Source: Alphaproteobacteria bacterium (GTDB lineage: Bacteria; Pseudomonadota; Alphaproteobacteria; SHVP01). Taken from it: DNA of 43,408 nt. The stretch is from assembly GCA_016869765.1 (NCBI GenBank), contig VGES01000029.1, positions 1-43,408 on the forward strand, in the 5' to 3' direction. The notes below the pieces were generated by a model, which was not told where the DNA came from, did not search any database, and was given only the letters and a program-made list of their open reading frames with translations. The translations under genes were made by a program, and so were the position numbers. This document shows positions 1 to 43,408 of this stretch, one piece after another; the stretch's first letter is position 1, and every line of letters begins with the position of its first letter.

Positions 1-1
1 C

Positions 2-112
2 GATGCCCGAACCCCCGAGGCGACCTGGCGAGGCATCGGTCAACTCCTCGAGGCCTTCTCCCCTCAAGAGTGCGCCAACTACCTCACCAACGCCGGATAT
101 GCTTCAACCTAA
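2..112 (+). CDS. IS630-type transposase, C-terminal end (partial)
   Basis: The open frame enters from the left edge and gives the last 36 residues of a protein ending at a TAA (110-112). The tail carries the pattern EECANYxxNAGY-like (here QECANYLTNAGYAST), which I recognise as the end of IS630-family DDE transposases, just after the last catalytic Glu region. The catalytic residues lie outside the window, so whether the element is intact cannot be judged. No clear inverted terminal repeat was identified downstream; the next feature is a tRNA-like gene on the opposite strand only about 40 bases away. Family assignment rests on this short tail alone. Confidence 0.7.
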   Translation, partial: DARTPEATWRGIGQLLEAFSPQECANYLTNAGYAST

Positions 113-130
113 GAGAATCGCGCTCTAGTC

Positions 131-200
131 TAAAAAAATAGAGCGTGGAGGGTGTGGGGGATAAGGGAGTCGAACCCTTACGCGGCCTAGGCCTCCACGC
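131..200 (-). terminator. Possible terminator hairpin overlapping the tRNA-like gene
   Basis: On the minus strand GCGTGGAGG (200-192, end of anticodon arm and variable arm of the tRNA-like gene) is perfectly complementary to CCTCCACGC (151-143) just downstream of the tRNA 3' end. This is followed by seven T (138-132). The arrangement resembles a long-looped intrinsic terminator that would compete with the cloverleaf. A second small inverted repeat, CGCTCTA (121-127) and TAGAGCG (139-145), flanks the T run. Whether either hairpin acts is inference. Confidence 0.3.
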
Positions 201-239
201 ATTGGCAATGCATTGCGGCTGCCGTTTCGCCAGTCCCCC
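155..239 (-). tRNA. Class II tRNA-like gene with anticodon GCC (Gly-type codon)
   Basis: The minus strand folds as a cloverleaf. Acceptor: five G at 239-235 plus A234 pair with T161 and C160-156; the seventh pair (C233/A162) is mismatched, while T180-A162 can extend the T stem to six pairs. D stem 230-228/217-215 with the GG pair at 223-222. Anticodon stem 213-209/201-197, loop TTGCCAA, anticodon GCC at 206-204. Long variable arm of about 16 nt (196-181) with GGCC..GGCC self-complementarity. T stem 179-175/167-163 with loop TTCGACT. Discriminator A155; the next bases are CAC, so CCA is not encoded. Bacterial class II tRNAs are normally Leu, Ser, Tyr or Sec; GCC reads glycine GGC, so charging identity is unclear. 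It could be a non-canonical tRNA, a degraded Leu/Ser-like tRNA, or a tRNA-like relic next to a transposase. Confidence 0.6.
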
Positions 240-300
240 ACAGCGCACTGCACTATCTCCTATGCAGGGGTTAGGGCGATTTTCGGCCGGGAGCCGCTCC

Positions 301-1263
301 TTATGCGCGACCGTGGGGCTGGGTGAGGTCGATCGACGGTCCTTTGGGAATGATCCCCGAAGGGTTTCGTTCCGACAGCGAGTAGTACCCGCGCTTGTAG
401 GTGTCGAGGTCGACGGTTTCGGCGACTCCGGGCAACTGATAGAGCTCGCGCAGATAAGGCCAGAGGTTCGGGTAGTCCACGATTCGTTTCTTGTTGCACT
501 TGAAGGCGCCGACGTAGGCCACGTCGAAGCGGACGAGGGTCGGGAACAACCGCCAGTCAGCCTCGGTCATCTGGTCACCGCACAGGTAGCGGGTCCGGCC
601 GAGTTGCTCTTCGATCGCATCGAGCGTGGCGAACAACGCGTCGAACGCATGCTCGTAGGCGGTTTGGGTCTTGGCGAAGCCGGCGCGGTAGACGCCGTTG
701 TTGACGGTCTCGTAGATGCGCGCGTTCCAGCGGTCGATGTCTTGCCGCAGCGCCAGCGGATAGAGATCGGGTCCGCCCGCCCAGCGATCGAACGCACCGT
801 TCAGCATGCGGATGATCTCGGAGGATTCGTTGTTGACGATGGTGGCGCCCGCCTTGTCCCACAGCACCGGTACGGTGACACGCCCGGTGTAGTCGGGATG
901 GCCGCGGGTGTAGATCTGATGGAGGTGCTCGCTCGTGAACAACGGGTCGGCGTAGACGCCGTCGCGATCGAAGGTCCAACCCTGGGTGCCCCGCCGCGGC
1001 GCGACACACGAGAGCGATATCACGTCCTCGAGCTTCTTGAGTTTGCGCACGATCATTGTGCGGTGCGCCCAAGGGCAGCCGACCGCAACGTACAGGTGAT
1101 AGCGACCCTTCTCGGCGATGTAACCGCCTTCACCCGATGGCCCCGGGGCCCCGTTGGCGGTGACCCAGGCGCGGCGCGGCGATTCGGCACGGCGATAGTG
1201 CCCGCCCGAGTCGCTCTGGCGACCATCGTCGTCAGTCCACTGTCCCGCCGCCAGCATGCCCAT
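301..1263 (-). CDS. yqjG: Xi-class glutathione S-transferase (glutathionyl-hydroquinone reductase)
   Basis: A 320-residue protein matching the YqjG/ECM4 family, which uses glutathione to reduce glutathionyl-hydroquinones in the cytoplasm. The N-terminal start MGMLAAGQW fits the family's conserved MGxLxxGxW opening, so I use the ATG at 1261-1263 although the frame stays open far upstream. The catalytic cysteine sits in GCPWAHRT (Cys at about residue 63), the Xi-class signature CPWA. The C-terminal helical domain has the family pattern of YLCGDQMTEADWRLFPTLVRFD and ends near residue 320, the usual length. It is divergent from the FAD monooxygenase to its right, with an 87-bp gap that must hold both promoters. 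The tRNA-like gene lies 61 bases downstream on the same strand. Quinone detoxification would suit the neighbouring aromatic-type monooxygenase, but that link is inference. Confidence 0.88.
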   Translation of the reverse strand: MGMLAAGQWTDDDGRQSDSGGHYRRAESPRRAWVTANGAPGPSGEGGYIAEKGRYHLYVAVGCPWAHRTMIVRKLKKLEDVISLSCVAPRRGTQGWTFDRDGVYADPLFTSEHLHQIYTRGHPDYTGRVTVPVLWDKAGATIVNNESSEIIRMLNGAFDRWAGGPDLYPLALRQDIDRWNARIYETVNNGVYRAGFAKTQTAYEHAFDALFATLDAIEEQLGRTRYLCGDQMTEADWRLFPTLVRFDVAYVGAFKCNKKRIVDYPNLWPYLRELYQLPGVAETVDLDTYKRGYYSLSERNPSGIIPKGPSIDLTQPHGRA

Positions 1264-1350
1264 GACTGCCTCCCATCGGACGCCCAAGCGGCGCCGTGAC
1301 GCATAGTCTAAGGCTTGTTCGCGGACCGGGCATCGGTTCCAATCGGGGCC

Positions 1351-2553
1351 ATGGGTAGGAACGACAAAGAACGCATTCTCATCGTCGGCGGCGGTCCGAT
1401 CGGGCTCATCACCGGCTATCAGCTTGCCCGCAAGGGTGTGCCCGTGTTGATCGTCGATCGCTCGACGGAGATCCCGACCGATCTCCGCGCATCGACCTGG
1501 CATCCGCCGACACTCGATATGCTGGAGGAGCTGGGGGTTACGCCGCACATTCTCAAAATGGGGTCGAAGGCGCCGACCTGGCAGTACCGCTATCGCGACA
1601 AGCCCGGTCGCGTCGTGTTCGACCTGAGCGTGCTCGAGGGGGAAACAGGTCACCCTTACCGCGTCCAGTGCGAGCAGTTCCATGTCGTCCGTCACATGGC
1701 CGAACACGTGGCGGCGCTCGACAACGCCGAAGTCCGCTGGGGCACCGAGTTCGTGTCCTTCGAGCAGGGGGCCGATTCGGTGACGACCACCCTCAAGCAA
1801 GGCAACGAGACCTACACGGTGACCTCGCCCTACCTGATCGGCTGCGACGGCGGGCGGTCGCAAATCCGCGAGCAGTTGGGCCTCAACTTCGTCGGCAAGA
1901 CCTACGACTCGGTGACCTTGGTCGCCATCACGGACTTTCGCTTCGAGGATCATTACGAGGGGCTGTCGGGCGTCAACTACATCTGGACGCCGGACTCGAA
2001 TTGCTCATTGCTGCGTGTTCCGGACCGTTGGCGCTCCGGCATCACGCCGCGGCCCGGTCAGACTCCGGAGGAGGCGCTGGCCGACGATTCAATCGAGGCT
2101 CATTTTCAGTCGATTGTGCCGCGGCGCGAGCGCTACAACATCATCGCGCGGGGGATGTATCGCACGCACTTGAGGGTCACGGAGACGTTCAACGTCGGGC
2201 GGGTTCTGCTGGCCGGCGATGCCGCGCATCTGAACAGCCCGAATGGCGGGATGGGCATGAATTCCGGCGTCCACGACTCCTTCAACCTCGTGGACAAGTT
2301 GCTGCGCGTGCTGAAGGGGGCGAGCCCGGCGCTGTTCGACCTCTACACGCGGCAGCGCCGCGGCGTCGCTACCGATTTCGTGCAGAAGATGTCGGACGCC
2401 AACCATTTCCGTATGCGCGAGCGCGATCCCGCGAAGCGCGAGGAAATCATGGAGAGCTTCCGGCGGATCACCGGCGATCGTGCCCGGATGAAAGAGTACC
2501 TGATGAACTCCTCGATGATCACCTCGCTCAAACACGCGGCGGCGGTCAGCTAA
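1351..2553 (+). CDS. FAD-dependent aromatic-ring-type monooxygenase
   Basis: A 400-residue flavoprotein of the FAD_binding_3 / p-hydroxybenzoate hydroxylase group. Near the N-terminus is the dinucleotide fold IVGGGPIGLITGYQLARKG, mid-protein the DG motif IGCDGGRSQIREQLG, and later the GD motif RVLLAGDAAHLNSPNGGMGM that binds the FAD ribityl chain. These three motifs in order define class A flavin monooxygenases, which use NAD(P)H and O2 to hydroxylate a substrate. The start is the ATG at 1351, about ten residues before the Rossmann strand, as is usual. The protein lacks the extra thioredoxin-like C-terminal domain of phenol hydroxylases. An exported amidohydrolase follows 83 bases later on the same strand and may be co-transcribed. 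The substrate cannot be read from the sequence. Confidence 0.85.
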   Translation: MGRNDKERILIVGGGPIGLITGYQLARKGVPVLIVDRSTEIPTDLRASTWHPPTLDMLEELGVTPHILKMGSKAPTWQYRYRDKPGRVVFDLSVLEGETGHPYRVQCEQFHVVRHMAEHVAALDNAEVRWGTEFVSFEQGADSVTTTLKQGNETYTVTSPYLIGCDGGRSQIREQLGLNFVGKTYDSVTLVAITDFRFEDHYEGLSGVNYIWTPDSNCSLLRVPDRWRSGITPRPGQTPEEALADDSIEAHFQSIVPRRERYNIIARGMYRTHLRVTETFNVGRVLLAGDAAHLNSPNGGMGMNSGVHDSFNLVDKLLRVLKGASPALFDLYTRQRRGVATDFVQKMSDANHFRMRERDPAKREEIMESFRRITGDRARMKEYLMNSSMITSLKHAAAVS

Positions 2554-2636
2554 CGGCGCACTTTCCTGTGATCCCGGCGCCCAAGAACGGAAATCCCGGC
2601 CCTTTGGCGTGATAGTCTCATGCCAAGGAGGTCGTC

Positions 2637-4088
2637 ATGACTCTTCCTATCAAGATCGATTCGACGTCGAACGGCGAGTTCACCCCGATGCCGCTGCCGG
2701 CGCCCCTGCGCGCCGCGAACGCCGAGGCCCGGCGACGGGCCGTCGAGCACGCCGGTCGCACCGGCCGTAGCCGACGGGCGTTCCTGTCGAGCCTCGCCGG
2801 AGCCGCGACGGTACTGACCACGCTCAACGAAAGCTTCGCTGCTCAAGGGCTCACGGGCGGAAGCTTCCGGCTCTTGCCCGACGCGGTGCTCGACGATCAG
2901 ATCGCCCAGGCGACGCTCGCGGGCGACGAATTCATCTTCGATATCCAGACCCACCTCGTCGATCCCCAGGGACCGTGGCGTAACAACGCCGGGCGAGGCT
3001 TCATCGAAGCGTTGCGCGGTTGGCCCCAGGGCAAATGCGGCAAGGCGGACGTCGCCGAGTGCTATTCGGGCGATGCCTTCATCAAGGAGGTGTTCCTCGA
3101 TTCCGACACCCAGGTGGCCGTGCTGTCGTTCGTCCCGGCGCCGCCCGAATTCAACCCGCTGTCGCTCGAAGAAGCCGATCGTGTCCGACGCCTGGTCGAT
3201 CGCCTCGAAGGTCATCAGCGGCTGTTCCTGCACGCGATGGTGATGCCGAACCTACCGCCGCTCGCTGTGCAACTCGCCGGCATGGAGCGGGCGGCCGCGC
3301 AATGGCCGATTGCGGCCTGGAAGGTCTACACCCAGTGGGCACCCCGCGGCGGCAAGGGGTGGCGTCTCGATGATCCCCGGGTCGGCATTCCGTTCCTCGA
3401 GAAGGCACGCGCGCTCAAGATTCCCATCGTTTGTATCCACAAGGGATTTCCCTTGGGCGTCGGCGACTATGAGAACTCGACGTGCACCGACGTCGGCGTC
3501 GCCGCCAAATTGTTCCCCGACATCAAATTCCTGATTTATCACTCGGGTTACGACTGGCAGCGCCGCGAGGGGCCCTACAACCCGGGAGACGCCCGGGCCG
3601 GCATCGACAGTCTCGTCAAGTCGCTGCAGGACAACGGCATCGCCCCCAACAGCAACGTCTACGCCGAATTGGGCTCGACTTGGCGGGCCGTGATGCGCGA
3701 TCCGACCCAGGGGGCGCACCTGCTCGGAAAGCTGCTGCGGCATGTCGGCGAGCGCAACGTGCTGTGGGGAACCGACTCGATCTGGTACGGCTCGCCCCAA
3801 GACCAGATCATGGCATTTCGTGCCTTCCAGATCGCCCCGGAGTTGCGTGAGCGCTTCGGTTATCCCGAACTCACGTCCGACCTGAAGCGTCGCGTGTTCG
3901 GGCTCAACGCCGCCGCGGCCTATGGCATCGACGTGCCGGCGCAGCGCAAACGTGCGGCGGCCGATTCGATCGGGCAGGTCAAGGCGGCCTATGCCGCCGA
4001 TCCGCGCCCGACATTCGCCACGTACGGACCACGTACGCCGGCCGAGTTCGCGACTCTCGCGCGGCTGCACGGTGGCTGGCCGGGGTGA
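2637..4088 (+). CDS. Amidohydrolase 2 family protein with Tat-like signal
   Basis: A 483-residue protein preceded by a strong ribosome site (AAGGAGG) seven bases before the ATG. Residues 1-70 form a long leader with the twin-arginine-like motif SRRAFLSS followed by a hydrophobic stretch ending in AAQG, suggesting Tat export. The rest matches PF04909 amidohydrolases, TIM-barrel metal hydrolases or decarboxylases. Visible ligand motifs are IQTHLV near the start of the barrel, CIHKGFP, IYHSGYD and WGTDSIWYG near the end. The first metal motif reads Q-T-H rather than H-x-H, so the metal site is the reduced type seen in part of this family. It may be co-transcribed with the monooxygenase upstream. 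It ends ten bases before the convergent ABC ATPase gene. Substrate unknown. Confidence 0.82.
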   Translation: MTLPIKIDSTSNGEFTPMPLPAPLRAANAEARRRAVEHAGRTGRSRRAFLSSLAGAATVLTTLNESFAAQGLTGGSFRLLPDAVLDDQIAQATLAGDEFIFDIQTHLVDPQGPWRNNAGRGFIEALRGWPQGKCGKADVAECYSGDAFIKEVFLDSDTQVAVLSFVPAPPEFNPLSLEEADRVRRLVDRLEGHQRLFLHAMVMPNLPPLAVQLAGMERAAAQWPIAAWKVYTQWAPRGGKGWRLDDPRVGIPFLEKARALKIPIVCIHKGFPLGVGDYENSTCTDVGVAAKLFPDIKFLIYHSGYDWQRREGPYNPGDARAGIDSLVKSLQDNGIAPNSNVYAELGSTWRAVMRDPTQGAHLLGKLLRHVGERNVLWGTDSIWYGSPQDQIMAFRAFQIAPELRERFGYPELTSDLKRRVFGLNAAAAYGIDVPAQRKRAAADSIGQVKAAYAADPRPTFATYGPRTPAEFATLARLHGGWPG

Positions 4089-4098
4089 AGCCCGCGGA

Positions 4099-5289
4099 CT
4101 AGGGGGAGCGTTTGGCGACGGCGCGCATGATGCGCTCGCGCAGTCCTGGTTCGCGCGCCATCAGTTGGTCGAACGACGTGCGATGGAGCGCCAGGAACCA
4201 GCAATCCGTGACGGTGCGAATCGTCGCGTTTCGTGGCTGATCTTTGATCAGCGCGATCTCGCCGAAGAAATCACCGTCGTGCAGCGTCTCGATGCGCTTG
4301 GCTCCGCCCTCGGCTTCGCGCAACACGTCGACACGCCCGCGTGCGATGACATAGAACTTTTCGCCGGGATCGCCCTGGTGGAATACGTCGCGGCCCTCGG
4401 GCAGCCGCTCCGAGACGAAACGTTCGGCGAGATGGGCAAGCGTGTCGTCGCGGCACTCCGAGAAGAACGATATCGCACGGAGGCCTTCTGCGGTGATCGT
4501 CGCGTCGGCCGAGGTTTCGCTGACGGCGACGCTGCTCACCTTTTGCCAGAGCCGAGCGTAGAGGCCGCCTGCGGCCAGCAAGGCGTCGTGGCGACCCGAT
4601 TCGACGACCCGTCCGCGATCGAACACGACGATGCGATCGAACTCGGCGACCGATGCCAGGCGGTGGGTGACCGAAAACACCGTGCGTCGTCCGGCCAACG
4701 CCGCGATCGACTGATTGACGAGCGCTTCGGACGCCGGATCGAGGGCGGCCGTCGCCTCATCGAGGACGAGGATTGGGGCATCGCGCAGCAAGGCGCGGGC
4801 GATCGCGACGCGTTGGCGTTGGCCGCCCGAAAGGGCGCCACCACCCTCACCGACCGGAGTGTCGTAGCCCTCCGGCAATGCGGTGATCACGTCGTGAACG
4901 GCGGCCGCTCGCGCCGCTGCTTCGACCTCCGACTGGCTTGCCGAGGGGCGAGCGATCACGATGTTTTCTCGAATGGTCCCCTGGAACAGCACGGGCGTTT
5001 GCGGCACCGCCGTCATGATGGCGCGCAAGGATTCATCGCTTGCCCGTGCGATCGGCTGATCGTCGAACAGCACCGCGCCCTGCTGTGGCTCGTAAAGATG
5101 AGTCAGGATGCCCAACGCGGTCGATTTCCCCGACCCCGACGGCCCGACGAAGGCCACCAGTTCTCCGGGCGACACCGTGAATGAGGCGTGATCGATCACC
5201 GCCGGGGCTTGGCTCGCCGGCCGCAAGACGGTCGTGTTCTGCCAGAATTCCGGGCTCGGCAATGCCGTAAACCCGCTCACCTCGCTCAA
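4099..5289 (-). CDS. ABC ATPase plus cyclic-nucleotide-binding domain, N-terminally truncated
   Basis: The frame encodes an exporter-type ABC ATPase followed by a cNMP-binding domain. Walker A is GPSGSGKST, the Q-loop region reads VPQTPVLFQG, the signature is LSGGQRQRVAIARA, Walker B is ILVLDEATAALD and the H-loop SVTHRLAS. From about residue 260 a cNMP-like barrel runs with FHQGDPGEKFYVIARGRV and GDFFGEIALIKDQPRNAT. This is how the second half of a full transporter looks, but the membrane domain is absent: upstream of about 5200 the frame is simply the antisense of a phosphonopyruvate decarboxylase gene, so the first 25-30 residues (MSEVSGFTALPS...) are not family sequence and there is no native start. 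It is a 5'-truncated gene at a rearrangement or assembly junction. Without a membrane partner nearby it is probably not functional here. Confidence 0.75.
   Translation of the reverse strand: MSEVSGFTALPSPEFWQNTTVLRPASQAPAVIDHASFTVSPGELVAFVGPSGSGKSTALGILTHLYEPQQGAVLFDDQPIARASDESLRAIMTAVPQTPVLFQGTIRENIVIARPSASQSEVEAAARAAAVHDVITALPEGYDTPVGEGGGALSGGQRQRVAIARALLRDAPILVLDEATAALDPASEALVNQSIAALAGRRTVFSVTHRLASVAEFDRIVVFDRGRVVESGRHDALLAAGGLYARLWQKVSSVAVSETSADATITAEGLRAISFFSECRDDTLAHLAERFVSERLPEGRDVFHQGDPGEKFYVIARGRVDVLREAEGGAKRIETLHDGDFFGEIALIKDQPRNATIRTVTDCWFLALHRTSFDQLMAREPGLRERIMRAVAKRSP
5190..5236. other. Junction between two truncated genes
   Basis: To the left, minus-strand ABC homology runs up to about PAVIDHASFTV (around 5170-5205). 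To the right, plus-strand phosphonopyruvate decarboxylase homology can be read back from QNSGLGN to ITAGAWLAGRKTVVF, reaching about 5195, just after an in-frame TGA at 5189-5191. Both genes lose their 5' ends at the same point, joined head to head around ATCGATCACC. This is the signature of an inversion or deletion breakpoint or of a chimeric assembly join. Confidence 0.65.
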
Positions 5290-6175
5290 CCACCCGTTCC
5301 GAATCCCGAGCCTCCTGCTGGTGACGTGGCGCGGGCAGCCGGGCCTTCCCGACGAACCGCAACATGCGGTTATGGGCGAGCTTACGCATCAGTTGCTGAC
5401 CACGATCCGACTGCCCCATGCCGATCTCGTGGCTGATGCGGCCGGATTTGCCGGACAGATCGCGACGATCGATGTCGCCCTGGCGCGGGATCCCTTGCCC
5501 TTCGCGTTGGTCGTGGCCCGCGACGCCATCGCCGGTGATGCTCAGACGGTCCCGCCCGATGGTCGCCCACCCCGGGGCGAGGTCGTCGAGCGACGGACGT
5601 CCGCCCGGCCCACCACTCGTCATGCCGTGCTTCGGCGGTTTCTCGATGTGGTTCCCGAGGCCGCCGCGGTGATCGCCACGACCGGAAAGTGCGGCCGAGA
5701 ACTCTTCACGCTCGCGGATCGGCCACAGCACCTCTACCAGGTGGGTTCCATGGGTGGGGCGAGCGCCATGGCGCTCGGCGTCGCGCTCAACACGCTCCGC
5801 CCGGTGGTCGTGCTCGATGGCGACGGCGCCGCGCTGATGAAGCTAGGCAACCTGGCGACCATCGGGCGCTATCGCCCGAGGAACCTCGTCCACATCGTGC
5901 TCGACAACGGCGTCCACGATTCAACCGGCGGACAGGCCACGGCGTCGGCCAATGTCGACTTCGCCGACATCGCGGTCGCATGTGGCTATGCCGCCGCGTT
6001 TCGCTGCAATGATCCCGAGGGCGTCGCCGCGGCGCTCACCGAGGCGTTGCGCCGCCCCGGCCCCAACCTGATTCACATCGCGATCGGACCCGGGTCGCTC
6101 GCCAATCTCGGCCGGCCGACGATCACCCCTGAGGCCGTGGCGCGACGTTTCAGGAGCTTCGTGACGGGCTCGTAA
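5234..6175 (+). CDS. Phosphonopyruvate decarboxylase, N-terminally truncated
   Basis: A thiamine-diphosphate enzyme that would convert phosphonopyruvate to phosphonoacetaldehyde. The family pattern QNSGLGNAVNPLTSLNH is followed by LLVTWRGQPGxxDEPQH and MGELT, then the C-terminal ThDP-binding half with TTGKCGRELF, QVGSMGGASAMALGVAL, the metal motif LDGDGAALMKLGNLATIG and NGVHDSTGGQ. The nominal GTG start at 5234 lies inside the family; matching sequence continues upstream to about 5195 but roughly the first 70-80 residues, including the substrate-binding Glu region, are missing because of the junction with the ABC gene. The last 26 bases overlap the convergent aminoethylphosphonate transaminase gene. 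The truncated protein is unlikely to be active. No phosphoenolpyruvate mutase gene, its usual upstream partner, is in the window. Confidence 0.8.
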   Translation: MFCQNSGLGNAVNPLTSLNHPFRIPSLLLVTWRGQPGLPDEPQHAVMGELTHQLLTTIRLPHADLVADAAGFAGQIATIDVALARDPLPFALVVARDAIAGDAQTVPPDGRPPRGEVVERRTSARPTTRHAVLRRFLDVVPEAAAVIATTGKCGRELFTLADRPQHLYQVGSMGGASAMALGVALNTLRPVVVLDGDGAALMKLGNLATIGRYRPRNLVHIVLDNGVHDSTGGQATASANVDFADIAVACGYAAAFRCNDPEGVAAALTEALRRPGPNLIHIAIGPGSLANLGRPTITPEAVARRFRSFVTGS

Positions 6176-7262
6176 ATATCACCGCGACGGCCGCGAGGAA
6201 GCGCTCGATGTCATCCGGGGTCACTTGCCCGATGCAGCCGACGCGAAAACTCGGGGCCGCGGTGAGTTTGCCCGGATAGATGGCAAAGCCGAGCGCCAAC
6301 AGGCGGGCGTGAAACTCGACAAAGTCGAACGTGGGTGAGGGCCAATGAAATGTGGCGATCACCGGCCCGCTGCGTTCTTCGGCGAGGTAAGGGTGAAAGC
6401 CCAGGCGCTCCATACCCCGGCGCAACGCCGCCATGTTCGCCTGATAACGTCGATGGCGCGCCGCGATCCCACCTTCGGCGTCCAGAAGATCGAGCGCGCG
6501 GTCGAGTGCGGCCACGATATGGGTGGGCGGGGTAAAACGCCACTCGCCGCTGGTCTCGAGGCTGCGCCACTGGTCGTGGAGATCGAGCGCGAGGCTCGGG
6601 GCTCGGCCAGCGGCCTCGCCGATCGCCGAGGGGCGGGCAAGCACGAACGAGAGGCCGGGCAGGCCCTCGAGTCCCTTGTTGGCCGACGCGGCGAGGGCAT
6701 CGATCCGCAGGTCGGATGCGATCGGCACGGCCCCGAAGCTGCTCATGGCATCGACCAACAGACGCCGGCCGTGGCTGGCGACCGTCGCGGCGATCGCCGC
6801 CAGCGGATTGAGGATGCCGCTCGTCGTTTCGAGGTGGACCACGGCGACATGGCTGATCCCGGCCTCCTCGCGCAAGGCCGTTTCGAGGGCGGCGGCGTCG
6901 ACGACTTCGTCTTCGGCCCAGATCATGGTTCGGTGGGCCCGACCGATGCGCCGGCAGATCTCCGCCATACGACGGCCGTAGGCGCCGTTGACCAGGATCA
7001 GGACCTTGCCATCCGCGGGGACGAACGACCCGAGCATCGCTTCGACGGCATAGGTGCCGCTGCCCTGGACGGGAATGCACGTCCTGTCGCTGCCGCCCGC
7101 GAGCTGCACAAGCCGCGCCCGCAAGCGTCGCGTGAGGGCGACGAAATCACCCTCCCGCGAACCCCAGTCCCGATGGGTTGCCGCCCGAACCTCGGGCGCG
7201 GTCGTGAGCGGCCCTGGCGTCAGCAACAGGGGAACGTCGTCGCGCACGTGGACGCTGTTCAT
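6150..7262 (-). CDS. phnW: 2-aminoethylphosphonate--pyruvate transaminase
   Basis: A 370-residue PLP-dependent class V aminotransferase. The N-terminus LLLTPGPLTTAPEVRAA with HRDWGSRE is characteristic of PhnW, which interconverts 2-aminoethylphosphonate plus pyruvate with phosphonoacetaldehyde plus alanine. Other visible elements are PVQGSGTYAVEAM, HLETTSGILNP, LVDAMSSFGAVP and the PLP lysine in ASANKGLEGLPG. The ATG at 7260-7262 places the conserved TPGP segment at about residue 14, as expected, although the frame is open further upstream. It faces and overlaps the phosphonopyruvate decarboxylase gene by 26 bases, so the two pathway enzymes are convergent, not co-transcribed. An APH-type kinase gene lies 16 bases upstream on the same strand and probably shares its transcript. 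Either synthesis or breakdown of aminoethylphosphonate is possible. Confidence 0.88.
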   Translation of the reverse strand: MNSVHVRDDVPLLLTPGPLTTAPEVRAATHRDWGSREGDFVALTRRLRARLVQLAGGSDRTCIPVQGSGTYAVEAMLGSFVPADGKVLILVNGAYGRRMAEICRRIGRAHRTMIWAEDEVVDAAALETALREEAGISHVAVVHLETTSGILNPLAAIAATVASHGRRLLVDAMSSFGAVPIASDLRIDALAASANKGLEGLPGLSFVLARPSAIGEAAGRAPSLALDLHDQWRSLETSGEWRFTPPTHIVAALDRALDLLDAEGGIAARHRRYQANMAALRRGMERLGFHPYLAEERSGPVIATFHWPSPTFDFVEFHARLLALGFAIYPGKLTAAPSFRVGCIGQVTPDDIERFLAAVAVIFTSPSRSS

Positions 7263-7278
7263 TCTATTTCGCTCTGCG

Positions 7279-8268
7279 CTAGAGCAAGCCCTCGGCGGCC
7301 GCGATGTGTTTGCGCACCGACGCCGCGAACCAGTCGAGCCCTGGGTAGCGGAACGGCTTGTGGCCGATGGCGTTGACCGCACCGGCGAAGCCGCAGAAGT
7401 AGCGCATCTCCTTTCCGGCCATGAACAGGGGTTCGAGCCGGCGCTCTTCGAGCGTGCGGGGGCGCACCGAATCGTAGCCGTCGAGGAAGGCCTGGATGGC
7501 GGGAAGCGGGAAGCCGTTCTTGCGCCCGGCCCAAACGAGGCTCACGAGCTCCTGCGCCATGAAGTCCTCGCCGCCCGAGTCGAAGTCCATGATGATCATG
7601 CGGCCCTGGCCATCGATCAGCGCGTTGTGGGCGTGGATATCGCCGTGCGTGTGCGCCCAGGGCAGGGCGGAGCGATCCAAGCGTTGCAGGCCGTCGGCCA
7701 CCGCGGTGATCGCCTTCTCGTAGAACCTGAGATCGTCGGGGCGATGGCGACACAGCCGCTGCACGTTCGGCCAGCCGCGCCGGATCTTGCCCGCGTAATC
7801 GGCGAAGCGCGTCGGCGTCGGGTGGAAACGGGCCGTCGCCAGGTGCATGCGGGCGAACAACTCGCCCAAGTACCGGGCGTAGGGAACCGGGTTCGGGTGA
7901 TCGTGGAGAGGACCACCGTTCACCCAACGGAACAACGCGACCGGGCGCGCGCCCTCGGGGGCCATGACCTCGGTCGACCACGAGCCGTCCTTCGCCAGCA
8001 CCGGTGCCACGACCGGGAGGCCGTCGCGATCGAGAAAATCGAGGAGCTTCAACTCGTAGTCGACGCCGCCGTCGGCGAAGCCTTCGCTGCGCCAGCAGCG
8101 CGCGGCGTAGCGTGTCTGGCCGCTGCGCACGAGGTAGACGTCGTTCATGCCCCGGGTGAGCAACTCGCAGTGGAACGGCTCGGACAGCCCCCAGTGTTTC
8201 TGGATCACCCGGCCGAGCGCCGGGGCGTCGAGGATCGAATGGATGATGGGCAGCGTTTGGTCGTCCAT
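7279..8268 (-). CDS. APH/choline-kinase-type phosphotransferase
   Basis: A 329-residue protein of the aminoglycoside phosphotransferase / homoserine kinase II-like family (PF01636). The catalytic loop is THGDIHAHNALID (Asp as base, Asn as metal ligand) and the metal-binding DFG-equivalent is IIMDFDSGGEDF. N-terminal lobe features include TRGMNDVYLVRSG and a Lys-equivalent region around RYAARCWR. Members phosphorylate small hydroxylated molecules such as choline, ethanolamine, homoserine, hydroxylysine or antibiotics. It lies directly upstream of phnW with a 16-base gap, so it is probably expressed with it; a role in modifying an amino-alcohol or phosphonate head group is a reasonable guess but not shown. 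A divergent mmcB gene begins 56 bases away. Confidence 0.78.
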   Translation of the reverse strand: MDDQTLPIIHSILDAPALGRVIQKHWGLSEPFHCELLTRGMNDVYLVRSGQTRYAARCWRSEGFADGGVDYELKLLDFLDRDGLPVVAPVLAKDGSWSTEVMAPEGARPVALFRWVNGGPLHDHPNPVPYARYLGELFARMHLATARFHPTPTRFADYAGKIRRGWPNVQRLCRHRPDDLRFYEKAITAVADGLQRLDRSALPWAHTHGDIHAHNALIDGQGRMIIMDFDSGGEDFMAQELVSLVWAGRKNGFPLPAIQAFLDGYDSVRPRTLEERRLEPLFMAGKEMRYFCGFAGAVNAIGHKPFRYPGLDWFAASVRKHIAAAEGLL

Positions 8269-8324
8269 GAGGTCTCCCCGAGCGTTGCTGGCGCCGACGC
8301 AAATCTACACAATCGGCGGTCCGA

Positions 8325-8810
8325 ATGTCCGACCAGCCGAATGCCTCGACCGGCGAATCCCACGATGCCGCGGCCTTGACCCGGGGGGCTGTCCGGCTGC
8401 TCTACGACCATGGCTATGATTGCCTCGCTGAATTTCCCCTGCAGAGCGGCCGGCGGGCCGATCTCATCGCGCTCAATCGCGGCGGCGAAGTGCTGATCGT
8501 CGAGGTCAAGTCCTCGCTGGCCGATTTCCGCAGCGATCAGAAATGGCCCGAATACCTCGAGTGGTGCGATGGGTTCTTTTTCGCGGTGGCCGCGGTTTTC
8601 CCGCGCGACGTGCTGCCGGCCGATCATGGCCTCATCGTCGCCGACGGCTACGGCGGTGCCATCCTCCGCGATGCGCCGCGCCGAAAATTGAGTGCGCCGC
8701 GCCGCCGCACCATGACGCTTCGCTTCGGACTGGTGGCGGCGCGGCGGCTACAATGGTTGCGCGATCAGGTCCCCGAGGTCTCGGGCGGACCCAACGGGGA
8801 GGATCGATGA
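8325..8810 (+). CDS. mmcB: MmcB-family DNA repair protein
   Basis: A 161-residue protein matching the alphaproteobacterial MmcB family (PF06319), known in Caulobacter as an SOS-induced mitomycin-C resistance factor. It has a PD-(D/E)XK nuclease-like core: GRRADLIALNRGGEVLIVEVKSS supplies the Asp and the E-V-K metal-binding motif, followed by DFRSDQKWPEYLEWCDGFFFAV. The length is typical. The stop overlaps the ATG of the next gene by four bases (ATGA at 8807-8810), implying translational coupling to a PQQ-type dehydrogenase, an unrelated function. No clear LexA box was recognised in the short gap between this gene and the divergent kinase. Confidence 0.86.
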   Translation: MSDQPNASTGESHDAAALTRGAVRLLYDHGYDCLAEFPLQSGRRADLIALNRGGEVLIVEVKSSLADFRSDQKWPEYLEWCDGFFFAVAAVFPRDVLPADHGLIVADGYGGAILRDAPRRKLSAPRRRTMTLRFGLVAARRLQWLRDQVPEVSGGPNGEDR

Positions 8811-9931
8811 AGAGCCTTGCGGTTGTCGTGGCCCTCGTGGTCGGGATCGCGGCGGGACCGAGCACGGCCCAGCCTGCGGTGCAGCTGGAGCGCGTGCATC
8901 GCGATGTGTCCCTGTCTCGACCGCTCGCGGTACATGTCGTGCCGGGCGATGACAGCAAGCTCTATGTCGTCGAACAGGTGGGCCGCATCACGATCCTCGA
9001 TCGCGATCCGGCCGCGACCGCGCCGCGTGTGTTCGGCGACATTCGTCAGCGCGTCGAATCGGGGCCGAACGAGGCGGGTCTTCTCGGGCTGGCATTTCAC
9101 CCCGACTTCGCACGGAACCGTCAGGTGATCCTGTCCTACACGCGCCCAGGTACCCCGTTGGTCTCCGTGGTGTCACGGTTTCTGGTCGGAGCGAACGGGC
9201 TCCTCGACCCGGCGAGCGAGCAAGTTCTGTTGAGCCTTGCCCAGCCCTACGCCAATCACAACGGGGGCGACGTCCTGTTTGGCCCCGACGGATTTCTCTA
9301 TGTCAGTTTCGGCGACGGTGGCTCGGCGGGGGATCCGCTCGATGCGGGCCAGGATCGCAACACGCTCCTGGGCAAAATTCTGCGGCTCGACGTCGACCGC
9401 GGGAGCCCCTACGCCATCCCGGCCGACAATCCGTTCGCGCGGGGCGGCGGGCGACCGGAGATCTTCGCCTACGGCCTACGCAATGTCTGGCGCATGACGT
9501 TCGATCGCGCGACCGGCGAGCTGTGGGCGGCCGATGTCGGACAGAATCGCCTCGAAGAGGTCGACATCATCGTCAAGGGCGGCAACTACGGCTGGAACAT
9601 CAAGGAGGGCACCAGCGAATTCCGCCCGCGCGGCCGTTCGTTCGAGGGGTTGATCGACCCGGTCGCCGAATACGGCCGCAACGACGGCTGTTCGGTCACG
9701 GGGGGTTATGTCTATCGCGGGCGCGAGATACCGGCGCTGGTCGGCATGTACGTGTTCGGCGATTACTGCTCGGGCAAGATCTGGGCGGTGGCGCGCGAGG
9801 GCGGGCGCTATCGCACGTTGCCGCTGACCCAGGCCGGTATCCGCATTTCGTCGTTTGGCGAGGCGAACGACGGCGAACTCTACGTCGTCGATCACGGCGG
9901 CGCGCTCTATCGCCTGCGGCCGCGCCGCTAG
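8807..9931 (+). CDS. PQQ-dependent sugar dehydrogenase (GSDH family), secreted
   Basis: A 374-residue protein starting with a signal peptide (MKSLAVVVALVVGIAAGPSTAQ). The mature part is the six-bladed beta-propeller of soluble aldose sugar dehydrogenases (PF07995). Recognisable segments are LAVHVVPGDDSKLYVVEQ, GLLGLAFHPDFARNRQ, HNGGDVLFGPDGFLYVSFGD, RPEIFAYGLRNVWR and DVGQNRLEEVDI, followed by GGNYGWN. The family oxidises sugars in the periplasm with PQQ as cofactor; PQQ synthesis genes are not in the window. ATG 8807 is chosen because it gives the signal peptide and a GGGGAGG ribosome site, and it overlaps the mmcB stop. The 3' end overlaps the convergent transferase gene by four bases. Confidence 0.86.
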   Translation: MKSLAVVVALVVGIAAGPSTAQPAVQLERVHRDVSLSRPLAVHVVPGDDSKLYVVEQVGRITILDRDPAATAPRVFGDIRQRVESGPNEAGLLGLAFHPDFARNRQVILSYTRPGTPLVSVVSRFLVGANGLLDPASEQVLLSLAQPYANHNGGDVLFGPDGFLYVSFGDGGSAGDPLDAGQDRNTLLGKILRLDVDRGSPYAIPADNPFARGGGRPEIFAYGLRNVWRMTFDRATGELWAADVGQNRLEEVDIIVKGGNYGWNIKEGTSEFRPRGRSFEGLIDPVAEYGRNDGCSVTGGYVYRGREIPALVGMYVFGDYCSGKIWAVAREGGRYRTLPLTQAGIRISSFGEANDGELYVVDHGGALYRLRPRR

Positions 9932-10860
9932 AGATAGCTGCCCGCGAGCGTGTAGGGCGTCCCGCCGAGGCCGAGTTTGAAGCGCGCGATTCCCGGCTGG
10001 CGGGCGGTATCGAGGCCGCCCAGGTCGATCCAGCGCACCCCCACCTGCTTGAGTTCGAGAATCCCGCGCCATAGCAGCAGGTTCTGGGCGTGGGCCTTGC
10101 GGCCTGATTCGCTGGTCCAGCCCACGTAATACGTCGCGGCTTGGCCGTGACGAAAGAACAACGCCCCGGCCACCATCTCGCTCCCCTGGTGCGCGCTCGT
10201 GACGAGGACATCGCTGCGCGGCTTGGTCGCCGCCGCGGTCGTCCGCAGGAACGCAGAACCGACCGCGCGGAATCGCCGCCGTCGCCGCTGTTCGTCATCG
10301 CGGGCAAGCAGGCGTTCGAAGTCCTGGCCGCCGTGGCCGGTCTTCACGACCAGGTCGTTGCGTTCGGCGCTCGTCACCATATTGCGCCAGGATCCGTCCA
10401 GGGCGCGGCGCAGATCCTCCGCCGTCGGCGCCAGATCGAGCCAGATCGAACTGTAACCCGTCATCACCCGGTGCAGACGAACCGTGCGCATCTCCTGGGC
10501 GGCGCTCGCGTCGAGTTCCGGAACCCAATAGAGGAATCGGAGTCGCTCCGAGGTGAACCGGGTTTTGATCGCGTGCAAGAGCGTCGCGCGATCCTCGGCG
10601 GTGATCTCGTCACTCAGCCACAACGGGCCCCGCAGCAACTGGGTCACCTGGACGAGCCCGGCATAACGGCGGGTGAAGGCCTGCACGATGGCGATGGCTC
10701 GGTCTTGGTGCATGGCGACGCCGCGATCGACACGAAACCCGCCGATCGCCACGGCGGCCTCACCGTACGCCCACGCCTGCTCGAAGGCGCTTTTCCCGGC
10801 GCTCGCCAGATGGCGCCGCCAGTCGACCTCGCGGACGTCGTTCCATAGCCAGTGCGCCAT
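9928..10860 (-). CDS. FemAB/GNAT-like N-acyltransferase
   Basis: A 310-residue protein that looks like two GNAT-type folds, as in the FemAB / BioF2-like group (PF13480). N-terminal half: QDRAIAIVQAFTRRYAG and YSSIWLDLAPTAEDLRRALD, with WRNMVTSAERNDLVV; C-terminal half: MVAGALFFRHGQAATYYVGW, then AHAQNLLLWRGILELKQ and IDLGGLD, ending with ARFKLGLGG. FemAB relatives transfer amino acids or acyl groups from tRNA or CoA donors to cell-wall or polysaccharide acceptors. The donor and acceptor here are unknown; no murein or exopolysaccharide genes surround it. It overlaps the convergent sugar dehydrogenase by four bases. The start at 10860 gives a normal N-terminus. Confidence 0.75.
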   Translation of the reverse strand: MAHWLWNDVREVDWRRHLASAGKSAFEQAWAYGEAAVAIGGFRVDRGVAMHQDRAIAIVQAFTRRYAGLVQVTQLLRGPLWLSDEITAEDRATLLHAIKTRFTSERLRFLYWVPELDASAAQEMRTVRLHRVMTGYSSIWLDLAPTAEDLRRALDGSWRNMVTSAERNDLVVKTGHGGQDFERLLARDDEQRRRRRFRAVGSAFLRTTAAATKPRSDVLVTSAHQGSEMVAGALFFRHGQAATYYVGWTSESGRKAHAQNLLLWRGILELKQVGVRWIDLGGLDTARQPGIARFKLGLGGTPYTLAGSYL

Positions 10861-10900
10861 CGTCGTTTCGCTTTTTCGTCTCGGCGGCTAGGCTGTTCCC

Positions 10901-11092
10901 ATGCGGCGAAAGGGCAAGGCTGTCAACGGCGTCGTGGCGCCGGGGCCGCGGTTCACGTGGTGGGCCGCCTATTACGTCGTCGTCTATCTCGTGATCCCGA
11001 TCGTCGGCCTGGGGCTCGTGCTCGACGTCGCGCTCTATTTCGTGATGCGCGAGGTCGGGCGATGCTACGGGGTGCTTTGCCTGTTTTCGTGA
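10901..11092 (+). CDS. Small membrane protein, 63 residues
   Basis: A short open frame encoding a basic N-terminus (MRRKGKAVNGVV) and a long hydrophobic stretch from about residue 19 to 50 that could form one or two membrane helices (YYVVVYLVIPIVGLGLVLDVAL). It starts 40 bases after the divergent transferase gene's start and ends just before the terminator of the liv operon on the other strand. The composition is clearly membrane-like and not a shadow of another gene. I do not recognise a family. There is no strong ribosome site, so expression is uncertain. Confidence 0.55.
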   Translation: MRRKGKAVNGVVAPGPRFTWWAAYYVVVYLVIPIVGLGLVLDVALYFVMREVGRCYGVLCLFS

Positions 11093-11097
11093 GCCAA

Positions 11098-11130
11098 CGA
11101 AAAACCCCGGGGCGCGCGGCCCCGGGGTTC
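11098..11130 (-). terminator. Intrinsic terminator of the liv operon
   Basis: A 10-bp perfect stem (11103-11112 with 11120-11129, AACCCCGGGG/CCCCGGGGTT) with a 7-nt loop. Read on the minus strand it is followed by a T5 run (11104-11100), 25 bases past the stop of the substrate-binding protein gene. Confidence 0.8.
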
Positions 11131-11154
11131 GTCGTCAGCCAACGCGATGAAGCG

Positions 11155-12321
11155 TCAAGAGCCGAGGAAGTCCGAGATCTTCGTCCAACGGCCGCTTCTC
11201 ACCTGCGAGACGTAGGTGATCTCCGTCCCGAGCCGCTTGCGCGGTCCAAACGTGAGCTGTGGCCCGCCGAACTTGTCCTCGTATTTGGTTTGCTCCAACG
11301 CGGCGATCAGCGAGTCGACCGTGAGGTTGCGGCCCGCCCTGTCGACGCCGCTGAGGAACAGGTCCATCGCGATATAGCCCGCCATCGCCTGGATCGTGCC
11401 GTCGGCGTTGAACGCGGCCTTGTAGCGATCGAGCCATTCCTTCACGGCCGGAATCGGCGAGTCGGCGTAGGGCGCCTGGATCTGGGTCATCGAGTAGAGC
11501 CCCTCGGTCGCGCCCTGCGCGGCGGCGATCGTCTCGGTGGTGTAACCCGCCACCGACACGAGGAACTCGACGTTCCAGCCCATGCGCCGGGCGGTCACCA
11601 CCGGAAGGATGGTGTCCTGGACGATCGTGCCGAGCGTGATGAGATCGCAGTTGGCTTCCCGCATTTTCAGGATTGTCGCCGAGAAGTCTTTTTCATCGGC
11701 CTTGTGCGAGGCCGAGGCGACCAACGGCAGGTTCATCGCCTTGAGCTGATCTTCGACGCCCTTGTGCACTTCCTGGCCGAAGTCGTTGTCCTGGTAGAGC
11801 GAGCAGACGCGCGCCTTGTTCTTGGTCTTGACGAAGTATTCGACGCCTTTGCGCATCTGCGGGTAGTAGGGCGACAGGAACGAGAACTTGAGCTTGTGGA
11901 ATGGCTCGAACATCGACGTCGCCGGCGAGAACGGGAACAGGTTCGGGACGTTGCGGTCGAAGGCCTCTTCCATGACCACGAGGTTGGGCGGGGTGCCGAG
12001 TGCGCCCAAGAGCGCGAACACGCGATCGGATTTGATCAACTTCGAGCCGACCTGGGCGGCGCGTGACTGCACGTACTGGTTATCCTCGACGATCAACTTG
12101 ATGGTGCGGCCCTGGACGCCGCCCTTGGCATTGGCCTCGTCGGCCCGCATGCGCATGCCGTTCGTGACCTGGGTGCCCCAAGCCGCGACCGGGCCGGATA
12201 GCGGCTGGTGCGACCCGATGACGATCTCCTTGTCGGTCACACCTTGTGTCTGCGCCAACACCGGCGCAACGATGGCGATGGTCGCCGCAGCGGCCACGCC
12301 CGCAAGCAATGTACGAATCAT
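11155..12321 (-). CDS. Branched-chain amino acid-type ABC substrate-binding protein
   Basis: A 388-residue periplasmic binding protein of the LivK / Peripla_BP_6 group. Residues 1-23 are a signal peptide (MIRTLLAGVAAAATIAIVAP, cleavage after VLAQ). The mature start TDKEIVIGSHQPLSGPVAAW is typical, as are GVQGRTIKLIVEDNQY and DFGQEVHKGVED. A strong ribosome site (GGGAGGTC) precedes the ATG. It is the last gene of the liv operon, 94 bases after the acyl-CoA synthetase, and is followed by an intrinsic terminator. The closest family relatives bind amino acids, short-chain amides or aromatic/aliphatic carboxylates; the acyl-CoA synthetase in the operon favours a carboxylate, but this is inference. 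Confidence 0.88.
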   Translation of the reverse strand: MIRTLLAGVAAAATIAIVAPVLAQTQGVTDKEIVIGSHQPLSGPVAAWGTQVTNGMRMRADEANAKGGVQGRTIKLIVEDNQYVQSRAAQVGSKLIKSDRVFALLGALGTPPNLVVMEEAFDRNVPNLFPFSPATSMFEPFHKLKFSFLSPYYPQMRKGVEYFVKTKNKARVCSLYQDNDFGQEVHKGVEDQLKAMNLPLVASASHKADEKDFSATILKMREANCDLITLGTIVQDTILPVVTARRMGWNVEFLVSVAGYTTETIAAAQGATEGLYSMTQIQAPYADSPIPAVKEWLDRYKAAFNADGTIQAMAGYIAMDLFLSGVDRAGRNLTVDSLIAALEQTKYEDKFGGPQLTFGPRKRLGTEITYVSQVRSGRWTKISDFLGS

Positions 12322-12337
12322 CTTTGACCTCCCTTAG

Positions 12338-12358
12338 GGCGGCCCCCTGTAGGCCGCC
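12338..12358 (-). promoter_or_regulatory. Intercistronic hairpin before the binding-protein gene
   Basis: A 7-bp perfect stem GGCGGCC/GGCCGCC (12338-12344 and 12352-12358) with a 7-nt loop lies in the 94-base gap between the acyl-CoA synthetase stop and the binding-protein start. There is no T run, so it is more likely an mRNA-stabilising or processing hairpin than a terminator. Binding proteins often need more product than the permeases of their operon; the role here is inference. Confidence 0.4.
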
Positions 12359-12415
12359 GTATTGCCGTCATTCTAGCCGAGCCGTTCGACACGGCCAAAA
12401 GCCGTTCGCTCGGCC

Positions 12416-14272
12416 TTACGCCGCGCGGTACATCGACTCGATCAAATCGCCGTAACGCTTGTTGACGAAGGCGCGCTTGAGCTTGAGCGTCGGGGTCAGT
12501 TCCTCGTCCTCGGGCGTCAGTAGGCGGTCGATCAGGCGGAAACTGCGGATCGATTCGACCCGCGCGAACTTCTTGTTGACGGCGTCGATCTCGCGCTGGA
12601 TCAGGGCCACGACCTCGGGCGCCTGGGTGAGGCTCGCGTAGTTGGTGAACGGAATGGCGTTGTCCTGCGCGAAGCGGGCGACGTTGTCGGCATCGATCAT
12701 CACGAGGCAACTGAGGAACTTGCGGCCGTCGCCGATGACCACGGCATCGGAGATGTAAGGGCTGAACTTGAGTTCGTTCTCGATCTCGGAGGGCGTGATG
12801 TTCTTGCCGCCGGCCGTGATGATGATGTCCTTGAGGCGGTCGGTGATCTTCACGTAGCCGTCGGCGTCGATCGACCCGACGTCGCCGGTGTGCAGCCAGC
12901 CGTCCTTGAGCGCCTCGGCGGTGCGATCGGGTTTGTTGAGATAACCCATGAAGATGTGTGGGCCGCGCACCAGGATCTCGCCATCGCGCGACACGCGAAC
13001 CTCGGACTCCGGCAGCGCTTTGCCGACGCTGCCCAGGCGATAGCGGTCGAACGGGTTGATCGTAATACCACCGGTCGCTTCGGTCATCCCGTAACCCTCG
13101 ACCATGTTGATGCCGAGCGCGCGGAACCAGCGCAGCAACTCGGGCGAAATCGGGGCGGCCGAGGACAGGCACGTGCGGCAGCGATCGATGCCGATCATCT
13201 GGCGCACCGTGCGCAGCACGGTCCAATAGGCCACCCAACGTGCCAGCCGCAGCCCGACGTTCGGTTGCTTGCCCGCCAGTTCGGCGTCGGCGGCGCGGTA
13301 GGCGACGGCCAACGCCAGTTTGTAGGCCCAGCGCTGCAACGCGCTCGCGTCCCGGACGGCGAGCGTGATCGAGGAATAGAACTTCTCCCAGACGCGCGGC
13401 ACGGCGGCGAAGATCGTCGGCTGCACCTCGCGCAGGTTCTCCGGAACGGTTTCGCCGTCTTCAGCAAAATTGACGACCATACCGTGGCCGATCGACAGCC
13501 AAACGCCGAACAGGCGTTCGAACACGTGGCAGGCCGGTAGGAACGAGAGATGATTGTCCGTGTCGTTGACCGGGTACGCATCGGTGACGTGCGTCATTTG
13601 GTAGACGATGTTGCGATGCGAGATCATCGCCCCCTTGGGCGGACCGGTCGTTCCGGACGTGTAGATCAGCACGGCAAGATCGTCGGGTCGAGGAATGGCG
13701 TTCAACTGCGCCCAACGCTCCGGATGCTTCGTATCTTGTTCACGTCCGAGCGCCAGGAGCTCGGCGAAACTCAGGACCTGGGGGTCACGAAACTCGCGCA
13801 GGCCTTCCATGTCGAAAACGATGATCTTCTCGATCGAAGGCGTGTCGGCGCGCACTTCCAGCATCTTGTCGAGTTGCTCTTCGTCCTCGACGAAGATGAA
13901 CCGGGCCGCGGCATCGTTGACGATGTAGGCGACCTGGCGGGCGACGCTGGTGACGTAGATGCCGACGGATACGCCGCCGGCCCCGATCGCGCCGATATCG
14001 GCCTCGACCCACTCGACGCCATTGTTGGCGAGGATGGCGACGCGCTCGCCAGGTTTGAGACCGAGCGCGGCGAGGCCCAAGCCGACCCATCGGACGTGCT
14101 CGCCGTACTCCTGCCATGTGACGGATCGCCATATCCCCTTGGTCTTTTCCCGGAGTGCTGTCCGCCCGGACCACGTCGTCAAGGCGCGAGCGAACAACTG
14201 CGGCACGGTGCTACCCGCGGCGTCGTTTGCCGCCGTCGGTACGGTGGAGGATTCGCTTAGCGCTATCGCCAT
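12416..14272 (-). CDS. AMP-forming long-chain acyl-CoA synthetase
   Basis: A 618-residue member of the ANL superfamily, closest in look to the FAA1/FadD15 group. AMP-binding motif: LIYTSGTTGPPKGAMISHRN; then YGMTEATGGITINP; the hinge and C-terminal lobe show GWLHTGDVGSIDADGYV and DRLKDIIITAGGKNITPSEI. It would activate a carboxylic acid to its acyl-CoA with ATP. The start overlaps the livF stop by ten bases, so it is part of the liv operon, translated from the same message. The pairing of a branched-chain-type importer with an acyl-CoA synthetase suggests uptake and CoA activation of one carboxylate substrate. The insertion between the ATP motif and the hinge (LALAVAYRAADAELAGKQPN) is typical of the FAA1-type subgroup. 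Confidence 0.88.
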   Translation of the reverse strand: MAIALSESSTVPTAANDAAGSTVPQLFARALTTWSGRTALREKTKGIWRSVTWQEYGEHVRWVGLGLAALGLKPGERVAILANNGVEWVEADIGAIGAGGVSVGIYVTSVARQVAYIVNDAAARFIFVEDEEQLDKMLEVRADTPSIEKIIVFDMEGLREFRDPQVLSFAELLALGREQDTKHPERWAQLNAIPRPDDLAVLIYTSGTTGPPKGAMISHRNIVYQMTHVTDAYPVNDTDNHLSFLPACHVFERLFGVWLSIGHGMVVNFAEDGETVPENLREVQPTIFAAVPRVWEKFYSSITLAVRDASALQRWAYKLALAVAYRAADAELAGKQPNVGLRLARWVAYWTVLRTVRQMIGIDRCRTCLSSAAPISPELLRWFRALGINMVEGYGMTEATGGITINPFDRYRLGSVGKALPESEVRVSRDGEILVRGPHIFMGYLNKPDRTAEALKDGWLHTGDVGSIDADGYVKITDRLKDIIITAGGKNITPSEIENELKFSPYISDAVVIGDGRKFLSCLVMIDADNVARFAQDNAIPFTNYASLTQAPEVVALIQREIDAVNKKFARVESIRSFRLIDRLLTPEDEELTPTLKLKRAFVNKRYGDLIESMYRAA

Positions 14273-15030
14273 TGCTTCTTGCGCCGCCAGCGACGTTCGC
14301 CGCGCACCCCTTGCTGCTTGTTCCCGAGGTAGGCCTCGCTCACGTCTTCGCTCTCCATCAGTTTCGCCGCTGTATTCTCCATCACGATGCGGCCGAGTTC
14401 CAAGACGTAGCCGAAGTCGGCGACCTGAAGGGCCATGCGTGCGTTCTGCTCGACCAGCAGCACCGAGACGCCCTGTTCGCGATTGATGCGCTGCACAATG
14501 CCGAAGATTTGTTTGACCAGCAGGGGGGATAGCCCGAGTGAGGGTTCGTCGAGCAGCATCAGCTTGGGGCGCGCCATGACAGCCCGGCCGATCGCCAGCA
14601 TCTGCTGCTGCCCGCCCGAGAGCTGGCTCGCCGCCAGTTCCGCCCGTTCCCGCAGGATCGGGAAGTAGCCGAACACGAGTTCCAGGTCCTTGGCGACGCC
14701 GTCCGGATCGCGCCGGGTGTAGGCGCCCATGCGCAGGTTGTCGCGCACGCTGAGGAACGGAAAGACCTCGCGCCCCTCAGGCACATGGGCGATGCCCTTG
14801 AGCACGATGGCATCCGGATCGGCGCCCTGGATCATCGCCCCCGCAAAGGCAACGGTGCCCTTCTGGGGGTCGACGATGCCCGAGATCGTGCGCAGCAGGG
14901 TCGTCTTGCCGGCGCCGTTGCCGCCGAGCAGCGTGACGATCTTGCCCTCTTCGACGTCGAGGCTGACGCCGCGGATCGCGGCGACCGGGCCGTAGTAGGT
15001 CTCGATGTTGCGGATTTCGAGGAGCGCCAC
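14263..15030 (-). CDS. livF: Branched-chain amino acid-type ABC ATPase LivF
   Basis: A 255-residue ATPase. Walker A GGNGAGKTTLLRTI, signature LSGGQQQMLAIGRAVMARP, Walker B KLMLLDEPSLGLSP, and VLLVEQNARMALQVADFGYV with the LivF-type ending LxxGRIV. The C-terminus is longer and more basic than usual (RGERRWRRKKQWR). It energises import together with LivG, LivH and LivM at the inner membrane. It starts two bases after the livG stop and its end overlaps the acyl-CoA synthetase start by ten bases, indicating translational coupling. Confidence 0.9.
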   Translation of the reverse strand: MALLEIRNIETYYGPVAAIRGVSLDVEEGKIVTLLGGNGAGKTTLLRTISGIVDPQKGTVAFAGAMIQGADPDAIVLKGIAHVPEGREVFPFLSVRDNLRMGAYTRRDPDGVAKDLELVFGYFPILRERAELAASQLSGGQQQMLAIGRAVMARPKLMLLDEPSLGLSPLLVKQIFGIVQRINREQGVSVLLVEQNARMALQVADFGYVLELGRIVMENTAAKLMESEDVSEAYLGNKQQGVRGERRWRRKKQWR

Positions 15031-15032
15031 CG

Positions 15033-15794
15033 TCAGCTTCCCAGGTACGCTTCGACGACGGCGGGGTTGGACTGAACTGCGCTCGGCGTTCCGACCGCCA
15101 GCACCTTGCCTTCGTTCAGCGCCAGGACGCGGTCGGACACCCGCCCGACCAGGCCCATGTCGTGCTCGACCATCATGACCGTAATGCCGAGGTCGTCGCG
15201 GATGTCGCGAATCCAGAACGACAGATCCTCGGTTTCTTCCGGGTTGAGGCCGGAGGATGGCTCATCGAGCAGCAGCAAGCGTGGCGTGGCGGCCAAAGCG
15301 CGGCCGAGTTCGACGACCTTGCGCACGCCGTAGGGGAGGCCGGCGACGCGGGCGTCACGGTGATGCGCGAGGTCGAGGAAGTCGATCACGTCTTCGACGA
15401 TGGACCGGTTCTCGATCTCCTGGCGCCGCACCTTGGGCAGGAACAGCAGTTCCGAGAAGACCGAGGTTCGGCGATGGGCATGGCGCCCGAGCAACAGGTT
15501 CTTGAGCACCGAGGCATTCTCGAACAACTCGATGTTCTGGAATGTGCGCGCGATGCCCGCCGCGGCGATGCGATCGGCCGACAGGCGGCTGATGTCGCGA
15601 CCCTCGAACACGATACGACCGGCCGTCGCGTCATAGAGACGGCTGATCAGGTTGAAGACCGTGGTCTTGCCCGCGCCGTTCGGGCCGATGATCGAGAAAA
15701 TCTCGCCCTTCTCGACGCCGAACGACACCTGGTCGACCGCCCGCACCCCGCCGAAGGCGACCGAGAGCCCCTCGACCTCGATCATCGTCGTCAT
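15033..15794 (-). CDS. livG: Branched-chain amino acid-type ABC ATPase LivG
   Basis: A 253-residue ATPase with Walker A GPNGAGKTTVFNLISRLY, LivG-type insert around IARTFQNIELFENASVLKN, signature-equivalent LPYGVRKVVELGRAL, Walker B LLLLDEPSSGLNP and MMVEHDMGLVGRVSDRV. The ATG at 15792-15794 (MTTMIEVEGLSV) overlaps the livM stop in the ATGA manner and gives the standard N-terminus; the frame is open upstream but that part is antisense to nothing and overlaps livM. The signature is the LPYG type usual for LivG rather than LSGGQ. It is paired with LivF. Confidence 0.9.
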   Translation of the reverse strand: MTTMIEVEGLSVAFGGVRAVDQVSFGVEKGEIFSIIGPNGAGKTTVFNLISRLYDATAGRIVFEGRDISRLSADRIAAAGIARTFQNIELFENASVLKNLLLGRHAHRRTSVFSELLFLPKVRRQEIENRSIVEDVIDFLDLAHHRDARVAGLPYGVRKVVELGRALAATPRLLLLDEPSSGLNPEETEDLSFWIRDIRDDLGITVMMVEHDMGLVGRVSDRVLALNEGKVLAVGTPSAVQSNPAVVEAYLGS

Positions 15795-16864
15795 CGTCGC
15801 CCCGACTTCAGGAACGCCTTGGTGCGCCGGAAGGTGGCGCGGCGATACAACGGAAAGAGCTGGAAGTAGAGCTTGAGCTTGAGCCATCGGCCGTAGATGC
15901 CGTAAGGCTCGAAGATGATCGTCAGCACCAGGATCAGGCCGAAGATCAGGGGCTCGAGCCCGGGCTGCTCGGCGATGACGCGGGGCAGTTCGCCGCGCAG
16001 AATGCCGATCACCGAGGGCAGCGCGCCCACGAACAGCGCTCCGAACACCGCACCGTGCAGCGAGCCGAGGCCCCCGACCACGATCATCAAGAGAAGTTGG
16101 ATCGACAGGATGATGTTGAAGCCATCAGGCGACAGGAAATTCAACTTGTGGGCGTAGAGCGCGCCGGCGAGCCCGGTGATCGCGGCCGAAAGCGCGAAGG
16201 CGAGCGTCTTGTACACCGTCAGGTTGACGCCGAGGCTCTGCGCCGCGACCTCGCTGTCACGGATGGCGATGAACGCCCGGCCCGTGGGCGAGCGCAACAG
16301 GTTGAGCACGCCCAGAATCACGACCACGAGCACGGCGAGGCTGATGTAGTAGAGGTGCCAGTCCTGGCGCAGCGTCTCGCCGAACATGACGATGCGGGGC
16401 ACGCGGAACCCGTTGAAGCCACGGGTCACCGATTCCCACTTGGCCAGGATCTCCGAGACGATGAGCGCGAAGCCGAAGGTGGCAATCGCGAGGTAGACCC
16501 CCGATAGGCGGAGCGTCGGCAGGCCGATGAGAAAGCCAGTGGCCCCCGCGATCAGCGCGGCCAGCAGCATCGAGATCGGGAACGGCACGCCCTTGGACAG
16601 GAGATAGGCTTCACCGTAGGCGCCGATGCCGAGGAACGCGGCGTGCCCGAGCGACACCAGCCCGGTGTAGCCCGTGAGCAGCATGAGGCCGACGCCGGCG
16701 ATCGCCAGGATGAACACGAACGCCGCCTCACCGACCAAATAGTCGCTCAGGACCAGGGGCGCGACGAGCACGAGGACAGCGAGCACCGCATACCAGAACA
16801 CCTGGCCGCCGTGCTGGAACAGCCGGACGTCCTGTTCGTAGTTCGTCTTGAACAGGAAGCGCAT
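15791..16864 (-). CDS. livM: Branched-chain amino acid-type ABC permease LivM
   Basis: A 357-residue inner-membrane permease with about nine hydrophobic segments. The family block AGVGLMLLTGYTGLVSLGHA, followed by AAFLGIGAYGEAYLL, is the LivM hallmark. GRAFIAIRDSEVAAQSLGVN is the cytoplasmic loop that contacts the ATPase, and VVGGLGSLHGAVFGALF follows. The C-terminal tail is extended and basic (about 30 residues beyond the last helix). It starts one base after the livH stop and its own stop overlaps the livG start. Confidence 0.9.
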   Translation of the reverse strand: MRFLFKTNYEQDVRLFQHGGQVFWYAVLAVLVLVAPLVLSDYLVGEAAFVFILAIAGVGLMLLTGYTGLVSLGHAAFLGIGAYGEAYLLSKGVPFPISMLLAALIAGATGFLIGLPTLRLSGVYLAIATFGFALIVSEILAKWESVTRGFNGFRVPRIVMFGETLRQDWHLYYISLAVLVVVILGVLNLLRSPTGRAFIAIRDSEVAAQSLGVNLTVYKTLAFALSAAITGLAGALYAHKLNFLSPDGFNIILSIQLLLMIVVGGLGSLHGAVFGALFVGALPSVIGILRGELPRVIAEQPGLEPLIFGLILVLTIIFEPYGIYGRWLKLKLYFQLFPLYRRATFRRTKAFLKSGRR

Positions 16865-16865
16865 G

Positions 16866-17741
16866 TCAGGCGCGCCGCTTCTTCGGTTCGGCGAACAGAC
16901 CCTCGGGGCGGATCACCAGGACCGCGAGCAGGACGACGAATGGCGCCAGATTGCGCGCCGTATCGGAGATGTAACGGCCGCTGAACACTTCGATCAGCCC
17001 GATAACCACCCCGCCGATCACCGCGCCGGGCAGGCTGGCAAAGCCGCCCAGCACGGCGGCCGGAAACGCCTTCAACACGACGAAGCCCATGTTGGCTTCG
17101 ACCAGGGCGATGGGCGCGAGCAGGACGCCGCCCAAGGCGGCGACCGCGGCGGCGATCGCCCAGGTGGCGGCCGACACGCGCTTGATCGGAATGCCCATAT
17201 AGGCGGCGGCTAGCTGGTTCTGCGAGGCGGCCTGCATCGCGATGCCAAAGCGCGTGTGGCGGAAAAATCCGTAGAGCAGCGCACACAGGATCACGGTCGC
17301 CCCGATGATCGCGAGATGCTCCTGGGCCATGACGAGGCCCGCGACGTCCAGCGTCTGATTCGAGAATGGGGTCGGCAGGGCCTGGCTCGAGGTTCCCCAG
17401 CCCGGAATCATGGTTGCGCCCGAGCGGAGGATGAACCCGACGCCGATGGTCACCATGATTACGGCGAACTGCGGCTGGCCGAGGATCGGGCGCAGCACCA
17501 GGCGCTCCATGATCATGCCGACCGCCGCCATGCCGATGATCGCGAGCGCCAGGCCGACCCAGAACGGCAGGCCACCGAAGGAGATGAAGGTGAGGGCGAA
17601 AAACGCCCCCAACATCATGAGGTCGCCCTGGGCGAAGTTCACCGCCTCGGTCGCCTTGTAGATGAGCACGAGTCCGAGGGCGACGAGGGCGTAGATACAG
17701 CCCACGGCGATGCCATTGATCGCCAGTTGAATGATCAGCAC
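16866..17741 (-). CDS. livH: Branched-chain amino acid-type ABC permease LivH
   Basis: A 291-residue permease, first gene of the operon. The N-terminus QLAINGIAVGCIYALVALGL with KATEAVNFAQGDLMMLGAF is the LivH signature. The ATPase-contact loop is FGIAMQAASQNQLAAAYMGI, and VVLKAFPAAVLGGFASLPGA appears near the end. Usual length. It is divergent from the SnoaL-like genes with a gap of 98 bases, which should contain the operon promoter; I could not pick out convincing -35/-10 boxes. The order livH-livM-livG-livF with overlaps argues for one transcript. Confidence 0.9.
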   Translation of the reverse strand: MLIIQLAINGIAVGCIYALVALGLVLIYKATEAVNFAQGDLMMLGAFFALTFISFGGLPFWVGLALAIIGMAAVGMIMERLVLRPILGQPQFAVIMVTIGVGFILRSGATMIPGWGTSSQALPTPFSNQTLDVAGLVMAQEHLAIIGATVILCALLYGFFRHTRFGIAMQAASQNQLAAAYMGIPIKRVSAATWAIAAAVAALGGVLLAPIALVEANMGFVVLKAFPAAVLGGFASLPGAVIGGVVIGLIEVFSGRYISDTARNLAPFVVLLAVLVIRPEGLFAEPKKRRA

Positions 17742-17839
17742 ATTGCCTGCGCACGCGGCTCGCGTGCGTCCCTCCCACCACCCGCTAGGCTAGCAGAGCG
17801 TGGGTGCTCATCCCAGCGGGGAGCGGTGTACACTCGGGC

Positions 17840-18313
17840 ATGTTCGATTCCGACAGCGTCGTGGCGGCGATCGGCCGGTGGGCCGCGGCCTGGCAGGCCC
17901 GCGACGCGGCCCTCCTCGGCCGTCTGTGGGACGAGGCGGGGCCGGTGTTCATGCTCGGACGCGAGCATCGGACGCCTCTGTTCACGCTGGACGCCATCCG
18001 GAACGACATGGCGGCAACCTGCCGTCGTGCGAGCGCGATCGTCTATCGCCCGGAGCGGATCGCGCCCCGCGTTCTCGACCGCAACCTGGCCTCGGCGTTC
18101 TTCTTCGTGCGCTGGGCGATGACCGAACCCGAGCGCCCGGCGATCGGCGGAATCCTGAAAACATCGGCGGTCTTCGTGCTGCGCTCGAGCGACTGGCGCC
18201 TCGCGCACTACGCCGAGGCGAGTTATGCGCCCTACCGCTTCTTCACCGAATACTTCGAGGCCACCGCCGAATCGGGGTTTGCCGGTCAGCCACGTCGCGG
18301 GGCCCTGCCGTGA
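17840..18313 (+). CDS. SnoaL/NTF2-like domain protein
   Basis: A 157-residue protein with the cone-shaped NTF2-like fold pattern: an N-terminal helix pair (IGRWAAAWQARDAALLGRLW), a strand with VFMLGREHRTPLFTLDAIR, and a C-terminal strand series around SSDWRLAHYAEASYAPYRF. Such small proteins act as hydrolases, isomerases, dehydratases or as ligand-binding accessories; no catalytic residues are clear. The ATG at 17840 is chosen over an upstream frame extension because it lies at the start of the helix. The stop overlaps the GTG of the next gene (GTGA at 18310-18313), so the two are translated together. The partner is a similar small protein, suggesting they form a heteromer; that is inference. 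Confidence 0.6.
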   Translation: MFDSDSVVAAIGRWAAAWQARDAALLGRLWDEAGPVFMLGREHRTPLFTLDAIRNDMAATCRRASAIVYRPERIAPRVLDRNLASAFFFVRWAMTEPERPAIGGILKTSAVFVLRSSDWRLAHYAEASYAPYRFFTEYFEATAESGFAGQPRRGALP

Positions 18314-18786
18314 ACTGGGCCGATCCCGAGCTGACGCGAACGCTCGCGGACTTGATCGACGAATACGTCGGCTACTCCGCGACGATGAACTTCGCCGGCA
18401 AGCGGGCGATGTGGGACAAGGACGACCCGCAGGTTCTGCTGATGCCGGAGGAGAACAAGGAACCGTTGATCGGCTGGGGCGCGATCGGTCCCTACTGGAA
18501 GGACTGGTCGAGCGTGATGGAATACATCAGGTCGCATGCAGCCAATCACGCGGCGCGGTTCCTGACGCCGGAGATGGCCGTTTGCATCTACGACATGCGG
18601 TGGGTGGCGAAGCTGCATCGCTCGCCCAAGCCCGTGTCGGCCGACGTGCGCGTCACCTCGTTGTGGCGCAAGAGGCCCGAGGGCTGGCGATTGTTCCATC
18701 TCATGGAATCGCCGATCGACGGTGAAGCGCTCATGCGCATGGCCTACGAGGCCGAATACCGCCGCGTGTTTCCGGCGAGTCGCTAG
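18310..18786 (+). CDS. SnoaL/NTF2-like domain protein, second of a pair
   Basis: A 158-residue protein beginning at a GTG that overlaps the preceding stop. It has an NTF2-like pattern: DLIDEYVGYSATMNFAGKRA, WDKDDPQVLLMPEENKEPLI and the C-terminal strands VTSLWRKRPEGWRLFHLMES, the last being typical of SnoaL-like proteins that read ..xxGWRIxHxHxS. It resembles the gene before it in size and fold but not closely in sequence. Its last four bases overlap the convergent DUF3891 gene. Function unknown; binding or turnover of a small hydrophobic substrate is the usual role. Confidence 0.65.
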   Translation: MNWADPELTRTLADLIDEYVGYSATMNFAGKRAMWDKDDPQVLLMPEENKEPLIGWGAIGPYWKDWSSVMEYIRSHAANHAARFLTPEMAVCIYDMRWVAKLHRSPKPVSADVRVTSLWRKRPEGWRLFHLMESPIDGEALMRMAYEAEYRRVFPASR

Positions 18787-19601
18787 GCGCGCACGAAGCG
18801 CAGGCGCTGGCGCTCGACCGGGCGCGCCGCGAGACGCGCCCGCATCGCCTCCGCGGATTCGTCCTTGGGATCGAGGTAGCGGCCCTCAAACACGATTTCG
18901 ACCCCGTCTTCGCGCCACGGGAACGGATCGAAGGCGTAGGTCTTGGGATCGCGCTCGCGGACGTTGACCGTGGCGTCCTCGCGCCGGTTCCTGGGCACCG
19001 AGCGGAACGATCCCTCGCCCCGACCTCCTGGATAGCGCAAATTGAAATAGAGCGCGGTAAGGTCGAAGAACTGCAATTGCTTGTAGTTGAGGAAGATCTG
19101 CTCCTCGTCGGCCAGGCCGGCGGTCTCCGGGAAGGCCTGCAGTTCTTTCTTGAGACGTTCCTGGCGCTGTTCCTGGTGGCGCTGCATCGCCTCCATCTGG
19201 TCCTTGAACTCGGGGGGCGGCACGTTGCGCACCGCGGCATCCGCCAATCCGTAACGCGCGTTGTAGAGCCCGTAGATGTGCATGCTCGACAACAGGCCGC
19301 AGTAGGGGTGCTTGCGTTCGTTCCAGTCGGGCGAGCCGTAACTCGTGCGGATCACCTGCTGGCGGGGCGTGCCGACAAGGTTGTAGGGCAGGTGTGTCTT
19401 GGGATCGACACCGATTTCGGCATCGATCGGCGCCCAACCCGCATCGTGGTGATCGATGACATAGAGCACGAGGTCTCGCGGCGCGATCGGCTCGAAGTTG
19501 TCGTTGCCGAAGGCCCGCGCCATCGCCCCGGCGAAGGCGGTGTGCTGTGCCATGGTGATGACGAAGTGCGGCTGTCCCGCCGCCGCGGATTGCACGATCA
19601 T
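18783..19601 (-). CDS. DUF3891 family protein
   Basis: A 272-residue protein matching the DUF3891 family (PF13030): the opening MIVQSAAAGQPHFVITMAQH with H-T-AFAGAMARAFG, then the dyad VIDHHDAGW and later FNYKQLQFFDLTALYFNLRY-like helices. The His-rich pattern (QHxxFAGxxA, DHHDAGW, FFD) resembles HD-type metal phosphohydrolases, so a metal-dependent hydrolase is plausible, but no activity is established that I know of. It is convergent with the SnoaL-like pair and divergent from the PP2C phosphatase 29 bases away. Confidence 0.72.
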   Translation of the reverse strand: MIVQSAAAGQPHFVITMAQHTAFAGAMARAFGNDNFEPIAPRDLVLYVIDHHDAGWAPIDAEIGVDPKTHLPYNLVGTPRQQVIRTSYGSPDWNERKHPYCGLLSSMHIYGLYNARYGLADAAVRNVPPPEFKDQMEAMQRHQEQRQERLKKELQAFPETAGLADEEQIFLNYKQLQFFDLTALYFNLRYPGGRGEGSFRSVPRNRREDATVNVRERDPKTYAFDPFPWREDGVEIVFEGRYLDPKDESAEAMRARLAARPVERQRLRFVRA

Positions 19602-19630
19602 GGCGCCATGCTAGCACGGACCATCTCCTG

Positions 19631-20392
19631 ATGGCCCCGCATCCGGGTACGAGTCTAGGGCCCCTGACCCTTGCCGAGGGCCGCTGGGTCGCTGCCGGGC
19701 GAACGCACGTCGGGCATTGGCGGGAGCGCAACGAGGACTCGCTCGTCATCGATGCGGCGACCAACCTCTGCGCGGTGGCGGACGGCATGGGTGGGGCTCC
19801 GGCAGGAGACCTCGCCAGCCGGCTGGCGATCGAGGCGTTGCGCACGTCGCTACCGGTAGGGCCCGAGGCGCGCGATCTTGCTCCGGGCTTCGCGGCCGCA
19901 AACCAGGCGCTGCTCGATGTGGCGGAACATGATCCGGCGCTTGCCGGGATGGGCACGACGCTCTCCGCCCTGCTGCTCGGGCCGTCCGTGGTCGCCATCG
20001 CCCATGTCGGGGATAGCCGCATCTACCGCTTTGCCGGCAGGCAACTGACTCAGATCTCCGTCGATGAGACGCTCGGCATGGCGGCGGTGCGCGCCGGCCG
20101 CCTGAGCGAGGCGGAGGCGCGTCACCGTCACGACTGGCACGTGCTGACCCAGGTCATCGGGTCGCCCGGCGGCGTCGTGCCGCAGCGATACGCGTTTCGC
20201 GTTGAGCCGGGCGAGATGTTTTTGCTGTGCAGCGACGGGCTCAGCGACATGCTGAGCGACGAGGCGATCGCGACCGTATTTGCCGATCGTCCGGGCGACC
20301 CCGCGGCGATCACCGCGGCCCTCCTCGGTCAGGCCCTGGCAGCGGGTGGACGGGACAACATCACCGTCGTGGTCGCCGCCTACCGCGGTTAG
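19631..20392 (+). CDS. PP2C-type serine/threonine phosphatase
   Basis: A 253-residue PPM/PP2C phosphatase. All metal-ligand motifs are visible in order: HWRERNEDSLVID, VADGMGGAPAGDLAS, GMGTTLSALLL, IAHVGDSRIYRFAG, LLCSDGLSDMLSD and GGRDNITVVVAAY. It is the soluble Stp/PrpC type with no membrane helix. Such phosphatases reverse Hanks-type Ser/Thr kinase signalling, often with FHA proteins or type VI secretion; no kinase gene is in the window. The start at 19631 gives the usual distance to the first motif. It is divergent from DUF3891 with only 29 bases between starts. Confidence 0.88.
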   Translation: MAPHPGTSLGPLTLAEGRWVAAGRTHVGHWRERNEDSLVIDAATNLCAVADGMGGAPAGDLASRLAIEALRTSLPVGPEARDLAPGFAAANQALLDVAEHDPALAGMGTTLSALLLGPSVVAIAHVGDSRIYRFAGRQLTQISVDETLGMAAVRAGRLSEAEARHRHDWHVLTQVIGSPGGVVPQRYAFRVEPGEMFLLCSDGLSDMLSDEAIATVFADRPGDPAAITAALLGQALAAGGRDNITVVVAAYRG

Positions 20393-20454
20393 GCGTGGAC
20401 TCATGAGCGCGGGTCCACAGGCGGGTTGCGGCCGTCAGGACGGTGGCGAGATAG

Positions 20455-21801
20455 TTGCGGGCGGGGTGGCCCGGCCGACGGAGATCGGGCCACCGGGCTG
20501 TTCCCGTGGTCCGTCGGCCGGAACTGTTCGATGCTGTACGGGGGCGTGGGCAAGCCATCGTATCCAGCCGACAGCAGCGATCAGCGCCGGCCACGCGGCG
20601 CACAGCGACACCGAGCGTCGATGAACTGGTCGAGCGCGCCCGCGCGCTCGTCCCCTTCGTCAAGGCCCACGCCGCTCGCAACGAGCGTCGGCGCAGCCTG
20701 ATGCCGGCAGTCGTCGCGCGCCTGCGCGGGGCCGGCCTCTTTCGTTATTTCCAGCCGCACCGCTACGGCGGTTTCGAAATGGCATGGGGAACCCAGTATT
20801 TGCTCGCCAAGGAACTCGCCCGCGGATGTCCGTCGACCGCGTGGGTGGTGGCGCTGTGCGGCCAGCTGTCGTGTCACGCGGCGCGCTTCCCCAGGGAAGC
20901 GCAGCAAGAGATCTGGGGCGCGACCGACGATGTCGTACTCTGCCAAGCGTCGCCGCCCAAGAAGGGCGCGCGGGTTCGGCGGGTACGGGGCGGCTTCGTG
21001 CTCGACGGTCCACAGGGTTTCACCAGCGGCATCGATCACGCGACGTGGTGTCTCGCCGCCGGCCGCATTGAAGGCGAGGGGCCCGAGATGTGGCATTTCC
21101 TGCTGCCGCGCCGCGACTACCGCATCCGTGACAACTGGCGCACGATCGGAATGCGCGGCACCGGCACCAAGGACATGGTGACCGACGGCGCGTTCGTGCC
21201 CGACCATCGCGCGCTGCGCTTCGAGGATTTCCAGCGTCGGCCGCCCGGTGCGTCGTGCAACCCGGGCTACATCTACGCGATGGAGATGGGTCCGCACGTG
21301 CTCGGGTCGAGCCCGCTTGGCCCCGCCGTCGGGATCGCCGAAGCGGCGCTCGCGGATTACATCGCGATCACGCGCCAGCGCGTGTCGCTTGTGTTGGGGA
21401 CGCCGGTCGGCGATAGCGATCTCGTTCAGGTGCGGCTCGCCGAGTCGGCGGCGGAGATTCATGCCGCCGACCTCATTGCCCGCACCGACCTCGCCCTGCT
21501 GCATCGGCGGGGCGTGGCCCGCCGGCGCCTGACCGAGCGCGAGAAGATCGATGTGCAGCGCAATCGCGGCTTCATCGCCGAACTCTGCATGCGTTCTGTC
21601 GCGCGGCTCGTGCGCATGATGGGGGCGATGGGCGTGTTCGACGATAACCCGCTCAACCGCTACTACCGCGACATCCACACGATGACGACGCAAGTCGGTG
21701 TCGCCTGGGACACGACCATGCCGCACTGGGGCCGCTGGGCGCTCGGCCTGCCGCCGCGCGGCGTCATGGCGCCAAGGCCGGTGGCAGGGCCCAAGGAATA
21801 G
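20455..21801 (+). CDS. Acyl-CoA-dehydrogenase-like flavoprotein monooxygenase
   Basis: The conserved part (from about 20617, SVDELVERARALVPFVKAHA) matches flavin-dependent monooxygenases or dehydrogenases of the HsaA/HpaB-like acyl-CoA dehydrogenase group (Acyl-CoA_dh_2 C-terminus). Visible are LRGAGLFRYFQPHRYGGFEM, CPSTAWVVALCGQLSCHAA, GFVLDGPQGFTSGIDHATW, IGMRGTGTKDMVTDGAFVP and, near the end, RLVRMMGAMGVFDDNPLNRY with QVGVAWDTTMPHWG. Members use FMNH2 or FADH2 from a separate reductase; none is seen nearby. The start is uncertain: there is no ATG in frame before 20701. The frame opens at a TTG (20455) or a GTG (20506), and the 50 residues before the conserved helix are Arg-rich and unlike the family. 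A true 5' end lost to a frameshift or an unusual start is possible. Confidence 0.75.
   Translation: MRAGWPGRRRSGHRAVPVVRRPELFDAVRGRGQAIVSSRQQRSAPATRRTATPSVDELVERARALVPFVKAHAARNERRRSLMPAVVARLRGAGLFRYFQPHRYGGFEMAWGTQYLLAKELARGCPSTAWVVALCGQLSCHAARFPREAQQEIWGATDDVVLCQASPPKKGARVRRVRGGFVLDGPQGFTSGIDHATWCLAAGRIEGEGPEMWHFLLPRRDYRIRDNWRTIGMRGTGTKDMVTDGAFVPDHRALRFEDFQRRPPGASCNPGYIYAMEMGPHVLGSSPLGPAVGIAEAALADYIAITRQRVSLVLGTPVGDSDLVQVRLAESAAEIHAADLIARTDLALLHRRGVARRRLTEREKIDVQRNRGFIAELCMRSVARLVRMMGAMGVFDDNPLNRYYRDIHTMTTQVGVAWDTTMPHWGRWALGLPPRGVMAPRPVAGPKE
20465..20521. repeat. Two overlapping inverted repeats in a gene-poor gap
   Basis: GGTGGCCCG (20465-20473) pairs with CGGGCCACC (20486-20494) around a 12-nt loop. 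CCGGCCGACGGA (20471-20482) pairs perfectly over 12 bases with TCCGTCGGCCGG (20510-20521). The arms share bases, so the two hairpins exclude each other. They lie in the 220-base stretch between the PP2C stop and the first family-like residues of the next protein. I see no other feature there. Confidence 0.5.
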
Positions 21802-21819
21802 ATGTCGAGTTAGGTACGG

Positions 21820-21912
21820 TCATCTGATCAGCGCGCCGCCATCCAGCATCGGCGTCTGGCCGTTGATGGCGCGGGCTTCGTCCGACACGGTGGTCTGGCC
21901 CTTGGGGAGGCG
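21820..21912 (-). pseudogene. Short-chain dehydrogenase remnant (C-terminal tail)
   Basis: Between the flavoprotein and the ThDP enzyme the minus strand encodes VSDEARAINGQTPMLDGGAL followed by IR and a TGA (21820-21822). This is the typical end of short-chain dehydrogenases, which read (L/V)SDxARxxTGQxxxVDGG. Only about 25-30 residues remain; no catalytic part precedes it because the ThDP enzyme's coding region ends immediately upstream (stop at 21914). It is a truncated relic with no start. Confidence 0.65.
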
Positions 21913-21913
21913 G

Positions 21914-23599
21914 CTAGCTGCGGCGCTTCTTCTCGGCCGCCTGGCGCAAACTCGTGAGCGTCGATCGCGTGCTCACGACCTCGCGGTCGAGGTGGACGTC
22001 GATCACGGCGGCTTTTCGCGCCGCGAGGGCGCGATCGAAGGCCGGCGCGAAATCTACGGTCCGGGTGACCGTCTCGCCATGCGCACCGAAGGCGCGCGCG
22101 AAGGCGGCGAAATCCGGGTTGGTCAGATCGGTGCTGCTGACGCGACCCGGGAAGTGGTTCTCCTGATGACCGCGGATCGTGCCGTACATGCCGTTGTTGA
22201 CGACGATGATGACTGGGTCGAGACCGTACTGGATGGCCGTCGCGAGTTCGTTGCCGGTCATCAGGAAGCCGCCATCGCCGATGAAGCCGACGACGCGGCG
22301 TTGAGGCGCGATCACCTTGGCGCCGACTGCGGCCGGCACGCCGTACCCCATGGCGCCGGCGGCCGGGGCCAGCATGGTTCCCAGGCGGCGGAACGGATAG
22401 AAGCGCTGCACCCACTGCGCGAAGTTGCCGGCATCGCTCGCGATGATGGCGTCTTCGGGCAGCCGCTCGCGCACCACGGCCATGACCGCGTTCATGTCGA
22501 CGTTGCCGGGGCAGGGGACCGGCTGCCAGGTCTTCTCGTAGTTCTCGCGCAGTGCGCGGGTCCAGCCATCCCAGCGTCGGTTGGCGGCGGGCGCGAGCGC
22601 GGCGAGGGCTGCGGCGGTCGGCACCGGCGCGGCGGCGATCGCGATGTCGGCGCGGTAGACCCGCCCGAGCTCGGCCGCATCGGGGAAGATGTGGATCAGG
22701 CGCTGCCTCGGGCGCGGCGGCGCCGGGCTCACATAGCCCTGCGTCGTGCGTTCGCCCAAGCGTGTGTTGATCGCGAGAATGAGGTCGCAATCGGCCATCG
22801 CCCGCACCAGCGCGGGATCGGGCGAGAACGCGAGGTCGCCCACGTAGTTCGGGTGGCGATTGTCGAAACGGTCCTGACGCCGGAAGGTGACCGTGACGGG
22901 CAGATTGTGACGTTCGGCAAACTGGCGGAGCTGATCGCAGGATTCCTGCGTCCAGCCGGTGCCGCCCATGATCACGATCGGCCGCTCGGCCTCCGACAAC
23001 AGTCGGGCCGCCGCCGCGAGATCGGTGGCCGCCGGCGACAAAGGCGCGATGACGTGCGCTCCGGCATCGGTGGCCGCACTGGTTGCGGTCTGGATGTCTT
23101 CCGGCAGGCCCAACACCACCGGCCCCATGCGCCCGTTGAGCGCGGTGTGGAAAGCGCGGCTGATGTATTCCGGGATCAGGTCGACGTGGGGAATGTTGGC
23201 GGCCCACTTGGCGGTCCACCCGAACATCTGGGCGACGTCGACCTCTTGGAACGCTTCGCGGCCGAGCGCGGTGGTTTCGACCTGGCCCACGAACAGGATC
23301 ATCGGCGTCGAGTCCTGCTTGGCGACGTGGACCCCGACCGAGCCGTGGCAGGCGCCGGGGCCGCGGGTGACGAAGGCGATGCCTGGCCGCCCGGTGAGCT
23401 TGCCGTAGGCATCCGCCATGTTGGTGGCGCCCGATTCGTGCCGGCAGGTCACGACTTTGACGTCGTTGCGCGCATCGAGGAGCGAATCGAGCACGGCCAG
23501 GAAACTCTCGCCTGGGACCTGAAAGACGGTGTCGACGCCGTGCTGGCGGAGCGCGTCGACGATCATGCGCGCGCCGGTTCGTACGTTGGGGCTGGTCAT
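21914..23599 (-). CDS. Thiamine-diphosphate enzyme of the acetolactate synthase family
   Basis: A 561-residue three-domain ThDP enzyme. N-terminal PYR domain: GARMIVDALRQHGVDTVFQV and the catalytic-Glu region TCRHESGATNMADAYGKLTG, with FVTRGPGACHGSVGVHVAKQ. Middle domain from about residue 185 to 330 with PIVIMGGTGW. C-terminal PP domain: IASDAGNFAQWVQRFYPFRR and the ThDP/Mg motif FIGDGGFLMTGNELATAIQY. Relatives include acetolactate synthase, benzaldehyde lyase-like and other carboligases or decarboxylases. There is no small regulatory subunit gene beside it, so a catabolic or side-pathway role is more likely than valine synthesis. The N-terminal start at 23599 is standard. It sits in front of a short-chain dehydrogenase remnant. 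Confidence 0.85.
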   Translation of the reverse strand: MTSPNVRTGARMIVDALRQHGVDTVFQVPGESFLAVLDSLLDARNDVKVVTCRHESGATNMADAYGKLTGRPGIAFVTRGPGACHGSVGVHVAKQDSTPMILFVGQVETTALGREAFQEVDVAQMFGWTAKWAANIPHVDLIPEYISRAFHTALNGRMGPVVLGLPEDIQTATSAATDAGAHVIAPLSPAATDLAAAARLLSEAERPIVIMGGTGWTQESCDQLRQFAERHNLPVTVTFRRQDRFDNRHPNYVGDLAFSPDPALVRAMADCDLILAINTRLGERTTQGYVSPAPPRPRQRLIHIFPDAAELGRVYRADIAIAAAPVPTAAALAALAPAANRRWDGWTRALRENYEKTWQPVPCPGNVDMNAVMAVVRERLPEDAIIASDAGNFAQWVQRFYPFRRLGTMLAPAAGAMGYGVPAAVGAKVIAPQRRVVGFIGDGGFLMTGNELATAIQYGLDPVIIVVNNGMYGTIRGHQENHFPGRVSSTDLTNPDFAAFARAFGAHGETVTRTVDFAPAFDRALAARKAAVIDVHLDREVVSTRSTLTSLRQAAEKKRRS

Positions 23600-23728
23600 C
23601 GGAGGGCTCGCTGCGGGTCAGGCAGCATGGGCGAAGGGGGGGCGGGGGGCAAGCTGCTTGGCACCAGCCGCTCCACTACCTTGACGTGAGTCAAGGACCG
23701 AACGGCCGAGCGTCCTCACCTTGGAATC

Positions 23729-24193
23729 ATGAAAATCCCCTTAGAAATTCATTTCAGCGACATGCCGCCCTCCGAAGCGACGGAAGCCTATGTTCGCGAG
23801 CGCGCGGCCAAGCTCGACAAGTTCTCGCGTCGCGTCGTCGCCTGCCGCGTCGCGATTGCCGCGCCGCATCGTCATCAGCGCAAGGGGCGGCTCTACAACG
23901 TGCGCATCGACCTTACGGTTCCCGGCAAGGAGATCGTGGTCAGTCGCAGCCCGTCGGCCGATGCCTCGCACGCCGATGTCTACGTTGCGGCGCGCGATGC
24001 GTTTCGCGTCGTGCAGCGGCAGTTGCAGGATGTCGGGCAGCGGCGCAGCAAGAACCGGGCGGCGCACGCGGAAGAGGTGACGCTGCGGGGCAAGGTCGTT
24101 CGCCTCGAATCCGACCGCGGCATCGGCTACATCGCCGATGGCGATGGCACCGAGGTGTTCTTCCATCGCAACGCCGTGCGCGATAACGGCTAA
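23729..24193 (+). CDS. HPF/RaiA ribosome-associated protein with cut-off cold-shock-like domain
   Basis: Residues 1-105 are the ribosome hibernation factor fold: KIPLEIHFSDMPPSEATEAY, VRERAAKLDKFSRRVVACRV, and HADVYVAARDAFRVVQRQLQ. Then EEVTLRGKVVRLESDRGIGY and EVFFHRNAV start a cold-shock-like nucleic-acid-binding domain. The HPF part would sit in the ribosomal mRNA channel during stress. The frame stops at TAA 24191-24193 inside the second domain, yet the same frame continues for 35 more codons with family-like sequence (DDLKEGTTVNYLATE, then EATSVWAVRRHP) to a TGA at 24299-24301. Read-through length would be about 190 residues, the size I expect for this fusion. So the TAA looks like a nonsense change of a Tyr or similar codon, or a sequence error. 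The HPF domain itself is intact. Confidence 0.8.
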   Translation: MKIPLEIHFSDMPPSEATEAYVRERAAKLDKFSRRVVACRVAIAAPHRHQRKGRLYNVRIDLTVPGKEIVVSRSPSADASHADVYVAARDAFRVVQRQLQDVGQRRSKNRAAHAEEVTLRGKVVRLESDRGIGYIADGDGTEVFFHRNAVRDNG

Positions 24194-24301
24194 GACGACC
24201 TCAAAGAAGGAACGACCGTCAACTACCTCGCGACCGAAAGCGACAACGGCAGCGAAGCGACCAGCGTCTGGGCGGTGCGCCGGCACCCGCCTGTACGATG
24301 A
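24194..24301 (+). pseudogene. Detached C-terminal end of the cold-shock-like domain
   Basis: In frame with the HPF gene and directly after its TAA, 35 codons read DDLKEGTTVNYLATESDNGS and on through SVWAVRRHPPVR to a TGA. This completes the small beta-barrel begun in the preceding gene. It has no start codon of its own and is best read as the tail of that gene. Confidence 0.6.
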
Positions 24302-24451
24302 GCGCTAGCGGCCACAATGGCATTGACCTGGGTCGCTGCCGAGCGATCGATCTTCGACGACAATGGCTAGAGGTCGTTCATACCGTCCTCGCTCTACGCC
24401 TACAACTGGCAGGTCAGTGGTCGCTCCCAGGTCGTCCTCGGTGCGCTGACC

Positions 24452-25288
24452 TTGGTTGTGGCCGGGCTGACGACGCTGCCCCTCGAGCTGCAACGGCGAA
24501 TCGTGTCCGATGCCGTGAATCAACCCGACATCGAGCATCTGCTGTTCCTGTGCGGACTGTACCTCGTGTTGTTGGTCATTCAGGGCGGGACCAAATACCT
24601 CCTCAACGTCTATCGCGGTCGTATTGTCGAACAGGCGACCATGGACCTGCGTTCGCGCGTCGGCGCCATCCCCCAAGCCATCCGTCGTGATCCGTGGGGG
24701 CGGCCCGATCAGGGTGCGGCGGTCTCCATGGTGGCGGCCGAGGCGGAAAGCATCGGCGGGTTCGTCGGCGAGAGCCTGTCGGGTCCGTTGCTCCAGGCAG
24801 GAACGCTGGTATTCGTCCTCGGGTATCTGTTGTGGGTCGAGCCGCTGATCGCGCTGTTCGCCTTCGTCGTCTACGCGCCGTCCTTCGCGGTCGTACCGCT
24901 CGGGCAACGCCGGATCAACCACTGGGCGGCGTCGCATGCGCGGGCCGTCCGCTGGCTGGGCGACAGCGTGGTCGCGCGGGAGAGTGGAGCGCGGTTCAGA
25001 AGGCTCGTGCGCCTCGCCTACTTCACGCGCATGCGGTTCTACCGCATCAAGTATTTCCTGACGTTCTTCGAGAATCTGCTCGACGCCATCGGGCCCCTGG
25101 CCGTGCTCCTGGTCGGCGGCATTCTCGTGATCCAGGGCGAGATCGAGGTCGCGACGATCGTCGTGTTCATCTCGGGGTTCCAGCGCATCTCCGGACCGTG
25201 GGATCAGCTGGTCACGTTCTATCGCACGGTCTCGACGGCGCGCGTCCGCTACCGCCTGTTTGCCGAGGCGGTCGGCATCGCGCCCTGA
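24452..25288 (+). CDS. Stand-alone ABC exporter-type membrane domain, disrupted start
   Basis: The protein is only an ABC type-1 transmembrane domain: LPLELQRRIVSDAVNQPDIE, VIQGGTKYLLNVYRGRIVEQ, SMVAAEAESIGGFVGESLSG, LVFVLGYLLWVEPLIALFAF and, near the end, VVFISGFQRISGPWDQLVTF. No ATPase domain follows; I believe a family of such stand-alone membrane domains exists. The nominal start (TTG 24452) is within conserved sequence. Family-like residues can be read upstream in the same frame to about 24374 (SFIPSSLYAYNWQVSGRSQ), and an ATG at 24363 lies two bases out of frame: removing one AG of the AGAG at 24369-24372 would give MARSFIPSSLYAY. So a 2-base tandem duplication seems to have broken the start. 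The matching kind of ATPase with a cyclic-nucleotide domain is found in truncated form at 4.1-5.2 kb. Confidence 0.65.
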   Translation: MVVAGLTTLPLELQRRIVSDAVNQPDIEHLLFLCGLYLVLLVIQGGTKYLLNVYRGRIVEQATMDLRSRVGAIPQAIRRDPWGRPDQGAAVSMVAAEAESIGGFVGESLSGPLLQAGTLVFVLGYLLWVEPLIALFAFVVYAPSFAVVPLGQRRINHWAASHARAVRWLGDSVVARESGARFRRLVRLAYFTRMRFYRIKYFLTFFENLLDAIGPLAVLLVGGILVIQGEIEVATIVVFISGFQRISGPWDQLVTFYRTVSTARVRYRLFAEAVGIAP

Positions 25289-25291
25289 CGA

Positions 25292-26050
25292 TCAGCGCCC
25301 GGCGGTCGTTCCGCCGTCGACCACCAGCACCGACCCGGTCATATAGGACGATGCTTCCGACGCGAGCAGCACGACCGGACCCAGGAGTTCATGATGCTCG
25401 CCGACGCGCTGCATCGGGATGCGTTCGATGTTTCGCGCGCGATGCTCGGGATGGCGAGCGACATAGTTGTCGCCGAGTTCGCTGTCGAACGATCCCGGCA
25501 TGATGGCGTTGACCCGCACGCCGTTGCCCGCGACGGCGACCGCAAGGGTTGCGGTCAGATTGTTGAGGCCGGCCTTGGCGGCGCCGTACGCCGCGGCCAA
25601 GGGAAAGCCCCGGAGGGCCGCGATCGACGAAATGTTGATGATCGAGCCTCGGCGCCGCGGGGCCATGCGCCGAGCGGCTTCTTGGGCGACACAAAACGCC
25701 GCATCGAGGTTCGTGCGCACCACGATGTCCCATTCCTCTGGCACGACCTCCATCACCGGTCGTGGCTTAGAGATGCCCGCGTTGTTGAGCAGGACGTCGA
25801 TCGGGCCCAGCACCCGTTCGGCCTCGTCGAACATCGCCCGCACGGCGGCGTGATCGGTGACGTCGGCGGTGATCGCTTGAGCGACCCCGCCCGACTTGCG
25901 AATCTCGGCGATCAGCGCGTCGAGGCGGTCGCGGCGGCGCGCCACGGTCGCCACCTTGGCACCGTTCGCCGCAAGCCCGGCGGCCAGGGATCGTCCGATG
26001 CCGCTGGAAGCGCCGGTGACGACGATGACTTTGCCAGCAACCGAGAACAT
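25292..26050 (-). CDS. Short-chain dehydrogenase/reductase
   Basis: A 252-residue classical SDR. Cofactor motif VTGASSGIGRSLAAGLAANG, NNAG in VLLNNAGISKPRPV, catalytic Ser in INISSIAALRG, and Tyr/Lys in AAAYGAAKAGLNNL; the end SYMTGSVLVVDGGTTAGR is the standard C-terminus. The Arg-rich ARRRDRLDALIAE after the second strand points to NADP(H). The ATG at 26048-26050 (MFSVAGKVIVV) is used since it matches the family start; the frame also allows 26083, which would overlap the upstream EamA gene. The two genes are four bases apart and probably co-transcribed. Substrate not predictable. Confidence 0.85.
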   Translation of the reverse strand: MFSVAGKVIVVTGASSGIGRSLAAGLAANGAKVATVARRRDRLDALIAEIRKSGGVAQAITADVTDHAAVRAMFDEAERVLGPIDVLLNNAGISKPRPVMEVVPEEWDIVVRTNLDAAFCVAQEAARRMAPRRRGSIINISSIAALRGFPLAAAYGAAKAGLNNLTATLAVAVAGNGVRVNAIMPGSFDSELGDNYVARHPEHRARNIERIPMQRVGEHHELLGPVVLLASEASSYMTGSVLVVDGGTTAGR

Positions 26051-26054
26051 CGAA

Positions 26055-26993
26055 TCATGATTGGGCACGGCCCACTCCATCATTGGTCGGCCCCGCGCGA
26101 AGGCGTTGCCTTGCCCCGACGTTGGCCAGGACCATCCCGATGATCATGCTCGTCAGCGCCGCCCACATCATCGTGGTCCAGCGGTCGGAGAAGACGATGA
26201 ACGACCAAACGACCCCGGATGCCACGATCGCATAGTTGTACTGGCCGAAGAAGATCGGGCCGGCACGGCTGATGATCTCGAACATGCACCAGAAGGTGAG
26301 CGGCGTCAGGCTTCCCGCCCATAGGACGGCGAGCCACCCTTGGGCCGATGCGTTCCACCAGGGATAGACACCGTCGATCAGGAGCATGACGGGCAACGTG
26401 ATCACGGCGGCCCCGAGCACGAGGCCAGCCGTGCGCATGGCCGGCGTCACCTGCGGCGGCGCCACGATCGAGACGAACACGTTGTTGGTGCCGTAGCAGG
26501 CCGGAATCACGAGTAGGAGAAGGGCCCAGGGCGCCGAGGCGGGGTCGGGAAGGGCGTTTCCGGGGAGCAGGAGTAGCAACACACCGGCAAGTCCGAATCC
26601 GACGCCCCCGAACGAGAACCACCGCCAGCGTTCGATCCCGACCACGAGCGCGATCAGGAAGGTGAAGCTCGGGGTCAGTGTTACGGCGAGCGCGACGATC
26701 CCCGCCGGCAGGTGCCGCGAGGCGAGCGCGATGACGAGCACGGGAACGGCAATCCCCAGGAGGCCGGTCGCCAGGTAGTTGCGCACATGGGCCGCCGACC
26801 AGCGTGGGAAGTGGCCGGTCACGCCCGTCAAGACGAGCAGGACCGTGCTGCCGATGGCGGCTTGCCAGAACGTGAAGGTGAGAAACGGCACCCCGGCGGT
26901 TGCCGCCAGCCGACTCGCCGAAAAGAAGCCGCCGTAGAACGCCGCGCCGAGCGCGACGAACAGCCAGGGAATCCAGAGGGACGAGCGGGGCAT
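26055..26993 (-). CDS. EamA/DMT-family transporter
   Basis: A 312-residue integral membrane protein with about ten hydrophobic segments in two repeats of five, as in drug/metabolite exporters. Examples are LWIPWLFVALGAAFYGGFFS, YLATGLLGIAVPVLVIALAS and LTSMIIGMVLANVGARQRL at the end of the second repeat. Length and layout fit EamA proteins. The ATG at 26991-26993 (MPRSSLWIPW) gives a short cytoplasmic start; a longer frame upstream lacks membrane character and is antisense to the divergent methyltransferase. Substrate not known. It is upstream of the SDR in a two-gene unit. Confidence 0.82.
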   Translation of the reverse strand: MPRSSLWIPWLFVALGAAFYGGFFSASRLAATAGVPFLTFTFWQAAIGSTVLLVLTGVTGHFPRWSAAHVRNYLATGLLGIAVPVLVIALASRHLPAGIVALAVTLTPSFTFLIALVVGIERWRWFSFGGVGFGLAGVLLLLLPGNALPDPASAPWALLLLVIPACYGTNNVFVSIVAPPQVTPAMRTAGLVLGAAVITLPVMLLIDGVYPWWNASAQGWLAVLWAGSLTPLTFWCMFEIISRAGPIFFGQYNYAIVASGVVWSFIVFSDRWTTMMWAALTSMIIGMVLANVGARQRLRAGPTNDGVGRAQS

Positions 26994-27063
26994 TCGAGAG
27001 GGTGGGTGTCGGGGCGCCGCGACCGGGGCGCAACACAGTATACTGAGGGCATCGGGGGTGCCC

Positions 27064-28239
27064 ATGAAAGAGCCCTTTGCCCACGGCATGATGCCGGCGG
27101 CCAACCACGACGAACGCGCGCGAGAGAACTTCGTCGTCAGTTCCCGAATCCACGTCGAAGAGAACATTACGCCAGGCGACGAGCTCGTGTACGAGGGACG
27201 CGGCAAGGCGCGGTTCACACGTCAACACGGTTTCGCGCCGCGCCATCACCACGACATCCGGCGCGCGATGCGGCCCGATCCCTACTATCAGATGTGGAGC
27301 GCGCTGACGCGAACGCTGAAGGAGATGATCTGGGACGACGTCGGGGACAGCGTCCTGCGACAGCTTCCCGATTTGATCGAGCGTGCCAAACCGCGGTCGG
27401 GGGCGCGTGGCACCTTGACGCTCGATCCCGCCCTGCCGGTGCCCCGCTACAACGCGACCGTCGACATCCACGCCATGCCGGGGGGCTATCACAGCGAGAT
27501 CGCGCCCGACGATGTCTATGCCGGGGCACTTTACGATCGTGGCGGCTATTACGTGGTCATGAGTCTGGTGGGGTCGAAGGGCCATGGTCTGCAGGAGCGC
27601 CCGGGCGCGCTGGTGATGGAAGGCTCGACCCGAAACGCGCTTCACTACCTGCGGCAGTATTTTCCCGAACTGCGGCCACGCCGAATCCTCGATCTCGGCT
27701 GTGCGGTCGGCACGTCGACCCTGCCATACTGCGATGCCTTCCCCGAAGCCGAGGTGTTCGCGGTCGACTATGCCGCGCCGCTGCTGCGCTACGGGCACGC
27801 TCGCGCCGAGGCGCTCGACAAGCGCGTTCATTTCTCGCAGCAGAATGCCGAGCGCACCAACTTCGCGTCGAACTCGTTCGATCTCGTCGTCACGCATGCG
27901 GTCGCCCACGAGACCTCCGGGAAGGCCTGGCAGAACATCCTGAGCGAGTGCTTCCGGCTGTTGCGCCGGGGCGGAGTCACGATCCACACCGAACGCAAAT
28001 TCTTCACCGGCCTCAGCCCGCACGAGGCGTTCGTCAACGACTGGGACACCTACCACGAGAACGAGCCGTTCAAGGGCCGCCTGCGCTCGCAGGACCCGGA
28101 AGCCCTGCTGCATGCCGGAGGCTTTGCGTCAGACAAAACCTTCTTCGTTGGCGCTTCCCGCGCCATGGGCGGTGTCCCGACGTTCACCCGACCCGGGGAT
28201 CCGCGAGCCTTCGGGTCCTTGTTCGGCGCTGTGAAGTAG
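27064..28239 (+). CDS. SAM-dependent methyltransferase with extra N-terminal region
   Basis: A 391-residue protein. The C-terminal half (from about residue 205) is a class I methyltransferase: motif I RRILDLGCAVGTSTLPYCDA, acidic end of strand 2 in VFAVDYAAPLLRYGHARAEA, and FDLVVTHAVAHETS as motif IV region. The first 200 residues are not a methyltransferase fold and carry YNATVDIHAMPGGYHSEIAP and AGALYDRGGYYVVMSLVGSK, which I do not recognise as a named domain. The start is taken as ATG 27064 with GGGGG upstream; a GTG two codons earlier is possible. It is divergent from the EamA gene with 70 bases between starts and has a TATACT at 27039-27044 that may be a -10 box. Followed by a relic of a cyclic-nucleotide domain. 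Confidence 0.78.
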   Translation: MKEPFAHGMMPAANHDERARENFVVSSRIHVEENITPGDELVYEGRGKARFTRQHGFAPRHHHDIRRAMRPDPYYQMWSALTRTLKEMIWDDVGDSVLRQLPDLIERAKPRSGARGTLTLDPALPVPRYNATVDIHAMPGGYHSEIAPDDVYAGALYDRGGYYVVMSLVGSKGHGLQERPGALVMEGSTRNALHYLRQYFPELRPRRILDLGCAVGTSTLPYCDAFPEAEVFAVDYAAPLLRYGHARAEALDKRVHFSQQNAERTNFASNSFDLVVTHAVAHETSGKAWQNILSECFRLLRRGGVTIHTERKFFTGLSPHEAFVNDWDTYHENEPFKGRLRSQDPEALLHAGGFASDKTFFVGASRAMGGVPTFTRPGDPRAFGSLFGAVK

Positions 28240-28267
28240 CGCTCGCCGTTTCGGCCGCTCAGCGCCG

Positions 28268-28483
28268 GGCGAGATGGCGTTGATCGACCGACAGCAGCGA
28301 ATAGCGTCGGCGCGTACCTCGGAAGACCCGGTGCTAGTCGCAATTCCCGAGGACGCGTTTCGCGCACGCCGCGAACGCACTGCCGAGGTCGATCGGCTGA
28401 TGCCAATGTTGCTCACGCGTCTAGTCGGACACCTACGCCAGCAGGCACAACGGTTTCCGGAACGTCCGGCGACCACCGACTAA
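28268..28483 (+). pseudogene. Relic of a cyclic-nucleotide-binding domain tail
   Basis: About 70 codons ending at TAA 28481-28483 read GEMALIDRQQRIASARTSED, then VLVAIPEDAFRARRERTAEV and a helix up to RLVGHLRQQAQRF. This is the last third of a cNMP-binding barrel and closely parallels the end of the protein at 30421 (GEMALIDRQPRMASARAKTD, then VVIPEEALRARLDQIAET). No barrel start precedes it: the match begins abruptly at about 28268, 28 bases after the methyltransferase stop. It is the tail of a second copy that has lost its 5' part. Confidence 0.7.
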
Positions 28484-28571
28484 ACTCTGGAACTGTGTCG
28501 CACCCATGACTTTGCAGGCATCTTCGGGCCGTTCTCATGGGTAAACTCGGGGGACGCAGGGTAGATTGGTG

Positions 28572-29243
28572 ATGCGACGTGACAGGGCGGAGAGCTACGA
28601 AGTCCATACGGAAGTCGATGGCCGAACCGCCATCGATTCGGTGTTCAACGACCGCGCATCGGCGTTGGCGGCGGCCCAGGCCCTGGTCGCGAGTCGGCGC
28701 TACGATGCGGTGCGAGTGTTGCAGGAGCGGCGGGTGGGGCGCCCGGCCGTGCTGTTCGAGCAATCGGTGGCCCGCAAGGGACCGACGCTGGGCGCGGGGG
28801 AAATCTCGACGGCGCCGCTGTGCCGAACCCTCGATGACTATTTCGCCTTTCCGGCCCGCCGTGCGGCAGGTCAGGTGCTGCGCACGTTCTTCACCCATCG
28901 CCGGCTGCCGCCCTTCGAAGTCGTCCACACCCTCGCAGAGCTGTGCGCCCTGACCGGTTTCGAGGACCTGATCGTTCAGGCGGCCAATCGCGTCGCCCGC
29001 ATGCAGGCGCGCCAGTCCAAACTCGATGCCATCGACCGGGCCGAAGAGCTGATGGGGTTGCCCGATCAGATGATCGAAGCACTGCGGGAGGTCGGCGATG
29101 TCGGTCCCGTTGCCGATGCGCTTCGCCGCGATGGTCTGGCAGCTGCCCAAGCCGTGGCCGCCCGGTCGTTCAAGGCGCACGCCGCGCGGGCGGTGGGGAT
29201 AGCCGTCGCCCATCAGCTCGCGGCGCACGACGACTGGGGCTAG
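28572..29243 (+). CDS. Open N-terminal segment of the broken cyclic-nucleotide-domain protein
   Basis: This segment gives 223 residues: a small alpha-beta module (SYEVHTEVDGRTAIDSVFND and the pattern ASALAAAQALVASRRYDAVR) followed by helices. It ends at a TAG that seems to interrupt a longer gene, since the same frame continues at once with KLHYLADLLERG. The nominal upstream starts (TTG 28566, GTG 28569) are less likely than ATG 28572. If translated as is, it would lack the nucleotide-binding domain. Confidence 0.55.
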   Translation: MRRDRAESYEVHTEVDGRTAIDSVFNDRASALAAAQALVASRRYDAVRVLQERRVGRPAVLFEQSVARKGPTLGAGEISTAPLCRTLDDYFAFPARRAAGQVLRTFFTHRRLPPFEVVHTLAELCALTGFEDLIVQAANRVARMQARQSKLDAIDRAEELMGLPDQMIEALREVGDVGPVADALRRDGLAAAQAVAARSFKAHAARAVGIAVAHQLAAHDDWG

Positions 29244-29758
29244 AAACTGCACTATTTGGCCGATCTGCTCGAACGCGGCGCCGACGGAAAGAGCGCCGAA
29301 CTGGTCGATGAGATTCTTGCCGAAATTCTCGATCTCGATGCGGCCGTGGCCGACCTGTTCGGAACCGCGGATCTCGGCGAGCGCCTGATCGTGATGGCCG
29401 ACCTTTTGCGCGCCCGGCATCGGGGCGGCTGTGGCGTCAATCCCGCCCTCGAGCGGCTGAACGGATTGCTCGCCGCTCACCCGATGTTCCACTGCCGCGC
29501 CGAATTGATCGAGCGCGTCGCCAACGTGCTTCGTGGCCTGCAGCCCCTTACGCGGGCGGGGCGGGCGGCGGATCGGCGAGCGCTTTTGGCGATCGTGACG
29601 GCGTTGACCGCTCCGGCGGGCCTGCGCGGTGGGCGCGCGATGAGCGAGGCCGTGACCAGGCGCGCCCGATTGGTGTTCGGCGAGGATCAGCGCGATTTGA
29701 CGGCGGCCGAAGGCGTCAAGGCGGTGCTCAAACACCTGCTGGTGGGGGCTCCGGCGTT

Positions 29759-30421
29759 GTGGGCTACCTCGTCGATCTGCGAACGAGTCCATTCGGCGTG
29801 AAGTACGAGACGGCGGTCGCCGAACCGTTGATCGCTGCGGTCGAATGCCTTCGCGATGCGGCCTCGTTCCTCGGGCCGGCCGACGTGGCGACCTTGGGCG
29901 AGGCGGTCGATGACCTGCGCCGACGCGTAACGGCTGGGGGGCTTCCAGCCGAATTCGCGGTGCGAGTCACCCAACAGTTGGATCGATTGACCGGCGCAGC
30001 GCCGCGACGCGCTCCGGCACGCGGGCGGGCCAAGCCCAGGGCGAACAAGCCGGTCGCTGCCGGCGACGGGCTGCTTCGGCGCCGGATCGCCGCCGGCGAG
30101 TTCGTGTTTCGTCAAGGCGACCGGGGCGACGAGGCCTATCTGATCGATCGCGGGGACGTCGAGATCATTCTCGAGCGCAAGACCGGCACGGTCGTGTTGG
30201 CCATCGCCGGTCGGGGGGAGATCATCGGCGAGATGGCCTTGATCGACCGGCAGCCGCGCATGGCTTCGGCACGTGCCAAGACCGACGTGATGCTGGTCGT
30301 CATCCCGGAAGAGGCGCTACGGGCTCGCCTCGATCAGATCGCCGAAACCGATCACTTGATCCCGCTGCTCCTGGCGCGCTTCGTCGAACGGCTGCGTGCC
30401 CAAGCCCACGTCACGCGCTAG
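29759..30421 (+). CDS. Open C-terminal segment with cyclic-nucleotide-binding domain
   Basis: 220 residues from a GTG. The first 75 are helical (AVAEPLIAAVECLRDAASFL), then a basic Ala/Pro/Arg linker (about residues 82-100), then a cNMP barrel: AAGEFVFRQGDRGDEAYLID, VLAIAGRGEIIGEMALIDRQ and PRMASARAKTDVMLVVIPEE. The phosphate-binding cassette position reads EIIGEMALIDRQPRMASA, the bacterial form without the full R-T-A consensus. The nominal start is inside what looks like continuous protein, so this is probably the end of a frameshifted gene, though internal translation cannot be excluded. Confidence 0.6.
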   Translation: MGYLVDLRTSPFGVKYETAVAEPLIAAVECLRDAASFLGPADVATLGEAVDDLRRRVTAGGLPAEFAVRVTQQLDRLTGAAPRRAPARGRAKPRANKPVAAGDGLLRRRIAAGEFVFRQGDRGDEAYLIDRGDVEIILERKTGTVVLAIAGRGEIIGEMALIDRQPRMASARAKTDVMLVVIPEEALRARLDQIAETDHLIPLLLARFVERLRAQAHVTR

Positions 30422-30453
30422 GATCGCGTCGCAACCACTGTAGGACGCCACAC

Positions 30454-30846
30454 ATGGACAATGTTCCCCCCGAGCGGCGCATGACGCCGATGGACGTGTT
30501 GTTTCGGCGCGATGCCGATATCCTGCGCGAGACGATCCACGCCGTCGAAGGCGTCAAAGAGCCGGAGGGCATGTATCTCAAGGTTCTGATGGTCACCGAG
30601 AACATGCTGGTGTTTCGCGCTTGGAAGCAGAAGGGCGTGGTCGATCCCTGGCAGGTCCATGACGATCACGAGTCGGTCGCCACGCTCATCGCCGGCAAGA
30701 TGAAGATGTGGATCGGCGATCGGGAGTTCTTGTGCCAGCCCGGCGACGTCTGGCGCCACCCGCAAGGGGTGCGTCACATGAGCGAGGCGCTGGAGGACGT
30801 CGTTCTGATCGAGGTCAAATCACCCGCGCGCAAGACCTGGACCTGA
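30454..30846 (+). CDS. Cupin-domain protein
   Basis: A 130-residue single-domain cupin. The core shows motif 1 as QVHDDHESVATLIAGKMKMW and motif 2 as QPGDVWRHPQGVRHMSEALE, which together supply the usual His/Glu/His metal ligands. The ATG at 30454 comes 33 bases after the preceding stop. Cupins of this size are often small-molecule dioxygenases, isomerases or binding proteins; no specific reaction can be read. It ends two bases before the stop of the convergent oligopeptide ABC ATPase. Confidence 0.8.
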   Translation: MDNVPPERRMTPMDVLFRRDADILRETIHAVEGVKEPEGMYLKVLMVTENMLVFRAWKQKGVVDPWQVHDDHESVATLIAGKMKMWIGDREFLCQPGDVWRHPQGVRHMSEALEDVVLIEVKSPARKTWT

Positions 30847-30848
30847 CG

Positions 30849-31793
30849 TCAGGCGCGAAGACACGCGACGCGGTGATCTTCGTCCTTGGTCTGGAGCGCG
30901 ATCGGGGCGCGGGCGCACTCCGGCGTTTCGATCGGACATCGCCCGACGAGGGGGCATCCCGAAACCAGCCGGGTGGGTGACGGCGGATCTCCCGTCAGCG
31001 GCAGGTGCGGCGGCGACACGCTGGGATCGACCGACAGTCGTGCGGACAGGAGGGCCTGGGTGTAGGGGTGGCGCGGCTGGCGCAGCACCTTGGCCGTCGG
31101 CCCCTGTTCGACGACCCTGCCGAGGTAGAGGACGACGACGTGGTCGCTGAAGTATTCGACCGTCGTGATGTCGTGAGAAATGAACATGTAGGTCAGGCCG
31201 CGGGCCTGCTTCAGGCGGCCGAAGAGGTTCAGGATCTGGGCCCGCACCGACAGGTCGAGGGACGATGTCGGCTCGTCGAGCACGACCAGGCTCGGCTGCA
31301 TGATCAGTGCCCGGGCGATTCCGACACGCTGTTGCTGCCCACCGCTCAAGGCTTGCGGGTAACGCGCCGCGATCTGGGGATCGAGGTCGACCTCCTGAAG
31401 TAGCGCCGACACCCGCTGCCTCCGCTCCTCGGCCTTGAGGTTCGGGGCGTGGATGATCAGCGGTTCTTCGACGATGGCTCCGACCTTGAGCCGCGGGTTC
31501 AGCTGTTCGAACGGCTCCTGGAAGACGACGCCGATCCTGGCCCGTTGCCGGCGTATTTCCTCCGCTGAAAGGGTGCTCAGGGTCTTGCCCTCGAATGCGA
31601 CCCGGCCGGAATCCGGTGTCAGGAGTCCGAGGACCAGCCGGCCCAACGTCGACTTGCCCGAACCGCTTTCGCCGATGATGGCGACCGTCGTTCCGTCGGC
31701 CACCGTGAGCGAAACATCGTGCACTGCGTAGACGACCGTCCCATCCGGTCGTCGGAACGTGCGATGGACGTGTTCAAGTTCAATCAACGACAA
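30849..31793 (-). CDS. dppF: Dipeptide/oligopeptide ABC ATPase (DppF/OppF type)
   Basis: About 314 residues. Walker A GESGSGKSTLGRLVLGLL, Q-loop GVVFQEPFEQLNPRLKVG, signature LSGGQQQRVGIARALIMQP, Walker B LVVLDEPTSSLDLSVRAQIL and MFISHDITTVEYFSDHVVVL. The OppF-type C-terminal extension holds the cysteine cluster SGCPLVGRCPIETPECA, expected to bind an iron-sulfur centre in this subfamily. The start is a TTG at 31791-31793 (or 31787), overlapping the dppD stop by 14 bases; no ATG lies near the proper N-terminus. Last gene of the permease/ATPase unit. Works with DppD at the inner membrane. Confidence 0.85.
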   Translation of the reverse strand: MSLIELEHVHRTFRRPDGTVVYAVHDVSLTVADGTTVAIIGESGSGKSTLGRLVLGLLTPDSGRVAFEGKTLSTLSAEEIRRQRARIGVVFQEPFEQLNPRLKVGAIVEEPLIIHAPNLKAEERRQRVSALLQEVDLDPQIAARYPQALSGGQQQRVGIARALIMQPSLVVLDEPTSSLDLSVRAQILNLFGRLKQARGLTYMFISHDITTVEYFSDHVVVLYLGRVVEQGPTAKVLRQPRHPYTQALLSARLSVDPSVSPPHLPLTGDPPSPTRLVSGCPLVGRCPIETPECARAPIALQTKDEDHRVACLRA

Positions 31794-32757
31794 GGGCGGG
31801 CACCTCGCGCTCGACGTCCAACACACAGGCCACGGCCCGATCGGGTCCGATCGCCGCGGTCGGCGGAGTCGCCACCGCGCACGATTCCTTGGCGAACGCA
31901 CAGCGATGGCGGAACGCACAGCCGGTCGGGCGCGACAGGAGATCGGGAACACGCCCGCCCAGACCCTGCACCTCGGTGCCGAGCCGCGGCACCGAGCGCA
32001 GCAGGGCCAGCGTGTAGGGGTGCAGCGGGCGGGTGAACACTTTGGCGACCGGTCCCTCCTCGACGACCCGTCCGGAGTACATGACGACCACGCGATCGCA
32101 GTACTGGGCGACGACGCCGAGGTCGTGGGTGACGATCAGCATCGAGCGCTGCCCCTCGCGGATCAGGCCCTTGATCAGGTCGAGGATCTGGCGCTGCACC
32201 GTGACGTCGAGCGCCGTGGTCGGCTCGTCGGCAATGACCAGCGGCGGGTTCAGCAGCAGCGCGATCGCGATCACCACGCGTTGGGCCATGCCGCCGCTCA
32301 GCTCGTGGGCGTAGCCGTCCAGCGTGCGTTCGGGCCCGGCGATGCCGACGCGTCGGAGCATTTCGAGGGCCTGCTGGCGCACCTCGGTGCGATCGGCCCG
32401 CCGATGCGCGCGCATGACGTTGTAGAACTGATCTTCGATCGTCAGCATCGGGTTGAGCGCGCCGAACGGGTTCTGCGCGATGAAGCCGATCCGGGCGCCG
32501 CGAATCCGGCGCAGTTCGCGCCGGCGGATTGCGAGCAGGTCGGTGCCGTCGAACAACGCGGAACCGTTGCGCACCCGACCGGCAGGATCGAGCAGTCCGA
32601 GGATCGAATTGATGGTGACGGTCTTGCCCGACCCGCTTTCACCGACGATGCCGACGATCTCGCCGTCGCCCACCGTGAAGTTGACTCCGTTCGCGGCGTA
32701 GACGACGCCCTGGCGGGTGATGAAACGCGTTTCCAGGTCTTTGACGACCAGGCTCAC
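31780..32757 (-). CDS. dppD: Dipeptide/oligopeptide ABC ATPase (DppD/OppD type)
   Basis: About 325 residues from a GTG at 32755-32757 that overlaps the dppC stop (GTGA). Walker A GESGSGKT at residues 39-46, Q-loop GFIAQNPFGALNPMLTIE, signature LSGGMAQRVVIAIALLLNP, Walker B LVIADEPTTALDVTVQRQIL and LIVTHDLGVVAQYCDRVVVM. The tail has TGCAFRHRCAFAKESC, the oligopeptide-type cysteine cluster. The frame is open far upstream but that part is antisense-like shadow over dppC. Paired with DppF, whose start overlaps its end. Confidence 0.88.
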   Translation of the reverse strand: MSLVVKDLETRFITRQGVVYAANGVNFTVGDGEIVGIVGESGSGKTVTINSILGLLDPAGRVRNGSALFDGTDLLAIRRRELRRIRGARIGFIAQNPFGALNPMLTIEDQFYNVMRAHRRADRTEVRQQALEMLRRVGIAGPERTLDGYAHELSGGMAQRVVIAIALLLNPPLVIADEPTTALDVTVQRQILDLIKGLIREGQRSMLIVTHDLGVVAQYCDRVVVMYSGRVVEEGPVAKVFTRPLHPYTLALLRSVPRLGTEVQGLGGRVPDLLSRPTGCAFRHRCAFAKESCAVATPPTAAIGPDRAVACVLDVEREVPALVVD

Positions 32758-33584
32758 CGGCTGGTCCTCTCGAAGATCACATCGAGGTCGTCGGCGATGA
32801 GGTTGAGCGACATGACCGCGAGGAACACGGCGACGCCAGGAAACAAGGACACCCACCACTGGCCCGAGGTCATCAGCCGCGCCCCGGCCTGGATCATGAC
32901 GCCCCAACTCGGATCGGGCGGCGAAACGCCGATTCCTAGGAAGCTGAGGGCCGCCACGACGGTGAGCGAGTTGGCTGCGGCGATCGAGGTTTGCGCCAGG
33001 ATGATGCCGGTCACGTTGGGCAGCAGGTGAACGAAAAGAATCCGGCGTGGTCGGGCGCCCATCGCCTCGGCGGCCTCGATGAACCGCGACTCGCGGATCG
33101 CCAGCCCTTCGCTGCGGATGAGCCGCATCATGCGGGGCGTCTCGATCAGGACGATGGCGAAGATGACCATCTCGAGACGATTGCCGGTCAGTGTGACGAT
33201 GGCGATCGCCAGTACGAGGAGCGGGAACGCCTGGAAGGCATCGAGGCCGCGCATGATGATCTCCGAGGCACGGCCCTTGAGGGTCGTGGCGAGACCAAGC
33301 GGCACGCCGATCACAGCCGAGATGATCGCGCCGCCGAAGGCGAGCGGTAGGTCGCGGCGGGCGGCCTCGATGACGCGCGAGAACACGTCGAACCCGATGC
33401 TGTCCGTGCCCATCCAATAGGCGGCCGACGGCGCCTGCAGCACGGCGTCGGCGTTGGGCTTGATCGGGTCGTAGGGCAGTGGCGCGAACACCGCGGCCAC
33501 CAGCATCGCCGTAATGACCGTGAGACCGAACCACAAACCGAAATGCGCGCGCAGCGTGCCGGGACTTGATTCAGCCGCGGTCAT
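32754..33584 (-). CDS. dppC: Dipeptide/oligopeptide ABC permease (DppC type)
   Basis: A 276-residue permease with about six membrane helices. YWMGTDSIGFDVFSRVIEAA is the usual DppC segment after the first helix. The ATPase-contact EAA loop is FIEAAEAMGARPRRILFVHLLPN. SFLGIGVSPPDPSWGVMIQAG follows and is typical of DppC. Starts inside the dppB 3' end with a 14-base overlap and its stop overlaps the dppD GTG, indicating coupled translation. Normal length. Confidence 0.88.
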   Translation of the reverse strand: MTAAESSPGTLRAHFGLWFGLTVITAMLVAAVFAPLPYDPIKPNADAVLQAPSAAYWMGTDSIGFDVFSRVIEAARRDLPLAFGGAIISAVIGVPLGLATTLKGRASEIIMRGLDAFQAFPLLVLAIAIVTLTGNRLEMVIFAIVLIETPRMMRLIRSEGLAIRESRFIEAAEAMGARPRRILFVHLLPNVTGIILAQTSIAAANSLTVVAALSFLGIGVSPPDPSWGVMIQAGARLMTSGQWWVSLFPGVAVFLAVMSLNLIADDLDVIFERTSR

Positions 33585-34656
33585 GACGAATCCGAGGATC
33601 GAGCGCGGCGACCACGAGGTCGAGGGCGAGGTAGACGATCATCGTGAACGAGCCCGTCGCGATGACGAAGCCCTGGATCGCGGGAACGTCCTTGTTGAGG
33701 ATCGCCTGCAGGCCCCATTGACCGAGCCCGCGCCAGCTGAACATCGTTTCGATGATCGAGGCGCCGCCGACCAGCGCGGCGACCAGAATCGCGGTGTAGG
33801 TGATGATCGGACCGCGCGCTTGCAGGAGCGCGTACTGCAGGACCTTGAATTCGGACAGGCCGCAGGCGCGGGCGAACTGGACCTGCTTGGAACTCATCGC
33901 CGCGCCGATGGTCGCACGGGCCACCTTGGCGAAGTAGGCGGCCGTCCCGATCGCCAGCGTCGCCACCGGTAGCACCGAGCGATGGGCCGTGGAGCGCAGG
34001 CCGTTCCAGTCACCGGCCAGGATGAGGTCGATGAACAGGAAATTGGTGACCACCGGCGGATAGGTGTCGGTCAGGCTGAGGCGGCCGATCGGGGCCGGCG
34101 CCCAGCGCCACAAATAGAAGATGAAGAAGATGAGGAGCAGGGCGATCAGGAACTCGGGCACCGCTTGCAGGGCGGTGATGACAATGCGGGCGACGCTGTC
34201 GGGGGCGCGTTGCCGGAAATAGCCGGCGAGCGCCCCGAGCGACAGTCCGATCAGACCGGCGAACAGCAGCGACAGCACCATGATCTCGACACTTGCAGGG
34301 AAATAGCGCGTGATCTCATGGCTCACGATCTGACCGTCGAAGAAGGAACGGCCGAGATCGCCTTGGGCGATGTCGGTGAAGAACCTGACGAAACGTTCGT
34401 CGAAGGGCCGGTCGAGCCCCAGTTCAGCACGGATGATCGCGACCTCGCGTTCGTTGGCCGTGTTGCCCGCGATGGCCAGCGCCGGGTCACCCGGCATGAT
34501 CTCGACGAGCGCGTAGGAGAACGCGACCACGAAGAACAACGAAATCGGAATGATGATCAGGCGCCGGAGCACGATGAGCCCGATCCGGGAATATCGGCGG
34601 GGCGAGGCAGTGCGTCCGGACGGGGCGGACGATGACGCGGCGGCAGGCTGGCTCAC
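33571..34656 (-). CDS. dppB: Dipeptide/oligopeptide ABC permease (DppB type)
   Basis: About 361 residues. After a hydrophilic, Ser/Ala-rich start (SQPAAASSSAPSGRTASPRR) comes LIVLRRLIIIPISLFFVVAF and the DppB hallmark MPGDPALA, then ELGLDRPFDERFVRFFTDIA and GDLGRSFF. The EAA loop is FARACGLSEFKVLQYALLQA, and ASIIETMFSWRGLGQWG follows. GTG 34654-34656 is preferred because of a GAGGG six to seven bases upstream; an ATG at 34683 would add nine residues without a visible ribosome site. First gene of the unit; divergent from the acetamidase gene. Confidence 0.85.
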   Translation of the reverse strand: MSQPAAASSSAPSGRTASPRRYSRIGLIVLRRLIIIPISLFFVVAFSYALVEIMPGDPALAIAGNTANEREVAIIRAELGLDRPFDERFVRFFTDIAQGDLGRSFFDGQIVSHEITRYFPASVEIMVLSLLFAGLIGLSLGALAGYFRQRAPDSVARIVITALQAVPEFLIALLLIFFIFYLWRWAPAPIGRLSLTDTYPPVVTNFLFIDLILAGDWNGLRSTAHRSVLPVATLAIGTAAYFAKVARATIGAAMSSKQVQFARACGLSEFKVLQYALLQARGPIITYTAILVAALVGGASIIETMFSWRGLGQWGLQAILNKDVPAIQGFVIATGSFTMIVYLALDLVVAALDPRIRHDRG

Positions 34657-34787
34657 GGTCCCTCGAACGAAAACCGCGCGCATGTTAGGGCGAGACCGAC
34701 GAGAACCCCAGCACTCGATCGACGCATCGTCGCTTGCGGCCTGAGCCTCCGGCCCCGACAATCGTCTGGTTTGGCGAGGGGAATGAC

Positions 34788-35732
34788 ATGGCCGCTCACG
34801 GTCGACACACGGTCCACGCGGTGCACCACCATTTCGGGTGGGATCGATCGCTTTCGCCGGTCCTCCGCGTCACGCCGGGTTCGACAGTGGCGTTCGAATG
34901 CCACGAGGCATCGGGCGGTCAGATCACGGCGATCAGCACCGCCACGGACGTCCCGAAGCTCGATTTCGCCCGGGTCAACCCGGTGAACGGTCCTGTCCTC
35001 GTCGAGGGCGCGCAACCGGGCGATGTGCTGAAGGTGACGATCGAATCGTTCGTTCCGTCGGGCTTTGGCTGGACCGCCGTGATTCCGGGTTTTGGTCTGC
35101 TCGCCGACGACTTCAAAACTCCCGCGCTTCACCTGTGGCGCTACGAGGCGGGTGGGCGCGTTCCGGCGAACTTCGCGACGATCGGCCGTGTGCCGATCCG
35201 GCCCTTTGCCGGCACCATCGGGGTCGCCCCAGCCGAGCCGGGGCTGCACTCGATTGTTCCGCCGCGCCGGGTCGGCGGCAACATGGATATTCGTGATCTC
35301 TCGGCCGGGGTCGAACTTTACCTCCCGATCGAAGTCGAGGGCGCGCTGTTCTCCGTCGGCGATACGCACGCGGCCCAGGGCGACGGCGAGGTCTGTGGCA
35401 CGGCGATCGAAAGCCCGATGACCGCCGTCCTGACGCTCGACGTTATCAAGGGGTCGAATATCGAGTCGCCCCGGTTCACCACACCGGGGTCCGTGACGCG
35501 GCACGTCGATACCAAAGGCTACGAAGTGACGACGGGCATCGGCCCGGACCTTATGCAAGGCGCACGAGACGCGGTCCGGCGCATGATCGATCTTTTGTGC
35601 CGGAGGCACGCTCTCGCCGCGGCCGATGCGTACATGCTGTGTTCGGTGGCCGGCGACCTGCGGGTGAGCGAGATCGTGGACATGCCCAACTGGGTGGTCT
35701 CGTTCTATTTTCCGCGAATCGTTCTCGACTAG
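34788..35732 (+). CDS. Acetamidase/formamidase family protein
   Basis: A 314-residue protein of PF03069, whose members hydrolyse small amides such as formamide and acetamide to ammonia and the acid. Visible blocks are HHHFGWDRSLSPVLRVTPGS, DFARVNPVNGPVLVEGAQPG, GFGWTAVIPGFGLLADDF and GGNMDIRDLSAGVELYLPIE followed by GALFSVGDTHAAQGDGEVCG, the most conserved segment of the family. The ATG at 34788 with GCGAGGGG upstream fits the family start; an upstream in-frame ATG at 34734 lies in the dppB control region. Cytoplasmic, no signal. It lies between the dpp permease genes and the dpp binding protein, so the importer may bring in an amide or a peptide-like amide. That link is inference. Confidence 0.87.
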   Translation: MAAHGRHTVHAVHHHFGWDRSLSPVLRVTPGSTVAFECHEASGGQITAISTATDVPKLDFARVNPVNGPVLVEGAQPGDVLKVTIESFVPSGFGWTAVIPGFGLLADDFKTPALHLWRYEAGGRVPANFATIGRVPIRPFAGTIGVAPAEPGLHSIVPPRRVGGNMDIRDLSAGVELYLPIEVEGALFSVGDTHAAQGDGEVCGTAIESPMTAVLTLDVIKGSNIESPRFTTPGSVTRHVDTKGYEVTTGIGPDLMQGARDAVRRMIDLLCRRHALAAADAYMLCSVAGDLRVSEIVDMPNWVVSFYFPRIVLD

Positions 35733-35801
35733 GGCGATTTCGCTGAGTCGACCCCGCCGGCAGGGTAACATGATGACCGCCTTTGACGAAGGGAGGCCTC
35801 C

Positions 35802-37409
35802 ATGAGTTTCATGCGCGTGGGCGTGGCCGCAGCCGTGGCGATCGGACTGGCAACGGCGGCCAACGCCCAACAGACGATCGTAAAGGCGGTGCCGGCGGTG
35901 CCACAACAGTTGGACCTGCAGCAGCGCTACGAGGGCGAAGCCTCGGCGCATATCGGCTACGAGCAGGCTTCGACGCTGCTCGCCTACGACTCGGAGAAGT
36001 TGCGTGGTGGTGGCTGCCTCGAAACCCCGCACGTACAGCGCAACCTGCGGGCCAACCTGGCCGAGTCCTGGGGCTACACCGCCGACGGCAAGGCGCTTGA
36101 GTTCAAATTGCGCCGGGGCGTGAAGAGCGCTGCCGGCAACGAGATGACCGCCGCGGACGTGAAGTGGAGCCTCGATCGCGCCGTCAAGTTGGCGAGCATC
36201 GTTCGCTTCCTGATGTTCGACGTCAATTCGTTCCGCAAGGAGGACACCTTCGAGGTCGTCGATCCCTACACGTTGCGCATCCACATCAACCAACCGACGA
36301 TCTTCGACTTTGTCACGTTCACGTGGAGCCAGGCGCAGATTCACGACTCGAAGACGGTCATTCCGAAGGCGGTCGGCGATGACCTCGGGACCGGCTGGCT
36401 CGCCAAGAACACGGCCGACTTCGGGCCCTGGCAGATCACGGAGGCGAACTTCACACCCGGTAATCGCGCCACCATGACGCCCAACCCGAACTACTGGAAT
36501 CAGGCCGGGCGGGGCAACGCCAACCGCCACGTGATCCTGGGCGTGGCGGACAGCTCGACGCGTTCCCAGTTGCTGCGCACCGGTGAGATCGACTTCGCCG
36601 CCTCGTTGCCACTCCAGGAGTACACCAACCTGGTGCGCGACCCGGCCGTGAAGGTCGAGACCTGCGTCGGGGCCGTTCGCGACACGCTGCTCCTCAACTA
36701 CCAGGATGAACGGTTCGCCAATCCGCTGGTGCGCCAAGCCGTGTCGCTCGCGATCGACCGGGAGGCGATCGTGCGCGGCGTGTTCCGCGGCTTCGGCAAG
36801 CCGGCGGTCACCGCGATCCATGCCGACTACGGGATCGACGGCCTGACGCGCTACATCAGCCACGACGTGGCCAAGGCCAAGGCGCTGATGGTGCAGGCCG
36901 GTTTTGCCAACGGCTTCTCGGCCAAGATCGTCGTCAGCCCATCGCGGCCCGGTGCCCACGCCGAGCAGGAGGCGATCTTCATCGTCGACAACTTGAAGCA
37001 GATCGGCATCAACCTCGAGATCGAGTTGATGGCGAGCGGCACGGCGTTCTCCGAACGCTTCTTCAAGGGCGACTACCAGGCGATGCTCTACAGCGAGTCG
37101 CCGGCATTCGCCGATCCGTTCTACTCACTCAGCCTGATGAACCACGGCAAGTCGTTCCAGAATTCCTATAAGTACAAGAACGAGCGCTACGACGCGCTGG
37201 TCACCGAGGGCCTGCATCTGCCGGCCAACGCGACCGCGCGGCGCCAGGAGATCCTGGTCGAGGTGGCGAAGATCATGGCCGACAACCCGCCGCAGGTTTA
37301 TCTGGTCGACGCCGGCGTTCCGCATGCGCGGAGTGCCAAGGTGACGGGCTGGCAGAACCAGGGCGGATTGACCGGCAACATCGCTGCCCACCTGCTGCGC
37401 AAGAACTAG
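35802..37409 (+). CDS. dppA: Dipeptide/oligopeptide-type ABC substrate-binding protein
   Basis: A 535-residue SBP_bac_5 protein. Signal peptide MSFMRVGVAAAVAIGLATAA with cleavage near ANAQQ; a strong site GGGAGG precedes the ATG. Family blocks: LRANLAESWGYTADGKALEF, KLRRGVKSAAGNEMTAADVK and WSLDRAV, then RATMTPNPNYWNQAGRG and NPLVRQAVSLAIDREAIVRG with VFRGFGKP. Periplasmic; delivers substrate to DppBC. It is on the opposite strand from the permease and ATPase genes but separated only by the acetamidase gene, with which it may share a transcript (69 bases apart). Followed by a strong hairpin. Confidence 0.87.
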   Translation: MSFMRVGVAAAVAIGLATAANAQQTIVKAVPAVPQQLDLQQRYEGEASAHIGYEQASTLLAYDSEKLRGGGCLETPHVQRNLRANLAESWGYTADGKALEFKLRRGVKSAAGNEMTAADVKWSLDRAVKLASIVRFLMFDVNSFRKEDTFEVVDPYTLRIHINQPTIFDFVTFTWSQAQIHDSKTVIPKAVGDDLGTGWLAKNTADFGPWQITEANFTPGNRATMTPNPNYWNQAGRGNANRHVILGVADSSTRSQLLRTGEIDFAASLPLQEYTNLVRDPAVKVETCVGAVRDTLLLNYQDERFANPLVRQAVSLAIDREAIVRGVFRGFGKPAVTAIHADYGIDGLTRYISHDVAKAKALMVQAGFANGFSAKIVVSPSRPGAHAEQEAIFIVDNLKQIGINLEIELMASGTAFSERFFKGDYQAMLYSESPAFADPFYSLSLMNHGKSFQNSYKYKNERYDALVTEGLHLPANATARRQEILVEVAKIMADNPPQVYLVDAGVPHARSAKVTGWQNQGGLTGNIAAHLLRKN

Positions 37410-37421
37410 CAGAGACCCGTT

Positions 37422-37452
37422 CGGCGACGGCCCGGCTCTCGGGCCGTCGCCG
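37422..37452. terminator. GC-rich hairpin between convergent genes
   Basis: A 13-bp perfect stem CGGCGACGGCCCG/CGGGCCGTCGCCG (37422-37434 and 37440-37452) with a 5-nt loop, 12 bases after the binding-protein stop and before the convergent MFS gene. No T run follows on either strand, so it may act as a bidirectional or RNA-stabilising structure rather than a classic intrinsic terminator. Confidence 0.55.
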
Positions 37453-37475
37453 GCGTGCTCGATCGTGAACGAGGA

Positions 37476-38727
37476 CTAGGGTGGTGAGGCGATCGTCTTC
37501 GCGGCCCGCCGCCAATAGAAGGCGACGACGGCGAGCAGGATCAGCGCCTCCGTGGCGCTGATCGCCACCGCGGCCACCGGGCCCAGCCACTCGGCGAGAA
37601 AGCCGATGTGCAGCATCCCGAGCAGTCCGATTCCGAACACGACTCCGATCAGACCCATCATACGGGCGCGCATGTCGGGGCGGGCGGTGACATAGCAGCG
37701 TCGTCTGCATGGTCGAGAATCCGCCGAGGCCGAGCCCGCCCAGGAACAGGACGAGCAGCGCCAGTTCGAAGGACGGGGCTAGCGCAAACCCGAGGATGCC
37801 GCCGGCGAACATGGCGGCGCCGACGAGGTAGATCGCGCGAAAATGCGCGGGCCTGGCCCACAGCGCGACGGCGAGTGCGCCGGACATCGCGCCCACGCCT
37901 TCGCTCGAGGTCAGGAGCCCGACGGCGAAGGCGTCGAGCGCAAGCTCGGTTTTGCCGATCGGCGCGATGAGGGTCATGTAGGGAAAGATGAACATCTGGC
38001 CGATCAGGCTGACGCTCAGCACCGCGAGCAGGGCCGGTTGGGTGCGCACGTATTGCAGGCCCTCGATCAAGGTTGCGAGCAAACTCTGCTTTTGCTCTCC
38101 GGCTCCAGCCGGTCGCGTCATCGTGAGCCGGACAGAGAGGATCGTGCAGAGGCCATAGACGACGGCCGCCAGCAGGAAGGCGCCGGCAAGCCCGATCTCG
38201 CGCAGCAAGTAACCGCCAAGTCCCGGGCCGATGATGCGTGTGATCTGGCGTGTGATGCCGTCGAGACCCATGCCCGCGGCAATGCGCTCCATGCCTGCGG
38301 CTTCGCCGATCATGGTGCGGCGCACCGGCAGCTCGGTGGTAAACGCAATGCCGCTCAGGAAGCTCGCGACGGCGAGCGGCCACACTGGCATCTCATAGAG
38401 CCAGGCCCCGAGCCCGATCGCGAGCACCGTCAGCATGGGAATGGCCGCACTCAGGATCATCAGGAGCCGCCGATCGACCCGCTCGGCCAACGAGCCCATG
38501 GCCGGTCCGAACAGGAGCGAGGGCAGGCCGCGGGCGAAGTTGACCAGTGCCACGGTGAGCGCGGACTGCGTGACGTCGAAGACATAGATGCTGATCGCGA
38601 CGATCTCGAGCCACCGCATGGCCTCGCCGAGGCCGCCGATGAACCACAGGCGACGGAAATCGGCCTCGCGGATGAGCGTCAGGCGTCGTCCGATGCTGTC
38701 GGCGCCCGTGGTCGGTCGGTCCGTCAT
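37476..38727 (-). pseudogene. MFS transporter with a frameshift near its end
   Basis: From the ATG at 38725-38727 the frame reads an MFS exporter-type protein: READFRRLWFIGGLGEAMRW, GLPSLLFGPAMGSLAERVDR (with the loop 2-3 motif), SFLSGIAFTTELPVRRTMIG and GLGLGGFSTMQTTLL. After about 37697 this frame turns into Arg/Pro-rich nonsense, while the next frame continues as YVTARPDMRARMMGLIGVVF and two more helices, ending with VVAFYWRRAAKT and a stop at 37476. One extra base or two missing bases in the CTGCTATG at 37689-37696 would join them. Either a true frameshift that deletes the last helices or a sequence error. Divergent from the ABC exporter pair, 126 bases away. Confidence 0.7.
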
Positions 38728-38787
38728 CGTGCTGCGTCTCGCCGGGGATACCACGGCCCGGTTACCGATCCGGCGCTCGGCTCATGA

Positions 38788-38793
38788 TACAAT
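38788..38793 (+). promoter_or_regulatory. Possible -10 box upstream of the ABC exporter pair
   Basis: TACAAT at 38788-38793, with TG one base before the extended position, stands out in otherwise GC-rich DNA 60 bases before the exporter start. The -35 region is weak (TTACCG at 38762 is 20 bases away). Promoter use is not proven. Confidence 0.25.
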
Positions 38794-38853
38794 GTCGAAC
38801 CCGATCGGTACCGCCGGTCGTGCCCGACCCACCGATCGCGCTTTCGCAACGCC

Positions 38854-40728
38854 ATGTCGACCGCCTCTTCTGCGCTGGATTCGCCGACCGCGCCATTGCC
38901 CGGTTCCCGGCCGGCGGAGGTGATTGCCGCCGAGCGGACATTGGGCGGCGATCTGCGGGTGCTGGCGCGCATTTGTCGGCTCATTCTGCGTTACCGTGGC
39001 CGCGTCGCGCTGGCGGTCGTGGCGACCGTCGTCGCCGGCCTGTTCCAGCTCGCGATTCCGCCGCTTCTCGGCCGCGCCGTGAACACCGCCCTCGGCCTTG
39101 CCGGCGATGCTTCGGTGTCGGGCGCGGCCGCGCGCGAGGGCCTGTTCGTGGCAGCCGCGTTGTTGCTCGCCGCCTCGACCCTGCGCGGCGCATTCACGCT
39201 GGTGCAGAACTACGGCGGGGAGTCGATCGGTCACCTGCTCGCCTACGATTTGCGTCTCGCGTTCTATCGCAAGCTCCAGCAACTGTCGTTCTCGTTCCAC
39301 GACCGCGCCCACACCGGCGATCTGATCACGCGCGGCATCCTCGACATCGACGGCGTGCGCTGGCTGACCAGCGCCGGATTGTTGCGCGTGCTCCTGCTCG
39401 CGATCCTGATCGGGGCCGGCGCCATACAAATGATCTCGACCGATATCACGCTCGGGTTGCTCAGCCTGAGTTTCGTCCCGTTTGCCATCTGGAAGTCGAC
39501 GACGACCCGCCTCAGGCTGCGGGCGCTTTGGCTCACCGTGCAAGAGAAGATGGCAATTCTCGGCCGCATCATGGACGAGAACCTGAGCGGCATCCGGGTG
39601 GTGCGTGCCTTTGGCGCCGAGCCCCACGAACTGACGAAATACGATCGTGCGGCGGACGAGGCCATGGCGATCACGCACGAGCGGGTGCGCACGCGGGCCG
39701 GCTATTCGAGCGTCATGACGCTCTCCTATTTCGTGGCGTTGGGACTCGTCCTCTGGGTTGGCGGCACCCGCGTGCTCGCGGGCGCGATGTCGGTCGGAAC
39801 CCTGACCGAGTTCCTCACGTTCATGACCATCCTGCAGCTTCCGGTGCGCCAAATGGGCATGGTGGTGAATGCCTTCGCCCGGGCGGCGACCTGCGGCGCC
39901 CGGTTGTTCGTGGTCCTCGATCACCAACCGACGATCGCCGAACGCCCCGACGCCAAGACCTTGGAGAACCCGCGCGGGGTCGTGCGCTTCGACGATGTCT
40001 CCTTTGCCTACCCGGGCGGCGGCGATTCCCGGACATTGCACCGCGTTTCGTTCTTGGTCGAACCGGGGCGCACGCTCGGGCTCGTCGGGCCGCCGGGGAG
40101 CGGCAAGTCGACGATCGCCCATCTGTTGCCGCGCTATTACGACGTGACGGCTGGTCGGATCACGATCGACGGCGAGGACATCCGCGACCTCACGCTCGAT
40201 TCCCTGCGCCGGGCCGTGCGTGTCGTGCAGCAGGACTCGTTCCTGTTTACCTCCTCGCTCGAGAACAACATCGCCTATGGCGACCCGTGGGCCGACGAGG
40301 ACGCCATCCACCGGGCGGCGGCGACCTCGCAGATCGAGGGTTTCGTCGAACGGCTTCCGGAGCGCTACCAGACGCTGGTCGGGGAACGCGGCGTGTCGCT
40401 GTCGGGCGGCCAGAAGCAACGCGTCGCCATCGCCCGCGCCGCCCTGCTCGAGCCGCCGGTGCTCATCCTCGATGATTCGACCGCGGCGATCGATGCCGGC
40501 ACCGAGTGGCGGATTCGCGAGGCGTTGCGCGCGGGGGCTGCCAACCGGGCGACGATCATCATCTCGCATCGCCTGAGCACGCTGCGCCATGCCGACGAGA
40601 TCCTCTTCATCGAAGGGGGCCAGATCGTCGAGCGCGGCACCCACGAGCAACTGATTGCCTTGAACGGGCGTTACGCGGCGCTCCACGCGCTGCAGGGTCG
40701 TCACGATCTGACGGAGGCGCAGCCATGA
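38854..40728 (+). CDS. ABC exporter half-transporter with degenerate catalytic site
   Basis: A 624-residue protein: six-helix type-1 membrane domain (about 35-340) and ATPase (about 370-610). Walker A GPPGSGKSTIAHLLPRYY, Q-loop VVQQDSFLFTSSLENNIAYG, signature VSLSGGQKQRVAIARAALLE, Walker B LILDDSTAAIDAG and H-loop IIISHRLSTL. The catalytic Glu after Walker B is Asp (LILDDS rather than LILDEA), the hallmark of the degenerate half in heterodimeric exporters such as TM287/288. The next gene overlaps by four bases (ATGA) and supplies the other half. Substrate may be drug or lipid; not shown. Confidence 0.88.
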   Translation: MSTASSALDSPTAPLPGSRPAEVIAAERTLGGDLRVLARICRLILRYRGRVALAVVATVVAGLFQLAIPPLLGRAVNTALGLAGDASVSGAAAREGLFVAAALLLAASTLRGAFTLVQNYGGESIGHLLAYDLRLAFYRKLQQLSFSFHDRAHTGDLITRGILDIDGVRWLTSAGLLRVLLLAILIGAGAIQMISTDITLGLLSLSFVPFAIWKSTTTRLRLRALWLTVQEKMAILGRIMDENLSGIRVVRAFGAEPHELTKYDRAADEAMAITHERVRTRAGYSSVMTLSYFVALGLVLWVGGTRVLAGAMSVGTLTEFLTFMTILQLPVRQMGMVVNAFARAATCGARLFVVLDHQPTIAERPDAKTLENPRGVVRFDDVSFAYPGGGDSRTLHRVSFLVEPGRTLGLVGPPGSGKSTIAHLLPRYYDVTAGRITIDGEDIRDLTLDSLRRAVRVVQQDSFLFTSSLENNIAYGDPWADEDAIHRAAATSQIEGFVERLPERYQTLVGERGVSLSGGQKQRVAIARAALLEPPVLILDDSTAAIDAGTEWRIREALRAGAANRATIIISHRLSTLRHADEILFIEGGQIVERGTHEQLIALNGRYAALHALQGRHDLTEAQP

Positions 40729-42581
40729 CGGCGGCCGACGCGAGTCGTTCCGGACGGCCGCCACGGGCCGTCGTCGGTTCCCAGATCAACCGCGACGAGG
40801 AGATGTTCGGGGCGGCGTTCGATCGGGCGATTTTCGGGCGCTTTCTCTCCTACGCCCGTCCCTACCGGCGCGCCCTCGTCCTGGCGGTCGTCGGTGTCCT
40901 TGCCTTCACCGCGACGCAACTCGCGATCCCGCTGATCATTCGTTTTGCTATCGACCGGGCGCTCATCGTCGATCCCGCCCAGGCCGTGCCGCTCGTCGTC
41001 ATCATGGCCGCGTTCGCCGCGGTCATTGCGGTCAACTACGTCGCCAACCGCAGCCAGGACTACTTCGTCGGCCTGACGGGCGAGCGCATCATCTTCGACC
41101 TGCGCCGCGCGATGTTCGCGCACCTGCAGGAGGTGGCGCTGGCGTTCATGGATCGCACCGAGGTGGGGCGCATGATGTCCCGCCTCCAGGGTGACGTCAG
41201 CTCGCTCCAGGAGTTCATCGACAATTCGGTGACGGCCGTGGGCGACATCGTGCTCCTGCTCGGCATCGTCGTCATCATGCTGTGGCTCGACTGGCAGCTC
41301 GGGTTGTTCACGCTGGCGCTGGTACCGACGCTCCTGTTCGTCCGCCTGATCTGGTTACCGCGGGCGCGCCGCGCCTTCCGCCATGCGCGCGAGACGAACT
41401 CGATCGTCAACGGCGCGTTGGCCGAGGGCATTCACGCCGTGCGGACCGTGCAGGGCATGGTGCGTGAGACGGTCAACTTCGCACTCTACGACGACAAGGC
41501 GCGCGAGAACCTGCGGGCACACCTGCGCGCGGCCAAGTTCGGCCAGGTGATGGTGCCGATCGTCGATACGATGACGGGTTTCGCGCTCGCGATCGTCGTC
41601 GTGCTGGGTGGAACGCTGGTGATCGAACGGACGCTCGATGTGGGCGTGATCGTCGCATTCGTGTTCTACGTCCAGCGTTTCTTCGACCCCATCCGCTCGC
41701 TCACGATGCAGTACAGCGTGATGCAGCGGGCCATGGCCTCGGGCCAGCGCATCTTCGAGGTCCTCGACGTGCCGCTCGCGATGGCCGACAAGCCAGACGC
41801 GATCGACCCCGCGACGATCACGGGGGCGATCGCCTTCCGCGACGTGACGTTCGGCTACGTCAAAGGTCAGCCCGTACTCCGGAACGTGAGCTTCACCGTG
41901 TCGCCCGGCGAGACGATCGCGCTCGTCGGCCCGACCGGGTCGGGGAAGACCAGCGTCACGGCGCTCCTGCATCGCTTCTATGACGTGTGGGACGGCGCGG
42001 TAACGATCGATGGCCGCGACGTCCGCGACTACGCCAAGAAATCGTTGGGCCGGCACGTTGCCATGGTGCTGCAGGACCCGTTCCTGTTCTCGGGCACGAT
42101 CGCCGAGAACATCCGATTCCGCACGGCATCGGCATCGAAGGAGGACGTCGAACGGGCGGCGCGCGTCGTCGGCGCGCATGACTTCATCGCCAAGCTCCCG
42201 CTGGGCTACGAGACGCCGCTCGATCAATACGGTCGCAACCTGTCGTTGGGCCAGCGCCAATTGCTCAGCTTCGCACGGGCGCTGGTGGCCGATGCGCAGA
42301 TCCTGGTGCTCGATGAAGCCACCGCGAATATCGACAGCTACACGGAGCAACAGATCCAGGCGGCGCTACGACGGCTCCTCGAGGGGCGCACCGGCATCGT
42401 CATCGCGCACCGCCTAGCCACCGTGCGCCACGCCGGCCGCATCCTCGTCTTGCAAGAGGGGCGCATCGTCGAAAGCGGACGGCACGAGGACCTGATCCGA
42501 TCGGGCGGCCTCTATGCCAGGCTCCACGCTTTCAACTTTTCGTCCTTCGACGACGCCGAGGGGATCTCGGGGAGGACATGA
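40725..42581 (+). CDS. ABC exporter half-transporter with intact catalytic Glu
   Basis: A 618-residue partner: membrane domain (about 40-345) with DRTEVGRMMSRLQGDVSSLQ, and ATPase with Walker A GPTGSGKTSVTALLHRFYDV, Q-loop MVLQDPFLFSGTIAENIRFR, Walker B ILVLDEATANIDSYTEQQIQ and H-loop IVIAHRLATVRHAG. The signature is altered: NLSLGQRQLLSFARAL instead of LSGGQ. Thus the Walker B Glu here pairs with the canonical signature of the first protein to form the active site, while this altered signature faces the degenerate half. Start overlaps the upstream stop (ATGA). Confidence 0.9.
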   Translation: MTAADASRSGRPPRAVVGSQINRDEEMFGAAFDRAIFGRFLSYARPYRRALVLAVVGVLAFTATQLAIPLIIRFAIDRALIVDPAQAVPLVVIMAAFAAVIAVNYVANRSQDYFVGLTGERIIFDLRRAMFAHLQEVALAFMDRTEVGRMMSRLQGDVSSLQEFIDNSVTAVGDIVLLLGIVVIMLWLDWQLGLFTLALVPTLLFVRLIWLPRARRAFRHARETNSIVNGALAEGIHAVRTVQGMVRETVNFALYDDKARENLRAHLRAAKFGQVMVPIVDTMTGFALAIVVVLGGTLVIERTLDVGVIVAFVFYVQRFFDPIRSLTMQYSVMQRAMASGQRIFEVLDVPLAMADKPDAIDPATITGAIAFRDVTFGYVKGQPVLRNVSFTVSPGETIALVGPTGSGKTSVTALLHRFYDVWDGAVTIDGRDVRDYAKKSLGRHVAMVLQDPFLFSGTIAENIRFRTASASKEDVERAARVVGAHDFIAKLPLGYETPLDQYGRNLSLGQRQLLSFARALVADAQILVLDEATANIDSYTEQQIQAALRRLLEGRTGIVIAHRLATVRHAGRILVLQEGRIVESGRHEDLIRSGGLYARLHAFNFSSFDDAEGISGRT

Positions 42582-42617
42582 ATCGCGAAAGCAATTCGGC
42601 AACGCGCAGGAACGGAA

Positions 42618-43259
42618 TTGTCCCAAGATCATCTGACCGCCTGGCTATGGGCGACGCCAAATTCGAACAGGGTGTCGATCCTGTTCGAAGAACTCGGCCT
42701 CCATTACGAAATCGTCGGTGTGAATATTCGACGAAGGGAGCAGTTTGCGCCGGAAATCCTGGCGATGAATCCGTATGGCAAGATTCCAATCGTCGCCTGG
42801 GACGAAGGCGGATCGCGTCGAGTGATGTTCGAATCGGGTGCCATCCTGATCGATTTCGCCTTGCGCCACGGCCGATTCCTGCCCAGCGATGGAGCCGCCC
42901 GCTCCCGAGTCTTGTCGTGGCTGATGGTCGTGTTGACTGGGCTCGCGCCTCTTTCGGGACAGGCCCACCACTGGACCGAATTGGCGCCGGAGAAACCGAC
43001 CAGCGCCGTGACTCACATCGTCGGCGCGGTCGAGCGCATCTATCGCGTGCTCGATCGGCAACTTGCCGCATCGACATTCCTTTGCGACAACTATTCTATC
43101 GCCGACATAGCCGCATTTCCTTGGATCACCCGATATTCTTGGGTTACGTTACGCCTTGACGAGTTCGTCCACCTGAAGCGCTGGCATGATCTCGTCGCTT
43201 CGCGTCCTGCCGTCAAGCGCGGCATGGCGATACCAGACGGGGCGCGCCTCGAGGGCTAG
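42618..43259 (+). CDS. Glutathione S-transferase
   Basis: A 213-residue GST with thioredoxin-like N-domain: AWLWATPNSNRVSILFEELG, the cis-Pro region MNPYGKIPIVAW and ESGAILIDFA, the last giving the glutathione-binding Glu-Ser pair; the C-terminal helical domain has the N-capping Asp in NYSIADIAAFPWI. The Ser/Asn-type active site (PNSNRVS) resembles the YghU/YfcG or Nu-like bacterial classes that bind glutathione or its disulfide. The best start is a TTG at 42618 with a GGAA upstream; no ATG is suitable. It follows the ABC pair by 36 bases, so glutathione conjugation linked to export is possible. Codon choice looks a little less GC-biased than the neighbours. Confidence 0.85.
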   Translation: MSQDHLTAWLWATPNSNRVSILFEELGLHYEIVGVNIRRREQFAPEILAMNPYGKIPIVAWDEGGSRRVMFESGAILIDFALRHGRFLPSDGAARSRVLSWLMVVLTGLAPLSGQAHHWTELAPEKPTSAVTHIVGAVERIYRVLDRQLAASTFLCDNYSIADIAAFPWITRYSWVTLRLDEFVHLKRWHDLVASRPAVKRGMAIPDGARLEG

Positions 43260-43293
43260 GCCGACAGGCTGATCCAACAAGCAGGGTGACGAA

Positions 43294-43408
43294 ATGCGTT
43301 TCGATTCGAAGAGGTTGATACGGCTGAGCGTCGCGGCGGGACTAGTGAGCGCGGTGTTGCTTGGCGCCCAAGCCGGCGCACAGGTTCGCGTTCCCGAGGA
43401 GCGCGTCC
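43294..43408 (+). CDS. Start of a secreted protein (runs off the window)
   Basis: From ATG 43294, after the site GCAGGGTGA, 38 codons encode MRFDSKRLIRLSVAAGLVSA, a hydrophobic core VLLGAQAG and then AQVRVPEERV. This is a clear signal peptide with likely cleavage at AGA-Q. The mature part is beyond the edge and the family cannot be named. It lies 34 bases after the GST on the same strand. Confidence 0.6.
   Translation, partial: MRFDSKRLIRLSVAAGLVSAVLLGAQAGAQVRVPEERV

Follow-up and report, generated by a model that had tools for sequence, protein, structure and literature searches.

A tRNA-Leu-derived RNA with non-leucine anticodons and a 3' tail complementary to its own tRNA: a candidate self-locked tRNA or two-state switch in bacteria

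Introduction

The closest described systems are the allo-tRNAs and a number of irregular allo-tRNA-like genes, those of Mukai et al. 2017 as reviewed in PMC7609411. Two properties of the tRNA machinery are also important here: bacterial LeuRS, as known from E. coli, reads A73, A15-U48, G18G19 and A20a and makes no use of the anticodon (PMC9976931), and pairing between the leader and the 3' end of a tRNA precursor slows RNase P (PMC9433436). The RNA family described below bears on the question of whether tRNAs devoted to miscoding are maintained in bacteria and of how they would be controlled: it provides a concrete, testable case that combines a tRNA body, the anticodon of another amino acid and a tail evolving to stay complementary.

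The locus was encountered in the window, that is, the whole stretch of 43,408 nucleotides that was analysed, which is the entire contig C29 of an alphaproteobacterial genome assembly (3.99 Mb, 164 contigs). An earlier note, made from these letters alone, had drawn attention to a class II tRNA-like gene with a long variable arm and a glycine anticodon.

A tRNA-Leu body carrying a foreign anticodon

Both ARAGORN and the Rfam tRNA family place a tRNA at this locus; with 38.5 bits against a gathering score of 29 it qualifies as a member of RF00005, in a separate Rfam search that recovered what a fast scan of the whole window had missed. The class II fold, the long arm and the GCC anticodon of the earlier note are thus confirmed, and the strand, which it had left unstated, is the minus strand. 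When the sequences of the members and the window were compared with Rfam 15, no family other than tRNA matched above its gathering score, and neither ARAGORN nor Rfam called the RNA a tmRNA. Read from 239 to 155, the gene is GGGGGAC-TG-GCGAAACGGCAGCCGC-A-ATGCA-TTGCCAA-TGCGT-G-GAGGC-CTAG-GCCGC-GT-AAGGG-TTCGACT-CCCTT-ATCCCCC-A, the last base being A73 at position 155. The features of the locus are collected in Table 1.

Table 1. Features of the window copy and its surroundings (positions in the window).
Feature	Position	Strand	Basis
End of multi-copy insertion sequence (transposase C-terminus, terminal repeat ...GCGCTC, TA)	1..127	+	Shared contig ends
T run past the trailer, kept ahead of the IS insertion	132..138	-	Sequence
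Trailer CCTCCACGC, the 3' side of helix B, opposite 192-200	143..151	-	Complementarity, covariation
Leu-type class II tRNA-like domain, anticodon GCC, A73, without encoded CCA (A-CACC)	155..239	-	ARAGORN, Rfam, comparison
Variable arm GAGGC-CTAG-GCCGC, supplying the 5' strand of helix A (GGCCTAGGCC)	182..195	-	Covariation, partner swaps
GCGTGGAGG, the 5' side of helix B (3' strand of the anticodon stem and 5' variable arm)	192..200	-	Complementarity, covariation
Anticodon GCC, loop TTGCCAA at 202-208	204..206	-	ARAGORN; sequence
Leader UGU pairing with A73-C74-A75 (155-153), lengthening the acceptor stem	240..242	-	Sequence
Possible -10 element (GCATAG), weak in the window copy, lying within the conserved leader	261..266	-	Sequence

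The acceptor stem (239-233 with 162-156) is fully paired save for a C7.A66 mismatch, which explains the six clean acceptor pairs and the apparent sixth T-stem pair; the odd acceptor/T-arm split remarked upon earlier is therefore real. The variable arm forms a 5-bp stem with one A.G mismatch and a 4-nt loop, and its palindrome GGCCTAGGCC (within 182-195) would also permit pairing with a second molecule of the same RNA. The acceptor branch is of the 7/5 type in the window copy, with C7.A66, and in three relatives introduced below (C2, G842 and G795), and the 8/4 or 9/3 branch of the allo-tRNAs was not found. The UGU:ACA pairing between leader and 3' end, which extends the acceptor, occurs in the window copy, C2 and G165, and in both the window copy and C2 the body is followed by A-CACC rather than by an encoded CCA.

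As to identity, comparison indicates that the D arm, A15-U48 and the layout of the variable arm derive from tRNA-Leu. The tRNA-Leu(UAA) of the same genome shares these features (D arm TGGCG.AACGGTAGACGC) as well as A73, and differs from the window copy in that the latter has the anticodon GCC, no CCA and a self-complementary tail; the D arm of the C2 copy, TGGCGAAACGGTAGACGC, is one base off the same tRNA. A73, A15-U48, G18G19 and A20a can all be read in the window copy, C2, G842 and G795, and are partly lost in G390, G165, G034 and G262. The expectation of the earlier note that A73 and the long arm would suit LeuRS better than GlyRS agrees with this Leu-type D arm, A15-U48 and A73. A tRNA-Gly typically has a class I body, U73 and C2-G71; set beside the genome's own tRNA-Gly(GCC), the present gene, class II and with A73, does not belong to that group. 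Nor is the anticodon a leucine one (NAG or NAA) in any member: it is GCC in the window copy and C2, and CAC, CGC, CGC, GUC, GUC and GCC in G034, G165, G262, G390, G842 and G795, respectively. C36 is present in all eight, so all would read GNN codons. Judged by its sequence, the first domain of the RNA is a class II tRNA derived from tRNA-Leu whose anticodon would now read a GNN codon (GGY in the window copy).

The host genome, with 52 tRNA matches, has a normal class I tRNA-Gly(GCC) together with CCC and TCC tRNA-Gly, and the usual tRNA-Leu genes are present too. CCA is encoded in 47 of its 49 other distinct tRNA genes, one exception abutting a contig end; one tRNA-Gln(TTG) (L022) also seems to be without an encoded CCA.

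Family members and distribution

A second copy in the same genome (contig C2, 71609-71703) is 79% identical to the window copy and has a perfect 7-bp acceptor in an intact 7/5 arrangement. BLAST, a genome-wide pattern scan and covariance models yielded six further relatives in six other genomes, most of the genomes compared being metagenome assemblies: G034, G165 and G262, which belong to one genus and occupy the same locus (G868, G999 and G1096 are repeats of these genomes), G390 from a soil MAG (L082), G842 and G795. The 63 genome-contig matches of the pattern scan included only three relatives (L082, L089 and L090), the others being ordinary tRNAs or chance. With covariance model R1 the six founders score 129-146 bits, values that are high by construction, and the genes kept outside model building reach 127 (G842) and 117 bits (G795), against at most 76 for ordinary tRNA-Leu and tRNA-Ser; the RF00005 score of G842 is 48.2 bits. 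The gene is rare: among 385 genomes drawn evenly from the class it is carried only by the window genome and the genus of G034, G165 and G262, and among 398 drawn from the phylum by the window genome alone. Searches of plasmids, phages and IMG/VR with the family members gave no match.

Across the three members of one genus the RNA is about 70-85% identical, and the downstream flanks drop to about 30%. Neighbours are unrelated in each lineage, and a search across lineages for a conserved neighbour gene found none. In the window, 301-2553 holds an ordinary glutathione S-transferase (minus strand) and an FAD-binding monooxygenase; in G390 (L180:2476-3900) the ribosomal protein operon contains the RNA and a 2OG-oxygenase-like gene in the interval from adk to rpsM. 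A clearer promoter, TTGAAC-N16-TATGTT, stands upstream of the G390 and G842 copies. The RNA of G842, the copy that encodes CCA, has an intrinsic terminator of classic form, preceded by an extra alternative helix, TTTCAGACGCGG:CCGCGTCTGAAA, which overlaps hairpin E (L165:1335-1505, minus strand). In the C2 copy the leader (L003:1485-1515) could also invade the tRNA, since its GCTCCTCAC is exactly complementary, over 9 nt, to the acceptor 5' region. The acceptor stem of G034 is broken, and G262 has U73 and stem mismatches.

The cloverleaf is supported by covariation. In the eight-sequence alignment A5, 94.4% of its cells are paired, and seven pairs show two-sided change against 2.8 expected by shuffling, a number reached in 0 of 500 shuffles, with contributions from the acceptor, anticodon and variable arms alike. 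Eight homologues with seven co-varying pairs exclude chance as the source of the tRNA fold; the cloverleaf is, on this comparative evidence, under selection. The relatives, whose search had been proposed earlier as a conservation check, keep both the variable arm and a non-Leu anticodon, so that the refuting outcome set out in the earlier note did not arise, and the suggestion of a non-canonical tRNA or tRNA-like regulator is borne out by an eight-member family with a Leu-type body.

A tail that pairs with the tRNA

The tRNA is the 5' part of an RNA of about 235 nt, the 3' part of which pairs with it. The tail, the second copy and the variation of the anticodon had all escaped the earlier note, whose reading of a class II tRNA with a glycine anticodon fitting LeuRS otherwise stands, its option of decay apart. 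In order, the tRNA is followed by a trailer, a block, hairpin C and a terminal hairpin E. Helix B denotes the complementarity between the trailer, present in every copy just past A73, and the tRNA segment made up of the anticodon-stem 3' strand and 5' variable arm; helix A denotes that between the variable arm and the loop of hairpin C, which extends over 13 bp in G390 and G842 and 10 in G795; and the loop of hairpin E (AAGGCYGAGAGACC-like) pairs with the block (helix D). The strands of helix B are GCGTGGAGG:CCTCCACGC in the window copy, GCGTTGAGG:CCTCAACGC in G034 and G165 and GCGTCGAGAG:CTCTCGACGC in G795, with one mismatch each in G262 and G842. This helix is 94.4% paired, its covariation score is attained in 0 of 500 shuffles, and one of its positions occurs as G-C, U-A and C-G; in five of six copies the trailer complementarity beats the best of 48 normal tRNAs.

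When own partners were compared with swapped ones over all permutations of five genes, A, C and E ranked best of 120, B second and D sixth; with the window copy added as a sixth gene, A and C ranked best of 720, E second, B fourth and D sixth, and control pairings ranked 88, 576 and 518. The strand windows for these tests were picked by hand at homologous places, and automatic alignment puts the main ones in the same columns. Two pairings run as controls, block to loop C and variable arm to loop E, were unsupported. For helix A the two paralogues of the window genome score 35.0 and 28.7 with their own partners, and 10.5 and 15.0 once the partners are exchanged; helices A, C and D tell the paralogues apart, and the partners in B and E are interchangeable between them. 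G165 and G262 have a degenerate tail, and G034 has weak D and E helices. Three other accounts of parts of the RNA were dropped: the conserved 3' block as the coding tail of a convergent gene (G390 is without such a gene, and the RNA helices account for the block), reading frames through the tRNA (inconsistent codon pattern) and the trailer CCUCC as an anti-Shine-Dalgarno mimic (G034 and G165 have CCUCA yet keep the pairing).

Helices A and B between them engage the 3' strand of the anticodon stem and all of the variable arm, taking up the strand 40-60 that the cloverleaf needs, and therefore compete with it. Folded in silico by itself, the tRNA domain of both G390 and G842 gives a textbook cloverleaf with an acceptor probability of 0.98-0.99, which in the full RNA falls to 0.18 and 0.36, respectively. 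The RNA is predicted to be bistable: in several copies the predicted energies of the cloverleaf and trailer-paired forms differ by no more than about 3.4 kcal/mol, and for the G034, G165 and G390 fragments the trailer-paired form is predicted to be the more stable by 6-9 kcal/mol. Helix A is a pseudoknot, and forcing it without pseudoknots sacrifices hairpin C, at a cost of about 8 kcal/mol.

An insertion sequence interrupts the window copy

The adjoining transposase end recognised earlier proves to be the end of a multi-copy insertion sequence (IS), which we take to be IS630-like. Bases 1-127 are common, exactly, to several contig ends, terminating ...CGCGCTCTA; the same IS breaks the assembly at contig ends of C3, C18, C32, C38, C45, C67, C94 and C100, and its 36-residue transposase tail had no Pfam match. 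It splits the RNA just past the trailer. A search with the C2 tail matched the end of contig C25, which by the other IS end (...GAAACGCGCTCTA) reads GGTCCTTCGG...GAGGCCTAGGCCGCC...CCAAGGCTGAAGGATCGCCC. This fragment contains the block, hairpin C and hairpin E and carries the A, C, D and E pairings: its hairpin C holds the exact GGCCTAGGCC complement of the window-copy variable arm, and its hairpin E loop matches its own block (GGTCCTTC:GAAGGATC; in C2, GGTTCCTC:GAGGAATC). TA is found at both flanks of the IS, which probably inserts at that dinucleotide. Since the IS ends, the TA flanks and the C25 fragment fit together, the window copy is best described as once complete and now split by the IS, a join of C29 and C25 that is based on IS ends and sequence fit rather than on reads. 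The window copy is probably disabled, and the C2 paralogue is intact.

Proposed mechanism and alternative explanations

Given that the Leu determinants are kept, that LeuRS ignores the anticodon and that the tail competes with the cloverleaf, we propose that the window gene represents the 5' half of a noncoding RNA with two domains, in which a Leu-type tRNA with a swapped anticodon is held in a bistable, self-locked precursor, to serve as a latent, regulated miscoding tRNA or as a two-state switch; we give this reading a probability of about 0.55. While attached, the tail would lock the tRNA out of translation. Cleavage of the tail, with RNase P acting at the 5' end and either RNase Z or some other endonuclease acting at the 3' end, or else a partner in trans, might free the cloverleaf. 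LeuRS could charge this form, which would then deliver leucine to codons for Gly, Asp, Ala or Val. Misreading of GGC as leucine would carry a high cost, however, and the tRNA may for that reason never be released. The strongest version of the proposal, a new bacterial RNA class in which a complete tRNA whose identity and anticodon do not match is held inactive by a co-evolving tail and released under some condition to recode Gly/Asp/Ala/Val as leucine, is offered as a speculation that we consider doubtful.

The foremost competitor, although we judge it rather unlikely, is a non-translational regulatory RNA, never charged or used by the ribosome, in which the tRNA fold is a stable module recognised by RNase P, or a decoy, within a two-state switch, sponge or attenuator. 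Charging cannot be required everywhere, since the acceptor of G034 is broken and G262 has U73 and stem mismatches, and for that genus such poor acceptors make a regulator more likely than an adaptor. The lack of CCA in most copies, the freedom of the anticodon to change, the strong conservation of the self-pairing tail, the promoter-like leader and the G842 terminator point the same way, and a precedent exists in 3'ETS-leuZ, a tRNA-Leu trailer acting as an sRNA sponge. Nevertheless, G842, G795 and C2 keep the acceptor stem, T loop, D arm and Leu identity positions, and no conserved neighbour offers itself for regulation in cis. It is important to stress that, should the tRNA never be charged, the family would still be a new class of structured RNA with a tRNA as a switchable module.

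A missense tRNA in simple use, resembling allo-tRNAs and with the tail as an incidental trailer, would explain the good cloverleaf and the Leu determinants, and allo-tRNAs with many sense anticodons exist (PMC7609411); it is nonetheless improbable, as the tail co-varies with the tRNA and two Leu tRNAs for GGC beside a single normal tRNA-Gly(GCC) should be very harmful. Decay of a tRNA-Leu, which the earlier note had entertained, could account for C7.A66, the variable-arm mismatch, the IS insertion and the G034 acceptor, but the compensatory changes in cloverleaf and tail, the conservation relative to the flanks and the same anticodon in two paralogues contradict it for the family, even if the window copy itself is interrupted, and we regard it as very improbable. 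Least credible of all is a DNA-level element, such as a recombination site, or a set of ssDNA hairpins belonging to a mobile element, into which a tRNA had been captured: the unrelated neighbours, including the site between adk and rpsM, and the many inverted repeats would suit it, but the G.U pairs fall on the tRNA strand (A.C on the other), the tRNA loops are conserved, no recombinase was recognised nearby and no match came from the plasmids, phages and viral contigs searched.

Comparison with known systems

The proposed self-locked tRNA has an architecture that, judged from sequence comparison, appears not to have been described before; the allo-tRNAs would be its nearest kin, and none of them has a tRNA-complementary tail in the open-access literature searched. 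Like tmRNA, it is a longer RNA with a tRNA-like domain and pseudoknots, but it has a complete tRNA with an anticodon as its 5' part and no tag reading frame was seen. With trailers of the 3'ETS-leuZ type it shares a Leu tRNA precursor and, in that case, a functional trailer; the 3'ETS-leuZ trailer targets sRNAs, whereas the trailer of this family is complementary to its own tRNA. Finally, it resembles the allo-tRNAs in being class II with a sense anticodon foreign to the identity of the body, some allo-tRNA-like genes being irregular, near transposon genes and thought to be regulatory; in contrast to the 8/4 or 9/3, Ser-type branch of the allo-tRNAs, the family is 7/5 and Leu-type with A73, and has a dedicated 3' domain complementary to the tRNA.
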